DNA from: Planctomycetota bacterium
GTDB lineage: Bacteria; Planctomycetota; B15-G4; SIAN01
Direction of reading: 5' to 3'
Assembly (NCBI GenBank): GCA_028289345.1
Contig: JANQQL010000033.1
Span: forward strand, 992,001-1,056,000
DNA length: 64,000 nucleotides
Made by a program: the position numbers and the translations under genes. Each line of letters opens with the position of its first letter. Position 1 is the first letter of the stretch. The notes under the pieces are model-generated. The model saw only the letters and a list, made by a program, of their open reading frames with translations. It had not been told where the DNA came from and did no database searches. Shown one piece after another: positions 1-64,000 of the stretch.

Positions 1-1110
1 GTGCAGTTCCCAGTCAAGATACGACATCCCGGGAGCTTTGGTGAGAATGGCGTAGTCGGGCACGGCATCGTCCGTGAAACGCCCCAGTCCCTGGACCCGA
101 TAGCCGAACCAGCTGACCGACTCGGGCCCCCAGTGATTCTGGATCACAGGGCCCAATCCCGAGTAGATGGTTGCCTTGCCCAACCTCTTGGAGCGATGAA
201 AGGCATGGGGGGAACCCACCAAGAGATCGGGAATCAGATCTCCGTCGATGTCTCCGACCGCAGTGACGTCAAAACCGAATGCATCGCCAGGATTCCCAGT
301 CCAGAACTGCAGAAGATTGCCCGTCGCGCCATCAAACAAGGAAACGGAGCCACGATTCTCGTAGTAACGGAAGTTTCCCGAGGCGTACTCGGGGACCCCG
401 TCTCCGTTCACATCTCCGATGCTGGCGAGCCCGCGGCCATTCCAGCTCACGAAGCTGTAGTGGCGCCGGATCTCACTCCCATCCACCCCGGAGATCACGA
501 GGAGACGGCCGTCGTCGTCAAACTCCGGCTCTCCGACCAGGAGATCGCCAATCCCATCTCCATCCAGGTCACCGGCTCTTGCCACCGACTCTCCCAGCTG
601 TGAGAAACCGGCGCCGTCAAAGTGATAGAGTTCGGCAAAGGTCTTTCCTGAGAAGACCGTGACCCGCCCAGCTTCGGGCCCCAGGGAGCTGTGCATCGAC
701 GCCCCCACCGCAAAGTCGTCGCCGCCGTCTCCATCAACATCCCCAATGAAGGCGACGGAACTGCCAAACTCCTCCCCCTCTTCAGTGCCGATCAAGACTT
801 CCAGGACCGAGCCATCGCCCGACAAAGCGTGAATGCGACCCACCTCTGTCGATTCCGTGGTGCTGAAAGATGGGGACCCGACCAGGAAGTCCAGGACCCC
901 GTCGCCATTCAAGTCACCGCCGGCCGCCACATCGTTGCCGAACAGCTCGTTGGAGTGTTCTCCGACCCACTCTCGTTGCACGGATTGCCCGAACGCCGAG
1001 GGCATCAGTGTGAAAGCGATGCCAATCGTCAGGGACGAAACGGTCTTTCGCCACGGAGGACAGGGGTCAGGAAGAAAACGGATCGCGCTTGCGGATTTCG
1101 TGGTCGCCAT
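1..1110 (-). CDS. FG-GAP repeat (integrin alpha-like) secreted protein, truncated by window edge
   Basis: Reverse-strand reading from ATG at 1110: MATTKSASAIRFLPDPCPPWRKTVSSLTIGIAFTLMPSAFGQ (signal peptide) followed by repeated GDLNGDGVLDFLVGSP / GDVDGDGGDDFAVGA / GDLDGDGIGDLLVGEP motifs; open to the window edge, hence absent from the ORF track. Confidence 0.85.
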   Translation of the reverse strand, partial: MATTKSASAIRFLPDPCPPWRKTVSSLTIGIAFTLMPSAFGQSVQREWVGEHSNELFGNDVAAGGDLNGDGVLDFLVGSPSFSTTESTEVGRIHALSGDGSVLEVLIGTEEGEEFGSSVAFIGDVDGDGGDDFAVGASMHSSLGPEAGRVTVFSGKTFAELYHFDGAGFSQLGESVARAGDLDGDGIGDLLVGEPEFDDDGRLLVISGVDGSEIRRHYSFVSWNGRGLASIGDVNGDGVPEYASGNFRYYENRGSVSLFDGATGNLLQFWTGNPGDAFGFDVTAVGDIDGDLIPDLLVGSPHAFHRSKRLGKATIYSGLGPVIQNHWGPESVSWFGYRVQGLGRFTDDAVPDYAILTKAPGMSYLDWELH

Positions 1111-1292
1111 GGGGGCCTCCATTCTCCGAACAGTGTTCTCGGAGGAATCCGGAACCGGCGCCCGTCGTCACGGAAATTTTTCCGCGGGAGTCATGCGAGA
1201 GAATGCCCACGGGGAGCGGTCGAGGCGCAACTCTCCTCGAGGATGGAATGGCTTCTGACGCGGGCAAACAGTCCTGTCCGTTCGAGTCGCTT

Positions 1293-4200
1293 CTATCGCG
1301 ACGGCGCCACGCCCCACTTCGTCCCGGGGGTCGCCATTTCCTTGCCGCCGGGCTCCGACGACGAAACGGGCTCGCACAGGTTTGGCATGACCGTCACAGT
1401 GAAGAAGAACGAGGCCACGGCGAGATCCACAGATCCGTCGCCATCGAAATCCGCGGCGACGATGCCTCGCGCGGTCGACCCGGCGGAGTGGTTCCGAGAC
1501 GGCGAGAAGGAGCCATCGCCCCGGTTCATGAGTACCGAGACGAGTCCGGAGTTGCCTCGCGACACGGCGATGTCACGGTGCCCGTCATTGTTCAAGTCCG
1601 GAAGCACAATGCCGCTGGGAAACAAACTTCCATAAGGCAGGATCAGCCCCACGGGATACTCCGTGGGGGGACCAAAGGCTCCGTCGCCGAGGCCTTCGAG
1701 CACCGAGGTCGAGAAAGACTCTGGCTCATCACCCGTGTTCCCGATGACCAGGTCGGGCTTCAGATCCCCGACCACGTGACCAACGGCCAGGGTCGTTCCC
1801 GATCGATCAAGAGGAATCGTGTTCGCGAGAACGAACACTCCCCCTCCTTGATTCAGGAAGACCAAAATCTCCTCCAGGAGCAACGGTCTCCCCACCAGGT
1901 CGGGAAGCCCATCCCCATTGAGATCGACCGTGGCAAAGCGAGCCACCTCTCTGCTGTTGACGCTGGCGGTGTGGAAAGTGGCATCCCCCCCATTCAGCAA
2001 AGTCGAGATGCCATCGTTGTCCGCAATGATGAGGTCCAGAGTCCCATTGTCATCGACGTCGGCGGAGCCCACGAAGTCCGTGGGACCCGGGTGGACGGGA
2101 ACTGGCGTTCCGAGGGAACCATCGCCATTCCCTGGGAAGAACAGGACGTTGCCGCTGCCCGTGCTGTCAATCACCACGTCTTGGGTTCCATTGCCGTCGA
2201 AGTCGCCGGTGGTCAATGACTTCGGCCGATCCCCGACCGCATACTCGACCTGAGGATCGAACAAGCCGTTGCCTTGACCCAAGAGCACGGACATGGAGTC
2301 ACCATCGCGATTGGCGGTGATGATGTCCGGATCACCGTCTGCGTTGAGATCCGCGGAGAAGACCGCGTCCGTGGCTCTGCCCGCAGCAAATCTTCGGGGG
2401 GCATGGAACGTGCCATTGCCCAGATTCCTCGCGTACCAGACCGACGAACTTCCACCGCCATCGCCCACGACCAGGTCCTCGAGACCATCGTCGTCCAGAT
2501 CTGACAGGACTAGTGCGAGGGCGCTCCCACCGAGCACCGTCTCATTCTCTTCGAAATCCAAATCACCGAGCCCCTTGAAGAGGAACAGCTTGCCGTTGTT
2601 GCCAGCAATCAGGTCGGCCTTTCCATCTCCGTCGTAGTCGCCTGACGCGATGGAAGTCATTCCGGCGTCGTCGATGTCCAGATTCTCTTGGGTGGGAAAT
2701 CGCCCATTCCCGTTGTTGCGAAACACAGTGATCGAACCCAGGAAGTTCACTGTCGCGAGATCCAGGTCGCCGTCCCCGTCACCATCGAATGCCACCATGT
2801 CTTGCGGCCGACTCGTCCGGAACGTGCGTCGGCCTCCAAAGACCCCGTTGCCATCATTGACTCTGACTTGAAGATCATCGTCCACGAGGTGTGCCACATC
2901 GGGATGGCCATCCCCATTGAAGTCGCGGCACAAGAGCCTCCTCGTATTGGGACTCGTTCCCGAACCGTAACTCACCACCTCTGAGAAAGCCCCGGCTCCG
3001 AGGTTCATCAACACCCAGAAGCTGGAGCCTCCGGACTGAATCTGAGGTCCCACCACCAAATCTGCCAGGCCATCGCCATTGAGATCCGTGGCCTGAACGT
3101 ACTCCGGGTTGTCGGGCACAGGAAAATCCTGGCGATCGGAGAAGATCCCGTGACCAACGTTGATGAACAGCGAGACGTCCTGATCGATTCCGTTTGCCGT
3201 GACCAAGTCCGGCAACGAGTCCCCATTGAAGTCCCCAACCGCCACGGCTCGCGGGCGCTCCCCCGTCTGATAGGCCACCGGGGAAGCCCACGGACCCGAG
3301 GGGCCGTTCAACCCAACCAGCAACGAGTCGGTCGAGAGATCAACCAGCGCGATATCCTGAGAGCCATCGCCATCGAGGTCGGCAACCACGAGATCCTCAC
3401 ACTGGGATACGTAGATGCTCTCGGACGGGAGGGCACAACTTTGCGCGGCCCGTATCACGAGGTTGTCGACCGCGCCGGATCCCAAGAAGCGCACATTGAT
3501 CGCCACCACGCGCTCCGAGTTGAACCCGTCGTCCTGTCGCATCGTCGCGACCGCCTGCACTCCCGGCTGAGGATCCATGGTTTGCAGATTCAACGTCTGG
3601 GCACCGGGCGCACCGACCGCGAAGAGGTCGTTGGTCCACCCAGGAGGAACCAGGTAGTCCCGGCGATTCCCGGCCTCATCCTTCAAGCGAACCTCGGAGA
3701 GCGCTCCCTGGGGACATTGATCGATGAGGTCGATGGAAACCGGAACGACCACCGTTGGAAACTGAAATCGAATCGTGCCCCCGTGAATGGCGTCATTGGG
3801 AACATCAAAGACTCCCGAGACGGTTTGGGCCGAGTCTTGGGGATCCTGCAAGACCAGAACGTTGCCCTGGTCCACAAGCAGGTCCGGATCTGGCCCGTCG
3901 AAATTCGGGCCGCTCGGGGTCGAGTCGAACACCGCCAGGCCGGCGTTGGGCCCCGACGAAGTCAATCTTCCAACCACCGGAACGACGGTCCCCCCGATGG
4001 CTTCCCCGTTCACGAAGTCTTCGAAGTCGAGCGTTGTCGTGAGCGGCTCCGTGAGCGCGAGGAACTGCACGTGAACATCATCGAGTGCGAAGTCGAACGC
4101 ATTGACCTCACTCCCTCCATGAAAGGTCAAGCGATGAGTCGTTGGATCGGCTTCGACGTCGGAGGGGAGGGAAAACTCGGCCATCACGTCCCCATCGAGA

Positions 4201-4784
4201 ATCGCCCGCACTTTTCCTTGAGTGAACAACACTTCGAGCTGTAGGCGGGCCCACTGGCCAGTCATCAACGTCGTCGTCGACTCCGCGAACTCTCCTGCGG
4301 CCACAGCGACCACCTCCGATCCGCGGAATTCCAAAGCCAACACGGAGACGGCGGATGACCCGGAGGGATGTTCGAGGGAGAGGGTTGCAGGGATCGAAGA
4401 GGGCGACCAGAGCGTCTCGGTGATTCGGAAACGGAACGTCCACCGGTAGTCGCGGGCACGAAGTGCCACCATGGCAGGGCTCCTGACCCATCCCGTGGCC
4501 GACGGGTTCGAATCCACCAAACGAAGGTGGGTTCCCGAGGAACCAGTTTCTGCACAGGCCAGCATGTTCCCGGCGACGCCTGCGTACTCGATCTCCCATC
4601 CTTCGATATCCGTCACACTTTCCAGAGGTGCAAGTTGCTCGAAGGTCTCGGTCCCGAACGGAAACCTCAAGCCCGAGGGCAGTTGTGGCTTCGGCAGTTG
4701 ATCCAGAGAGACCTGCGCAGTTCCCGAACTCGTCAGGAGCACCGCGAAGACTCCACACAGCAAGTTTGCACAAATGCGATTCAT
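1293..4784 (-). CDS. Secreted VCBS/FG-GAP repeat protein
   Basis: In-frame start at 4784 gives a signal peptide MNRICANLLCGVFAVLLTSSGTAQ; many DxDGDGxxD(L/I) repeats; the ORF upstream of 4784 lacks protein character. Confidence 0.85.
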   Translation of the reverse strand: MNRICANLLCGVFAVLLTSSGTAQVSLDQLPKPQLPSGLRFPFGTETFEQLAPLESVTDIEGWEIEYAGVAGNMLACAETGSSGTHLRLVDSNPSATGWVRSPAMVALRARDYRWTFRFRITETLWSPSSIPATLSLEHPSGSSAVSVLALEFRGSEVVAVAAGEFAESTTTLMTGQWARLQLEVLFTQGKVRAILDGDVMAEFSLPSDVEADPTTHRLTFHGGSEVNAFDFALDDVHVQFLALTEPLTTTLDFEDFVNGEAIGGTVVPVVGRLTSSGPNAGLAVFDSTPSGPNFDGPDPDLLVDQGNVLVLQDPQDSAQTVSGVFDVPNDAIHGGTIRFQFPTVVVPVSIDLIDQCPQGALSEVRLKDEAGNRRDYLVPPGWTNDLFAVGAPGAQTLNLQTMDPQPGVQAVATMRQDDGFNSERVVAINVRFLGSGAVDNLVIRAAQSCALPSESIYVSQCEDLVVADLDGDGSQDIALVDLSTDSLLVGLNGPSGPWASPVAYQTGERPRAVAVGDFNGDSLPDLVTANGIDQDVSLFINVGHGIFSDRQDFPVPDNPEYVQATDLNGDGLADLVVGPQIQSGGSSFWVLMNLGAGAFSEVVSYGSGTSPNTRRLLCRDFNGDGHPDVAHLVDDDLQVRVNDGNGVFGGRRTFRTSRPQDMVAFDGDGDGDLDLATVNFLGSITVFRNNGNGRFPTQENLDIDDAGMTSIASGDYDGDGKADLIAGNNGKLFLFKGLGDLDFEENETVLGGSALALVLSDLDDDGLEDLVVGDGGGSSSVWYARNLGNGTFHAPRRFAAGRATDAVFSADLNADGDPDIITANRDGDSMSVLLGQGNGLFDPQVEYAVGDRPKSLTTGDFDGNGTQDVVIDSTGSGNVLFFPGNGDGSLGTPVPVHPGPTDFVGSADVDDNGTLDLIIADNDGISTLLNGGDATFHTASVNSREVARFATVDLNGDGLPDLVGRPLLLEEILVFLNQGGGVFVLANTIPLDRSGTTLAVGHVVGDLKPDLVIGNTGDEPESFSTSVLEGLGDGAFGPPTEYPVGLILPYGSLFPSGIVLPDLNNDGHRDIAVSRGNSGLVSVLMNRGDGSFSPSRNHSAGSTARGIVAADFDGDGSVDLAVASFFFTVTVMPNLCEPVSSSEPGGKEMATPGTKWGVAPSR

Positions 4785-5123
4785 CTTCTGGCTCCTGGAC
4801 GCAAAGAATGCGGGGACCGGATTGCGATGACAGAAGTCTCCGGGGAAGACAATAATTGGGGCCAAGAGATTGCACCAGCCTGATCGGTCAAGACTCCCCC
4901 ACGGTGGGGCGCGACCCGAAAGAAATCCGAACTTTGTCGACGACAGATCTCCGCTCCCCGGAACACGAAGAGTCGCCCGCAATGGGTGACGCTTCGGATG
5001 TTGGCACCGGGATCGCAAGGGCCGGATGTGCAGGAACCGAGTCCCGTTGCGATTGATGGGAACGCAGCGGGGCTTTGCGCGATCGCTAGACTTGCAACAT
5101 CCCCACGAACAGGAGGACCTGAA

Positions 5124-5486
5124 ATGCCCGTAACGAGCGACGAACGGATTGCAAAGATGAAATTTGGTTCCATCTATCCGCACTACGTCGACAAGGTCGA
5201 AAAGAAGGGGCGCACCAAGAAGGAACTGCATGAAGTCATCCAGTGGTTGACCGGCTTCAACGAACGTGCATTGAAGAAGCACATCAAGGACGAGATCACG
5301 TTCGAGCAGTTCTTCAAGAAAGCCAAGATCCACCCGAACGCCCACCTGATCAAGGGACTGATCTGCGGCTACCGAGTGGAAGAGATCGAAAACCCTCTGA
5401 CGCAACAGTGCCGTTACCTCGACAAGCTGGTTGATGAACTAGCCCGTGGCAAGAAGATGGAGAACATCCTTCGGACCGAAAAGTAA
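5124..5486 (+). CDS. DUF2200 family protein
   Basis: DERIAKMKFGSIYPHYVDKVEKKGRTKKELHEVIQWLTGF resembles the DUF2200 family; SD-like aggagg upstream of ATG 5124. Confidence 0.8.
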   Translation: MPVTSDERIAKMKFGSIYPHYVDKVEKKGRTKKELHEVIQWLTGFNERALKKHIKDEITFEQFFKKAKIHPNAHLIKGLICGYRVEEIENPLTQQCRYLDKLVDELARGKKMENILRTEK

Positions 5487-5577
5487 GGCGCCAGCCACGT
5501 CGTCGCCCCTTGCCTTTGTACGAGTTCCACCAAATCGGCGATTCAGCCTGACCGATCCTCGAGGAACGAGCAGACGC

Positions 5578-6126
5578 GTGAACTCCCTCCCCGTCGCAAT
5601 CAGCGAGTACGACCCCGAGTGGCCAGCACTCTTCGCCGCGCTGGCCGAACAGATTCGGCAGGCTTTGGGCGCCGTGGCGATGCGCATTGATCACATTGGC
5701 TCGACGGCCATCGTCGGGCTCGGAGCCAAACCGATCGTGGATGTTCAGATCTCCGTCGAGACTCTCGAGCCCATGGCCTCATACTTGCCATCGCTCACTT
5801 CGCTGGGATACCAGTGGCGCCAGGACAATCCGGAGAGAACCAAGCGCTACTTCCGAGAGCCCCCGGGCCGCCGAAGAACCCACGTTCACGTGCGCCGTGC
5901 CGGCAGCTGGAACGAGCAGTTCGCACTCCTCTTTCGCGACTACCTGCGGGTTTCGCCGAAGGAATGTGCCCGGTACGAACGCTCCAAGCGAGAATTGGCC
6001 CAAGAGTTTCGCGAAGATCGCGCGGCGTATGTCGAGGCAAAAGGTCCGGTGATCTGGGAGATCATCGCGAGAGCCGACCGCTGGGCCAAAGAGGTCGGCT
6101 GGGCTGCCGGACCATCGGACGCCTAG
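5578..6126 (+). CDS. GrpB family protein (UPF0157)
   Basis: GTG start at 5578; YDPEWPALFAALAEQIRQALG..IDHIGSTAIVGLGAKPIVDVQ is the GrpB/UPF0157 signature. Confidence 0.85.
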   Translation: MNSLPVAISEYDPEWPALFAALAEQIRQALGAVAMRIDHIGSTAIVGLGAKPIVDVQISVETLEPMASYLPSLTSLGYQWRQDNPERTKRYFREPPGRRRTHVHVRRAGSWNEQFALLFRDYLRVSPKECARYERSKRELAQEFREDRAAYVEAKGPVIWEIIARADRWAKEVGWAAGPSDA

Positions 6127-6222
6127 CCAAAGCCCGTCCTTGGGCCACGGCGTCGCGATGCTTGGACACCTTGGAAGCTGCGAGGGCATCGCATCAACGG
6201 CTGAGGGCCGAGGACGAAGACC

Positions 6223-6783
6223 GTGTCAAACAAGACCCCAGATCACTCACCACCAAGCACGCCGCCATCATTCGACGATTCTCCAACGGTCTTCCAGTCG
6301 AAGTGGCTGAACCGACTCACTGACCTGTTCATTGCGCTCGCCGTCATTGCCACCGGACTGACTGCGGCAATCTTCGTCTTTGCCAACTCGGGGATCCCCT
6401 TCGTCGAGGGAACGAAGAGCATCTTCGAAGGCGAGGCATACGGGTTTGAGATTGGAATGAACCGAACAGAATGCCTATCGACAATCCAATCGATTTACAA
6501 CGAGCCGGACCACTTCCTCCGCGCCTCATGGGAAACTCCCTCCCCGGTGGAACCGGAGACGCGGGAGATGTTGGGAGTCACGGCGTTTGGACAGGTCGGG
6601 ACTCTCCGCAACACCTACGAGACGCTGGTCAGCGATCTCGATCCCAATCACCCGGTGCTGAAACGTGCCGAACGCTGGACGATTGACCTTCCGGAGAGTT
6701 GGATCCACCGTGTCGGGCTCTGGTTCCTCGAGGAAAGACTCGTGGAAATCAGCAGGACCCGGTGGTTGTTCGAACGCCCCTAG
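6223..6783 (+). CDS. Hypothetical protein with one N-terminal transmembrane helix
   Basis: ORF with a hydrophobic segment LFIALAVIATGLTAAIFVFA; no recognised family. Confidence 0.55.
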   Translation: MSNKTPDHSPPSTPPSFDDSPTVFQSKWLNRLTDLFIALAVIATGLTAAIFVFANSGIPFVEGTKSIFEGEAYGFEIGMNRTECLSTIQSIYNEPDHFLRASWETPSPVEPETREMLGVTAFGQVGTLRNTYETLVSDLDPNHPVLKRAERWTIDLPESWIHRVGLWFLEERLVEISRTRWLFERP

Positions 6784-7065
6784 GACGGGTAGCCAGGCGG
6801 CTCCGCGTCCCCTTGAGTGAAAGACGTTTTTCGTGCCCAGGAGTCGCAGGATGATCAGCGAGACATGCGAGAACCCGGGTGGACAACGACACTTCTGCCT
6901 CGAGTCGACGGTACTGATCCAGGGCCCGTGGGATTCCCCTCACGACCTGGCCCAGAGTCGGACCGAGCATTCCTTGACAAACGACTCCAGGTCTCCGCAC
7001 AAACTTCGGGCTTCCTCGTGATTGCGGCTTCTCACGATCTTTTTTGAGACGAGGGTCATCGGGCG

Positions 7066-7503
7066 ATGTTCATTGGTACCGAAGAAGAGCATCTCGAGCT
7101 CAAGGAAGTGGAAAGGGTGACGGATGACCTTCCCACTCGCGGGGATGTTCGATTGGAGGTGAGCGTCCGCCTCCGCGACTTCTCTGGTCGCACTCCCTCT
7201 GTGTGGCTAGACCGTGCCGCGTTGGAGAGATTCGTGGAAGAACTGCGCGAACTCGTCGAGACTCGAAAGTCAGCCGCCAAGATTGAGGCCATGAGCCCTG
7301 GGGAATTCTCGGTCGAGCTGCGCCCGAACGGCCCCGTCGGGCACTTCGAGATGGCCGTGGTGCTCGGACGAGGTTGGTACGGTGCACAGCAAACCCACTG
7401 GATCACCCAGGTCTCCGGTGGTCTTGACGTCGACCCATCCGAGCTGCCAGTCATTCTCCGAGCCTTCGAAGCCATGATTGCCTCGAGACACATTGGCTCA
7501 TAA
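7066..7503 (+). CDS. WapI/DUF6228-like immunity-type protein
   Basis: VRLRDFSGRTPSVWLDRAALERFVEELRELVETRKSAAKIEAMSPGEFSVELRPNGPVGHFEMAV.. resembles the WapI-family immunity fold pattern. Confidence 0.5.
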   Translation: MFIGTEEEHLELKEVERVTDDLPTRGDVRLEVSVRLRDFSGRTPSVWLDRAALERFVEELRELVETRKSAAKIEAMSPGEFSVELRPNGPVGHFEMAVVLGRGWYGAQQTHWITQVSGGLDVDPSELPVILRAFEAMIASRHIGS

Positions 7504-7962
7504 AGGACATGACGTTCTTCTGGTGAAGCGATCGATTGCTCCCCGGGAACCCAGCCGAGGAGGAACCGAGAATCGACAATGCTGGCCCTCCTGATCATTG
7601 GGATGTGCAGTCGGAGACCTCATGATCACCGTGCGAACGTAGCGGTCGCGAAACAAAGACGCGCCCCGGTGATCGGCTTCAGCGGACCCCGACATCTCCC
7701 AGCGATTTCCTGTCGATTTTTCGGTGAATGTTTCCAGCACGGGAGTCGTAGTCCCTCAACGGCCGCGTTTGCGAAACGGCCTCACTCGGGTCAATGCACA
7801 ATCCGTAGCAGTGACGGATTCGACGCACCCGATCATGGCGCTTCGCAGTGTGAAAATGGTGTCAAGCTGTCAGCCAATGCGGATCGTGGAATTGCAGTGA
7901 CCGTCCACCTCGTGTCACAGAAGGAAGGGTGGGAATCTGCCGCAGTCTCTGAGGGAGGTTCG

Positions 7963-8316
7963 ATGAAACAGGGCCAACGAATCCATCACTGGCAATGGAG
8001 TACGCCGGTCCTCTCGGATCCGGCGAGAACGGTGATGATCTACTCCTTGCTCTGTGGAGTGCTGTTTGTCTTTCTGTGGTGCGTCAACTTTCACCGATAC
8101 TCCGAGCTCCTGACTGGCTCGGAGTTGGACCTTTTTCCAATGTTTCGCACCGTCCACCTACTGATGGCTAGCTGGATCGCCACCAGCGTGTGGATGGAGA
8201 TCTCCGGAGACTCCCGAGGGCGTGTTCCAAGATTGGTGGGTGACGCCCTTGCTCTTGGGATCTTGATCTGCCTGGACCTCGGCGTTGGCTGGATCCACAC
8301 CATCGCCCTTTGGTAG
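7963..8316 (+). CDS. Hypothetical small membrane protein
   Basis: ATG at 7963 after gagggag; three or more hydrophobic helices (VMIYSLLCGVLFVFLWCV, TVHLLMASWIATSVWM, ALALGILICLDLGVGWI). Confidence 0.5.
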   Translation: MKQGQRIHHWQWSTPVLSDPARTVMIYSLLCGVLFVFLWCVNFHRYSELLTGSELDLFPMFRTVHLLMASWIATSVWMEISGDSRGRVPRLVGDALALGILICLDLGVGWIHTIALW

Positions 8317-8552
8317 GCTCGGTGGGACAAGCCAACGAGCACCGGGCCCACCAAGGACCTTGAAATGAATGCGGGGCAAAGTGTGGAGAGCCCCCTCTGG
8401 GTCGGATCGCTTCGCCAAACCCATGTCCCCGCGCGACGAGTCCGCTCCTTCCATTGAAAATCAACGGGTCTTGACTGGAAAAGAAGGGGTGAGATCGTCT
8501 CGAATTCAGTTCTGGAACACGCGATCAGAGACCAGCTCCCAGAGGAGGCATC

Positions 8553-8999
8553 ATGCAGTGGCTTCTCGATCACTCAGAAGTGACTTCGGCGAACCCCGAG
8601 TTTGTTTGGCGATACTGCTCGGAGGTCGAGAACTGGAGTGACCCGCCGGCTTCCTTTGTGCTTCACGGCCCCTTCGAGTCAGGAACTCGCGGAGAAACTC
8701 ACTTTCCGGGGAGGGAGCCGATCGCTTGGGTGCTTCGAGAAGTCCGTCCGAGAGAGGGGTACACCATGGAATCGGACCTCGAGGGAGCCGGGCTACTTTG
8801 CGAATGGTCGTTTTCCGCGGATCCTGACGGGGGGACGACGCTTCGGCAACGGGTCGGGATTCACGGCCCATCCGCCGCCGCCCAAGCCGAGGGGGTACGC
8901 GCTGCGTTCGGCGCAAGCCTCGAGGACGGAATGAAGCGGATCGCCCAGAATCTGGATCGCGCCCATTGCGAAGCCTCCAAGGAGCGCCCGTCCACTTAG
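8553..8999 (+). CDS. SRPBCC family protein
   Basis: SEVTSANPEFVWRYCSEVENWSDPPASF.. typical SRPBCC/polyketide-cyclase-like N-terminus. Confidence 0.65.
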   Translation: MQWLLDHSEVTSANPEFVWRYCSEVENWSDPPASFVLHGPFESGTRGETHFPGREPIAWVLREVRPREGYTMESDLEGAGLLCEWSFSADPDGGTTLRQRVGIHGPSAAAQAEGVRAAFGASLEDGMKRIAQNLDRAHCEASKERPST

Positions 9000-9063
9000 G
9001 AATCTGGAGTCGTTCCTCGACGGATGAGCGAAAGCAGCTGTCGAATCGCGGACCCGGAATCGC

Positions 9064-9098
9064 GGGACACGGGACACGGGACACGGGACACGGGACAC
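9064..9098. repeat. Five tandem copies of 7-mer GGGACAC
   Basis: gggacac x5 counted directly, just upstream of the GNAT gene. Confidence 0.95.
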
Positions 9099-9110
9099 GG
9101 GAACAACAGG

Positions 9111-9584
9111 ATGATCCGAAGAACCCAACAATCCGACGCCCGAGCCATCTTGGCCATGGTCGAGAACAGTGGCCAGTTCGACGCCGACGGACTCGCCCAC
9201 GTCCAGAGAACGCTGGACCAGCACCTAGCCGGACAAGGAGACGAGATCTGGCTCACCGCGGACGATGGAGAACCTGTCGCGGTGGCCTATTGCGCCCCGG
9301 AGCCCGTCACCTGTGGGACGTGGAATCTCTTGATGTTATGGACTCGGGAGGATCGCCAGGGCCAAGGCCACGGCTCCGGACTCGTGAAACGCCTGGAGAA
9401 CGAGTTGCGCGATCGACACGCCAGACTCCTGATCGTCGAAACCTCCGGGCTTCCCGAGTTCGCGACAGCAAGGACCTTCTACGCCAAACTCGGCTTCACT
9501 CAAGAAGCGACGATCCGGGACTTCTTCGACTCGGGGGACGACAAACTCGTGCTGACCAAGCCCCTCGAGGCGCGCTCCGCATGA
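9111..9584 (+). CDS. GNAT family N-acetyltransferase
   Basis: IRRTQQSDARAILAMVE..; acetyl-CoA loop region DRQGQGHGSGLVKRLENELR; alternative ATG at 9024 lies upstream of the 7-mer repeat. Confidence 0.8.
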   Translation: MIRRTQQSDARAILAMVENSGQFDADGLAHVQRTLDQHLAGQGDEIWLTADDGEPVAVAYCAPEPVTCGTWNLLMLWTREDRQGQGHGSGLVKRLENELRDRHARLLIVETSGLPEFATARTFYAKLGFTQEATIRDFFDSGDDKLVLTKPLEARSA

Positions 9585-9938
9585 ATCTCTCTCGAGGGAT
9601 CCACGACCAGACGTGAGAGTGGCATTGATTGAAGGGAAGAACCACATGGGACAATCGTCGCCGTACGTCGTCGACGGCGAGGTGCAGAACCACCCCGGGC
9701 AGACCATCGAAACCGTCGAGGGAGCAAGGACTCGCAACCGCGAACGACGAGCGCTTCGAAACCCACGCTGGCACCGCGTTTCGGTGGAACGGTGACCGGC
9801 TCCTGGGACTCCAGGAATCCGGGCTTTGCCTCGTCCCCGGTGACAACCATCCAAAAGGACGCTGGCTGCCGCGGCGGACGTGGAGTTCTTTCTGAGCGAT
9901 TCGTAGACAAGTCCCCTCCGAGACATGAGGAGAAGACC

Positions 9939-10460
9939 ATGAACTGGCCAAGCACTGGAAAGCGACTGATTTTGCTCGCCTGCCTCTTGGCATCCACGAG
10001 CTTTCGCTCAGCAGCCCCCAGCAACACCAAGCGCCTGGAAAATGCGGTCGAGTTCGTCATGACGAAGCTCATGAAGGAAGAGTCCGGCCTTTACTTCGGG
10101 ATGCCGGTCACGGCGCTTCCCAACGTCACCAAGAAGTCTGCCCACATGCTGGGCTGCGACTACCTCTCTCTCGACGACACCCAGTATTGTCCACCGGGCG
10201 AGTGGCGTGGAGTGTTCGAGATCTTCGTCGACGACGAAACCGAAAGCGTCAAGGATCTCCGAGTGATCCTGCTCGGCGAGGTCGAGGACAAAGCAGCTCT
10301 CGGGAAGTTCGTGGTCGCCCATGGCAAGAAGCTCGGCCTGAACCTCTCTCCCGACGAAGACGAGGACTTCGTCTATTGGGATGAGAACGCCGTCGAGCGC
10401 GACCTGTGGATCTGTCTGGGAGACTCGACCGTCGTCTTCGAAATGCTGGGGACGTACTGA
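9939..10460 (+). CDS. Hypothetical secreted protein
   Basis: ATG 9939 after gaggagaag; signal peptide MNWPSTGKRLILLACLLASTSFRSA. Confidence 0.6.
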   Translation: MNWPSTGKRLILLACLLASTSFRSAAPSNTKRLENAVEFVMTKLMKEESGLYFGMPVTALPNVTKKSAHMLGCDYLSLDDTQYCPPGEWRGVFEIFVDDETESVKDLRVILLGEVEDKAALGKFVVAHGKKLGLNLSPDEDEDFVYWDENAVERDLWICLGDSTVVFEMLGTY

Positions 10461-10544
10461 TCGACATCGGAGCAGAGGGATCACGCTGATCGAGCCAACC
10501 CGGCCGCTCACCCGCACTTGAGGCCCGGTCAGGGCGGCCGGAAC

Positions 10545-12203
10545 TCAGCGCTCGGCGCCTTTCTGCAACTCCGCGGCTCGTTGCTTGTGTTCCCCCGCGA
10601 GCGCCTCCCAGCGCCTTCGCCCTTCGTGGTCGGCGGCCTGCCCGGCGAGCTGAGTCAGACTCTTGCACACCTGATGCATCCGGCGGTGATGCCGGACCGG
10701 GTCGACGCTGAGCCGCCCTTCCACTCCGATGTCCGCGCACACCTCCAGATACCGGGTCAGGGCTTCTCGGTACGCTTCCCCCCCGGCGGTCGCTTTCGCT
10801 CCCCGCAGAACGACCAGCGCTCCTTTCGCGTCCTCTTCTTCGATCACCCGGACTTCAAAGAACTCACTCCAGCGAGTCTCGGCTCCAGAGAACCGCTTCG
10901 AGAGGAGAAACAATCGGCCGCGTTGGTCCGGCCGTGCAGAGGTCGCGTTGGCGAAAGGAATCATGGGCGGAAGCTCGAGATCCCACTCCAGCTGATCCGG
11001 CTTCTCGATCCCGAGAACCCCGAGTACCAACACGTCCTTCTTGCTCCGCGATTTCTGCGAGACCCAGGCGAGCCCCTCTTCGAAAGGGCGGGCCATCTTC
11101 TGTTCGATTCGCGTCCAGTACGAGGGATGAGCCACAAGGAATCCCAGCAGTCCCAACGAGAGTACGACTCCGACGATCGAGCGCTGAGCCCCCCGCGCCC
11201 ATCCCGCGATTCGCCAGACTCCCAGAGCCACGAGCAGCAGTTGGGCGGGCACGGTCGCAATGACGAACCGGTCGAACGCCGACACCGCGTGAGTCGAACC
11301 CACCCCGACGAAGAACAACCACGGCAAAGTCGCCCAGAGAAGCGTCAGCTGAGCCCGCTCCCGGTGCCGCCGCCACCCTTCCCAAACGCCGAGCACCATC
11401 AGTAACCAGGCGATCGAACGCAAGCTCCGGTGGACATGACCATAGGTCGGCAACACCCAGTCAACGCGCCATCCACTTCCCGTCCATTGCTCGCGAAACA
11501 CGAGGATTTCGGGCATTGCCTGTCGATAGAAGCTCCACACCGCCAGCGCGGCGAGTCCCGCCGGCAACACGAGCATGGCGGTCCGCTGCCAGCGTCGACC
11601 TCGTTCCTCGCGCTGGAACAAGCGAAGCCCGGCATGCACCCCCAGAACACAAGCCACCGGAGCCGCACTCAAAGACGTCGCCAGGAGTCCGAACAACGCC
11701 AGCGTGAGTGAAAGCAGCCAAACCACCCCACCCCGGGACCAGGCGAGTCCTTCCACCCAGAACAGCAGACAGCTCAAGAACACCACACATTCGTAGGCGC
11801 GAGCCACCCGGGAGTACCGGATCAGCAGCGGGCTGAGAGCCACCAGAGCCGCCGCCACGAACGCGACCTCTTTCCCGAACCAGCGCCGCCCAATCTCGAA
11901 AACCAGCGGTACCAGAGCGACCCCCACCAGCGCCGAGGGCAGCTTCAATGACCAGGCACTGTCCCCAAACAACGCCGCCCACCCGCGCAGGCCCAGCAAG
12001 TACAGGTGCATGGTCAACTGCTGAGTGTAATGCGAAAGGATCTCCCCCGGCGACCGAGCAATCCACTCCAGAGTGCCGAACTCATCGCCCTTGAACGACC
12101 AATCCGCAATCGTCCAAAGCCGCAACACCGCCGCCACCGCCGTCAAAGCGGTGACGAGAATCATCTCTCGCTTGCGCAACCCCAAGTCGGAACCAGTGTC
12201 CAT
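10545..12203 (-). CDS. Glycosyltransferase family 39-like integral membrane protein
   Basis: LRLWTIADWSFKGDEFGTLEW..HLYLLGLRGWAALFG.. N-terminal GT39/ArnT-like pattern and multiple TM helices. Confidence 0.8.
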   Translation of the reverse strand: MDTGSDLGLRKREMILVTALTAVAAVLRLWTIADWSFKGDEFGTLEWIARSPGEILSHYTQQLTMHLYLLGLRGWAALFGDSAWSLKLPSALVGVALVPLVFEIGRRWFGKEVAFVAAALVALSPLLIRYSRVARAYECVVFLSCLLFWVEGLAWSRGGVVWLLSLTLALFGLLATSLSAAPVACVLGVHAGLRLFQREERGRRWQRTAMLVLPAGLAALAVWSFYRQAMPEILVFREQWTGSGWRVDWVLPTYGHVHRSLRSIAWLLMVLGVWEGWRRHRERAQLTLLWATLPWLFFVGVGSTHAVSAFDRFVIATVPAQLLLVALGVWRIAGWARGAQRSIVGVVLSLGLLGFLVAHPSYWTRIEQKMARPFEEGLAWVSQKSRSKKDVLVLGVLGIEKPDQLEWDLELPPMIPFANATSARPDQRGRLFLLSKRFSGAETRWSEFFEVRVIEEEDAKGALVVLRGAKATAGGEAYREALTRYLEVCADIGVEGRLSVDPVRHHRRMHQVCKSLTQLAGQAADHEGRRRWEALAGEHKQRAAELQKGAER

Positions 12204-12374
12204 GCACTCGATCCTACGCCGATCCCGAACCGCCGCTCAGCAGTTCGTCCCGGATTTCAGAGAAACTCCCCAAGAGCCCCTCCGAAAGCAGATCCCTCCC
12301 GCGCCATAGCGGGTGACGCCACCATCATTCCCACTCGACCCGCGAGAGCCCCGGATGTCCGGTCGCCAGCCACA

Positions 12375-12690
12375 AACTCAGTACGCAACAACAACCCAAC
12401 CCATTCAGCCACCAACCCCACCGCACGCCCCCAATACGAAGTGAGAGGGACAGGTCCCCTAACACCGCCAGCCGCAAAGTCGGTGCGAACAACACCCAGC
12501 CGAGTCAGCCGACCAACCCCGCCGCACGCCCCCCAATACGAAGTAAGGGGGACTGGTCCCCTAACACCGCCAGCCGCAAAGTCGGTGCGAACAACACCCA
12601 GCCGAGTCAGCCGACCAACCCCACCGCACGCCCCCCAATACGAAGTGAGGGGGATGGATCCCCTGACACCGCCAGCCGCAGAATCGGTGC
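12375..12690. repeat. Tandem repeat, 102-bp period, three core copies with (g)GGGAC-GTCCC hairpin plus degenerate flanks
   Basis: 'caatacgaagt..' recurs at 12432, 12534 and 12636 (exact 102-bp spacing); cores at 12447-12458, 12548-12561, 12650-12663. Confidence 0.9.
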
Positions 12691-12695
12691 GCAGA

Positions 12696-12860
12696 GCCGG
12701 AGTGGATGCCATGGGTGGAGAGGGCATGTCGGAGGGCCCAGACTCCAAACCGAACGCCCACGCCAACGCGACGTGGGCCCGGAGATTTCAGCGGAGCTCC
12801 CCCGCAATCTCACGCTCAAGAGCGGAGCGGGCCCTCGCAACCCATGGCATCCACTCCGGC
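12696..12860. repeat. Long inverted repeat with perfect 20-bp arms
   Basis: gccggagtggatgccatggg (12696-12715) and cccatggcatccactccggc (12841-12860). Confidence 0.9.
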
Positions 12861-12905
12861 GACCCCACCCATCCCTCAGCAGAAACCCCCATCCCCCGAA
12901 CGAAG

Positions 12906-14462
12906 TCACCGAGGCCCCGAATAAACCCCCGTAAACTCCAACTCCCGCAAAGGCAAACTCCCCAAATCACTCTCCACCACCACCTTCCCCCGAAGAAACC
13001 GCATCTTCGGGACCCCCACCAGCCGAAGCCGCAGCTCGTACTTCATGCCCTCTTCCAAAGGCACGATCTCCGCTTCGAACAAGTTCTCGCCTTGCTCTGA
13101 AGTCACGGAAGCGGATCGGGGAACATAGGGCACCGCGGGATTCTGATTTTCGATCGAGTAGCCGCCGACGATTTCACCGAGTGACTCGATGTTGCCCAGG
13201 TCGAGAGTCGAGGATGTCTTGCGACGACGTTCCCCCAATGGACGGAACTGCACTTCGGGAAGGATCTCGACCGCATAGGTCAATCGACACTCTCGAGCCC
13301 ATTCGTGATCGAGGAGCAGCCGTACCGTCCCCTTGTGAATTCCGGGAGGTGCATCGGGGCGCACCTTCACCTCGACCATGTGGGCGACTTCGTCTTTGAC
13401 GCGCCGCAGGCGCCGGGACTCCACGTCGACGATTGGAGGCTCGGGCATCTGGAAACCGACGATGTCGAACTCGCCGATCACTGCCGAACTGACCCGAACT
13501 TTTTCGGACGGAGTCTTCGAGCGAATCACTCCATCGAAGCGCACCGACGAAGGCAGCAACGTCATCGGATCGTCGAGCGCCATGGAGACTTTGAGGGTCA
13601 GCGGAAAGTTGTGAGGATCGTTGGTGTAGACCCAGAACTTGCGAGACATCAAACCGGCGGTCAATCCCAAGGTGTCGACCGACACTCCGAGAGTCGCCTC
13701 CTCGCCGGGCGCCAACACACCGATGACGTCCTCGCGCCAACGCTCCCGAGGAACCCGTCCTTCCGGGAAGGTAATCTCGGTGATTCCGCAAGTGCAGGAG
13801 CGCCGAATGCTCTGCAAGAGCAGGTCGCCCTGGCCCTCATTGCGGAGAATGAAATCCGTTTCGAGTTTCTTTCCCCCAAGTTCATCTCCGAAGTCGTGGA
13901 CGAATCGATCCACGACCAGCTTGGGCTGGGGGCCTTCGGAGAAGATCCTCTCGGGGACCTCCCCGACGATCCGATCCTTGTCTTCTTCCGGCTCGACCAC
14001 GTTCAAGAGGACGGACAGGACCACCGGTTCTCCGACATCGACGTCCACTTGGATGTCCAGGGGGTGCTCTCCCGGTTCCCAAGCCGACCCGTCGAGCACC
14101 AAGACCAAGCGCTGCTGACCTCCTGACTCGACGGGAATCTGCAGCTCTTCTCCGCCACGCAACTCCAAGGCTCGCTGATCGCTAGAAGATTTCAGTGCAA
14201 AGCCCGCTCCTTCGGCGCTGCTGCGCAGGCTTTGAATGACGACATCGGAGTCTCCGCCATTGGTCAGCCGCAGTCGTCGGTGCAGTTTGCCACCCGACTC
14301 GAGGGTGATCTCGGCCGGGGGACGCACAAACCGGAGCCCGGACTCCGAAGCAATCGCAGTCGCCAACGGCGCCAAGCCGGCCGCCCTCGCCACAGGAAGC
14401 CTCGTCGAGGCGGGCCCCGCACCGGCGATGATCACGCCCAGGGTCAGTGCCCCAGTCCACAT
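12906..14462 (-). CDS. DUF1573-like secreted protein
   Basis: Start [19 protein letters not shown] at 14462 (14525 also possible); two segments of DUF1573 style, e.g. [43 protein letters not shown]. Confidence 0.75.
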
Positions 14463-14623
14463 TCGAAACGTCACTCGCGTTCGACCTTTCCCGTCACCCT
14501 CTTCTTCCCTGCGCCGGTCCCGCAACGTCCGGACGACTCGCGGGTTTCGGTACGGGTTTCGAGGCAGCGCTGTTGGGGCCCTCTCATACCCCAGAGCGGC
14601 ACCCCTCGGGTAGTATCGGCGCC

Positions 14624-15280
14624 ATGGGACTCCTCAGAAAAACACACATGCCTCTCCCGGAAGAGGCTCTTCCGGGTCGCACGGAACCGCTGTCCGTGGC
14701 CGATCGCCATTTCGTCCTGGACGCGCCGCTCCGACCGGACCCATCCTGGGACTTCTGCCTGTTCGGCCTCGGTTGCTTCTGGGGCGCCGAACGGCGGTTC
14801 TGGCAACAGCGAGGCGTCCGATCGACGGCGGTCGGCTACGCCGGGGGCTTCACTCCCCACCCGACGTACGAAGAGGTCTGTTCCGGCCGCACCGGGCACA
14901 ACGAAGTCGTCCGGGTCAGCTTCGTCCCGGAGACGATCTCGTTCCCGGAACTGCTCCGGGTGTTCTGGGAAAGCCACGACCCCACTCAGGGGATGCGCCA
15001 GGGCAATGATGTCGGCACCCAGTACCGAAGCGGAATCTACTGGTCCACCGATGCGCAACGAGAGCTCGCGGAGCAATCCCGCGACGAATTCCAGGCACGA
15101 CTTCGAGAAGCGGGCCATGGTGAGATCACGACCGAGATTCTCCCGGCACCAGAGTTTTACTTTGCCGAGGACTATCACCAGCAATACCTGGCCAAGAATC
15201 CGGGGGGCTACTGTGGCCTTGGCGGGACCGGCGTTTCCTGTCCGGTGCCCGTGCTGAAAACGACGGACCCGGCCACGTGA
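14624..15280 (+). CDS. msrA: Peptide-methionine (S)-S-oxide reductase MsrA
   Basis: [77 protein letters not shown]. Confidence 0.95.
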
Positions 15281-16884
15281 CCCTGATCTTTCTGTTCGCC
15301 CTCCAGGTCGTGCCGCCATTCATGGAATGCGCGGACGCGGTCGGCCTTTCGTTTCAACACGGGACCAACACTCCGTCTCCTGGAGAGCCTCACGCATTCG
15401 CTCCGGGCATCGCCGTCGCGGACTTCGATCGAAACGGATGGCAAGACGTCTTCGTGGCGGGAGGGGCCGGACAGAACGGGCGTCTTTTCCTCAACCACGC
15501 CGGGCTCTTCGTCGATCGCGCCAGGGAATGGCGCCTGGACCTGGTCAAGGCCGAAGGAACCGGAGCCATTGCCGGTGACGTCGACGGAGATGGTTGGCTC
15601 GACCTCTATGTCACCACGATCGATGGACCGAATTTCCTGTTTCGAAACACCGGTCAAGGCTTCTTCGACGACGTGAGCACGAAATCGGGAGCGGTGCTGC
15701 GCGGCGACCGGCCGTTCAACAGTCACGGATCCACGTTCGGCGACGTGGACAACGACGGGCACTTGGATTTGGTCACCCTGGACTGGGACTTTCCTGCCAC
15801 CGGCGGTGATCTGTTGTTCGTGAACAACGGCTTTGGCCAATTCTCGGAGCAGACCCGCAACCGTGGCCTGTTTCCAGAGTTCACCCTCCCCCGCGGATTC
15901 ACTCCCTCGGTCTTCGACATGGATCGGGACGGGTACAGCGACGTTCTCGTCGCCGGAGACTTTGGCACGAGCGAGTACTACGCCGGAGGGGCCAAGGGGT
16001 TCTTCGAACTGCTGGAAGACAACGGCACGGGAACCGACGAGAACGGCATGGGCTCGGCTCTCGGAGACTTCGACAACGACGGAGATCTGGACTGGTTCGT
16101 CACCTCGATCTTCGACGAAGACGGCATGCAGGATGGCAACTGGGGCATCACCGGAAACCGCCTCTATCGCAACGAAGGGAACCACCAGTACGTAGACGCC
16201 ACCGACCTGGCCGGAGTGCGCGACGGCATGTGGGGTTGGGGCTGTAGCTTTGCCGACTACAACAACGACGGGTTGCTTGATTTGGCCATGACCAATGGCT
16301 TCATCATTCCGGGAATCGGCAACCCCGATCCGACGTTCCTCACCGATCCAAGCCGGCTTTGGATCAACACGGGCGACTTTCTCCAAGGACCGAGCTTCGT
16401 GGAGGCGTCGGAAGAGGCCGGAATCGTCGACCTGGAAGACGGCAAGGGACTGGTGAGTTTCGACGCCGATCACGATGGAGACCTCGACCTCCTGGTCAGT
16501 GGCAACAACGCCCCGCTTCGTTACTTTCGGAACGAGCACAACCCGTCCCGGCAGGGATGGATCCAGTTCGACTTGCTGACTCCCGAAGGCCTTGCCCCCG
16601 ATGGCGTGGGAAGTTTGGTCCGTTTGCAGGCGGGTTCTTTGTCGATGACTCGTCCCGTGTTCGGCAACCCGTCGTTCCTGAGTCAGGAACCCCTGCGCGT
16701 CCACTTTGGGTTCCCGCCCGTGAAGTCCGTCACCGCGACAGTGGAATGGCCTGACGGTCGCCAAGACGTGTATTCCGGCCTGAAACCGGGGCGTCTCCAC
16801 CGCCTAGCGCCGCAACCGAGGTCTCTCCCTCGGAGTCGGAATCCGAACTCTTCCCCGAGGACACGCGGCCTGTTCGTGAAATGA
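15277..16884 (+). CDS. CRTAC1-like protein (FG-GAP/VCBS repeats with ASPIC/UnbV-like C-terminus)
   Basis: GTG start overlaps msrA stop (GTGA); FG-GAP repeats; C-term [52 protein letters not shown]. Confidence 0.85.
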
Positions 16885-17038
16885 ACGGTTCCACGGGTTG
16901 TCCGTGCCTGCAAGTCCCCGGAGAATATGGACAGCTTGCCAACAACTTTGGCACCGAGAGCCCACCCTCCCCTCCACTGACTTCGGGAGGACGTCTGGGC
17001 CCCCATTGGCGGAAGAACCATTGGAGCACCCCCTTTCC

Positions 17039-18793
17039 ATGAGAAGTTTGATCGCGGCCGGCCTCGCCGCCCTGGCGACTGCGCCCCTGGCCACGGCCCA
17101 AACCACCTGGTTCGTGGACTGCAACACCTGCCCCGACGTCGGATCCGGAACGGCTCTGGACCCGTTCTGCTCCCTGCAAGACGCGGTCACCCTCGCAGTT
17201 TCCGGGGACACCGTCTTGGTGCGTCCGTGCGTCTACAACGAGAACGTCGGCTGGGTCGACAAGGCAATCACGGTCCGCAGTGATGCGGACGGCGATCCCA
17301 ACACGATCGATCCGGATCCGGTCAACACCATTCTCGACGGAGGCCTCGCCAACACCGTGGTCTCCATGGTCAACGACCAAGGCTCGGTGCTGGAGGGCTT
17401 CACCATTCGTCGCGGCGGACCTCCCGCCGGAACTTCTGCCGCCGGTGGCATCTATGTCAGCGGAAGCCCCACCATCCGCGGCAACCGAATCATTCTCAAC
17501 GTCGGCTTTGCGGGCGGCATCTTCTGTGACCGAGGCTCGGCTCCCCACATCGATCAGAACATCATCGTGGCCAACTTCGCCAATTCCCAAGTGGCGACCA
17601 CCTTGGGCGGCGGCATCCAATGCATCGATGCCGACCCACTGATCGAGAACAACGTGATTTCGAACAACCGCGCCGTGGGAACGTTCGGCTTGGGTGGCGG
17701 AGTCTATTCCTCCCATCAGGTTCCCACTCCGGGACCATTCCTGAGGAACAACGTCATTGGAGAAAACGTGGCTGCTGATGGCGGCGGCATCTGGTCCCAG
17801 GGCTCCATCACCATTGAAGACTGCGTGATCGAGAACAACGTCGCGGGGACCTTGGGCGCCGGCGGAGGCATGCTCCTGGAGGCGTTTGGCGCCGATGTCC
17901 GCCTGAGCCGAAATCGTGTTCAAGGCAATACCGCAGGCAACGGCGGGGGCATCCGCTTCAACGGAACCGCCACGTTGCTCAGCAATCTGATCGTCGGCAA
18001 CACCGCGACAGTGGCGGGCGGCGGCATCGAATTGCTCGGCGGAGCTCCGATCCTCGCCAACACCACCATCGTCGCCAACGTCGCACTGCAAGGGGGCGGC
18101 ATTTGGAATCAGTCCGATGCCCAACTCCTGAGCTCCATCTTGCGAGACAACAACGCTCCGGCGGGACCGCAGATCTACGTCGAGAACAACTTTTCGTTCA
18201 GCGCGAACTTCTCGAACGTTCAAGGAGGAGAAGCGGACGTCTTCGTCGGCTCCGGCGCAACGATCAACTTTGGCGCGGGAATGATCGACGCAGATCCGCA
18301 GTTCGTCGATCCGCTGGCCGGTGACTTTCGCCTGCTCGCGGGCTCGCCTTGCATCGACACCGGAGATCCGGCGTTCTCGTTCTGTTGCGATCGGGACCTG
18401 GAGCAGGAGCCGCGCCTGATCGACGGCCTCCTGGACGGCGACCAGCGCGTCGACATGGGCTCGAGCGAGCGAATCAACGTGCGACTCACGGTCACCGGTG
18501 ACGCCACACCCGGGGGCACCCTCGAGTTCGCCGTCGATGGCCCGGCCGGGTTGCCGAGCCTTCTCGCCCTCGCCTCGGAATCGTCGGACTTGTGTTTGCC
18601 ACCGTTCGGCTGCTTGGGATTCCCCGTGTCGGCACTCCTGACCACGATCCCCCTTGGCGAAACTCCGGCCTCCCTCTCCTTCAAACTCCCGGGTACCTTC
18701 CCGACACCCGGTCTGCTGGTGGCCCAAGCGCTGTCGGTTGCTGGGGCTTCGGTCGGCAACTTGACCAACCCAGTGGTTTTGGAAGTGGAGTGA
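17039..18793 (+). CDS. Secreted right-handed parallel beta-helix protein
   Basis: Signal peptide MRSLIAAGLAALATAPLATAQ; repeated NNVISNNRA..GGG / GNTATVAGGGIELLGGAP motifs. Confidence 0.85.
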   Translation: MRSLIAAGLAALATAPLATAQTTWFVDCNTCPDVGSGTALDPFCSLQDAVTLAVSGDTVLVRPCVYNENVGWVDKAITVRSDADGDPNTIDPDPVNTILDGGLANTVVSMVNDQGSVLEGFTIRRGGPPAGTSAAGGIYVSGSPTIRGNRIILNVGFAGGIFCDRGSAPHIDQNIIVANFANSQVATTLGGGIQCIDADPLIENNVISNNRAVGTFGLGGGVYSSHQVPTPGPFLRNNVIGENVAADGGGIWSQGSITIEDCVIENNVAGTLGAGGGMLLEAFGADVRLSRNRVQGNTAGNGGGIRFNGTATLLSNLIVGNTATVAGGGIELLGGAPILANTTIVANVALQGGGIWNQSDAQLLSSILRDNNAPAGPQIYVENNFSFSANFSNVQGGEADVFVGSGATINFGAGMIDADPQFVDPLAGDFRLLAGSPCIDTGDPAFSFCCDRDLEQEPRLIDGLLDGDQRVDMGSSERINVRLTVTGDATPGGTLEFAVDGPAGLPSLLALASESSDLCLPPFGCLGFPVSALLTTIPLGETPASLSFKLPGTFPTPGLLVAQALSVAGASVGNLTNPVVLEVE

Positions 18794-18962
18794 TCCTTGG
18801 GGTCAGGTCCTGTCCTCGGGCGACAAGGGAGAAGGTGTCGTCGCGTGGACGCTCAAAGGGCACCGGTTCGCCGAAGGGTGGAGTGAGTCGCTTCGCGCAG
18901 ACCAAACGCGACCTCAGCCCGCGGAACAATCAGGCCCCGCCGAAAAGAGTGAGTCACCATCA

Positions 18963-20158
18963 ATGATCTTTTCTTGGCTCCAGTCACTCTTCCACTCATT
19001 CTCCGGGCAAAGCGACAGAATCCTGCTCGAGCAGTTCTACAGTTCGCTCGAATCCCGGCTCGAACTTCGAGACCCCGATGGCGACAAGTCCGAGGCCGTG
19101 GACGCCATCCAACAACTCCTCCGGGAAGAACCAAAAAGCTGGACTCGCGCCTACCGGGCGGAAGTCAAGATGTTCGAGCTTTTGACCCCCGCCGCTTTGG
19201 AGGTCGAGTTCCAGCGACGCTTGGCGGAGGGCCAGTCGGTCTTCGATTCGTATCGGTCGGACTTCTACGATGCCGCGACGCTGGACTTGAGCGAAGAGGA
19301 ACGAGAATCTCTCTACCTCAAACTGCTGGACGACCTGCAGTGGCGCTACACGGTTCGAGAGGCGGAACGTTCCAGCGTTCGAATCTCCAAGAGGGGGCGC
19401 CTTTTGGTGTTCGCCATTTCCGTGGTGATCGCGGTGGCTGTCCTCCAGTACCTCCAGTTCAAGGGGCAATCGAGCCGGGTGATCCTGGCCGCCGTTGCGG
19501 GCCTCTTGGGGGGCTGCTTCAGCATGCTGCTGGGAATGAAGCAACTGGACAAGCTTCGCTTCGAACAGTTGCGCGTCACCGAGAAGCTCGTCGAGCCCAT
19601 TGGTCGCGCCTGCATTGGCCTGATGGCCGGCGTGTTCGTGTACTTCTTTTCCCTTTCCGTCGTGGCCCCCGAGTTCCTGCAATTGGCTCGGCCGGAGTTC
19701 TCGACCAAGGGGGCAGTGCTGGATGCGGCGCGCAGCAGGATGGATGTCTTGCTACGTTGCCACGCCATTGGCATCCAGGCCAGGTCGCCAAACACGGGAG
19801 CGGCGGAAGAGGCCGAACTCGTCCAAGCACCCACCGATGACCAGATCGAGACACTCGTCGATCTCCACAGCGAACATCTCGAAACCCTGTTCGCGCTATC
19901 GCGCGCCGGCGCTCAGATCGACGTCGACGGACAGATCGTGGCAAGCCTCCAAGCCCACGTCGACCTCGATCAGGAAGCAGAGTGGCAGCGGGGTTCGCCG
20001 AAGACCTGCTTGAGATCTTGCGCGGGGGTCGCGCCGGCCCGGAAGAAATGGCCTCGATCATCATCCTCGCGTTCTTCGCCGGTTTCTCCGAGCGCATGGT
20101 GCGGAACCTCCTTCGCCAAGGCGAAGAGCGCATCGCCGGCGATCCGGGCGGCAAATAG
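18963..20158 (+). pseudogene. Multi-TM membrane protein, frameshifted at a G-run (about 19990-19993); C-terminus in another frame
   Basis: Frame-0 ORF gives a coherent protein to ..HVDLDQEAEWQRG; the -1 frame continues FAEDLLEILRGGRAGPEEMASIIILAFFAGFSERMVRNLLRQGEERIAGDPGGK* ending at 20158. Confidence 0.75.
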
Positions 20159-20378
20159 ACAGGAACGGAACGCGGAAAGGTTCACTCACCGAATCCCAAA
20201 TCCGGCGCAACCCGCCGTCCGGAAAACCCGTCCAAAGCCCGAATTGCCCCCGCCCGCCGGGGGAGCGGGTGCGCGAACCGAGCCAAGCCCTGTTCGGAGT
20301 CCGACCTGGGGCTACACTCATCGCCCACTCGCGCGTGGTGCGGGAAAAACCACAAGGGTTTCACGAGAGGAATAGGGA

Positions 20379-22838
20379 ATGAGCCGAGTCTGCAACGGTG
20401 GGCGCGCGGCGGGGCTTCTGACGGCAATGCTTGTCTTCGGGGGTTCCGCGGTCGCTCAGAAGAGCATCGACACGCCAGATGAACCGGTGGTCGGCGAGAG
20501 CCGGTCCATCGCCGTCATCCCGGACCTGCAAAACGCCCGAGAGATGGCTGGTGGACGCCTTTGGACCCGCACGATTTCGGTGCGAGGAGCAAGCTTCCTG
20601 AAGGCGCACCTGGTGAACGTCAACCTTCGCGCGGGCGACGTGTTGACGATCCGCAACTCCCAAGGCCGAGTGGTCGAAAACATCACCGGCCGTGGTCCCA
20701 AGAACTGGGGAACGTTCTGGGCTCTTTCCTCGTTCGGCGATGAGATGACGCTCGAGTTGCGAGTCCGCCACGAGTACGGCTACCTGCCCTTTCGCGTCGA
20801 CGAAGTCATTGTCGGCAACGGTCAGATCTTCAGCACCCCTGGCGACAGCGATGGGCCGGAGAGCATCTGCTCTCCCGGCGACTTCGAAGACGTGCAGTGC
20901 TACCAGTCCGACGCCGCCAAGTGGGCGAACGTGTTGGCCTCCGTCGGAGTCATGTCGGTGGGCGGGAATCCGAACACCGCGTTGTTCTGCTCCGGCTGCA
21001 ACGTATCGCCGCTCAACTACGTGTTGACCAACGATCACTGCATCGAAACCCAAGCGCAGTGTGACAGCAGCGAATTCGTGTTCAAGTTCTACCGCCAAGG
21101 CTGCAATGACGGCTCGCCGGTCACTCCCGACTGGCAGAGCTTCCGATGCGACGACATCGTGGCCAGCTCTCCGTTCATCAGCTGCGACCAGGGTCTGGCC
21201 GACCTGGACTACGCGTTGTGCAGCGTGATCGGCGACCCGGCCGCGACCTTTGGTTTCGCGGAAGTCGACCCAAACCCGCTGACCGACGGCGAGGCGATCT
21301 ACATCATCCAGCACCCGGCCGGTCGCCCCCACGAGATCACCCACGGAAGTGGTTCCGACGTGGACGTGGACGGCACCGTGCTTCGCTACTACTCCACTTT
21401 GGACACTGAGGGCGGCAGCTCCGGATCCCCCGTATTCCGTGAATCCGACGACAAGGTCATCGGTCTCCACCACTGTGGCGGCTGCTCCACCCCGGGCACC
21501 GGCAACCGCGGCATGCTGATGTCGGACATCTATCCGGAAATCGAAGGGTTCCTCTGCACACCGAGCCTGGAGATCGTGGCGGCCTCGATCACCACCCCAG
21601 TGGAAGTCAGCGGCAACGGCGACACCATCATGCACCCCGGAGAAGTCTGGCAGGTCACCCCGTCAGTTCGCAACTCGGCCTGCGCCGACGACGCGACCAA
21701 CGTGACCGCGGACATGCAGGTGAACGGCGGCTCGGCCGCGGTGACGCTGCTGGACACCGTCGCCAGCTTCGGCAACGTCAATGCGGGCGAGAGCGCTAGC
21801 TCGGCTTCGCCGGTTCGCTTCCGAATCGGTTCCACCGTCGCCTGCGGTTCCGACGTGATCTTGGACGTCATCAACATCACCGCCAACGAAGGCGGCCCCT
21901 TCACAGACGCTCCGAACGCGTTCCATCAGAAGACCGGGGAAGCTCCGTTCATCACCGAGTACACCGACGACTACTCCTCGGGCCTTGGCGCCTGGACCAT
22001 CGTCGACGGCGGCACCGGAGCCGGCGCCGCTCAGACCTGGACCGATGGCAACCCCGGCGGTCGCACCCTCGGGCTGACGGCCCCTTACGTCATCGTCGAC
22101 TCGGACAACCACGGCACTGGTCTCGACATGGACGAGGAGTTGATCAGCCAAACGATCGACGTCTCGACCTACAGCATCGTCGAGCTGCAGTTCGACCATG
22201 AGTTCCGTTGGTGGTCCGGCGGCAACGACGAGCAATGTGACGTGGACGTTCGCTCCAGCCTCACTGGCGGGGCTTGGGTCAACGTGGCGAACTACTCCGG
22301 TGGCGACGCCAGTGGCAATGTCCTTCTTGACATTACGGCCCAGGCGGCAGGCGCCTCCGACCTTCAGGTTCGCTTCCACTACTACCAAGCCAACTTCGAA
22401 TGGTGGTGGGCCATCGACGACGTGTTCGTGCTGGGCAGCAACGGCTTCGAATGCGACAACGGATCCTTCGCCCTGTTCGGCACCGGCTGCGTTGGCACCG
22501 GCGGCCAGACGCCGATCCTCGAAGGACTGGGATCGGCCACCCCGGATGCCGAGCTGACGATTCAGGTTCGCGACGGCCTGTCGAACGGCCTCGGCCTGCT
22601 GCTCTGGTCCACGACTGACAATCCGTCAGCGTCCCCGTGCGTCTTCCAGATCGGGTTCCCGACCTTCCTGACCATGGTGATCAACCTGGACAGCTCCGGT
22701 GAATGGAGCATCACCGGCCTGTCTCCCCCGGTCCTGAGTTCAACCCACGCGTACTTGCAGTTCCTGGGCAAGGACTCCGGGGCCGCCGTCGGCAAGTTCA
22801 CCTTCTCCAACGGCTTGGACATGTTCATTCAGGACTGA
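20379..22838 (+). CDS. Secreted trypsin-like serine protease with C-terminal beta-sandwich region
   Basis: Signal peptide; triad segments VLTNDHC, DLDYALC, EGGSSGSPVF. Confidence 0.85.
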   Translation: MSRVCNGGRAAGLLTAMLVFGGSAVAQKSIDTPDEPVVGESRSIAVIPDLQNAREMAGGRLWTRTISVRGASFLKAHLVNVNLRAGDVLTIRNSQGRVVENITGRGPKNWGTFWALSSFGDEMTLELRVRHEYGYLPFRVDEVIVGNGQIFSTPGDSDGPESICSPGDFEDVQCYQSDAAKWANVLASVGVMSVGGNPNTALFCSGCNVSPLNYVLTNDHCIETQAQCDSSEFVFKFYRQGCNDGSPVTPDWQSFRCDDIVASSPFISCDQGLADLDYALCSVIGDPAATFGFAEVDPNPLTDGEAIYIIQHPAGRPHEITHGSGSDVDVDGTVLRYYSTLDTEGGSSGSPVFRESDDKVIGLHHCGGCSTPGTGNRGMLMSDIYPEIEGFLCTPSLEIVAASITTPVEVSGNGDTIMHPGEVWQVTPSVRNSACADDATNVTADMQVNGGSAAVTLLDTVASFGNVNAGESASSASPVRFRIGSTVACGSDVILDVINITANEGGPFTDAPNAFHQKTGEAPFITEYTDDYSSGLGAWTIVDGGTGAGAAQTWTDGNPGGRTLGLTAPYVIVDSDNHGTGLDMDEELISQTIDVSTYSIVELQFDHEFRWWSGGNDEQCDVDVRSSLTGGAWVNVANYSGGDASGNVLLDITAQAAGASDLQVRFHYYQANFEWWWAIDDVFVLGSNGFECDNGSFALFGTGCVGTGGQTPILEGLGSATPDAELTIQVRDGLSNGLGLLLWSTTDNPSASPCVFQIGFPTFLTMVINLDSSGEWSITGLSPPVLSSTHAYLQFLGKDSGAAVGKFTFSNGLDMFIQD

Positions 22839-22865
22839 GTCCACTCCGCAGTTTGAATCGCCCCA

Positions 22866-22900
22866 AGGGGGCCCTCCGAGCGAGGGCCCCCTTTTCTTTT
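22866..22900 (+). terminator. Rho-independent terminator
   Basis: GGGGGCCCT-ccgagcg-AGGGCCCCC followed by TTTTCTTTT, 28 nt after the protease stop. Confidence 0.9.
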
Positions 22901-23369
22901 CGGTCGCGATTGCCGTCCCTTCACACAACGTCGTACAAAGAGCGATGCGGATCTGCCGCCGATCCATGGGCCGCTGGTTTTGGTTCGTCGCTCTCGATTC
23001 GCGGAGCTCCGATCGCCCTGCGTCGAGTGCAGGAGTTGAGTCGACGGCTGGCTGCCTCATCGGAGTTTGTCGCAAGCGATCGGGAAGGCACTCGGCCCCC
23101 TTCCAAGGCCCCCCCGACAACGAAATCTTGTAGCGCGCGCCGCGGCCCGGGTGGCTGTGCCCTCGCGGTCACCCAGGACCTGCTTCCGCAAAGTTCCAAG
23201 TTCGTCGATGGATCGGTGCCCTTCGAAAAAAGCAGGAAATTCGTGCGACATTCTGGGTCTTTCCCGGCTGTCGGTCTGCAGGGCGCCTCGTCGCTCGGGG
23301 AAAGCCCACTTCGAGGTGGCGCCGATTGCCCCGCATCGCCCCTCTGTTCCCTGAGAAAAGGACACCCCG

Positions 23370-24281
23370 ATGATTCGGACCTTTGCCCTCCCGCTGCTAC
23401 TCGGCCTTGCCTTCCTTCCCCGCGCCGCCGCGCAGAGTACGGACTACTTCTCCCAGGTTCCGTTCTTGCAGAGAGTCTTGACCGGTACCGACTCCCAGTC
23501 AAACTTCAGTGCCGGCTATCAGGAGTTCGTGAGCACGACCATTCCCGTTCCCGCCGGATTCACGGTTCTCTTGAGCGCGACATTCACCGCCGAATCTCGC
23601 TGCGTTGAGTCCGGCGCCGACACTGGCAACTGGTGCAGCATGCAGATTCTCATTGACGGCGAAGAGGCGTTTCCACAGGCGACACAAGTCGAACTCGATT
23701 TTGCTTTCGACAGCACCGATCGAGGCAACAACAGCAGCGGTTCCTTCGAATCCCACTCCTTCAGTCGTCACCGCTGCTACACCAATTCCACCAGCATCAC
23801 GCAGCAGGTCCCCGTCGTGGTCGAGTGGGGTGTCACCAACCTCAGCGGGGGAGGCTCTCCGTCGTTCTGGATTGACGACTGGACGCTGGTCATTCAAGAA
23901 AGCCAAAACTGCTTCGAGGTCACCGAGTCGACGTTGACCGGATCCCTCGGGCCACAGTTTGAAACGCCGGAGAAGTTCGAAGTCCGGGAGCCTCGTTCGG
24001 GGGCCCCGTCCATGCTGCTCATCTCACCGATCACGCTGGGAAGCAGTCTCAGCCACAGCGGCCCGCTCGACCTGAGTCAGTCGGTGATCGCCAGCCCGCT
24101 TGGTCACCGAAAGAATGCCCAACAGCGTGGGGAACTGCGCGAACTTGAATTGTTGCTCGACGTGGATCCGTCCCTCGAACTCCTGCAATACCGGATTCGT
24201 CAGATCGTTCAGGACGGGACCGAGTCGGAACGCGCCATGTTGTCCAACAGCCTGGAAATGCTCCTGACCAATCATCGCTGA
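23370..24281 (+). CDS. Hypothetical secreted protein
   Basis: Signal peptide MIRTFALPLLLGLAFLPRAAAQS; no family recognised. Confidence 0.65.
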   Translation: MIRTFALPLLLGLAFLPRAAAQSTDYFSQVPFLQRVLTGTDSQSNFSAGYQEFVSTTIPVPAGFTVLLSATFTAESRCVESGADTGNWCSMQILIDGEEAFPQATQVELDFAFDSTDRGNNSSGSFESHSFSRHRCYTNSTSITQQVPVVVEWGVTNLSGGGSPSFWIDDWTLVIQESQNCFEVTESTLTGSLGPQFETPEKFEVREPRSGAPSMLLISPITLGSSLSHSGPLDLSQSVIASPLGHRKNAQQRGELRELELLLDVDPSLELLQYRIRQIVQDGTESERAMLSNSLEMLLTNHR

Positions 24282-24287
24282 ATGGTC

Positions 24288-24325
24288 TTCCTCGGCTGCC
24301 GTCACCAATGACGGCAGCCGAGGAA
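24288..24325. repeat. Perfect 17-bp stem, 4-nt loop hairpin, no U-tract
   Basis: TTCCTCGGCTGCCGTCA-ccaa-TGACGGCAGCCGAGGAA directly after stop at 24281. Confidence 0.9.
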
Positions 24326-24541
24326 ACAGACCCTCTGACCCAAAACGAAGCCCCGCGTGCCCGCAGTCCATCCGCCTCACGGACGCCCATCGCGTCTCTT
24401 CCGCCCTTCGTCGTCCGAAGTCCCCCCCGGCTCTTGATGGCGGCCCCCAGGGAGCGCCCCGGAATCCGCTTGTCCTCCCGACCTCGGGGAAGGCGTGGGG
24501 CTATGATTCTCCCTTCGCCTCTCGCCCCGGAGGATCCCCCC

Positions 24542-25960
24542 ATGCTTGCAGCCATGCTTGCCGCAATGACGGCAGTCGTCGACCCGCCCGCCGAACCCAA
24601 TGTGCTTTGGATCTACATTGAAGACATGGCGGTCGATGTCGCCTCCGAGATCCGTGGGGAACCCTCCCCCATCCGCACCCCAAATCTCAAGCGGCTGGCG
24701 CAAGGGGGAATGCGTTTCACCAACTCCTACGCGCCAAGCCCGGTGTGTTCGCCATCACGCACCGCGGCCATGTTCGGGCAATGGCCCATCACCACGGGGT
24801 TCTGGCAAAACCGCCAACCCATGCACCAGAACACCCTGAATGGAATTCAATCTCTGCCGTTCCGCTATCAGAACGAAGGCTACTACGTCTCGGGAGCCGG
24901 CAAGATCTTTCACCGGGAGTACATCGATCCTCCCTCTTGGGACAGCTATCAGGTGTTCCAGAACGATCCGTGGATCAACGACCCGAGTTCTCCGTGCGGC
25001 GGTGGCTGCCTGTACTTCGGCCCATTCGAGAATGGCGCGGACGGCTCCCTCGGCAAGATGTCGGACACCAAAGTCGCCGATCATGTGATTCAAGAGATGC
25101 AAGGAATCCAGGAACCGTTCTTCTTGGCTGCCGGCTTCATCGCCCCGCACACGCCGTTCAAGTATCCCGAGTCGTATCACTCGAGGTACGGCGCCTACTC
25201 CGACGTGGTTCCCCTGCCGGACGAGGAGTTCAGCAACTGGCAACAAAGCCTCGACCTGGAGGCCTATGACAGCTTCACCGAGATCGATCCGGGCTACACC
25301 TTGAACCCGGCCATGTTCCGACGCCAAGCCACCGTCGCTTACTGGCGCACCATGACCTACATCGACACCCAAGTCGGACGCTTGCTCGATGCCCTCGACA
25401 GCAATGGGCTCACCGATCGCACCATCGTGGTGATGGTCACCGACCACGGCTACTCCGTCGGTTATCACCAACGCTACGGAAAAGGCACGTTGTTCGATTG
25501 GTCCGCCAAGTCTTGGATGACGGTTGCGGTTCCGTGGCTCGACCCCGGTCATGGCCTGGACTGCGCCCGTCCGGTCGATCACGTCGACCTGTATCCCACC
25601 CTGATGGAACTCAGCAACCTGTCCCAGCCCAGCGGCCTCGACGGGGACAGTCTGGTGCCCCTGTTGACCAACCCGACCGCCTCGACCGATATGGCCTTCG
25701 CCATGGTCGAAACCCTCAACGAAGCTCGAGCCTTCATGGCACGCAGCGACAATTACAAGTTCATCTACTGGGGCGACTCAGGACTGCACCAGTTCTACGA
25801 CATGGGCAATGACCCGGGAGAGTACACGAACCTGTACGGCAATCCTGCCTACGACAGTCTGGTCGCGACTCACCTTCAGGCGCTGATCAACCGGGGCATG
25901 GTGCCACCGCCCGCGGAACAGCCTTCGTGGGGCCCGCGGTCCCTCGAGCTCCCTCGCTAG
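24542..25960 (+). CDS. Type I sulfatase
   Basis: PNVLWIYIEDMAVDV..; formylglycine motif region SPVCSPSRTAAMFG; ATG at 24542. Confidence 0.85.
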   Translation: MLAAMLAAMTAVVDPPAEPNVLWIYIEDMAVDVASEIRGEPSPIRTPNLKRLAQGGMRFTNSYAPSPVCSPSRTAAMFGQWPITTGFWQNRQPMHQNTLNGIQSLPFRYQNEGYYVSGAGKIFHREYIDPPSWDSYQVFQNDPWINDPSSPCGGGCLYFGPFENGADGSLGKMSDTKVADHVIQEMQGIQEPFFLAAGFIAPHTPFKYPESYHSRYGAYSDVVPLPDEEFSNWQQSLDLEAYDSFTEIDPGYTLNPAMFRRQATVAYWRTMTYIDTQVGRLLDALDSNGLTDRTIVVMVTDHGYSVGYHQRYGKGTLFDWSAKSWMTVAVPWLDPGHGLDCARPVDHVDLYPTLMELSNLSQPSGLDGDSLVPLLTNPTASTDMAFAMVETLNEARAFMARSDNYKFIYWGDSGLHQFYDMGNDPGEYTNLYGNPAYDSLVATHLQALINRGMVPPPAEQPSWGPRSLELPR

Positions 25961-26129
25961 GCCGACTTCGCCCTTCGACAACCGTGGCCGGCGTCCCGGG
26001 ATGAATTGTCGAGTCGCACGACCCGCTTGAGCGATCGAAAGCCACTTCCGTTCAATCGCAATGGTCGATTCGCAATGACCGTTTCGGCAACGCAATGACT
26101 CCGGACCAGATGCTCGAGGAACGGTCCCC

Positions 26130-27131
26130 TCACTTGCTGGCACGGAGCACTCGAAGCAGATTGTCCTGCGCCACCAGCTGGCGCGTGGCCGGGGACAACT
26201 GTTCCAGCAGCCGTTGCACTCCGTCCACTTGCTCCAAGCTGCGCTCCATCGAGTGAAGCGAGGCGTCAGTGCCGACGACAAACCGGGTGGGGTGGGCTTC
26301 GATCAGAGCGAGCCATTGAGGCCAGACATTCTGCTCGTCTGCGTAGATCGTGTACTCCGGGGATCGCGGGTGGTGCCGCCAGGTGCGAGCGCTGAGTTCG
26401 TAGACCAGGTTCGGGTGTCGGCGAATCCAGCGTTCCGCCAGGAAACACGGGGTGTATCCCCCGTGGGCCCAGATCACGGTGACATCCGGAAAACGCTTGA
26501 GCAACTCGTCCATTTCTTTGAGGTCGGTGATCTCGCAATGGACGTTGACTGGGACTTCGTGCTTGGCAGCAAGTTCGAAGAGGCCGACGGACAACGGGTG
26601 CAAGGGTCCATAGTTCGCCTCGGGAAACCCGCGACCGGGAAAATGGGTGACCGAGAGCTCACCGATGCCGGCGAAGACCCCCGTCGACAGGGCGGCGTCG
26701 ACTTGATCGAGCAACGAAAGATCTCGGGCTTCCCACGCCGAACGGTAGCTCTTTCTTTCCGGAGAGACGGAGTAGAAAGGGATGAACTTCGACGGGTCGC
26801 GACGCGCCGCCTCCGCCAAGAGTGCGTTGTCACTGTTTCGACCCCAGAACACCACGGCGCGTTCAATGGAGCGCTCCTCCATGAGCTCCAACGCCATCGC
26901 CACATCGTTCAGGTGAAGGTGAGCGTCGACGAACCCCAGTGCTTTCTCTTCCCCCAACGGGCGCGGCTCGGATCCGCGCGCGGAACTCGTCGCCCGTCTC
27001 GCCTTCTTCTTGCGAGGAGCCGTGGACGAAGAGTCTTGCTCTTGGGTGGGAGCTTGCGCCAAGGGCTCTGCCGGCCGCGCCGTCAGACACACTCCGAGCC
27101 CCACCACCATCACGAATCGCCAGAACCTCAC
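26130..27131 (-). CDS. Amidohydrolase family protein
   Basis: GFVDAHLHLND; VNVHCEITDLKEMDELLKRFPDVTVIWAHGG; VVGTDAS; GTG start overlaps upstream stop. Confidence 0.8.
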   Translation of the reverse strand: MRFWRFVMVVGLGVCLTARPAEPLAQAPTQEQDSSSTAPRKKKARRATSSARGSEPRPLGEEKALGFVDAHLHLNDVAMALELMEERSIERAVVFWGRNSDNALLAEAARRDPSKFIPFYSVSPERKSYRSAWEARDLSLLDQVDAALSTGVFAGIGELSVTHFPGRGFPEANYGPLHPLSVGLFELAAKHEVPVNVHCEITDLKEMDELLKRFPDVTVIWAHGGYTPCFLAERWIRRHPNLVYELSARTWRHHPRSPEYTIYADEQNVWPQWLALIEAHPTRFVVGTDASLHSMERSLEQVDGVQRLLEQLSPATRQLVAQDNLLRVLRASK

Positions 27132-27907
27132 TTCTTCCGCTTTCCGAATTTGAGCCCGGACCAAGTCGCGTCGAACGCACAGATCTTGTAGTCCACCAAG
27201 CCGTGATCGAGGCCGCTGCGACGCACGTGATCCTGAGTCACGTCGGTTGCCAAGCCCGAAGCCTTCTTCGGCCACAGAATCCACATCCCCCCGGCGGGAA
27301 CCTTCTTGGCCATGGCGACAATGCGAGAATCGAGAGTCTTGCGAGCTTTCACGAACCACATCATCAGGTCGACATTGCCGCGCGGCTGATCCTTCCACAC
27401 AGAACCTTCCGGCAGCGCCCCCACGGTGGCGGCAGCGTCCTCGGGTGCACCCCACGCCCCGACCACGAAGTCCGGCTTGATTCCGAGCTTCTTCGGCAAC
27501 GGCGTGCCCGAGTATCCCTCCAGGCGGTGACCCGGCACGATCGGATCCGTGGGTGGCCTGGCCAGCGAACGAGTGATGGCTCCGCGAACCCGTGTCCACG
27601 TGGTGAACGTCGCATCGGGCAATCGAGCCTTCACCATCTTCACTTTGTCGGCCGCCCCATCGACGAAGACCAGAGGGACCACGCGAGTCGACTTGGCATC
27701 GCGCAGCGCCATGGCCAAATCACGCCCCTGGGTCGGCATGCGAGACAAGTCGATGACGAACGCCTGGGGAGGACGCGCCCTGACCTTCTTCAGGTCCTCG
27801 GGACCCGTGGAGTGCTGGACCCCGACTTGATGTCCCGCCTTGCGCAGCTTTGCGGCACGCTCCTTCGCTTCTTCCGCATGCCAATGGTACAGCCGGATTC
27901 GGGCCAT
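27128..27907 (-). CDS. Pseudo-receiver domain fused to DUF3052-like domain
   Basis: C-term YSGTPLPKKLGIK..GGMWILWPKKASGLATDVTQDHVRRSGLDHGLVDYKICAFDATWSGLKFGKRKK (DUF3052-like); N-term resembles a receiver fold. Confidence 0.7.
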   Translation of the reverse strand: MARIRLYHWHAEEAKERAAKLRKAGHQVGVQHSTGPEDLKKVRARPPQAFVIDLSRMPTQGRDLAMALRDAKSTRVVPLVFVDGAADKVKMVKARLPDATFTTWTRVRGAITRSLARPPTDPIVPGHRLEGYSGTPLPKKLGIKPDFVVGAWGAPEDAAATVGALPEGSVWKDQPRGNVDLMMWFVKARKTLDSRIVAMAKKVPAGGMWILWPKKASGLATDVTQDHVRRSGLDHGLVDYKICAFDATWSGLKFGKRKK

Positions 27908-27958
27908 GGCTCGAGCGCTCCACGCTGACCGCGGCACAGCCGGGGGCACCGGAGAGCC

Positions 27959-29773
27959 TTACGACACAATCGCCGTGCGTTCGTGCGAACGCGATTGCAA
28001 CGCTCCCACCGCCGCCGCGGTGAAAATCACGGGGTACAAGTCTTCGAAGTACCACAGCTTCGCGAAATAGAAACCGATCGGGGTCGCCGAAGTTTCTTTT
28101 TTCTCCCAGCGCTCGCGCAGCCAGGCCTCCCCCCGCTGCAATGCGTCTTCCGGGACCTCTTCGAAGCGAGACAACCCGTGCAACACCAGGGCCGTCTCCT
28201 CCACCGAAGACGGGGCACCCTTGCCCCCGCCCCAGCCTCCGTCCTCGTTCTGCATATCGAGCAGCGCTCGGACGCCGCGGCTCGCCGTCCGGTCCAGCTC
28301 GACCTCGCGAAGCGACGGATTCAGCTCCGCGATCGCGAAAAGAACCCGAGCGGTTCCATACACCGGGTTCTCGTCCTCGACGACGAACTGATTGCCGAAC
28401 CACAGCGGCACCCAGGTTCCGTCCGGTCGCTGCTGGTCTTTCAAAAACTGGATGGCTCGGCCGGTGGCGCCGGCGATGGTCTCCTTCTGATCCGACCAGG
28501 TGTCTCGCCAGCGATCCCATGCAAGTAAGGCGTGAGCCGTCAATTCCGCACTGCTGCGATCGAAGGGCAATTTCCCCCACCCGCGGCAGAACGTCGGGAT
28601 TCCCCCATCGCTGTTCTGAAGATCGAGCAGCCATTGCACCCCCTGCTTGGCGGAGACCTGGACAGACTCGTCTTCGGGATTCAGGAGATGCAGCGCGACC
28701 AACGCCCCGGCGGTGTCGTCGGCATCGGGCACCGCTCCCGGAAGATCGGTCCACGACCAGGCCCCGGGAGCCGATCCGGTGTATGGGTGAATCTCGAGAA
28801 ACTGCTGCCCGCGCAACCAATCCGTGACGCGACGGCGCTCGTCCTGGGACAAACCGAGATCTGGTTGCCCGAACTCCGCCAGGGCTTTGACCGACAACGT
28901 GGTCACCCAGGTGGCCAAGTCCGTGTCAATGGGCCAGCTACCATCCGAACGTACCGATTGTTCGAGAAACGCGGCACCACGGCGAACCACGATCGAATCG
29001 GCACTGCCGCTGTTCAACAAACTCATCATCACGAAGCTGGTGAGCGGGACGGCTTCCAGAAATCCTCCGTTGTCCGGTTGGAGTCGCTCGAGGAGCCGCA
29101 GGGTCGGTCGACGGCACAGTGACCGAATGCCACGCACCAGGGGATTTCGCGAAGGCGCCTGATGGTGGCGCACTTGACCGATGGCGATCAAGGCCGGAAG
29201 CGCGTAGCTCACCACCTGCAATCGCAACCAGCGGAACCAGGCTCGAGGCAGCACCGACAGCTCGAATGGCAACGGCCGCACCCGCCGCCATCCCGATTGC
29301 GCGGGTCCAAGAGCCCCCGCCAAAGACAGCACGGTGAGAATAGGCACCGAGAACGTGTGGTCCTTGCCGTAACGCTTCAAGACCGCCATCGCCAACGATT
29401 CCGGATCGGTGCCCCCGACGGTCCGACTCAACCAATTCTCGATCCGCCTGCGAGTCGGGACAAACAACTCCTCCCCATCCGCGATTCGAAACGCGGCCCA
29501 CACCAAACAGGTCGTGCTGAGATTGCTGAAGCTGCGCACGGTGTCGCCGTAACCCCCGTCCTCGTTCTGGGAACGGGCCAGCCATTCCATCCCTCCGCGG
29601 ATCATGGCCCCATGGTCGGAACTTTCCGACGAGAGTCGATCCAGGTACGTCAGCGCAATCGCAGCCAGGGCCGTGGACAACGCGCTGCTCGACAGCTCTC
29701 CACGCCACATTCCTCCAGCGACTCGATGCTCGAGGAGCTCGCGACGAATGCCAGCGCCAAAGTCGTCGCTCAC
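27959..29773 (-). CDS. Squalene-hopene-cyclase-like class II terpene cyclase
   Basis: GTG start at 29773 overlapping upstream TGA; DADDTA catalytic motif (VPDADDTAGAL) and multiple QW-like repeats (QNEDGGYG, QPDNGGF, SDGSW, PDGTW, QNEDGGWGGG). Confidence 0.85.
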   Translation of the reverse strand: MSDDFGAGIRRELLEHRVAGGMWRGELSSSALSTALAAIALTYLDRLSSESSDHGAMIRGGMEWLARSQNEDGGYGDTVRSFSNLSTTCLVWAAFRIADGEELFVPTRRRIENWLSRTVGGTDPESLAMAVLKRYGKDHTFSVPILTVLSLAGALGPAQSGWRRVRPLPFELSVLPRAWFRWLRLQVVSYALPALIAIGQVRHHQAPSRNPLVRGIRSLCRRPTLRLLERLQPDNGGFLEAVPLTSFVMMSLLNSGSADSIVVRRGAAFLEQSVRSDGSWPIDTDLATWVTTLSVKALAEFGQPDLGLSQDERRRVTDWLRGQQFLEIHPYTGSAPGAWSWTDLPGAVPDADDTAGALVALHLLNPEDESVQVSAKQGVQWLLDLQNSDGGIPTFCRGWGKLPFDRSSAELTAHALLAWDRWRDTWSDQKETIAGATGRAIQFLKDQQRPDGTWVPLWFGNQFVVEDENPVYGTARVLFAIAELNPSLREVELDRTASRGVRALLDMQNEDGGWGGGKGAPSSVEETALVLHGLSRFEEVPEDALQRGEAWLRERWEKKETSATPIGFYFAKLWYFEDLYPVIFTAAAVGALQSRSHERTAIVS

Positions 29774-30654
29774 AGGCTCAAATGCCCCAGGGACAACAAC
29801 CCGTAGAACGTGTACTCGCAGTCGAGCTGATCGTCTTCCCACGTGCCATGGAACCCGCCTTGGTTGGTCCACAGAGAATCCAGGAAGTCGAGACAGGGTT
29901 CCTTGATCGGCTCTAAGGAAACCTTCATCGCCGACAGCGCATGCAATGCGGTGGCGGTCGACAGCAGATCCGGGAGCGGCGCCAGAGGCATCGCGTAGAA
30001 CCCGCCCTTCTCGTAGAAACGCGCGAGCAACCATTCCCCGAGTTGGGGATCCGGCGGCTCGCCCAGTTGCCGCAACAATGTCACCGCGGCCGTCGTCGAG
30101 GGAGTCAACCCGAGCGGCACTTCCTTCTGATTGGCATAGCCTCCATCCTCCGCCCGTAGCTTCCCAATGCACCTCGCCATTCCCTCTGGATCGGGGATCT
30201 CGCAGCCGAGATCCTGATACCCGGCCCAACTCAAGAAACAGCCGTACACGGTGCCGTCGGTTTCTTCCGGCAACGCGGCGTAGCCCCCATCGGCTTTGCG
30301 ATGGCTTTCGATGCGCTCGCGCATGGCGTCCACGGGCATGCCTTCGCGCAACGCCATCGGCAAGTTGGCCCAGCATCGAGCCAGGCAGGAAACGTGGACC
30401 AGGTCCAGTTCCTGTCCTTCGCCAAAAGTCAGCAGATAGGCGCGAACACGCTCGTAGTCGACCTCCGCCTGCAGGGCCAGAAGGCCTTCGACGCCAAACA
30501 CCGTGTAATAGAGATCGCTGTCTCCGGCACGATCCTGGAACCCACCATCGGTGTTCTGGTGACGGCGAAAGAAGTCTTCGACGAGGTTGGCGGAATCACC
30601 CAGTAGCCGAGGCGCCAACCTCGCGACTTGGAGCATTTGCAGTCTCAAGCTCAC
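29770..30654 (-). CDS. Prenyltransferase/squalene oxidase repeat (alpha-toroid) protein
   Basis: NTDGGFQDRAGDSDLYYTVFGVEGLLAL; KADGGYAALPEETDGTVYGCFLSWAGY; AEDGGYANQ; C-term CEYTFYGLLSLGHLSL; start may be 30636. Confidence 0.75.
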   Translation of the reverse strand: MSLRLQMLQVARLAPRLLGDSANLVEDFFRRHQNTDGGFQDRAGDSDLYYTVFGVEGLLALQAEVDYERVRAYLLTFGEGQELDLVHVSCLARCWANLPMALREGMPVDAMRERIESHRKADGGYAALPEETDGTVYGCFLSWAGYQDLGCEIPDPEGMARCIGKLRAEDGGYANQKEVPLGLTPSTTAAVTLLRQLGEPPDPQLGEWLLARFYEKGGFYAMPLAPLPDLLSTATALHALSAMKVSLEPIKEPCLDFLDSLWTNQGGFHGTWEDDQLDCEYTFYGLLSLGHLSL

Positions 30655-32320
30655 TGCACCAGCCCTTGATTTCGATAGTGAAGATCTTGCTCAGGACGCG
30701 ACGCAGCAGTCCCTTGAGGCTCGGCGACTCGAGCTTCATCAATGCTCGAACGGCCTCCTCCTTGTAAGACTCGAGCAGCCGGTGGGCCCGGTCCTCGACG
30801 ACCTGGCGAGTCACGATCTCGCGCAATCGAGCCATTTCCGAGGCGACCTTCGGATCTCGTTTCCAGGCGGCTCGAACCAGTTCCTTGTCCTCGCCGCGGG
30901 ATTTCTCCAGCGCGATGGAAAGCGGCAACGCCGGACGCAAGGCCTCGAGGTCGCTCATGCCGTCGCCGTCGCTCAAGTCATCAATGTCGTCGCGAATCTG
31001 GTAAGCGATTCCCAGAGAGCGACTGTACTCCTCGAGAATCTTGAGGGTCTCCGCGGAAGCGCCCGCGAGGGTGGCTCCAATCTGTAGCGCCACCTGGAAT
31101 GCGGGTGCCGTCTTCTGCCGGAAGATCTCCAGAACACGCACCGAAGCCAACGACTCGGGTTGGCGCTGCCAGGACAGCTCGACTCCCTGTCCTAGGCACA
31201 GAGTGCGATGTCCCTCGGCGGCGATGGCCAGGATCTTGGCCCGGGTGTCCCCGTCCGCCTCGACTTCCGCCAACAGCCGGTAACCCTCTCCAATCAGATA
31301 GTCGCCAACGTTGATGGCGATGCCATCGCCGACTTCGGCGTGGAGCGCTTTCTCTCCGTAGCGTTCTTCGTCGCCATCTTCCAAGTCGTCGTGGATCAGC
31401 GACGCCTTGTGGAAGCACTCGACCGCGAGTGCCACCTTCTTCAACTTGTCCGGAACCGCCTGCTCCGGGTCCGACTGCAACGCCTGATACGCGCACACGG
31501 AAAGGAACGGACGCCAGCGCTTGCCGGCGCGAGCCATCCAGTCCAGGGCAAGCTTCTGGGTTTCGTCGCTCTCGTCGAGACCCCAGGTCTCGAGTAGGGC
31601 GTCACGCTGGAACCATGACTGCACGGTTTCCCGCCAACCGTCGAGGTCCAATCGATGGGTGCGATCTTCACTGGTCAAATGGATCACGTCCCACACCCAG
31701 TCCAGGTCGACGTTGACGTCCTTGCAATCGTCCTGGAGGAGAGGAATGGCGATGCATGGAATGGCGGCAGCCTCGGTGTAAGGGAACGCCTTTTCCAGCA
31801 CCGACAAGCAGCTCACGCCGACGATCGCCTCGACCTTTCCGGTCTGGATCAGCTGCATCACCAGCGCCGACCCTTCGGCAACCAGCACGGCGTATCCGAG
31901 CCGTTCGGCCTCGGCCTGGAAGTCCTGAATGGAGCACAGACCGCAGGTCTTGCACAGCAGCCCGAACTCGTCGAACGGAGCCGGACACTTTTCTTCCAGA
32001 CGCAGGCACTTGGGCAGCAGCAACAGGCGTCGCTCGTAGGGAATGGACGCGAGTTGGTCACGCCACACGGCGCTGTTGAGCAACACCGCCATGAAGTCCC
32101 GAAAGCTCTCATCGATGCCGTGCTCTTCGCGAATCGTGCGAATGTGCTCGGTCAGTTCCTCCATCGAGAGCGGCGGAACGGGCTTGACCTTCTCCACGTA
32201 ACGCTCGACCCATTGCTTCACCGAGTCGCGCTCGGTCTTGGTCGGAGGAACGCCAGGCTGGGTCGGCCGGAGCTTCTGCACGGGAACGGCCCGAGGCAGC
32301 TGAACGGCGGGAAGTTTCAT
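30596..32320 (-). CDS. DUF116 domain fused to polyprenyl diphosphate synthase
   Basis: N-half LLLPKCLRLEEKCPAPFDEFGLLCKTCGLCSI.. (DUF116-like); C-half with Asp-rich motifs SLIHDDLEDGD and QIRDDIDD; start MKLPAVQ at 32320. Confidence 0.85.
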   Translation of the reverse strand: MKLPAVQLPRAVPVQKLRPTQPGVPPTKTERDSVKQWVERYVEKVKPVPPLSMEELTEHIRTIREEHGIDESFRDFMAVLLNSAVWRDQLASIPYERRLLLLPKCLRLEEKCPAPFDEFGLLCKTCGLCSIQDFQAEAERLGYAVLVAEGSALVMQLIQTGKVEAIVGVSCLSVLEKAFPYTEAAAIPCIAIPLLQDDCKDVNVDLDWVWDVIHLTSEDRTHRLDLDGWRETVQSWFQRDALLETWGLDESDETQKLALDWMARAGKRWRPFLSVCAYQALQSDPEQAVPDKLKKVALAVECFHKASLIHDDLEDGDEERYGEKALHAEVGDGIAINVGDYLIGEGYRLLAEVEADGDTRAKILAIAAEGHRTLCLGQGVELSWQRQPESLASVRVLEIFRQKTAPAFQVALQIGATLAGASAETLKILEEYSRSLGIAYQIRDDIDDLSDGDGMSDLEALRPALPLSIALEKSRGEDKELVRAAWKRDPKVASEMARLREIVTRQVVEDRAHRLLESYKEEAVRALMKLESPSLKGLLRRVLSKIFTIEIKGWCSELETANAPSREVGASATG

Positions 32321-32366
32321 CGATGGCTCCTGTTCCCGACCTCGGTCGGAACTGGCGAGTGAGGGA

Positions 32367-33560
32367 TCACGTGTAGGCCCCGAAACCGAAAAACCAGTGT
32401 TTCTTGGCAAAGCGGTACATCCAGTTCTCTTCGGGGATCTCTTGGCCCGGATGGTGCTGGCTGGACCGGGCTTGCAGCGACTCGAGCTCGGCGAGCGCGG
32501 TCTGCCGCTGGGTGGTATCGCGGGCTTCGTGGGAAACGGCCAGATCGCGAACGAGATCTGGTCGTTCCAGCACAATGCAACCACGGGTGGTCTTGGCGGC
32601 CGTCTTGCGGAAGTCGTCGAGAAAACTCGACTGAGTCACCGTGTCGAAAAAGCTGTCGCCGTCGTGAATGGTCTCACGAGCGAACTGGATGATGGGACAC
32701 GGTTCGATGTCGCCATAGGGACTGATGTGGTGGCTCACCCCCGTGGCCATGGGACAAAGAGCCTCGCCCTTGTCATCCCAATAGGCGTCGACGATGGCGA
32801 TCGGCAACCTGTTGCGCATGCGGACGATGAAGCGCCGCACGTCGATCACCTGCTCTGGCGTCAGGGCGAGCTCCGGAGACGCGTCCGGCCCCACCACTCG
32901 ATAAGTGTGGAACCAGGCGTAGTGCACGCCCATGTCGATGAGCCGGTGCAACCAGGACTCCTGAACCAAGTCGTCGATGTTGGTCTTGCAGACGCTAGTC
33001 GCGACCCCCACGATCAGCTTGTGGCGCCGACACGCCTGCAACCCAGCCAAGGTCTTGTTCAGGACCTCGGGCCGCCCCCGCCGTTCGTCACTGACCACCT
33101 CGGTTCCTTCGATGCTGATCAAGGGCGAAGCGTTGCCACAGCGTCGCAACCGCGCCGCCACTTTGTCATCGATGAGCTGGCCATTGGTGAAGATCTGGAA
33201 ATAGCAATCCGGATGGGCTTCGAGCAGGTCGAACAACTGCGGATGCAAGAATGGTTCGCCGCCGAGAATTCCGAAGAAGCTGTTGCCGTGCTTCTTGGCG
33301 TCGTTGACGATCCGGTTCAAGGCGTCCAGATCGATGTGCTTGCTCGGGCTCGCCACGTCGACCCAACATCCCTGACAGCGCAACTGACAGCCGCTGATGA
33401 TGGAAATGAACAAGAACGGCGGGAAGTGCTCGCCCTTCTTGAGTCGCTGCTTGAACTTCTGCACCGAGCGCATGCCCTTGTAGCCGAAGTTGTAGCCGAA
33501 CTTCCACAGCAGGCGAGGATCGGTCTCCCGCAACATCCGACCGGCGAAACGCATCATCAT
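32367..33560 (-). CDS. Radical SAM protein
   Basis: FISIISGCQLRCQGCWVDV gives CxxxCxxC; FFGILGGEPFLHP; additional C-terminal cysteines. Confidence 0.85.
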   Translation of the reverse strand: MMMRFAGRMLRETDPRLLWKFGYNFGYKGMRSVQKFKQRLKKGEHFPPFLFISIISGCQLRCQGCWVDVASPSKHIDLDALNRIVNDAKKHGNSFFGILGGEPFLHPQLFDLLEAHPDCYFQIFTNGQLIDDKVAARLRRCGNASPLISIEGTEVVSDERRGRPEVLNKTLAGLQACRRHKLIVGVATSVCKTNIDDLVQESWLHRLIDMGVHYAWFHTYRVVGPDASPELALTPEQVIDVRRFIVRMRNRLPIAIVDAYWDDKGEALCPMATGVSHHISPYGDIEPCPIIQFARETIHDGDSFFDTVTQSSFLDDFRKTAAKTTRGCIVLERPDLVRDLAVSHEARDTTQRQTALAELESLQARSSQHHPGQEIPEENWMYRFAKKHWFFGFGAYT

Positions 33561-34393
33561 GAGCCGGCCTCCCCGCCTTCTTCCACCTGGGACTGTTCGG
33601 CCAGCGCGGCATCGGCTCTGGCACGAGCTTCCTCGGCCTTGGTCTGGATCTCATCGAAGCTGGGCAGCGAGGAGAACACCTCGTCCGGGATATCCATGCG
33701 GCCTTTCAGATCCACCAAGCACTTGCGGCGCTCCTGGAGCGCTCGTTTGTCGTCGCGCTCCTTGGAGAAGCGTTGCTTGGCGTTTTCGCTGCGCTGGCGA
33801 ATCATCGAGTAGACGTCGCCACCGAGCAGCGCCGAGATGTCGACCTTCATGGCTTCGCGCTGGAGATCCTGAGCTTGCACTTCGGCGCCATTGATCGGTC
33901 CTTGGGCGTACTTCGGAAACAGGATGGCGACTTCGGGGCAGACCCGGGAACAAGCCGGACAGTCGGTCTTACAGTTCGACTCGTTCTGAACCTTGATGCC
34001 ACCACCCGGACGCACCCCGTACACGTCGAACAAACAAAAGCTCAGGCACTGCATGCAATCGGTGCAGCGGTTGTAGTCGATGACCGGGAACCAGGGCTTC
34101 CATGGCTTGGAGGGTTCCGGCGCACTCGCCGAACCCTGTTGCGCCACCAGTGCCTGGACTCCCGCCGCATCGGTGCCACCAATGTCGTGGATCCCTCCCT
34201 CGGCGGAAAGGTCCGCCGGTGGCGTTCCGCCGAAGTCGCCGAGAATCATCCACGGGGCGGGTCCGGGAGGGACGGAGTGGGCGTCCGTGGTCACGGCGAC
34301 TTCGTAGCCGCTCTCCAAAAGAGACGACACCGCGCCTTTGGCGTTTCCCGTGGCGGCACCAACCATCACGATGCGTCGTCGTTCAGCAATCAT
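33557..34393 (-). CDS. Ferredoxin-like protein with two [4Fe-4S] motifs
   Basis: CTDCMQCLSFC and CKTDCPACSRVCP; overlaps neighbours by 4 nt (ATGA). Confidence 0.8.
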   Translation of the reverse strand: MIAERRRIVMVGAATGNAKGAVSSLLESGYEVAVTTDAHSVPPGPAPWMILGDFGGTPPADLSAEGGIHDIGGTDAAGVQALVAQQGSASAPEPSKPWKPWFPVIDYNRCTDCMQCLSFCLFDVYGVRPGGGIKVQNESNCKTDCPACSRVCPEVAILFPKYAQGPINGAEVQAQDLQREAMKVDISALLGGDVYSMIRQRSENAKQRFSKERDDKRALQERRKCLVDLKGRMDIPDEVFSSLPSFDEIQTKAEEARARADAALAEQSQVEEGGEAGS

Positions 34394-34827
34394 GACGATT
34401 CTCCTTCCGAAGGTGTGCCCGCCACCGCGGGAACCCCCAAGGCCGAGGCGACCTTTGCCGCGGACTCCTCTCGCATGTTCAGGACATCAACTCCCTTCTC
34501 CGGAAGGGGAGCGCCGCCGGCGTGAAACAGCCAACGGACGGCCCGCGGGTAACAGGCCACGATTTTGACCGGTGGATCCGAGTTCGGCTCCGAAGAATCC
34601 GTCGCGGCGGCACCACAAGACGAAGCCCAGTCCTTCAATCGCGGATCTTTCCGCGCGGACATCTCGCAAAGATCGGGAACCGCTTCGAAGTTCGCCCCGG
34701 ATTCGAGAAGAGACTGCAACACGTCCTCCTTCACGTCGGCAGGGACAACCTTGGCGTAAGCACAACGGCAATACAGGATGCGCGTCGGTTCGCCATCGCC
34801 TGCCGGGGATTCGTTGCGGGCAATCAT
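34390..34827 (-). CDS. Small Cys-containing protein resembling HdrA N-terminal domain
   Basis: ILYCRCAYAKVVPADVKEDVLQSLLESG..VPDLCEMSARKDP..VKIVACYPRAVRWLFHAGGAPLPEKGVDVLNMREE; ATG at 34827 overlaps CobW stop. Confidence 0.55.
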   Translation of the reverse strand: MIARNESPAGDGEPTRILYCRCAYAKVVPADVKEDVLQSLLESGANFEAVPDLCEMSARKDPRLKDWASSCGAAATDSSEPNSDPPVKIVACYPRAVRWLFHAGGAPLPEKGVDVLNMREESAAKVASALGVPAVAGTPSEGESS

Positions 34828-35951
34828 CGAGCCGCCATCCGGTAGGTCGGATTGGGCCGCGCCGGCGAGAAGCTCTCCACGTGACGCTGCTTCGCCTGCA
34901 GTTTCGGATACTCCTGGAGGTGAGCCTGCAGAGATTGCAAACACACCTCCCGGACTTTCTCCGGAGGCCCCTCTACCCGCAGGTTGACCAGCAGCTCGCC
35001 GCTTTCCAGAGGAGCCTGCAGACGGTGAGACAGCTCCAACGCCGAGTCGTTGCGGACCACGTGAATCGCTGCCATGTCCGAGGCCATCTCGCTGGGAGCC
35101 AGGATCATCTTCAGGTGACCAATCTCGCCCCCGAACTCGTGGCAGGCATCGCGCACTCGCTGTCCCAGCTGCTGCAAGAACGTGTTGCCGTCGATGGCCT
35201 CGGACGATTCGAAGTCCCAGGTTCCATTGAACCATCCGAGCAGCGCTTCGCCCTCCGCGTAGACATCGTAGTCGACGTCCGGAGCGGTGTTGGCCGTGGG
35301 TTCGCTGCTCAGAACCGCCTGGAACCAGTCGTCCAGCCCCGTCCCTTCTCGCGCCGACACCTGGAAGCGTTTCGCATCGGGATAGCGCTCCGCCAGAGCG
35401 CGATCCAGAGCGCTCAGCTCTTCGGAGCTCACCAGTTCGGTCTTGTTGATGACCAGGAAATCGGCCTCTTCGAGCTGCTTTTCGTAAACGTACAGCACCT
35501 TCGAGGAAAACGCCTTTCCCTCTCGCAAGCCCAACACCCGGGAGGCGCGAATCGGATCCATCAACACGCTGAGCGGAGCGACCCGAAAGTCCTCGCCATA
35601 GATGCGACGCAACGGGAAGGTCACCGAAGCGCGCAGGTCGGTGCAACTGCCCACCGGCTCTGCCAGGAACACATCGGGCCGAGTCGCCTCGGAAAGCTTG
35701 CGCGAAGCATCGACCAGGCTTTCGAAGCGGCAGCAGAAGCACCCACCGGTGATTTCTTCAACGTCGAACCCCTGAAACTGCGCCAAGGCCGTGTCGACCA
35801 ACCCATAGCTCTGATCGTTGGTGATCAGCCCCACGGATTTCCCGGCGTCGCGCAAGTAGTGCGCGAAGCGCAGCAAAGAGGTGGTTTTCCCTGCACCGAG
35901 GAAACCACCCACCATCACGTACTGAGCTTTCTTGGTTTCGGCTTTGTTCAC
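34824..35951 (-). CDS. CobW/G3E-type GTP-binding protein
   Basis: Walker A GGFLGAGKTTSLLRFA, CxCC in GGCFCCRF, INKTEL. Confidence 0.9.
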   Translation of the reverse strand: MNKAETKKAQYVMVGGFLGAGKTTSLLRFAHYLRDAGKSVGLITNDQSYGLVDTALAQFQGFDVEEITGGCFCCRFESLVDASRKLSEATRPDVFLAEPVGSCTDLRASVTFPLRRIYGEDFRVAPLSVLMDPIRASRVLGLREGKAFSSKVLYVYEKQLEEADFLVINKTELVSSEELSALDRALAERYPDAKRFQVSAREGTGLDDWFQAVLSSEPTANTAPDVDYDVYAEGEALLGWFNGTWDFESSEAIDGNTFLQQLGQRVRDACHEFGGEIGHLKMILAPSEMASDMAAIHVVRNDSALELSHRLQAPLESGELLVNLRVEGPPEKVREVCLQSLQAHLQEYPKLQAKQRHVESFSPARPNPTYRMAAR

Positions 35952-36421
35952 TGCTGCGGTCCTTTGCCTTGTTCAGCGAGCATCTTATCGATGATGGCGT
36001 CGAGCACCCCGACATATGCGTGGACATCGCCCGCATCCTGGTCGGCCTCGCCTCGCACTTCGTAGAGCCATCCCCGCCCATACGGTTCGGACTCCAGCAA
36101 CGTGATGTCTTCTTCCAAATCCGGGTTGCTTCGATGAAAGGTTCCCTGGGCGACGCAGTAAACATCGGTCAAGGCTTTGAAACCTTCCAAGGTGCCGATC
36201 ACCTGTCCCACACGAACTTCGCTGCCCGCACTCACCTGGAATTCGAACTCCACCAAGTCGCCGAGCATGCGGGTCGCGAACTGGGTCAAACCCACCCGAC
36301 AGACTCCGTCGTCCCGTCGTTCGATCCAGGAGTGGGACGCGGAGTATCGATGGGTCACCGGCAATCGGGTCGTGAACCGGGAGCGCTTGTACAGCAACGG
36401 GGGAGCGGTGGAAGGTTCCAT
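35948..36421 (-). CDS. Glycine cleavage H-like lipoyl carrier protein
   Basis: HSWIERRDDGVCRVGLTQFATRMLGDLVEFEF..VIGTLEGFKALTDVYCVAQGTFHRSNPDLEEDITLLESEPYGRGWL; lysine in lipoyl position; TGATG overlap. Confidence 0.85.
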   Translation of the reverse strand: MEPSTAPPLLYKRSRFTTRLPVTHRYSASHSWIERRDDGVCRVGLTQFATRMLGDLVEFEFQVSAGSEVRVGQVIGTLEGFKALTDVYCVAQGTFHRSNPDLEEDITLLESEPYGRGWLYEVRGEADQDAGDVHAYVGVLDAIIDKMLAEQGKGPQQ

Positions 36422-37563
36422 CACGCGGCCCCCGCTTGCACACGCTGCACTGCTTGGACCATTCCGGCCAGGTCCGGCAATGGAGTTTCGTGGGACCATG
36501 ACAGACGCACCGCCCCTTCCATTCGCTCCGCGGACAAGCCGAGAGAAGCAAGCACGTGGCTACAAGTCGCCGTGGCAGAGCTACACGCGGCGCCATCGGA
36601 GATCGCCACGAACGGCTCCCAAGCTTCGATCAGGGAGCGAGCATCGAGCCCCTCCACACTCAGATTCACCATCGAGTCCACTCGGTGCGGAGAGTCGCCA
36701 TTGATGTGGATGGGCAATTGGCGCAGCGCGCTTTCTAACTGTCGTCCGAATTCTCGACAGCGCACCTGCCGTTCGTGGCATTCCTCGGACGCCAACTTCG
36801 CCGCAAGCCCCAAACCCACGCACAAGGCCACCGGATGAGTACCCGGACGCCATCCGCGCTCTTGTCCGCCACCCCACATGAGGGGCTGTAGCTGCGGTCG
36901 CTTGCCGCCTCGCTTGCGTGCCACCAAGGCCCCGATTCCTTGCGGGGCGTGAAGCTTGTGACCACTGATGCTGATCAAGTCGATTCGCGGATGGCGCAAA
37001 GCCTCGGGCTCCTTGCCGAACCCTTGGGCAGCGTCTACGTGAAAGAGTGCCGGGTGGTCCCCCAGACGCTCGGCGATTTCTTCGATGGGCTGGCGGACGC
37101 CGATCTCGTTGTTCACCTGCATCACCGACACCAGCCAAGTGTCGGGGCGCAAGGCCGAAAGGATCGAATCCGCGGTGACTCTTCCTTCCGGTTGCGGGGC
37201 CACCCATTCGACTCGATGGCCGCGACGCTCCAGCTCCTGCAACGGCTCGAGCACGGCCCGATGTTCCAGACGAGTGCTCACCACGTGGTGTCGCCCCGAG
37301 TCGCGAGCGGCGGCCTCTAGCCCCAAGGTCGCCAGATTGTTGCTCTCGGTCGCTCCGCTGGTGAAAACGACATCGCCCCGGCGAGTGCCCGCCGCCCGAG
37401 CCACGCGGTCGCGCGCCTGCTCCAACGCTTTGCGGGCGCGCAATCCCACCGAATGAGTCCGACTCCCCGCGTTGCCGAAACTCTTGCCAAGAAAGCGCAT
37501 CACCTCGTCGCCGACCCGGGGGTCCACGGGAGTGGTCGCGGCGCAGTCCAGATAGACCGTCAT
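36421..37563 (-). CDS. Cysteine desulfurase (NifS/IscS-like)
   Basis: MTVYLDCAATTPVDPRVGDEV; SGATESNN; SISGHKLHAPQGIGAL (PLP Lys); SDGAACSSATATCSHVLASLGL (catalytic Cys). Confidence 0.9.
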   Translation of the reverse strand: MTVYLDCAATTPVDPRVGDEVMRFLGKSFGNAGSRTHSVGLRARKALEQARDRVARAAGTRRGDVVFTSGATESNNLATLGLEAAARDSGRHHVVSTRLEHRAVLEPLQELERRGHRVEWVAPQPEGRVTADSILSALRPDTWLVSVMQVNNEIGVRQPIEEIAERLGDHPALFHVDAAQGFGKEPEALRHPRIDLISISGHKLHAPQGIGALVARKRGGKRPQLQPLMWGGGQERGWRPGTHPVALCVGLGLAAKLASEECHERQVRCREFGRQLESALRQLPIHINGDSPHRVDSMVNLSVEGLDARSLIEAWEPFVAISDGAACSSATATCSHVLASLGLSAERMEGAVRLSWSHETPLPDLAGMVQAVQRVQAGAA

Positions 37564-37875
37564 GCTGGGTCAGGTCCCTCCGCTGGACCAGTTTCCTTGG
37601 GAATAGTTTCCCGACGCGGACCGGCGGTCCCATCGGCCGAGGTTCCCGGTTCACCGCGGACCCAGCCGGCAACCCCGAAACGCTTGCGCCGGGATCATAA
37701 CCTGTTGGGACCGAACGAGTTGTAGTCCCTCGGGGCAGCTCCGAAACGGCGCGTCTGTTTCACAACGAACGCCCGCCCCCGACGGTTTGACAAAGTCTTG
37801 CAAAGTTGGACAAGCTGCTGGTGCGCAACGACTTGCGACAGACTCGAAGTTTCGTCGCTGGCACCGGTCGGGGCC

Positions 37876-40800
37876 CTAGCCTTGCAGGGACGCGAGGAAC
37901 TCGACGAGATCCCGCAGCTCCGAACGAGTCAGGGTCTCTTCCAGACCCGCAGGCATGGAGGACTTCCCGGTGCGTCGTTCTCTCACCCGATCCACCTCCA
38001 CGCGCACTTCGTCTCCGGCGGCAGTCATCAAGACGATCTCTGCCGAGTCCTCCGACCGCATCGTCCCCGACACCACCTCCCCATCGTTCGTGAACAGCAC
38101 CACCGTCTCGTACCCTGGGGAGATGGCTTCGTCGGGCCAAAGCACCGAGCTCAGCAATTCCTCGCGGGACAGACGCCGCCCCACGGCCTGCAAGTCCGGA
38201 CCGGTGCGATCTCCTGTCCCATCGAGGGTGTGACAACGCGCGCATTGCAATTCCAAACGCGACCGAAACAATTCCGTCCCGAGTTCCGCGCTTCCCCCCT
38301 CGAGAACGTCCCGGTAGGCCGCGACCCCACTCTTGTTGCTTTGGCGCCGCAAGTACTTCTTCAGGCCCTTGCGAACTTCCGGATCAGACCGCTCCCGGGC
38401 CGCCTCGACGACATCGAGCATCAGCGCTGCGGGCACTTCCCCCTTCAATAACTGCTCCAGCAAAACAGCGATTCGCCGATCTGCCGACGCGTCGGGAACC
38501 CGGGCCAGGAGTCGGAGGGCGAGCTGACGCTCTTCGACCGGGGAATCGGACAAGGAGCGTTGCAACTCTTCCAGCCCCCGGCGCGGATCCACCCGAAGCA
38601 CCTGCTTCACGGCTTCCATTCGCAGCTTGGGCTCGCGACTGTCCAAGGCCCGCTGCAGCAGCGAGTTCGAGTCTTCGCCATGTTTCCACATCAAGCGGAA
38701 CGCTTCGCAGCGAGTTTCCACCGAGCGCGAGGAATCGAACACCCAGGGCCGCAAATCCGGAAGTTCGTCGAGATCCAAGCGTCGAGCAAGCTGAAACAAC
38801 CGTTGCAAGGCGACTCCCCGCCGTGACTCGACCAGCTGCGCCAAACGCGGCGCCAAGGCAGCTTTCAAGGCGGAGCCATCCCGCGGATCGAGGGGATCGA
38901 GAACGCCCAGAATGGGATCGGTGGCGGGCGGCTCTTTCCACCGTAACAACAACGCCAGAAGAAACTCTTCCAAGGGTGGCGCGAGGTGACGGCCGGCGAG
39001 CAACTCAATCAGCTGCCGGGCCTCGGCCGGGCCGCCTCGCCGAAACATTGCACCCAGCACTCGGCGCCCGAACGCCTCGGTGTGATTCGCCCTTGGCAAC
39101 GCGAGCAGGCGCGCAGCGCCTTGTTTGGCAAGGGCCGTCAAGGCTTCGGGAATGGGACGGTCGTAGATTGCCAAGGCCGCCTCACTCGCCAACGACGGAT
39201 CTTCGTCGTTGAGGAACGTCGCGATCCGCGAATCCCCTTGTTGGCGCAAGGCGAGAATCGCCACCATTCGCGCGACGGGAGAGCGGGCCGAGGAAAGTTC
39301 GGCCAGCGCCTCTCCGGACTGGGTTCCTGCCAAACCGGTGGCAACCGCATGGCGCAGGAAGGCATCCCCTGGCTCCCGCCGAGCCCGTTCGAGCAAGGGC
39401 CCCCGACACTCCGCTCCCCCATGAGCGCGAAGCGCCAACGCGGCGGCACTTGCGACTCTTGGATCCGAGTCGCTCAACGCTGCCAACAGCAAACCCACGT
39501 CCGCGTTTTTGACCTCGCCGTACGCTCGAACCGCCAGTGCACGCACCTGCGGATCCGCGTCGTCCATCAAGGCAACGAGAAGGGAAATGCTCCCAGATCG
39601 AGAGTTCTCTCGCGCGAGTTGCCCCAACCCCCACACCCCGTGACAACGCTGACGCAAAGGGGCCCCTTGGCGTGTCGCGGAACGCAACTCTTCGACAGCT
39701 CCGCGACGCACGAACTCAAACTGAGCCGACTGCCGCAAGCGTCGATCCGGATGATTCAAACGATCCAGCAACTCGGCGGTCGGAAGCTCTTGCACGGGTT
39801 GCCGCACCATTCGCTGCCACTCCTCGAGAATGGTGCCTTGCGCCGCGTCGTGTTGCAGGGTGTAGATGCGCCCTTTCCCCGTCCCAACGAATCCTCCCGT
39901 CCAATCGCTCAAGAAGATCTGTCCGGGCACCCCGAAAGCAAGGTCAGTCACCGCCGGTCCTCGGAGCAAGCGCCGCGAGCTCGACAGTTGGAAGCCGGCG
40001 CCTGCTTCTGCCACGGTGAACGCAATCACTCGTCCGCGATGTCCGGTGTAGTCCGCCAAGAAAAAGTGATTCTCAAACTCGGATGGCAAGCCGAAACCGG
40101 GGTAGGCCGCCAGTCCTGCCGGCCCCACGCCCAAGTAACCAATCGGCGGCAGCGCATAGGCGGGTCGGTTCTCCCCTTCGATTTTCCAGAGCTGATCGAG
40201 GTTCCACGGCCCGCGCGGCGTCTCTCCTCCCAAGAACTGATACTCCATGCGCCATCCGTAGGTGGCGCCTTCCATCAAGAACACCACCCGGGCTTTGTCT
40301 CCCGAGTCGGCATTGTTGTCCACGGTGAAGAGGTTGCCGAAGTCGTCGAAGGCCAGCTCCTGGGGATTGCGCAATCCCGTGCAGTAGACCTCCAGATTGC
40401 TGCCATCGAGGTCACAGCGGAACACCGCCCCGGTCGCCGGATCGTGAGGCCCCGCTCCGTCGGCGTCGCGTAGGTCGTAGCCGCGATCTCCGATCGAAAA
40501 GTACAGGCGGCCGTCCAGTCCCCGGGTCAAACCGTGAAGGTCGTGTCCGGAATACGAGTAACGCACGCCGAATCCATGGGCGATCGAGCGTGTTTCATCC
40601 GCCACTCCATCGCCCGTCGAGTCCGTCAGGGACCACAGATGCGGGATGTTGCTGTAGAACACCGTGTCGTCCACGCTCAGCACTCCTGCACCAAGCCCGG
40701 ACAACCGATCGCGATACCCATCGGCGAAGACCACCGAGGAGTCGCAGCGACCGTCTCCGTTGCGATCCTCCAGCCGGCGAACGCGGTCCTCGGCGCGAGT

Positions 40801-41253
40801 GAAGTACTTCAGCCCACCCCGAAAGCGACTCGCCCACTTGTCCTGCAAGCCCCGTCGATCGTCCAGGGTTTGACAAGCCAAGTCATCGAGGAGCCAAAAC
40901 AGGTGGTGCTCATCATCGGGCACACCGTTCAGCACTCGGAACGATTCCGCGACCCAAACCCGTCCTCGGAGATCCACGTCCAGCGCCACGGGTTGCACGA
41001 CGTCGGGCTCTGCGGCAAACAGGTTCCAGCGAAACCCGGTGGGCGTTTCGAACGTGTCGATCGCCGACTCGGCTTCGCTCCACGGCAACCCGCTCGAGGG
41101 TGATGAGGGAACCCCCGCTTCCGGGTCCGCGGATGACAGATGGGACTCGGAGCCGTCCCGCTCCTCGACCCGCTCGCCACACGCGACCACCAAAAGCAGG
41201 GCCCCCCCCGCCCATCGAACGCGTTTTGGGGACCGTGGGCGACGAAGGATCAC
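37876..41253 (-). CDS. PVC-type heme-binding CxxCH protein (beta-propeller, HEAT repeats, cytochrome c)
   Basis: GTG start 41253 gives a lipoprotein-like leader; propeller WVAESFRVLNG.., HEAT region, C-term ELFRSRLELQCARCHTLDGTGDRTGPDLQAVG. Confidence 0.85.
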   Translation of the reverse strand: MILRRPRSPKRVRWAGGALLLVVACGERVEERDGSESHLSSADPEAGVPSSPSSGLPWSEAESAIDTFETPTGFRWNLFAAEPDVVQPVALDVDLRGRVWVAESFRVLNGVPDDEHHLFWLLDDLACQTLDDRRGLQDKWASRFRGGLKYFTRAEDRVRRLEDRNGDGRCDSSVVFADGYRDRLSGLGAGVLSVDDTVFYSNIPHLWSLTDSTGDGVADETRSIAHGFGVRYSYSGHDLHGLTRGLDGRLYFSIGDRGYDLRDADGAGPHDPATGAVFRCDLDGSNLEVYCTGLRNPQELAFDDFGNLFTVDNNADSGDKARVVFLMEGATYGWRMEYQFLGGETPRGPWNLDQLWKIEGENRPAYALPPIGYLGVGPAGLAAYPGFGLPSEFENHFFLADYTGHRGRVIAFTVAEAGAGFQLSSSRRLLRGPAVTDLAFGVPGQIFLSDWTGGFVGTGKGRIYTLQHDAAQGTILEEWQRMVRQPVQELPTAELLDRLNHPDRRLRQSAQFEFVRRGAVEELRSATRQGAPLRQRCHGVWGLGQLARENSRSGSISLLVALMDDADPQVRALAVRAYGEVKNADVGLLLAALSDSDPRVASAAALALRAHGGAECRGPLLERARREPGDAFLRHAVATGLAGTQSGEALAELSSARSPVARMVAILALRQQGDSRIATFLNDEDPSLASEAALAIYDRPIPEALTALAKQGAARLLALPRANHTEAFGRRVLGAMFRRGGPAEARQLIELLAGRHLAPPLEEFLLALLLRWKEPPATDPILGVLDPLDPRDGSALKAALAPRLAQLVESRRGVALQRLFQLARRLDLDELPDLRPWVFDSSRSVETRCEAFRLMWKHGEDSNSLLQRALDSREPKLRMEAVKQVLRVDPRRGLEELQRSLSDSPVEERQLALRLLARVPDASADRRIAVLLEQLLKGEVPAALMLDVVEAARERSDPEVRKGLKKYLRRQSNKSGVAAYRDVLEGGSAELGTELFRSRLELQCARCHTLDGTGDRTGPDLQAVGRRLSREELLSSVLWPDEAISPGYETVVLFTNDGEVVSGTMRSEDSAEIVLMTAAGDEVRVEVDRVRERRTGKSSMPAGLEETLTRSELRDLVEFLASLQG

Positions 41254-41407
41254 GAGGTCAAGGGACGGTCGAAGCGAGCGCGTGGCAGAGCAGGAGCCAT
41301 TTCCCGGCGGGCCCTCCCAGTGAGCCGAGTGAGGGGTGTCGAGACCTTTCCGCAGACCTCGACCTCGACGCAAGATAGCAAGCCGCCGCAGTCCGGTGGC
41401 CTGCGAC

Positions 41408-42508
41408 TCAGACCGAACTCGACTCTGGGACTGGCTCTTGGGAAACCACCGGAGTTTCGATCGGCAGGCACACCTCGAAGGTCGTGGCGACATCGGGTTG
41501 GGAGGTCGCCCCCAAACGCCCGCCCTGGATCTCCACCAGAGTTCGAGACAGGGTCAAGCTGAGCCCGCGTCGCTTGCCGCCGATCACCGACTGAGGGGCG
41601 AACAGGCCGCCGAACACCTCTTCGAGTTCCTCTTCAACGATGCCGCGGCCTTGGTCCGTGATTCTCAAGAAGGACTGGTTCCCCACGGTCTCGCTGGACA
41701 CGGTGACCGTTCCCTTCTCCGGGCTGAAGCGAATGGCGTTGTCGATCAAGGATTCGACCACGATCCGCATGGTCCGGGCGTCTGCGAAGATGGTCTCGGC
41801 CGAGTAGTCTTGCACGATCTTCAAGCCGCGATCGTCCACGATCACCTGTTTCGAGGACAGAGCTTCCTCCACCAGCTCGCGGACGTCGAGCAGACGCGGG
41901 AACACCCCGATCAAGCCCGCCTTGTACTGTCCAAGCAGAATCCCCTTTTCCACCATTCGGTGGAGTTGGGTGGCGTTCTCGTGAATCACCCGCGCCCATT
42001 CTTTGCACTGCTGAACGCTCTGGATGTCGTCCGACAGGATGATCTCCGTCGGCGCCAGAATCCCCGTCAAAGGAGTTCGCGTGCCGTGGGAGATGTAGGT
42101 GAGCAAGTTGCCCTTCAACTCTTCCAACTCTTCCGCGGTCTTCAAACGCAGGAACACTTTGACCTTGGCGCGAAGCTCTTCGTGGTCGAACGGCTTGGTG
42201 ATGTAGGCGTCCGCCCCGGACTCGTAGCCGCGCAGACGATCCGCCACCTGGTTCTTGGCCGACACCAAGATGACCTTGCAGTGCCGCGCGCGGGGGTTCT
42301 CCCGAATCTTGCGGCAGGTCTGATAACCGTCCATTTCCGGCATCATGATGTCCAGCAAGATGACGTCCGGGCTGCAGTCGAGCTTGTCGATGGCTTCCGC
42401 CCCGCTCCTCGCCACGAACACGTCGTAGTCCTCCTCCAACATGTGCTGAAGGATGTCGATGTTCATCGGGTCGTCGTCGACGCAGAGGATTCGGCCGCGG
42501 TTCTTCAC
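41408..42508 (-). CDS. Response regulator-histidine kinase hybrid
   Basis: GTG start overlaps upstream TGA; receiver RILCVDDDP..DVILLDIMMPEMDGYQTC..ILVSAKNQ..YITKPF; H-box ISHGTRTPL; N-box NAIRFSPEKG. Confidence 0.85.
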   Translation of the reverse strand: MKNRGRILCVDDDPMNIDILQHMLEEDYDVFVARSGAEAIDKLDCSPDVILLDIMMPEMDGYQTCRKIRENPRARHCKVILVSAKNQVADRLRGYESGADAYITKPFDHEELRAKVKVFLRLKTAEELEELKGNLLTYISHGTRTPLTGILAPTEIILSDDIQSVQQCKEWARVIHENATQLHRMVEKGILLGQYKAGLIGVFPRLLDVRELVEEALSSKQVIVDDRGLKIVQDYSAETIFADARTMRIVVESLIDNAIRFSPEKGTVTVSSETVGNQSFLRITDQGRGIVEEELEEVFGGLFAPQSVIGGKRRGLSLTLSRTLVEIQGGRLGATSQPDVATTFEVCLPIETPVVSQEPVPESSSV

Positions 42509-43524
42509 GTCGGACAGCCCTCCACCGGGAGTGCTTGGGGATCGAGAGATTCTTGGGGGGAACTCGACCGCCTCATCGGCAGTCGCAGACAGAAGCGAGC
42601 CCCTTCCGCGGTGGCTTCCGCCCAGATCCTCCCGCCGTGCCCTTCCACAATCTCCTGGCAGATGGAAAGACCCAGTCCCGTGCCGCCCGCCCCATTCTTG
42701 GTGGCTCGCGACTGAACGAACTTGTCGAAGATGATTTCCAGGTCGCCCTCGCAAAGTCCGACGCCATGGTCCTCGACCTGCATGTGCAACCAGTTCCCTT
42801 CTTCGCGAAGGCGAACTTGAATCGCGCTTCCTGGTGAGGAGAACTTGATGGCATTGCTGAGCAGGTTTCGAACCACCTGCCCCATGCGCTCTGCATCCAG
42901 AAGCGGAACCTTGGTCAGCTTGCCGGCCACGTGAACGCGAATGCGCTTCTCGGTCAACAATGCTCCGAAGTCGGACACGGCCTGGTGAACCACCGAACTC
43001 AGATCCGTGGGTTCGAAGCGAAACTCGAGCTTGCCCGACTCCAACTTGGACAGGTCGAGAAGGTTGTTGACCAGGTGCAGGAGGCGCTGCCCCGCATCGT
43101 CGATCTTCTCGTAGAACGATCGGAGCTTGCTGCGATCGGCTTCCTCCCACTCGGCCATCCCAAACTTGCAATAGGACAGGATCCCGTGCATCGGTGTGCG
43201 CAGCTCGTGAGACATGTTGGCCAGGAACTCGGACGACGCTTCCTGAGCCGCCTCCGCTCGTTCTTTGGCTTTGCGCAACGCCGAGGTCCGGTCGGAAACC
43301 TCCTGCTGCAAGGTTTGATGAAATCGCCGAGCGTCTTCCTGCAAACGCAGCATGTCTTCGGCCGAGATCTCCAGGGACGTTTCCAGCAATCCCACGTCTT
43401 CGGCACTTTCGCGGTAGTCCTGGCTCACTCGCTCCAGGAACTGCCCCCACGCCGACAGGTCCGGCGGGGTGTCCGCACGGAGTCCCAGGCGTTTCATCTG
43501 AGAGGCGAGACGGCGATCGAGCAT
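42505..43524 (-). CDS. Sensor histidine kinase
   Basis: FLANMSHELRTPMHGIL; RNLLSNAIKFSSPGS; DHGVGLCEGDLEIIFDKF; GGTGLGLSICQEIVEGHGG. Confidence 0.9.
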   Translation of the reverse strand: MLDRRLASQMKRLGLRADTPPDLSAWGQFLERVSQDYRESAEDVGLLETSLEISAEDMLRLQEDARRFHQTLQQEVSDRTSALRKAKERAEAAQEASSEFLANMSHELRTPMHGILSYCKFGMAEWEEADRSKLRSFYEKIDDAGQRLLHLVNNLLDLSKLESGKLEFRFEPTDLSSVVHQAVSDFGALLTEKRIRVHVAGKLTKVPLLDAERMGQVVRNLLSNAIKFSSPGSAIQVRLREEGNWLHMQVEDHGVGLCEGDLEIIFDKFVQSRATKNGAGGTGLGLSICQEIVEGHGGRIWAEATAEGARFCLRLPMRRSSSPQESLDPQALPVEGCPT

Positions 43525-43795
43525 GCGAATCCTGGTTCCAAGAGGAGCGCTTCCTTCCCCCTCTGTCGGACTCGGAGAAGCGCTCTCCTAACCCCAATCG
43601 CAGGGAGCCTCTCACGAAAACGAGGGGTCGAAAGGCACAAAGTTCCCGTCCGGCCGGCAGAGCCAGGATCTTCCCAGGCGTCCATGCTCGACGCTTCCCC
43701 AACTCGTTCTGGAACACCCCCACGGAGGAACCCTTATCCTTTCGTGACGCGGGTCCCGTCGATCCAGGTCGTCGAGAGGACGGAAAGGCCAGGAA

Positions 43796-45505
43796 TTGAA
43801 GGATTCAAAGGACGGTGAGGGAAAGTTGAAGCGTGGCGGACATCGTCTCGTCGCTCGAAGCCGCCTTCCTGGGGCCTTGGTCCTGTTGCTGCCGTGGGTC
43901 GGGTGTGATTCCCAAGAACTCGACGACTCCGTCTCACCACGGCGCATCCGCCACGCCGAACCCACGGCGGGTTCTCCAACACTGTTTGCCGGGCTCGTGC
44001 GAGGCACGGCCTTCCTCGAAGTGGAAGCCGACGTCGACGATCTGGAGATCGAAGTCCGCATCGCCGACGAACCACCGCGGCTCATGGAAGAGTCCTCGCC
44101 TCCTTTCGAGTTCGCGCTCCCTGGAACCGGTTGTCGCGCAATCCAAGTCCTCGCGACTCGGGGGAGCGGCCTCGGCGGGGTTCGTCGCGTCACCGTGACC
44201 GACCAGTCGGTGCCGATGGCTCCGCGTTCGAGCCCTGACCTGGCAGGGCACTCCGTCGTGTTGATCGTGGCCGATGCGTTGCATGCCGACCACCTTGGCT
44301 GCTATGGGGGCGATCCCGAAGTCAGCCCGCACCTGGATCGACTGGCGGCCGAAGGCGTCCGATTCGATCAGGTGTACGCGCCGTCGGCTTGGACGGTGCC
44401 TTCCATTGCCTCTTTGATGACCGGGCTCCCGCAAGAAACCCACGGCCTGCGAGACGTCGGACAGCAACTTCCCGAAGACCTTCCCACTCTTGCGCAGGAA
44501 CTGTCTGCCTCCGGGTACCACACCGCCGCGCTTCTCGAGAACCCGATTCTGCCGCCGCAAACGGGACTGGCAGCCGGCTTCGACGAATACCGAATCTTGG
44601 CCGGTGCCCGGACTCCCGACCATCCTCAGTTCCAACAAGAAGTGCTCGACTGGTGGAGGAACCGGCCCAGCACTCCCTTCTTCCTGTACGTGCATTACTT
44701 GCCGCCCCACGCTCCCTACCTCCCCCCCGAACCGTTTCGAGCTCGTTTCGGCGACGGCCCCGGCAAGCGGGTCGACGGCACGGTCGAAAACCTCCATGAA
44801 TGGAACGACAAGCGACCGTCCGCCGACACCCCCGCGATCCAGCGCATGCGGTCCCTGTACCACGACCACTTGGGATACCTCGATCACAACGTGGGAGAAC
44901 TTCTCACCGAGATTCGCAAGTCGGCACTCGAGCAGCCGCTGGCCGTGGCATTCACGGCCGACCATGGCGAAGCGTTTGGACAACATCGACAGCTCGGTCA
45001 CAACACCCTGGTTCACGAGGAAATGGTGCGAGTGCCCTGGATCCTTTGGTCTCCTGGAAGTGAGCCCCTCGGCGCCCGGGTCGTCGCCACCCCGTTCTGC
45101 CTGACCGACATCGCCCCCACCTTGCTGACACTGCTCCTGGATCACGGCAACCTCGGCAGCGAAGACGCTCGACCTTGGAACCCGCGGATCCCCACGGCGA
45201 AGGACCGCCCGGTGTTCCTAACCTCTCGCTATCGGAACGACACGCCTCTCCAATCCGGAGTGCGCTGGACTCGATTCAAATGGGTCCGGTCACGAAACGC
45301 CGAGACTGCCTGGCTCTTCGACCTTTCTCGAGATCCCACCGAGCAAGCGCCGGTCCAGGACCAACATCCCGTGGTCGAGATCGCCTTGCGCCACGAATTC
45401 GAAGCCTGGCAAGCCCGCACCACCCGATCGATGAGCGAGACCTTTTCGATCTCGGACGACATGGAAGCCCAGCTTCGCGAGCTGGGATACGTGGCGGGAG
45501 ACTGA
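43796..45505 (+). CDS. Sulfatase-fold lipoprotein lacking the Cys/Ser formylglycine motif
   Basis: SVVLIVADALHADHLGCYGGDPEVSPHLDRLAAEGVRFDQVYAPSAWTVPSIASLMTGLPQETHG; ADHGEAFGQH; leader LPGALVLLLPWVGC. Confidence 0.8.
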   Translation: MKDSKDGEGKLKRGGHRLVARSRLPGALVLLLPWVGCDSQELDDSVSPRRIRHAEPTAGSPTLFAGLVRGTAFLEVEADVDDLEIEVRIADEPPRLMEESSPPFEFALPGTGCRAIQVLATRGSGLGGVRRVTVTDQSVPMAPRSSPDLAGHSVVLIVADALHADHLGCYGGDPEVSPHLDRLAAEGVRFDQVYAPSAWTVPSIASLMTGLPQETHGLRDVGQQLPEDLPTLAQELSASGYHTAALLENPILPPQTGLAAGFDEYRILAGARTPDHPQFQQEVLDWWRNRPSTPFFLYVHYLPPHAPYLPPEPFRARFGDGPGKRVDGTVENLHEWNDKRPSADTPAIQRMRSLYHDHLGYLDHNVGELLTEIRKSALEQPLAVAFTADHGEAFGQHRQLGHNTLVHEEMVRVPWILWSPGSEPLGARVVATPFCLTDIAPTLLTLLLDHGNLGSEDARPWNPRIPTAKDRPVFLTSRYRNDTPLQSGVRWTRFKWVRSRNAETAWLFDLSRDPTEQAPVQDQHPVVEIALRHEFEAWQARTTRSMSETFSISDDMEAQLRELGYVAGD

Positions 45506-45691
45506 CCCGGCCCGGCGAGATGTTCTCGTGCGCGGCCACTGCCAGCGCCCCTAGGCATGACCCGCGTCAGCGCCGTTCGCGGGTCCAGCTCCGGACCGGG
45601 AATGGTCCCACCAGAGCCAACCTCGAACCGGCTCTGATGCCCCACGGGTCCGATTCCTCCATCCCCGTCCAGGTGCCAACCAGCGGGCGAA

Positions 45692-47188
45692 CTATTTCAA
45701 ATGGGGAACCTCGGGTCCCCACTGCGTCATGCGAATGTGCTGGCGGCCTGCGAGATGTTTGCGCAAGCCGACGGCCTTGCGATCGCCGAACACCGGATAC
45801 ACCGGCAGACTCCACGGAGGCGCCTCGCTTCCCGGGACGACGTTCGAGGATTCCACCAGCGTCTTTTTCGGCACGTCACGAAACTGGTTGTCCGCCACGA
45901 AGGTGTCCTGGGCGGAACGCAGGTGGATCCCCACTCGGTCTTCGATGAACGAGTTGCTGAGGATCTGGTTCGCTTCGCAAGCAAAGCCGTTGGAGCGGGT
46001 CCAAGGGAGATCCTTCAAGGAAGGGTCTTCGTCCCACCATAAGTGGACTCCACACTCGTTGTCTTGAAACCGGTTGAGGTGAATGCGGTTGCGCGCGCCA
46101 TGCTCGATGTTGACACCCCCTCGCTCGAGCCCATAGCCCGCATCGCCGTTGGACAGGAACTCGTTGCCGGCGATGAGCGTGTCCCTCGAATACCCTCCCC
46201 ACACACCACAGATCGCGTTGCCCGCGACGCGGTTCGCGAGGATTTGGTTGCCAAAACTGAACGTGATTTCGATGCCGTGGGCGACGCTGTGCGAAAAGTC
46301 GTTCCGAACCAGCAGGTTGTCGTTGTTGCCAAGGCGTCGGCAATCTTTCTTCCCACCCTTCCCGAGCGCTTCATTGCCGGCAAAGCCGAAGAACCCGTCA
46401 CCGCAATGGGTGGCCGAATTCTCGGCAATGACGTTGCGGCTGCACTGTTCGAACAGCAGGATTCCCGCCGAGTCCTGGCCGCGGTTGTAGACCCCGTGGC
46501 TGTAGCCGCGCACGCAGAAGTCCGTGGAGTTTCGGGAAACGACGTTGTCGCAAGAACGCCACAGGGCAATCCCCCAGCCGGACAGGAACGAGAAGTCGTT
46601 GTCGTAGACACGGGACTCTCGGACTCGGTCGAACAACAAGCCGTTCTGGGTAGAGCGAGCTCGACAGCGCCGAACGGTGACCCCATGAGATTCGGAAACG
46701 GAGATTCCCGCGCCGTACTTCTCCTGCCACTGTCCGTCGTCGTTGTCGTGCGGAAACATCCAGTCCGCGGGATCTTCCTTGGCCGGCGTGGATCCCAGGC
46801 GCTGGCGAAAGTTGTCGATGAGATCGAGGTCCTCGAGAACCAACTCTTCGCAGTCCGTGGCACGAACTCCCACTTTGAATCCGGAGATTTCCGCGCCTCG
46901 AATTGTCACCCGAGTGCCTTCGACTCGAATTCCCACGCCCTGGTAGGCATCGGGAGCCGAGTTCGCGGGAGCTCCACGGAGTGGGGTGCTTTCAAAGACG
47001 ATCTCCCGGTCGTCACCGAGGACGTGAATCACTCCGTCTCCGTTCGCATCCTCAATCACCGAAGAGGTCACACGGACCCGACAGGACGACTCCAAGACCA
47101 CATCGTCTCGGTCGACTTCCACCAGCGGAAGCGACTCCGGGACATCCTCCGCCATGGAAACCACCAGGAATGAAAGAAGAGTCCACAT
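45692..47188 (-). CDS. Secreted right-handed parallel beta-helix protein
   Basis: Start MWTLLSFLVVSMAEDVP; NNDNLLVRNDFSHSVAHGIEITFSFGNQILANRVAGN-type repeats. Confidence 0.8.
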   Translation of the reverse strand: MWTLLSFLVVSMAEDVPESLPLVEVDRDDVVLESSCRVRVTSSVIEDANGDGVIHVLGDDREIVFESTPLRGAPANSAPDAYQGVGIRVEGTRVTIRGAEISGFKVGVRATDCEELVLEDLDLIDNFRQRLGSTPAKEDPADWMFPHDNDDGQWQEKYGAGISVSESHGVTVRRCRARSTQNGLLFDRVRESRVYDNDFSFLSGWGIALWRSCDNVVSRNSTDFCVRGYSHGVYNRGQDSAGILLFEQCSRNVIAENSATHCGDGFFGFAGNEALGKGGKKDCRRLGNNDNLLVRNDFSHSVAHGIEITFSFGNQILANRVAGNAICGVWGGYSRDTLIAGNEFLSNGDAGYGLERGGVNIEHGARNRIHLNRFQDNECGVHLWWDEDPSLKDLPWTRSNGFACEANQILSNSFIEDRVGIHLRSAQDTFVADNQFRDVPKKTLVESSNVVPGSEAPPWSLPVYPVFGDRKAVGLRKHLAGRQHIRMTQWGPEVPHLK

Positions 47189-47525
47189 GTGTGCTGCCCG
47201 CCTTTGACCGCTCGCCTCAATGCTCGATCCCGAGTCCACGGTCACCGGGGGGAACCGACCGGCACCCAAACTCGTATCCCCTTCCGGACCTCGGAATTCT
47301 GGATCGTTCGGCGTGGCGTCGCGGCGCATGCAACGGACGATCCGAGACCGAACTGTCGCGGTCGGAAAAAAGGTCCAGGTCCGCGGGAAACCTCCCGCGA
47401 GCCAACGAGACCCGCCGATCGAGAGTAATAGTGGTGCTCGAAGCACCCATCGCTAGGGTATCCCCTAGCAGGCTCGACCGCTCCGGAGGCCTCGCGGGGT
47501 CTCCCTCCAACCTTGGAGTTACGGA

Positions 47526-49619
47526 ATGACCTCTTCGCCGTCGACGATCACCCGCCTTCGCCTCCCCCTGGTCCTGACCGGACTCGCCCTCGTGGCAGCG
47601 GCCAGTGGATCAGTTTCCTCGGCGGAGTTCGAGCCGGATCGAAGCCAATCGCGCATCTCCCAGCAGCTCCTGGCGCAGCTCCAGTACGGTCACTACCACC
47701 GGGACCTCGAGGTCGACGACATCTTTTCGGTCAACGTGTACCAGCAGTATCTGGAAGCCCTCGACCCGGCGCGCCTGTACTTTCTGGAATCCGACATCGC
47801 CGAGTTCGACCGCTACCAGACCGAACTCGATGACGCCTGGCGCAAAGGAAACCTGGGGCCCGCGTTCCTGATCTTCAACCGCTTCCAGGAACGCCGTCGC
47901 GCTCGCATTCAATGGGTCTTGGAACAGATCGACGGGATTCCCGAACTCGATTTCAATGTCGACGAAAACCTGGAACTGGATCGCGAGAACGCCAAGTGGC
48001 CGTTCGACCTTGCCGCGGCAGACGAGTTCTGGCGCAAGGAGTTCAAGAACGAGGTCCTGAATCTCCGCCTGGCCGACACCAAGCCGGAAGAGATCACGAA
48101 GACCATGAAGCGACGCTACGAAAACCGGCTTCGCCGCGTGGAACAAGCGACCAGTGACGACGTGTTCCGGGTCTACATGAATGTCCTGACCCAAAGCTAC
48201 GGTCCCCACACGACCTACTTCCCCCCGCGGGATGCGGAGAATTTCGACATCGAGATGAGCCTGTCCCTGGAAGGGATCGGCGCGCTGCTGAATGCCGATG
48301 GCGCCTACATCAAGATCGTGCGTTTGATCGAGGCGGGCCCTGCGGAAAAAAGCGGGCAGCTCCAGGCCGCCGACCGCATCGTCGGTGTGTCCCAGGGCGA
48401 AGACGGAGAATGGGTCGACGTGGTCGGCTGGCGCACGGACGAAGCCGTGGACCTGATTCGCGGTCCCAAGGGATCGATCGTCCGACTGCAGATCCTGGGC
48501 GCGGACCAATCCGAGAGTGGCCCCCCCAAGGTGGTCAGTCTGGTACGCGACAAGGTCAAGTTGGAAGAGCAGGCGGCTCAGAAGAAGGTCCAAGAGGTCA
48601 CCCGCGACGGCCGCACTTACAAGATCGGCGTGTTGCAACTCCCTGCGTTCTACATGGACTTCAGCGCGGCCCGGCGTGGCGATCCCAACTACAAGAGCAG
48701 CACCCGCGACATGCAGCGACTCCTCACGGAGTTGAAGCAAGAAGGCGTCGACGGCGTGGTCGTGGATCTGCGAAACAACGGTGGTGGATCTCTCCGGGAA
48801 GCGCAAGAGCTGACCGGGCTGTTCGTGCAGGGCCCGAACGTCCAGGTCAAGGATCCGACCGATGAAGTCCAGGTGCTGGCCAGTGATCGGCTTCCTTCCT
48901 ACAACGGTCCGATCGCGGTGTTGGTGAACCGTTTGAGCGCCTCGGCCTCGGAGATTTTCGCGGGCGCCGTGCAAGACACCGGGCGCGGACTGGTGATCGG
49001 CGGCCAGACCTTTGGGAAGGGCACGGTGCAGAGTCTGAACTCGGTGGGCCGGGGACAGTTGAAGCTGACCCAGGCAAAGTTCTACCGAGTCTCTGGTGCC
49101 AGCACCCAGCAGCGCGGCGTCGAACCGGACATCGCTTTTCCCTCGCTGTATCACGGCGAAGAAGTCGGGGAAAGCGCCCTCGACAACGCGTTGCCCTGGG
49201 ACGAAATTGACCCGGTCCCCCACGTGCGCTCGGAAGACGTGGCTGCCGTGTTGCCCGTGGTCCGCGACCTTCATGAGCGCCGCACCCGCAACAACCCCGA
49301 GTTTCAGTACATGAACGAGCGAATCGACTACGCCGAAGAGATTCGCTCGCGGACCAACGTGTCCCTCATGGAGTCCACGCGACGCGAGCAGCAGGACGAG
49401 GCGGAAGCTCGTCTCCTCGCCATGGAAAACCGTCGCCGCACTGCCCAGGGGAAGGAGCCCGTCGAAGACCTCGACGAGTTGGAAGCCGAGACCCCGGACG
49501 AAGACGAACTGGATCCACTGGGCGTGGAAGCGGTGGAAAGTCTGGTCGACTTCCTGACCCTGGCGCCGGCCAAGACTCGGGTCGTGCAAACCCAGACCGT
49601 GGGTGCCGACGAGAAGTAG
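47526..49619 (+). CDS. prc: Carboxy-terminal processing (tail-specific) protease
   Basis: Prc N-terminal pattern plus PDZ (GIGALLNADGAYIKIVRLIEAGPAEKSGQLQAADRIVGV) and S41 (VVVDLRNNGGGSLREAQELTGLF; SASEIFAGAVQDTGRGLVIGGQTFGKGTVQ). Confidence 0.95.
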   Translation: MTSSPSTITRLRLPLVLTGLALVAAASGSVSSAEFEPDRSQSRISQQLLAQLQYGHYHRDLEVDDIFSVNVYQQYLEALDPARLYFLESDIAEFDRYQTELDDAWRKGNLGPAFLIFNRFQERRRARIQWVLEQIDGIPELDFNVDENLELDRENAKWPFDLAAADEFWRKEFKNEVLNLRLADTKPEEITKTMKRRYENRLRRVEQATSDDVFRVYMNVLTQSYGPHTTYFPPRDAENFDIEMSLSLEGIGALLNADGAYIKIVRLIEAGPAEKSGQLQAADRIVGVSQGEDGEWVDVVGWRTDEAVDLIRGPKGSIVRLQILGADQSESGPPKVVSLVRDKVKLEEQAAQKKVQEVTRDGRTYKIGVLQLPAFYMDFSAARRGDPNYKSSTRDMQRLLTELKQEGVDGVVVDLRNNGGGSLREAQELTGLFVQGPNVQVKDPTDEVQVLASDRLPSYNGPIAVLVNRLSASASEIFAGAVQDTGRGLVIGGQTFGKGTVQSLNSVGRGQLKLTQAKFYRVSGASTQQRGVEPDIAFPSLYHGEEVGESALDNALPWDEIDPVPHVRSEDVAAVLPVVRDLHERRTRNNPEFQYMNERIDYAEEIRSRTNVSLMESTRREQQDEAEARLLAMENRRRTAQGKEPVEDLDELEAETPDEDELDPLGVEAVESLVDFLTLAPAKTRVVQTQTVGADEK

Positions 49620-49637
49620 ACCTCTCGGAAAGGTTCT

Positions 49638-50843
49638 CTATTTGACCGAGTCGGCGATCATCCGGCTCCACTGAAGCGCGTCCAAGTAGGACTCGCGCAC
49701 GTGGTGGGCAGGGAACGGGAACTCTTGGAGCCCCTCCCAATTGCCCTCCTCGCAACAGATTGCCGTGAGGAGCGCCTGGCCCAGGGGTCCTTCGCGCTTG
49801 ATCAGCGCCTCGCGCACGTGATCCGCAAGGGGAAGCTCTCCTAAGAGTTCTTCCATTGGGTGATCCATCAGAGCGTCCAGCACCGACAACAGTCCGACGG
49901 TGAAGAACTCTTCTCTGCCGGGTCCCCCCGCGAATCGTTCCGCCAGACGCTGACAGGTTCGGGCCCGCACCAGAGCGGTGACGGTCAACTCATGGGGCTT
50001 GTTGGCGGCGTCCGCCATGAGCATCAAGATCGCGCAATTGCGGATGCGCTCAAGGCCAAGGGTCACCAAAGCCTGGCGAATCGACGTCAGGGGTTCCACC
50101 AACGCGAACTGGGCCGAGTTGACGTAGCGGAGCATCCGGTAGCTCATTGCCACGTTTTGCTCAACGACCTTTTCGATGTCGTGAAAATCCGAGGTCGGAT
50201 CGATGACCTGGCCCAGCAAGCGCACCAGATTGGCGGTGTCCGTCGGGGAACGCCGCTGGCTCATCAATTCCGGGTGGCAGAAGAAGTGCCCCTGGAAGTA
50301 GTCGTAGCCCGCGTTGCGGCAGTAATCGAACTCGTCGTAGGTCTCGACCTTCTCGGCCAGGAACTTCAGACCCGGTCGGCGCAAGCGCTCCAGGTCGGTC
50401 TTGGTGCGTTGCAGACCGATCTCCTGGATGTCGACCTTGATGACGTGGGCGAGATCCACGAACGGCTGGAGCTTTTCCTCGTAGACGAAGTCGTCCAAAG
50501 CGATCGTGTAGCCCCGGCGCGCCGCTTCCTCGATCGCGGCGAGCACTTGCTCGTCAGGCTGGATGTTCTCCAGCACTTCCAGCACCACGCGATCCGGAGG
50601 CAGCGAGAGATAGAGTTCACTGACGAAGAACTGTCGGCTCATGTTCAAGAAGCCGAGGTGATCCCCAATGACCTGGTCGAGACCGATTTCCGTCAGGGCA
50701 TCCAGGGCCACCGAAGCAGTGGCCTGGTCTTCCTCCACCACATTGGCCTGGCCAGTCCTTCCCGAACGGTACAGCAGTTCGTACCCGTACAACTGCCGGT
50801 TCCGATCCAAGATCGGCTGCCGTCCCAGAAAGACCGTGGGCAT
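49638..50843 (-). CDS. EAL-HDOD domain signalling protein
   Basis: MPTVFLGRQPILDRNRQLYGYELLYRSG..IALDDFVYEEKLQPFVDLAHVIKVDI; HDOD IEKVVEQNVAMSYRMLRYVNSAQF. Confidence 0.85.
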   Translation of the reverse strand: MPTVFLGRQPILDRNRQLYGYELLYRSGRTGQANVVEEDQATASVALDALTEIGLDQVIGDHLGFLNMSRQFFVSELYLSLPPDRVVLEVLENIQPDEQVLAAIEEAARRGYTIALDDFVYEEKLQPFVDLAHVIKVDIQEIGLQRTKTDLERLRRPGLKFLAEKVETYDEFDYCRNAGYDYFQGHFFCHPELMSQRRSPTDTANLVRLLGQVIDPTSDFHDIEKVVEQNVAMSYRMLRYVNSAQFALVEPLTSIRQALVTLGLERIRNCAILMLMADAANKPHELTVTALVRARTCQRLAERFAGGPGREEFFTVGLLSVLDALMDHPMEELLGELPLADHVREALIKREGPLGQALLTAICCEEGNWEGLQEFPFPAHHVRESYLDALQWSRMIADSVK

Positions 50844-51230
50844 CGTTCCGTTGGCGATCGCTTCCCCTCCGCGTAGACACTGTCTTCCCGACTCTATCGA
50901 ATGGCGCTTCCCCCGCAGTCAGCAGAGTTTTCCCTGATTGGAACGTTCTTCTGGTCGCGGGCGGCGTCTGGCTCACGGGACCGGTGAGCGTTGAGAGGGA
51001 AGAGCCACGGGCGAATTCCCGGGGAGTCGGGGCTGGCAATCCAAGCCCTGGCACTTGGTCACAGTCTCGGAACGAGCGGCGAAAGGCAGGCTTCCCGATC
51101 CCCCAAACCGAGCCACCTCCTCGACAATGACCGCGATTGCTTCGATTTCCAGCTCCTGACCACCGGCCGGCTTGTTGCAGAATCACCGCCGCGAGAATCT
51201 CTGAACGGACGAGAGGGAACCTTCCTGGCC

Positions 51231-52127
51231 ATGATCTGGATTCGTGCGCTGATCAGCTTGGCCCTGTTGTCGGTTCTCGCCGTCGTCATCGACGTCCGTA
51301 CCTGCCTCGACACCTTGCGATCGGCATCCGTTCCTTGGCTGATCCCGCTGCTGCTGGTGAACACCTCGGCATACGTCCTGTTCGCCCTGCGCTGGGGCTA
51401 CTTCTGCCGTCGCCTTGAATTGCCCATGACCCTCGGCAACTCCTTGCGCGGTGTGTACCTGTTTCAGGTCACCAGCCAGGCCGTTCCCTCTCCGCTCTTG
51501 GGAGAAGCCGCTCGATTCGCCGTGTTCCCCGCAGACGTTTCGAAGAAAACCGTCCTGAAGTCGATCGTGCTGGATCGCCTCGCCAATCAGGGCAGCCTGC
51601 TGTTGCTGGTCACCTTGCTGTTGCCGTACTACTTGACGCGCACCAGCTATCCGACCTGGCTGAAGATCGCTGCCGTGGTTCCCGGAGTGTTGTTCGTGCT
51701 CGGCTGGATCGTGGCGCGTCAAGGTCTGTGGACGCTCCGTCGCGGCCGTTTTCTCAAGACCCTGTTCGAGGATCGGGGCGGACTGGTGCCGTTCTCCCTC
51801 GGAGCGATCCTCGGGCTCGTCCTTGGGATCGAGTTCTACGTCGCCGCGAGGGCACTCGAACTACCGACACCCCCGGATTGGCAACTCGTGTTGAGCATCC
51901 CCCTGTTGCTGACCGCCACTTCCCTCATGCCGATTTCTTTCTCGGACTGGGGGACCCGTGAAATGGTCGCGCTGGTCGTCCTGTCCACCACCGGACTCGG
52001 CAAGGAGGAGATTGTTTCCGTGTCGTTGATGGTGGGAATCGCGAACTTGGTCGCGAGCTTGCCGGGGTTGTTCCTGCTGGGACGGGTGAGGCGACGAGCT
52101 CCGGAGTCAGAGCTCACGAACGACTAG
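51231..52127 (+). CDS. Lysylphosphatidylglycerol synthase TM-region/flippase-like membrane protein
   Basis: Multi-TM ORF; LRGVYLFQVTSQAVPSPLLGEAARFAVF and SFSDWGTREMVAL typical of LPG_synthase_TM. Confidence 0.75.
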   Translation: MIWIRALISLALLSVLAVVIDVRTCLDTLRSASVPWLIPLLLVNTSAYVLFALRWGYFCRRLELPMTLGNSLRGVYLFQVTSQAVPSPLLGEAARFAVFPADVSKKTVLKSIVLDRLANQGSLLLLVTLLLPYYLTRTSYPTWLKIAAVVPGVLFVLGWIVARQGLWTLRRGRFLKTLFEDRGGLVPFSLGAILGLVLGIEFYVAARALELPTPPDWQLVLSIPLLLTATSLMPISFSDWGTREMVALVVLSTTGLGKEEIVSVSLMVGIANLVASLPGLFLLGRVRRRAPESELTND

Positions 52128-52308
52128 TGCACTTTCGTGTTGCTCCGGTGTCCCCCGACCTTTGCACCTTCGCTTCCACGCTGAAACGACCGACGCCCAG
52201 AGGATCTGGGGCACTCGACCTCGGTGTTGAGTGTCTTGAATGCTCCCATGATTGGCGCTTCGGCGAAACTCGGGCAGCGCCTGGAGCAGACGGCGTCAAC
52301 GAGGAACC

Positions 52309-52343
52309 AAAGAAAGAGGCCGGACGCAAGCGCGCCCGGCCTC
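52309..52343 (-). terminator. Rho-independent-type terminator of the di-heme oxidoreductase gene
   Basis: Minus-strand GAGGCCGGGCGCGCTTGCGTCCGGCCTC then TTTCTTT, about 32 nt past the stop. Confidence 0.85.
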
Positions 52344-52374
52344 GAGGATGCTTCTGGTTGCTACGTCGAACGGT

Positions 52375-54294
52375 TCAGTTCTCTCCGTCCATGTAGCCGG
52401 TGACGAACGGCTGGTGGTCCCAGACGTCCGGCCAACCGTCGTCGTCCGAGTCCATCCGGAACGGGAGGGTTTCGCCGTAGGCGGCGGGGATGTTGGTGGC
52501 CGCGTCGGAACGAATCATGACACCGTCGGTGTTGAGGAACGGGCCTTGGATCTCGACCGGGGTATTGAACAACCACTCGGGGTTGAAGCGCTCTTCCCCG
52601 GTGTCCATTCCGGCGACCATGAAGCTGCTGTCGATCGTGCCGTTGCCGTCCATGTCGGTCGGCAAACGCTCGATGTCGTACAGCACCAGCTTGTTCAAGA
52701 AGTTCATGATCCGCATGTGGTCCAGGTCATTGGCATTGGCGAAGTAGTCGCGCGACGCCTGAGCTTCGCCACCGTGACGCAGAATGGCCTCTTCGATGGT
52801 CAGCGAATGGCCGTCATGGCTCCACGGGAAGCCACTGCCAACGCCCCACAGCGGTGGAGTCCGCCACAGGGAATTCACGTTGCCGCCGAAATCCTTTTCG
52901 GCCAAACGCTCGCCCATGTCGTGGTGGCGGAAGTCGGTGAACAAACCAGAAACGCGGAACTGCTCGCGATTGGGCACGAACTCGTCGCCGTCCATGGTGT
53001 AGAGCGGCACCAGTTCACCTTCCAGGCGTCGTTCGTCGGCGTTGAAGGTGACTTCCAGGTCGAACGCACGGCGGTCACCGGCGAACACCTGAGTCTCCCG
53101 ACGGATGTGCCAGTCGGCGATGTGGCAGTCGGTGCAGCCCCAAGACTCCATCAGGGCCACGCCCTGCTTGTATTCGCGGCGGGTGCCGGCAAAGGCCGGT
53201 CGCGGCGCGTTCAGCATGAACCACTCGGCCAGGTCCAGGTCGCCTTCGGTGATTTCGGACAGGTGACCGTCGCCGTCGGGGTCGTCCCGGCTGAAGCCCA
53301 GGGCGTCGACGCTGGCGCCGGCATCCGGAGCAACGTGAGTCGCGGGGAACTGGATGGCGCCAGCCAGGGTCGGCTCGCTGACCCCGTCGTTGTCCGGGTC
53401 GTTCGTCGTGCTCGGGTCATAGGCTTCGAGTCCACCGTGGGCTTTGTACGGATCCCAGAGGAACGCACGATTGGTGGGATTCAGCGCGGAGCGTCCGGGA
53501 CCCTGTCCCCAACCCCACACGACCATCTCGAAGTTGTAACCGTGAGTGTTGATCCCGTCGACTTCGGTCGCTCCGGGAACCACTTCACCGTTGGCGTCCA
53601 CATACCAGACGCGGAAGATGTTGTTGAGCGCGGGAGAGCCGGTCAGGCCTCCGCCCAAGGACGGGTCGCCCATGTCGATCATGGGACCCACCGGCGTGGT
53701 CTGAACCATCACCGATCCTCCGGAAGCCTGGGCTTCCGCGGCGCTCACCCAGCCGTCCTTGTTCGTGTCGATCGCCACGAACATCTCGGCACGGATCTGA
53801 ATGGCGAGCATTTCCATGATCCCGCCACCGTAGTAGTGCGGGGAATTCCGACCACGACCACCGTCCTTGCTGAAGTTGGCGCCGCCACCGGGATTTCCCT
53901 GCGGCAAGTTGTGGCAACCGAGGCAGCTGGTCTGGTTGTTGGCAGTGATCTTTGCGGTCGTGCCGTCGGGCATCGGACCGGCCAAGTTGGAAACCCGGGC
54001 ATCGAAGATGCCGTCCCGTTCCCGGAACTCGCGGAAGTTCAAGTTACGACCAAGCTGGTACGCCAGGAACGGATCCTTGGCGATGAAGTAAGCACTGCTT
54101 CCTTCGTCGTCGGGATCGTCACTGTGGACGGCGCGAATCCGCTTGTTCTTGACGGACCGGCCGCTCGCGTCGACTGCCGGGCTTCCCGAACCCGCCAGGT
54201 CCGGTCGTTCCGCATACTGCGCCGAGACCATCGGCGACAGAAGGACCAGGAACGCAGCGGACAGCGCCGCGCTCCTCTTCAGAGCAAACGTCAT
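52375..54294 (-). CDS. Secreted di-heme oxidoreductase-family protein
   Basis: Signal peptide; CLGCH and CTDCH heme motifs; Asp-rich Ca-binding-like loops. Confidence 0.8.
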   Translation of the reverse strand: MTFALKRSAALSAAFLVLLSPMVSAQYAERPDLAGSGSPAVDASGRSVKNKRIRAVHSDDPDDEGSSAYFIAKDPFLAYQLGRNLNFREFRERDGIFDARVSNLAGPMPDGTTAKITANNQTSCLGCHNLPQGNPGGGANFSKDGGRGRNSPHYYGGGIMEMLAIQIRAEMFVAIDTNKDGWVSAAEAQASGGSVMVQTTPVGPMIDMGDPSLGGGLTGSPALNNIFRVWYVDANGEVVPGATEVDGINTHGYNFEMVVWGWGQGPGRSALNPTNRAFLWDPYKAHGGLEAYDPSTTNDPDNDGVSEPTLAGAIQFPATHVAPDAGASVDALGFSRDDPDGDGHLSEITEGDLDLAEWFMLNAPRPAFAGTRREYKQGVALMESWGCTDCHIADWHIRRETQVFAGDRRAFDLEVTFNADERRLEGELVPLYTMDGDEFVPNREQFRVSGLFTDFRHHDMGERLAEKDFGGNVNSLWRTPPLWGVGSGFPWSHDGHSLTIEEAILRHGGEAQASRDYFANANDLDHMRIMNFLNKLVLYDIERLPTDMDGNGTIDSSFMVAGMDTGEERFNPEWLFNTPVEIQGPFLNTDGVMIRSDAATNIPAAYGETLPFRMDSDDDGWPDVWDHQPFVTGYMDGEN

Positions 54295-54820
54295 CGAGAT
54301 TCTCCAGAGTGGATGGAGTCGGCTCCGAGGACCGGGACCGACGGGGCAAGAGTGTTCGGTCTAGCCCGAACGGCGGCCATGACTACCGGCAAAATCTCGA
54401 GGTGTCAGATTTTTCTCTGACATTTGACTGGCGCTCACCAAACGCGAAAAAAGTCGTGCACCAGATCTGGACGTCCTTCGCTTCTCTCCGCCGATCCCAA
54501 ACGCCCGCGAAGAACCAGGTTGCGGCTCTGCAGGGACCTGGAAGCCCCTTCGCAGAAGCCCATTTAGATACTCGGTCTCATCTTCGTACAGACAGATGTC
54601 AGCGAATTGTCAGGACACCGGTCCGTTGGCTCTGTCCATCTCGCGGTCACTGGCAGTCACGGGGTGCGGCCGACTGTGAGACAGAACAGCGGTCAAGAAC
54701 CACCCCTTCCCAGGTTTGCGTCCCGCTTACAATTCTCCGGCGAACTGCGATCGGCTTCGGAAACGTCACCCGCTCCGACCCGGTCGCCTTCCCCGGGAAG
54801 CTCCGCCGAATCAGGATCTC

Positions 54821-55948
54821 ATGACTGCGTCGACCTTCGATCTCGAGAGCCAGGTCACCGGAACCGACGTCGAATTGACTCTGCACGGCAGCCTGGTCTT
54901 GGAGAACGGTGCCGAACTCTGGAACCGGCTCCGCGACGGAGTCCCGGGGGAAGCAAAGTCCTGCCGCATGAATCTGGCCCCGGTCCAAGACACCGATGGT
55001 GCCGGAATCTCCCTCTTGCTGGCGTTTCGGGCCGGACTCCTGGAGCGTGGAATGAGCTTCGAGTTCGTCGGAGCGGACTCCACGATGGCGGATTTGCTGG
55101 ATCTGTATGGCTGCCCGTCCGGGTTTCCGTGCGCCAAGCCAGCCCCCACGCGCACGGCCATGCTGGACCAAATCGGACGGGCCTCGGTCCAGATGATCAC
55201 CCACTTCCAAGAGACTCTGGCATTCGTCGGCGGGGTCCTGGTTTCGGGAGCCCGCGCCCTGCGCGAGCCAAGGACCGTGCACTGGAAAGACGTCGGTCGC
55301 TTTCTGGAGAAGGCCGGAGCCGACGCGGTGCCCATCGTCGCCCTGATCAATTTCTTGGTCGGCCTGATCATGGGATTGCAGGCCGCGGTTCAACTCGAAC
55401 GCTTCGGCGCGAGCGTCTTCGTTGCCGATCTGGTTGCTCTCTCCGTGACTCGGGAACTCGGTCCGCTGATGACCGCGATCATCCTGGCGGGGCGCTCCGG
55501 AGCCGCCTTCGCGGCCGAGCTCGGCACCATGCGCGTCTCCGAAGAAGTCGATGCATTGCGCACCATGTCCTTGGACCCCCAGCGCTTCCTGGTGTTCCCC
55601 CGGGTGTTGTCGGTGATGATCGCCATGCCATTGCTGGTTTTGATGGCGGACGTGGTTGGCTGCTTGGGCGGACTGTTCGTGGCGACCAAGGTGCTCGACT
55701 TGGCGCCGGTCGTGTACTTCCAACAGTTGCAGCAAGCAGTGGGAGTCGGCGACGTGGTCGGCGGCATGGTGAAGGGGATGGTGTTCGCCGCTGCGATCGC
55801 GTTGATCGCCTGTCAGCGAGGTCTCACGGCTCGGGGAGGCGCGGCGGGAGTCGGAAACTCCACCACATCGGCGGTGGTGACAATCCTGTTTGCTCTGGTG
55901 ATCCTCGATGCGGTCTTCACCGCGCTCTACAACTTTCTCGGGATCTGA
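54821..55948 (+). CDS. mlaE: MlaE-type lipid ABC transporter permease with N-terminal STAS-like domain
   Basis: STAS-like N-terminus; permease ELGPLMTAIILAGRSGAAFAAELGTMRVSEEVDAL signature. Confidence 0.9.
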   Translation: MTASTFDLESQVTGTDVELTLHGSLVLENGAELWNRLRDGVPGEAKSCRMNLAPVQDTDGAGISLLLAFRAGLLERGMSFEFVGADSTMADLLDLYGCPSGFPCAKPAPTRTAMLDQIGRASVQMITHFQETLAFVGGVLVSGARALREPRTVHWKDVGRFLEKAGADAVPIVALINFLVGLIMGLQAAVQLERFGASVFVADLVALSVTRELGPLMTAIILAGRSGAAFAAELGTMRVSEEVDALRTMSLDPQRFLVFPRVLSVMIAMPLLVLMADVVGCLGGLFVATKVLDLAPVVYFQQLQQAVGVGDVVGGMVKGMVFAAAIALIACQRGLTARGGAAGVGNSTTSAVVTILFALVILDAVFTALYNFLGI

Positions 55949-55952
55949 CCCC

Positions 55953-56681
55953 ATGATTCGCGCCCAGGGTCTCGCGGTTGGCTACGGGCACACGCCACTC
56001 CTCCAAGACCTCGACTTCGAGGTGGAACGGGGCGATATCTTCGCAATCTTGGGTGGCAGTGGCACCGGCAAGTCGACGCTGATGATGCACCTGATCGGCC
56101 TCTATGAACCACTGTCCGGCACCATTCATATCGACGGGATGGGAGCTCCTGATCTTGAACAGGGCCCACCTCGATTCGGAGTGATGTTTCAATCCGGGGC
56201 ACTGTTCGGGTCGATGACCCTGCTCGAAAACGTCAGCCTCCCTTTGCAAAAGTGGACCGAGCTTCCGCCGGACGCGATTGACGCAGTCGCCCTGGCACGA
56301 TTGCGCTTGGTGGGCCTGGGAACCTTCGAGAACCACTATCCCTCGGAGATCTCCGGAGGCATGAAGAAGCGGGCCGGCATCGCGCGGGCCCTGGCCCTCG
56401 ATCCGTCGATCATCTTCCTCGACGAGCCATCCGCTGGCTTGGATCCCGTCAGCGCCGACGAGCTGGACGAACTGATCCTGTCCATGCGTGAGAACCTCGG
56501 CGTCACCGTGGTGCTGGTGACTCACGAGCTGCCGAGCATTTTCAAGATTGTTCGCCGCTGCATCCTCTTGGATCGGGAAACTCACGGAATCATCGCGAGG
56601 GGTGACCCCCGCGAACTCCGCGACACCAGCAACGATCCCCGCGTCCATCGCTTCTTCCACCGGGAAGGAAAGGCCTCCTGA
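55953..56681 (+). CDS. mlaF: MlaF-type ABC transporter ATP-binding protein
   Basis: Walker A GGSGTGKST; LSGGM-like ISGGMKKRAGIARAL; Walker B IIFLDEPSAGLDP. Confidence 0.9.
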   Translation: MIRAQGLAVGYGHTPLLQDLDFEVERGDIFAILGGSGTGKSTLMMHLIGLYEPLSGTIHIDGMGAPDLEQGPPRFGVMFQSGALFGSMTLLENVSLPLQKWTELPPDAIDAVALARLRLVGLGTFENHYPSEISGGMKKRAGIARALALDPSIIFLDEPSAGLDPVSADELDELILSMRENLGVTVVLVTHELPSIFKIVRRCILLDRETHGIIARGDPRELRDTSNDPRVHRFFHREGKAS

Positions 56682-56683
56682 CC

Positions 56684-57709
56684 ATGGCGACCTCGACGAC
56701 CAATCACTGGAAGCTCGGGCTGTTCGTCCTCAGCGGCTTATTCCTGGCCATCGCCACCCTGGGATGGTGGTTGAATCGCAAACTGGAAGAGCGGAAGACT
56801 TTCACGTCCCATTACTTTTTCGACGAGCCCGTGGACGGGCTCAACGTCGGCTCCGACATTCGCTTCCGAGGTGTTCCTATCGGACGAGTGGCGGACATCA
56901 AGGTGGCGTCCGACGCCCGCTACGTGCACGTCATCGGCTCGGTGTTCGTGGATGCCCTCAATGACCTCGGGCTGGACGCGGATCAGCGCCCGAAGAGCCC
57001 TGCCGAGGGCCCCTGGGTCGACCCAGAATTGCGCGTCCAGCTGAACTCGAATCTGCTGACCGGCCAGACGTTCATCCAGGGCGATTTCTTCGACCTGGAG
57101 AGCCATCCCATCCCCGACTATCCGTTCGAGGTGCCCTGGGAAACCGTGCATTCGGTCCCTTCCGCCTTCTACCGATTGACCGATAGCCTCGATCTGCTGG
57201 TCACCGACGTGAGCGATGTTCTTGCGAGCGTGCGCACCCTCGTATCACGGATCGATACCGCCGTGGTGGACCTGGCTCCCGACAAACTCGGGAGTGATCT
57301 CGGTCACTTGGTGCAAACTCTGGACGAGACCCTGACCAATCTCGAAGACCTGGAGATTCTCAAGCGAGGATCGGAAACCCTGGGCACGGCCAACGCCACT
57401 CTGGAAAGTACCCGCGCGCTGGTGGAAGACTTTCGCAACGCGGAAGGCCCCCTGGTTCGCGTCCTGAATCGCTACGAGAAACTCGGCGGCGAAGTCCAAC
57501 AAGAGTTGCCGATCACTCTCAAAGAAGCACGCGAGCTGATGGCCGGCCTGACGGCCGCGGCCAACGAATTCACCATTCTCGGTCGCCACCTCGATCAAGA
57601 TCTCGGCATCTTTCGCAAGACCTTGCAGTCCATCGAGCGACTGGCCGATCAGCTCGAACGAGATCCCGGTTCCCTGATTCACGGCAAGACCCTGGGAGAA
57701 TCCCCCTGA
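56684..57709 (+). CDS. mlaD: MlaD family (MCE domain) protein
   Basis: N-term TM, then YFFDEPVDGLNVGSDIRFRGVPIGRVADIKV (MCE). Confidence 0.85.
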   Translation: MATSTTNHWKLGLFVLSGLFLAIATLGWWLNRKLEERKTFTSHYFFDEPVDGLNVGSDIRFRGVPIGRVADIKVASDARYVHVIGSVFVDALNDLGLDADQRPKSPAEGPWVDPELRVQLNSNLLTGQTFIQGDFFDLESHPIPDYPFEVPWETVHSVPSAFYRLTDSLDLLVTDVSDVLASVRTLVSRIDTAVVDLAPDKLGSDLGHLVQTLDETLTNLEDLEILKRGSETLGTANATLESTRALVEDFRNAEGPLVRVLNRYEKLGGEVQQELPITLKEARELMAGLTAAANEFTILGRHLDQDLGIFRKTLQSIERLADQLERDPGSLIHGKTLGESP

Positions 57710-58299
57710 TGGTTGGTTTGAGATCTGGATTGCGGGTGCTTCCGCTGATGCTGGGACTCTTGTTGTCGGCTTGTCTCTCTCAAGAACCACCGGCGGTGAT
57801 CCATCACTACGCTCCCTCATCTCCCGCTTCCGAAGGGCAAGGTCACTCCCCGGCCAAGCCGCTGCCAGTCGTCATTCGTCGAGTCACCGCCGCCCCTCAC
57901 TTGGGCCAGAAGATGATCTGGCGAACCTCCGAGTACGAGCTTCGAGTGGATGAAACTCATCGCTGGATCGACGAGCCGATCGTGTTTGTCGAGCAATGCG
58001 TGCGGGAGTTCTTTCTTTTCCAGAAAACGCCCCCCACTGAAACTTCGAAGCGCCCGTGGCAGCTCGAGCTGCACCTGACGCGCTTCGAGGGATCGACCAG
58101 CGACCTGGTGGCTCGCCTGGCCCTGCACGCCACTCTCGTCCGGCCTTCCGATGATGCACGTTTTACGCGGGCCATTTCCGTGGAACCGTCTTTGGGCTCA
58201 CAAGATCCGGCGGCCTTGGCGCGAGCCATGAGCGAGGCTCTTCTTGAGTGTGGTGGGGAACTGTTGGACTGGTTCGCGGAGGTTTCCTCAGAAAGCTGA
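57709..58299 (+). CDS. ABC-type transport auxiliary lipoprotein (PqiC-like)
   Basis: Lipobox LLLSAC; VVIRRVTAAPHLGQKMIWRTSEYELRVDETHRWIDEP matches the PqiC/auxiliary component pattern; TGATG coupling to mlaD. Confidence 0.75.
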   Translation: MVGLRSGLRVLPLMLGLLLSACLSQEPPAVIHHYAPSSPASEGQGHSPAKPLPVVIRRVTAAPHLGQKMIWRTSEYELRVDETHRWIDEPIVFVEQCVREFFLFQKTPPTETSKRPWQLELHLTRFEGSTSDLVARLALHATLVRPSDDARFTRAISVEPSLGSQDPAALARAMSEALLECGGELLDWFAEVSSES

Positions 58300-58483
58300 T
58301 CTGCGAAAAATCGGGGCACCGACACCGATGGGAATCGACGGGTTTCTCACGGCTCTACGCGAAACCCTGCCCCGAGATCGGAGCCTGGCTCCCTCGCAAG
58401 AATCCCGCTCGATGTCTCGAGAGTCACGTCAGGACTCCCGATGCCTTCCACTCGGCGGCCCGAACTCCCCGGCACCCGGATTG

Positions 58484-58505
58484 GCTGAGCTGAGCTGAGC
58501 TGAGC
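58484..58505. repeat. Four tandem copies of GCTGA
   Basis: gctgagctgagctgagctgagc counted directly. Confidence 0.9.
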
Positions 58506-58743
58506 GAATCAGCCGATCGGGCAAGTCCTCAAACGTTTCTGCGTTTGCCGAAAGGCGGCCCACCGCGGCGGTCGTCCCACACCGCTCCCAGGGAAGCCAG
58601 CATTGGAAAAAGAAACACGGTTTCGGAGTCCATCCCGGGAGACGCGACACCTAGTGGGTCCTCAGTTGATCGTTCCGCAACACTCCCGCCGGAGCGACGC
58701 ACGACCAACGAGTTCATTCATCCGGTTCTGCAAAGGAAACTCC

Positions 58744-61725
58744 ATGGGTCCTCGAATCGTATCGATCGCAATCACCGCGATCCTCCTCACCGCCACCGAC
58801 TCCCCCGCTCCCGCTCAGAACGTTCACGTCCAATGGGACGACCGGGGAGTGCCCCACGTCGAGTCCGACTCCGATGAGGGGGTGTTCTACGGCCAAGGGT
58901 ATGCGGCTGCGACCGACTTTCTCGCCGTGATGCACCGAACGCGAATGGCCGCTCAAGGAAGACTTGCCGAATACATCAATGAGCCCGAACCCGAGGGTGT
59001 CCAGAACAACCTGAATGCTGTTGAACAAGACAAGAACATGCGAATCATTCGCCTCTACGAGGCCGCCGATGAGCGAGAAGCGAAGCTCGATGGAATGACT
59101 CGGTCTGCCTTGCGCGCTTATGCTGCAGGAGTCAATGCCTACTTGGATGAGCTGGCCATCCTTCTCCCCACCGACCCAGTGAATTGCCCGCGTCTCGCCG
59201 CCCCGCTCAAGTCTCTCCGCACCTCTCTTGAAGACGGCAGCTTCCCGCGCTGGACTCCTACCGACAGCGTGGCTTGCTGGGAATGGTGGGCCTACTGGTT
59301 CAGTCAAGAGCCGTTTGAGGATGAGGTGCTCAACTTCCTCGCCGACCACGAATTCTCCCCCCCTCCGTTCCCCGTGGACGAGGAGAACACGATCCTGCAA
59401 GAAACCGATGTCGACGGGACCAGCGGCGACGGAACCGACCTGCCCGCCGTAGCAGCATACGTCGCACAGCATCACTCCGGGCACAACACCAACTGCTCGG
59501 TGTTGACAGAAGGAACCGGACGCACCTTCAGCCATGCCTGGGTCCTGAGCAAATCACGAACGGCCAACCTGACAGGAGCCGTGCTTCATGCAGATCCGCA
59601 GATTCCAGTTTTGAGCCCAAGTGTTTTTCACGAGATCCGACTGAATAACACGAGCGATGTCGCTGGATTCAACGTCCGAGGAGTCTCCTTCGCTGGCTGC
59701 CCTTCTCTTTTTCTGGGATTCGGAGAACAGATTGCCTGGGGTGCAACGGCGTTTGCCATGGACACCATGGACCTCATTCGTGTCGTTCGAGATACCGAAA
59801 CGGCCCCGACCCCAGGGGTCGAGTACTACTACCGGTACACCGACAAAGACGGCGTCCAGCAAATCCTCCCCTTGGAATCCAGAACAGAGTCGATCTCAGG
59901 GTTGGGGATACTCCCCCAGGACGAACCTCAGGTGGAACTAAAGAGCACGGTCTTTGGCCCTGTCATCACAAATCACCCGGACGTGATGGTCACGTATGAG
60001 TTCGAAGATGGCACGATCGAGACTTCTGAGGAAGACTTTGTCCTTCGTTCAAACTTCAATGTGGACGTGAAACGGCACTCGATTCAGGCCGCAATTCGCA
60101 TGATCAAAGCGACCGATGTCTACCAGTTCCGGGAAGCCTGCAAGTACTGGATGACTCCATCGCTGCACTGCGTTTTCGCAGACTCGCAAGGAGACGCGGG
60201 CTACACGACTCTTGCCGCGGTCCCCACTCGTGGTGACACAGACCCCTACGCGGGCCTCGTCGCCGTGGGCCAAGGCGACGATCAAAACATGGACTGGAAG
60301 CGACATGTTCCGTTCGACCTTCTTCCATGGAGTATTTCTTCCGATGGGCTCTTCCTGATCGCCAATCAACGACCGGTGGGGTGCTGGTATGGGATCCCCT
60401 TGTTCCCGGAATCCTCAAGCGTTGGGCCAACTTCTCGCTCACTGGCTCTCAAACGGTACTTCTCCAACCCTTCGATCGCCCAACCCACCGCCGAGCAAGT
60501 CGCTGAAGCATCCTTCGATGCAGTCAATCCAATTCGAAAGGGAATCGCGGAGCTCCTTGTTCACCTGAACGAGGTCGACGACAGCGCGGACCTTCCGGAC
60601 AAATTCCTGCTGCAAGAGATCAAGGACGAGGTGCCCGCCCTCGAGCAGTGGCTGACGAACGGTGCCAGTAGTCTCGTCGGCGTGGACGACGCGACCCTCG
60701 CGATCGTCATGGGGTTTTCCTCACGGATTCAAAAGGACAGCGGACTCAACGGTCTCATCGCAAACTATGGATATGGGAGAGCCTCCGGAAACTCCCTCAT
60801 CGACGACTTGTCGCAAGTCGACTACTCCAACGAGCCATTGAGCCCAACCTTTGACGGACTCCAACCGACCAACTACGACGGGGAGATCGCTGCATGGGCA
60901 TTGCGACAGTTCGCCGCACAGATCAACGATCCGCAGACCATCCAACCGCAGTTCGATCTCGCTTACTTCGGCTGGGCGAAAGCACTCGGTGGGGTCAGCG
61001 TGAGCATCGATCCAGCCCACAATGAAACGATTCTCCTGAGCTGCCTCGACACTGGGACCCTTTGGTCGCCAGCCAGTAAGTGCTACTCCCATTCGGTCGA
61101 CATGGATCATCCGACGACCTCTGGACACGCATTGCACCCGATCGGCAACCACGAGAACCCAGATCACCCAACTCTCGCAGAGCACTTCAACGACTCGGCC
61201 GCCCCCATCTGGAGCGACGGGCTAGACTCGGACATCTTCAACGAAATGGAGCCCGCGCCGCTGGCTTTGATCAATGAAGACATCGATCATCCCGTGGCCT
61301 CGCTGGACTACCATCCGCCGGCGACCTACTACGGGGTGGACTACAACGGAGCGGATCCGCAGAACGCTCTGTCAATCGAGCTCGTCAATCCGCCCTCGCC
61401 GATTCAGGAAGGCGACGAGTTGACTTTCCAGTTTCAGGTACCCGAACATTTCGCTGGATTGCTTGCCGTTGGACTGCAACCCGCGTTCGTTGAGTATCAG
61501 GATGCCATCCTCCTCATCGACGGCCAGCCGTTGCTGAAGGTCATTCCAGCAGCCAACGAAGACGGCATTGCGTCGATCAACTTCACGATCCCCCTGAACC
61601 TGGACATCGCGCCGGACGACAAGATCCTATTTCAGGGAGTGTTCTTCCATACTCAAACGCCGCAGGGACAACCGGTGGAAGTTCGCACCTCCGCGGGATT
61701 GGCGGTTCCGGTCCTCATGAACTGA
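58744..61725 (+). CDS. Penicillin acylase family (Ntn-hydrolase) protein, secreted
   Basis: Signal peptide; WDDRGVPHVESDSDEGVFYGQGYAAATDFLAVMHRTRMAAQGRLAE; nucleophile region TFSHAWVLSKSRTANLTGAVLHADPQ. Confidence 0.85.
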   Translation: MGPRIVSIAITAILLTATDSPAPAQNVHVQWDDRGVPHVESDSDEGVFYGQGYAAATDFLAVMHRTRMAAQGRLAEYINEPEPEGVQNNLNAVEQDKNMRIIRLYEAADEREAKLDGMTRSALRAYAAGVNAYLDELAILLPTDPVNCPRLAAPLKSLRTSLEDGSFPRWTPTDSVACWEWWAYWFSQEPFEDEVLNFLADHEFSPPPFPVDEENTILQETDVDGTSGDGTDLPAVAAYVAQHHSGHNTNCSVLTEGTGRTFSHAWVLSKSRTANLTGAVLHADPQIPVLSPSVFHEIRLNNTSDVAGFNVRGVSFAGCPSLFLGFGEQIAWGATAFAMDTMDLIRVVRDTETAPTPGVEYYYRYTDKDGVQQILPLESRTESISGLGILPQDEPQVELKSTVFGPVITNHPDVMVTYEFEDGTIETSEEDFVLRSNFNVDVKRHSIQAAIRMIKATDVYQFREACKYWMTPSLHCVFADSQGDAGYTTLAAVPTRGDTDPYAGLVAVGQGDDQNMDWKRHVPFDLLPWSISSDGLFLIANQRPVGCWYGIPLFPESSSVGPTSRSLALKRYFSNPSIAQPTAEQVAEASFDAVNPIRKGIAELLVHLNEVDDSADLPDKFLLQEIKDEVPALEQWLTNGASSLVGVDDATLAIVMGFSSRIQKDSGLNGLIANYGYGRASGNSLIDDLSQVDYSNEPLSPTFDGLQPTNYDGEIAAWALRQFAAQINDPQTIQPQFDLAYFGWAKALGGVSVSIDPAHNETILLSCLDTGTLWSPASKCYSHSVDMDHPTTSGHALHPIGNHENPDHPTLAEHFNDSAAPIWSDGLDSDIFNEMEPAPLALINEDIDHPVASLDYHPPATYYGVDYNGADPQNALSIELVNPPSPIQEGDELTFQFQVPEHFAGLLAVGLQPAFVEYQDAILLIDGQPLLKVIPAANEDGIASINFTIPLNLDIAPDDKILFQGVFFHTQTPQGQPVEVRTSAGLAVPVLMN

Positions 61726-61794
61726 CAATACTCATGAACTGACGGCGCTCAGAACGCCATCGAAGAGAGCCCCCAGGCGATCTCTGAGAGTCGT

Positions 61795-63429
61795 TCACTC
61801 CTCACTGAAAATCCGCAAGAACGTCACCAGAAACGCCGCGAACGAAAACGAGCCTTGATCCTCCGGCGGCACCATGCCTTCGGCGAAGCCAAGGCTCGCG
61901 AAAGGACCCAGAAGGCTTGGTCGGTTGGAGATCAGGTGGACGGGAACGTCGAACGACGGATCCTCGGCCATCAGATCTCCGACCAGCGGCGGCTGGTGGT
62001 CTCCGAGGATGATCACCAAGGAGTCTCGCTCGAGCTGCTCGACGAAGCCGATGGAGGTTTCCAGGCTGTAGTCGATGGACTCCAGGTAGGCCTCTTCCAC
62101 TTCCGGGTGGCCGACATAGTTTCCCCAGTGGATGTCGTATTGAAGTCGCGGGGTGGCGTAGGCCGTGGCATCGGAGGCGTCGTTCCAGTCCGCGACGTAG
62201 GGAGGAATCATGGAAAACGGCGCGTGACTGGTGACGGAGATGTACTGCACGAACACTGGCGTCTCGCTCGGACGGGTGATTTGCTGCAGGACATGGGCCA
62301 GAGCAAATTGATCGGGCATTTCGCCCCAGGGGTAAGTCACGCCGTCGTAGCCCAACGCCCGCTGAAACACGTCGTCGGTGAATCCGAAGAACTTGCCTTC
62401 GGGCCACTCTTCGGGCATCGCCGGCTGTACGTTGTAGGTTCGGTAACCCGCCTCTTGGAAAAACTTCGGAAGCGCCTTCAACGAAGAGGCGAGGACCCTC
62501 TCGAACATCCAACGATTGTCAACAGAGACCCCGGTCAACAGTTCTGCATGGGCAAGGGACGACGCGCCCCCGCTGATCGACGGGTAGAAGTACCCGGACC
62601 CAACGCGAAATCCGGCATTGGAAAGCTTCGCTTCCAGAGGCGCCGCCCACTCTTCAAAACGCAACCGAGTCCCCGGGGAACGCAGTAGCGTGGCCCCGTA
62701 GGACTCCAAGAACAGGACGTAGACATCGACGTTGCCAAGACGGGACAAGTTGGTCGGGGTTCCCGCGAGTTGCTGTTCGGCTTGCTCCGCCCGAATGCGG
62801 AATGTCTCGTTCAGATTCCAGGCTTCCCAAACCCCTTCACTCTGCCGCACCAACTCGGCCAACATGGAGGGTCGTACCAGCGCGCTGTCCCGATCCCGGG
62901 CCAGTCGCTCGATCCCCCAAGCGCCGCCAACCACGACACTGAAAATCACGAAACCGGCAACGAAACGGCGAGAGACCGCCGCGGACAACGCCCCGCCGAC
63001 ACAGCGGCACACCACGAAATAGACCAACCCCAGGACCAGCAACGTCCCGAGTCCCATGGCCAGCTGCACCGGCAACGAATAGGTGTGGGTGAGAAGGTGA
63101 ATGAGTCCGGGCACCATGGTCGAGTCCATGACCAACTCGAACTCTTTGCCATAGAAAACCGGCATCAGGGTCTTGCCAAAACGCAACAAGGGAAGGAACA
63201 AGAGCACCACGGTCAGTCCGTGAGACAACAAGAACCCGGCCCGACCACGCCAAGACGCCACCACCAGGCCCGCGCTCAGCAGCAGAAGCCAATCGGGCTG
63301 GAATCTCAGCCAAGCTCCGGCCAGGGAAAGGTTCTCCCACGGGAACGGAGCAGCAAGAAGCGCGTGAAGGGCGAGCAATGCCAGGGCCGCGCGGCCCGGC
63401 TTCCAATCCCGCGCCCGCGATTCGCTCAT
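61795..63429 (-). CDS. LTA synthase-like (sulfatase-fold) membrane protein
   Basis: N-terminal TM helices then VYVLFLESYGATLLRSPG.., FVQYISVTSHAPFSMIPP, VIILGDHQPP. Confidence 0.8.
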   Translation of the reverse strand: MSESRARDWKPGRAALALLALHALLAAPFPWENLSLAGAWLRFQPDWLLLLSAGLVVASWRGRAGFLLSHGLTVVLLFLPLLRFGKTLMPVFYGKEFELVMDSTMVPGLIHLLTHTYSLPVQLAMGLGTLLVLGLVYFVVCRCVGGALSAAVSRRFVAGFVIFSVVVGGAWGIERLARDRDSALVRPSMLAELVRQSEGVWEAWNLNETFRIRAEQAEQQLAGTPTNLSRLGNVDVYVLFLESYGATLLRSPGTRLRFEEWAAPLEAKLSNAGFRVGSGYFYPSISGGASSLAHAELLTGVSVDNRWMFERVLASSLKALPKFFQEAGYRTYNVQPAMPEEWPEGKFFGFTDDVFQRALGYDGVTYPWGEMPDQFALAHVLQQITRPSETPVFVQYISVTSHAPFSMIPPYVADWNDASDATAYATPRLQYDIHWGNYVGHPEVEEAYLESIDYSLETSIGFVEQLERDSLVIILGDHQPPLVGDLMAEDPSFDVPVHLISNRPSLLGPFASLGFAEGMVPPEDQGSFSFAAFLVTFLRIFSEE

Positions 63430-64000
63430 GGATTCAGCGAGCCGGAAGGCCGAGCAACGATCAAGACGTAGCGCATGGTGTCCGCGGCGTAGAGTTGTTC
63501 CAACGCCATCCCCCCCGCAAACGCGTCCAGAATGCGCCGGCCGGCACGGGAAGGCGTCCATCGTTTCCAGCGTTCGATGCGCTCCGAGGAGCGAGTCAGC
63601 GGTTCCGGGTCACCATGGGGCACCTGCGCCGTCAAATCGATTTCCTCCATGACTTCCAGAGAAGCTCCTGCCAACGCCCGGTGGTAATCCTCCCGAGTGT
63701 GCAGGCTCTGAGTACTCCAAGCCTGGAGAAGCTGTCGAGCTTCCGGCCTTTGCCGAACCTGAGAATCCGTGGCCATGTCTTCCAACAACATCAGGGTGGA
63801 TCCCGCCGTCATTGAGCGCCGCAGGTTGGTCATGGTATGCGAGATCTCGGGAGCGTGAAACAAGGACTCGACGGAAACCACCACGTCGTAGTGGCCATCG
63901 ATCGGCTGGTCATAACTTTGAGTGCGAAAATCGCAGCGGTCGGCCAGCCCGAGTTGTCGAGCCTGCTCGTTTGCCCGGGCAAGTTGATAACCCGACAGGG
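63426..64000 (-). CDS. Class I SAM-dependent methyltransferase, truncated by window edge
   Basis: LSGYQLARANEQARQLGLADRCDFRTQSYDQPIDGHYDVVVSVESLFHAPEI; ATGA overlap with downstream gene. Confidence 0.8.
   Translation of the reverse strand, partial: LSGYQLARANEQARQLGLADRCDFRTQSYDQPIDGHYDVVVSVESLFHAPEISHTMTNLRRSMTAGSTLMLLEDMATDSQVRQRPEARQLLQAWSTQSLHTREDYHRALAGASLEVMEEIDLTAQVPHGDPEPLTRSSERIERWKRWTPSRAGRRILDAFAGGMALEQLYAADTMRYVLIVARPSGSLNP

Follow-up and report, generated by a model that had tools for sequence, protein, structure and literature searches.

A dispersed structured repeat found at gene 3' ends adjoins a 102-bp tandem array in a Planctomycetota genome

The window, i.e. the whole 64,000-nucleotide stretch of DNA that was analysed, contains a 102-bp tandem array, which lies in the 702-bp gap separating a DUF1573 gene from a PMT_2 glycosyltransferase gene. 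A 30-nt inverted repeat (12696-12725/12831-12860), overlooked by the sequence-only reading from which this analysis started, adjoins the array and belongs to a structured element. The features of the gap and its flanks are as follows.

10545 to 12203, minus strand: PMT_2-type glycosyltransferase gene, on the far side of the array
12364 to 12691, no strand assigned: 102-bp tandem array (TRF: period 102, 3.2 copies, 89% matches, score 505)
12447 to 12458, no strand assigned: palindromic core of array copy 1, GGGACAGGTCCC; the preceding A makes the sixth pair an A.C mismatch
12548 to 12561, no strand assigned: palindromic core of array copy 2, GGGGACTGGTCCCC
12650 to 12663, no strand assigned: palindromic core of array copy 3, GGGGATGGATCCCC, which carries the paired change
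12687 to 12869, plus strand: window copy of the dispersed structured element, given as the homology span in common with its closest copy (L083, 88%)
12696 to 12716, plus strand: outer stem P1, 5' arm
12720 to 12725, plus strand: stem P2, 5' arm (GAGGGC)
12728 to 12786, plus strand: branch P3, with a GTC..GAT base, a GGGCCCA/TGGGCCC upper part and a G-N-A/G-N-A loop between them
12791 to 12828, plus strand: branch P4, with GC/GC and GCTC/GAGC around a G-N-A/G-N-A loop
12831 to 12836, plus strand: stem P2, 3' arm (GCCCTC)
12840 to 12860, plus strand: outer stem P1, 3' arm
12906 to 14525, minus strand: DUF1573 gene, pointing at the element, with its stop 45 nt away

The TRF score of the array is far beyond chance level. 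Both TRF and the core positions confirmed three copies with cores spaced exactly 102 bases apart, as had been described; elsewhere copy 1 carries small indels, including one spacing of 101 bases. The open reading frames overlapping the array had been read as by-products of non-coding DNA, and this reading was upheld: none had a Pfam match and their GC3 was flat (0.60-0.61, vs 0.72-0.76 in the neighbouring genes), and on these grounds a coding reading was rejected. Another, short tandem repeat (CGGGACA, 5.7 perfect copies) occupies window positions 9063-9102, close to where an acetyltransferase-like gene frame begins.

A compensatory change in the palindromic core had been taken to suggest that a hairpin is selected or recognised. 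The paired C/T and G/A change is indeed present in copy 3. It amounts to one event only, however, and the outer pair is lost in copy 1; together, the three copies thus hold one pair change that is kept and one pair, the sixth in copy 1, that is broken. Copies 2 and 3 differ at six of 102 positions, three of them inside the 14-base core (P about 0.04). Array units did not fold better than their shuffles (copy 2, z = -0.3 and -1.2 on the two strands; copies 1 and 3, z = +1.3 and +0.8), and approximately 10% of shuffled 102-mers hold a 6-bp stem by chance. The lone compensatory change is weak evidence, as one isolated paired change within a short palindrome carries little weight.

The likening of the array unit to REP elements did not survive comparison with the genome. 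A search with the 328-bp array matched the 8.4-Mb genome only at the present locus, and the 102-bp unit is confined to it. The core motif was found at 7 sites per strand, vs 1 for the reversed control; two of the seven lie within the array, and the flanks of the four further sites that were viewed in their context are unrelated. The search for a REP-associated transposase (RAYT) returned a single Y1 transposase gene (L007, C15:229641) with no link to the array; an inverted AGTGCCGGACACTT-like palindrome borders this gene, whose flanks show no similarity to the array. Given one locus only and a Y1 transposase gene with another palindrome at its flanks, a REP/RAYT reading of the array was rejected. 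With a single locus and no unusual folding, the array is best explained by tandem duplication of an ordinary, local kind within non-coding DNA between two genes. At the Y1 transposase gene itself, an inverted GTGCCGGACACTT palindrome is found at the flanks, near L007:1058 and L007:2588. With one mismatch, the 14-base pattern occurs at 5 sites per strand, vs 2 in the control, including two inverted pairs (C3 and C41).

When the query was lengthened by 44 bases beyond the array, dispersed matches appeared in the genome. They define a family of about 17-19 copies, on many contigs, of an element approximately 170 nt long. Fourteen copies are full (window, L083, L084, L085, L086, L089, L091, two in L092, two in L121 and three in L122), and incomplete ones are found where contigs end (L087, L088, L090, both ends of L120, L123 and L124). 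An exact 24-base overlap links L088 with L090, and L084 overlaps with L087 for 259 bases at 96%; in both cases the assembly has probably split a single locus in two, and the L120, L123 and L124 contig ends may join in similar fashion. Many assembly breaks fall inside element copies (ends of contigs C6, C12, C33, C37, C39, C44 and C50), where a hairpin or repeat probably halted assembly. Similarity between copies stops near the element or near an upstream tail described below.

The element folds into a three-way-junction hairpin of approximately 165 nt consisting of a 21-bp outer stem (P1), P2, and the branches P3 and P4, and it ends in terminal inverted repeats with 30-nt arms that are 93% complementary. 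For the window copy, folding z-scores were -6.8 on one strand and -6.4 on the other. A covariance model built from seven copies recovered the other full copies and matched the window at 12696-12860 with 181.8 bits. Across the 14 full copies, 97.5% of cells were paired and 28 of 43 base pairs showed changes on both sides; the covariation score was 0.54, compared with 0.17 +/- 0.016 after shuffling and at most 0.11 with slid partners. Strong compensatory evolution in a dispersed structured element is thus present at this locus, though in the 180 bases beyond the array and not in the array itself. As this alignment was fitted to the model, a sequence-only MAFFT alignment was tested too, and gave a consensus energy of -134.5 vs -60.6 +/- 5.3 for 60 column shuffles. 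In P1, the L122 copies differ from the rest at nearly every position. The symmetric three-by-three G-N-A/G-N-A loops between the helices of P3 and P4 were kept in nearly all copies, while in the three L122 copies (contig C37) the loop between P1 and P2 is now largely paired.

Indications of the strand were mixed. Exceptions to Watson-Crick pairing on the plus strand were G.U rather than A.C by 24:4, a ratio that drops to 8:4 in a hand-picked subset without the pairs that depend on the plus-strand model. Consensus energy was lower for the plus strand (-134.5 vs -127.7), and mean energies of single sequences slightly preferred the opposite one (-99.8 vs -104.9). On the plus strand, the G-N-A loops would be compatible with sheared G.A pairs. 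On account of the non-Watson-Crick pairs and the conserved G-N-A/G-N-A loops we lean to the plus strand, which is favoured, not proven.

Element copies adjoin called genes but fall outside them, and their position and orientation just behind stop codons are fixed. At all 14 loci where a gene could be read on the 3' side (window, L083, L085, L086, L088, L089, L091, L092, L121, three in L122, L123 and L124), this gene is directed at the element, with the stop codon 13-153 nt away, while genes on the 5' side run in either direction in about equal numbers. L084 was omitted from this count, its nearest gene being uncertain, and the three L122 copies, with paralogues among their genes, are only partly independent; 13 of 13 in the same direction already corresponds to P = 0.0002 in a two-sided sign test. 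Neighbouring genes were called from open reading frame length and codon-position GC, with Pfam support for most. Among their products are GMP synthase, UvrD, a prolyl oligopeptidase, two sulfatases, a GGDEF regulator, a protein kinase and, at L092, what we take by eye to be a DNA-3-methyladenine glycosylase; they have no function in common. Dispersal of the element is independent of the neighbouring genes. An intrinsic (Rho-independent) terminator was rejected, as a T-run after the hairpin is absent on either strand in the 14 copies. On C37, L122:8755-12971 is a gene-element-gene-element array in one direction, with two paralogous genes of 73% DNA identity that belong to no Pfam family.

Outside this genome the element was not detected. 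Under strict filters, a search of 293 further genomes from the phylum gave no match; under lax filters, 13 other genomes of the order gave nothing except one chance-level match, and distant blastn found none in plasmids and phages. The window and eight other loci gave nothing above the gathering thresholds of Rfam release 15, and relaxed thresholds returned chance-level miRNA matches only. One Nitrospira site and two viral-contig sites from pattern scans of genome and viral collections were unsupported by the covariance model and were discarded. Comparison of the element accordingly rests on copies inside one genome, no close relative carrying it, and a lineage-specific, previously mobile family is the best reading; past mobility follows from its dispersal behind unrelated genes.

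In a subgroup of copies the element is preceded by a conserved tail of approximately 75 nt, which starts with TTGCGTACGCAA and contains the boxes TTGCGTACGCAA and GCGTCCTCGAA. Exact matches to TTGCGTACGCAA number four in the genome, each of them upstream of an element. Could the 102-bp array itself belong to the element, as a multiplied copy of this tail? GTACGCAA lies 315 nt upstream of the window P1, or about 111 nt after subtracting two repeat lengths, and a GTACGCAA palindrome is found 73-143 nt upstream in other copies. However, the tail profile matches 12 element copies and finds no match in the window array, so that this origin is unsupported and we consider it very improbable; L083, the closest relative of the window copy, has no tail match either.

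With its many intergenic copies and shared secondary structure, the element has the hallmarks of a stem-loop family, and the literature on gene-end repeats held nothing closer than dispersed stem-loop families. ERIC and YPAL, 100-170 bp in length, are dispersed through intergenic DNA and form a single long hairpin, and Yersinia ERIC has been reported to alter the expression of neighbouring genes as RNA hairpins (PMC2267715). Like these enterobacterial and Yersinia repeats, the element is dispersed, intergenic and hairpin-forming. It is set apart from them, by description, through its three-way junction, conserved loops, strong covariation between copies, small copy number and strict location after stop codons in one orientation. 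The bcr1 repeats of the Bacillus cereus group (about 150-170 bp, tens of copies, intergenic, with a predicted common fold; PMC2267715) are alike in size, intergenic site and common fold but belong to a different lineage, again on a comparison by description. REP sequences with RAYT are likewise palindromic, extragenic and in principle multi-copy, whereas the element is much longer, and a different palindrome flanks the one Y1 transposase gene of the genome. MITEs resemble it in their terminal inverted repeats. The element therefore looks like a new family of the ERIC/bcr1/YPAL kind, as far as a comparison with the named families by description allows.

What maintains the fold and the placement can be weighed from these data. 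We rank an RNA function at gene ends first, and cautiously favour a formerly mobile structured repeat that works as a folded RNA: the folded element would act as part of the adjacent gene's mRNA, in its 3' end, on stability or end formation, or alternatively would be a small RNA of the plus strand converging on the neighbouring gene. Against this reading weigh the lack of a shared function among the neighbouring genes, the fall of the G.U to A.C ratio to 8:4 and the slight preference of single-sequence energies for the other strand. The fixed orientation implies either that insertion was targeted to gene ends or that one orientation was selected. Ranked second, and in our view doubtful, is a selfish DNA hairpin of MITE- or REP-like type without host function, moved by an enzyme that recognises folded DNA and prefers gene 3' ends. 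The multi-copy, lineage-restricted distribution behind unrelated genes and the near-perfect inverted 30-nt arms would suit such an element, although no transposase partner was identified. Either selection on RNA or template switching (PMC8794818) could produce the covariation, and the selfish hairpin would rely on the latter, i.e. on quasipalindrome correction during replication. There is documented evidence that template switching both generates hairpins and preserves them, and it can keep long arms paired without selection (PMC8794818); the largely paired P1/P2 loop of the three C37 copies suggests that it may contribute here. Yet it should also erase unpaired loops, and the persistence of the G-N-A/G-N-A loops of P3 and P4 beside covarying pairs suggests that template switching alone would not suffice.

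A folded-DNA recombination site of the integron attC type, at which a recombinase would move genes via hairpins after stops, shares with the element the fixed orientation behind gene stops and a hairpin whose structure is kept while its letters vary, and the gene-element-gene-element array on C37 also speaks for it. On the features compared it was nevertheless rejected, and is very improbable: no consistent GTTRRRY/RYYYAAC box pair occurs at constant positions in the 14 copies, the element is longer than attC and dispersed beside core genes such as those for GMP synthase and UvrD, and the genes that recur along the C37 array are paralogous to each other rather than unrelated cassettes. Returning to the folded RNA, we regard as rather unlikely, and propose tentatively, its more far-reaching form, in which the element would represent an undescribed structured-RNA class, a G-N-A/G-N-A three-way junction that spread through its own mobility to gene 3' ends as a portable gene-end module or converging small RNA. 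With many compensatory changes among copies in one genome, the family offers a good test of RNA selection against template-switch repair of DNA hairpins, and, with copies behind unrelated genes in one orientation, of mobile repeats as gene-end modules.

One further contig deserves mention. L120 (C39, 4674 bases) has a tailed element copy at each end, the two being inverted and 96% identical, and contains a gene for a 1005-aa AAA ATPase-like protein; the contig might represent a block of genes with the element as its frame.
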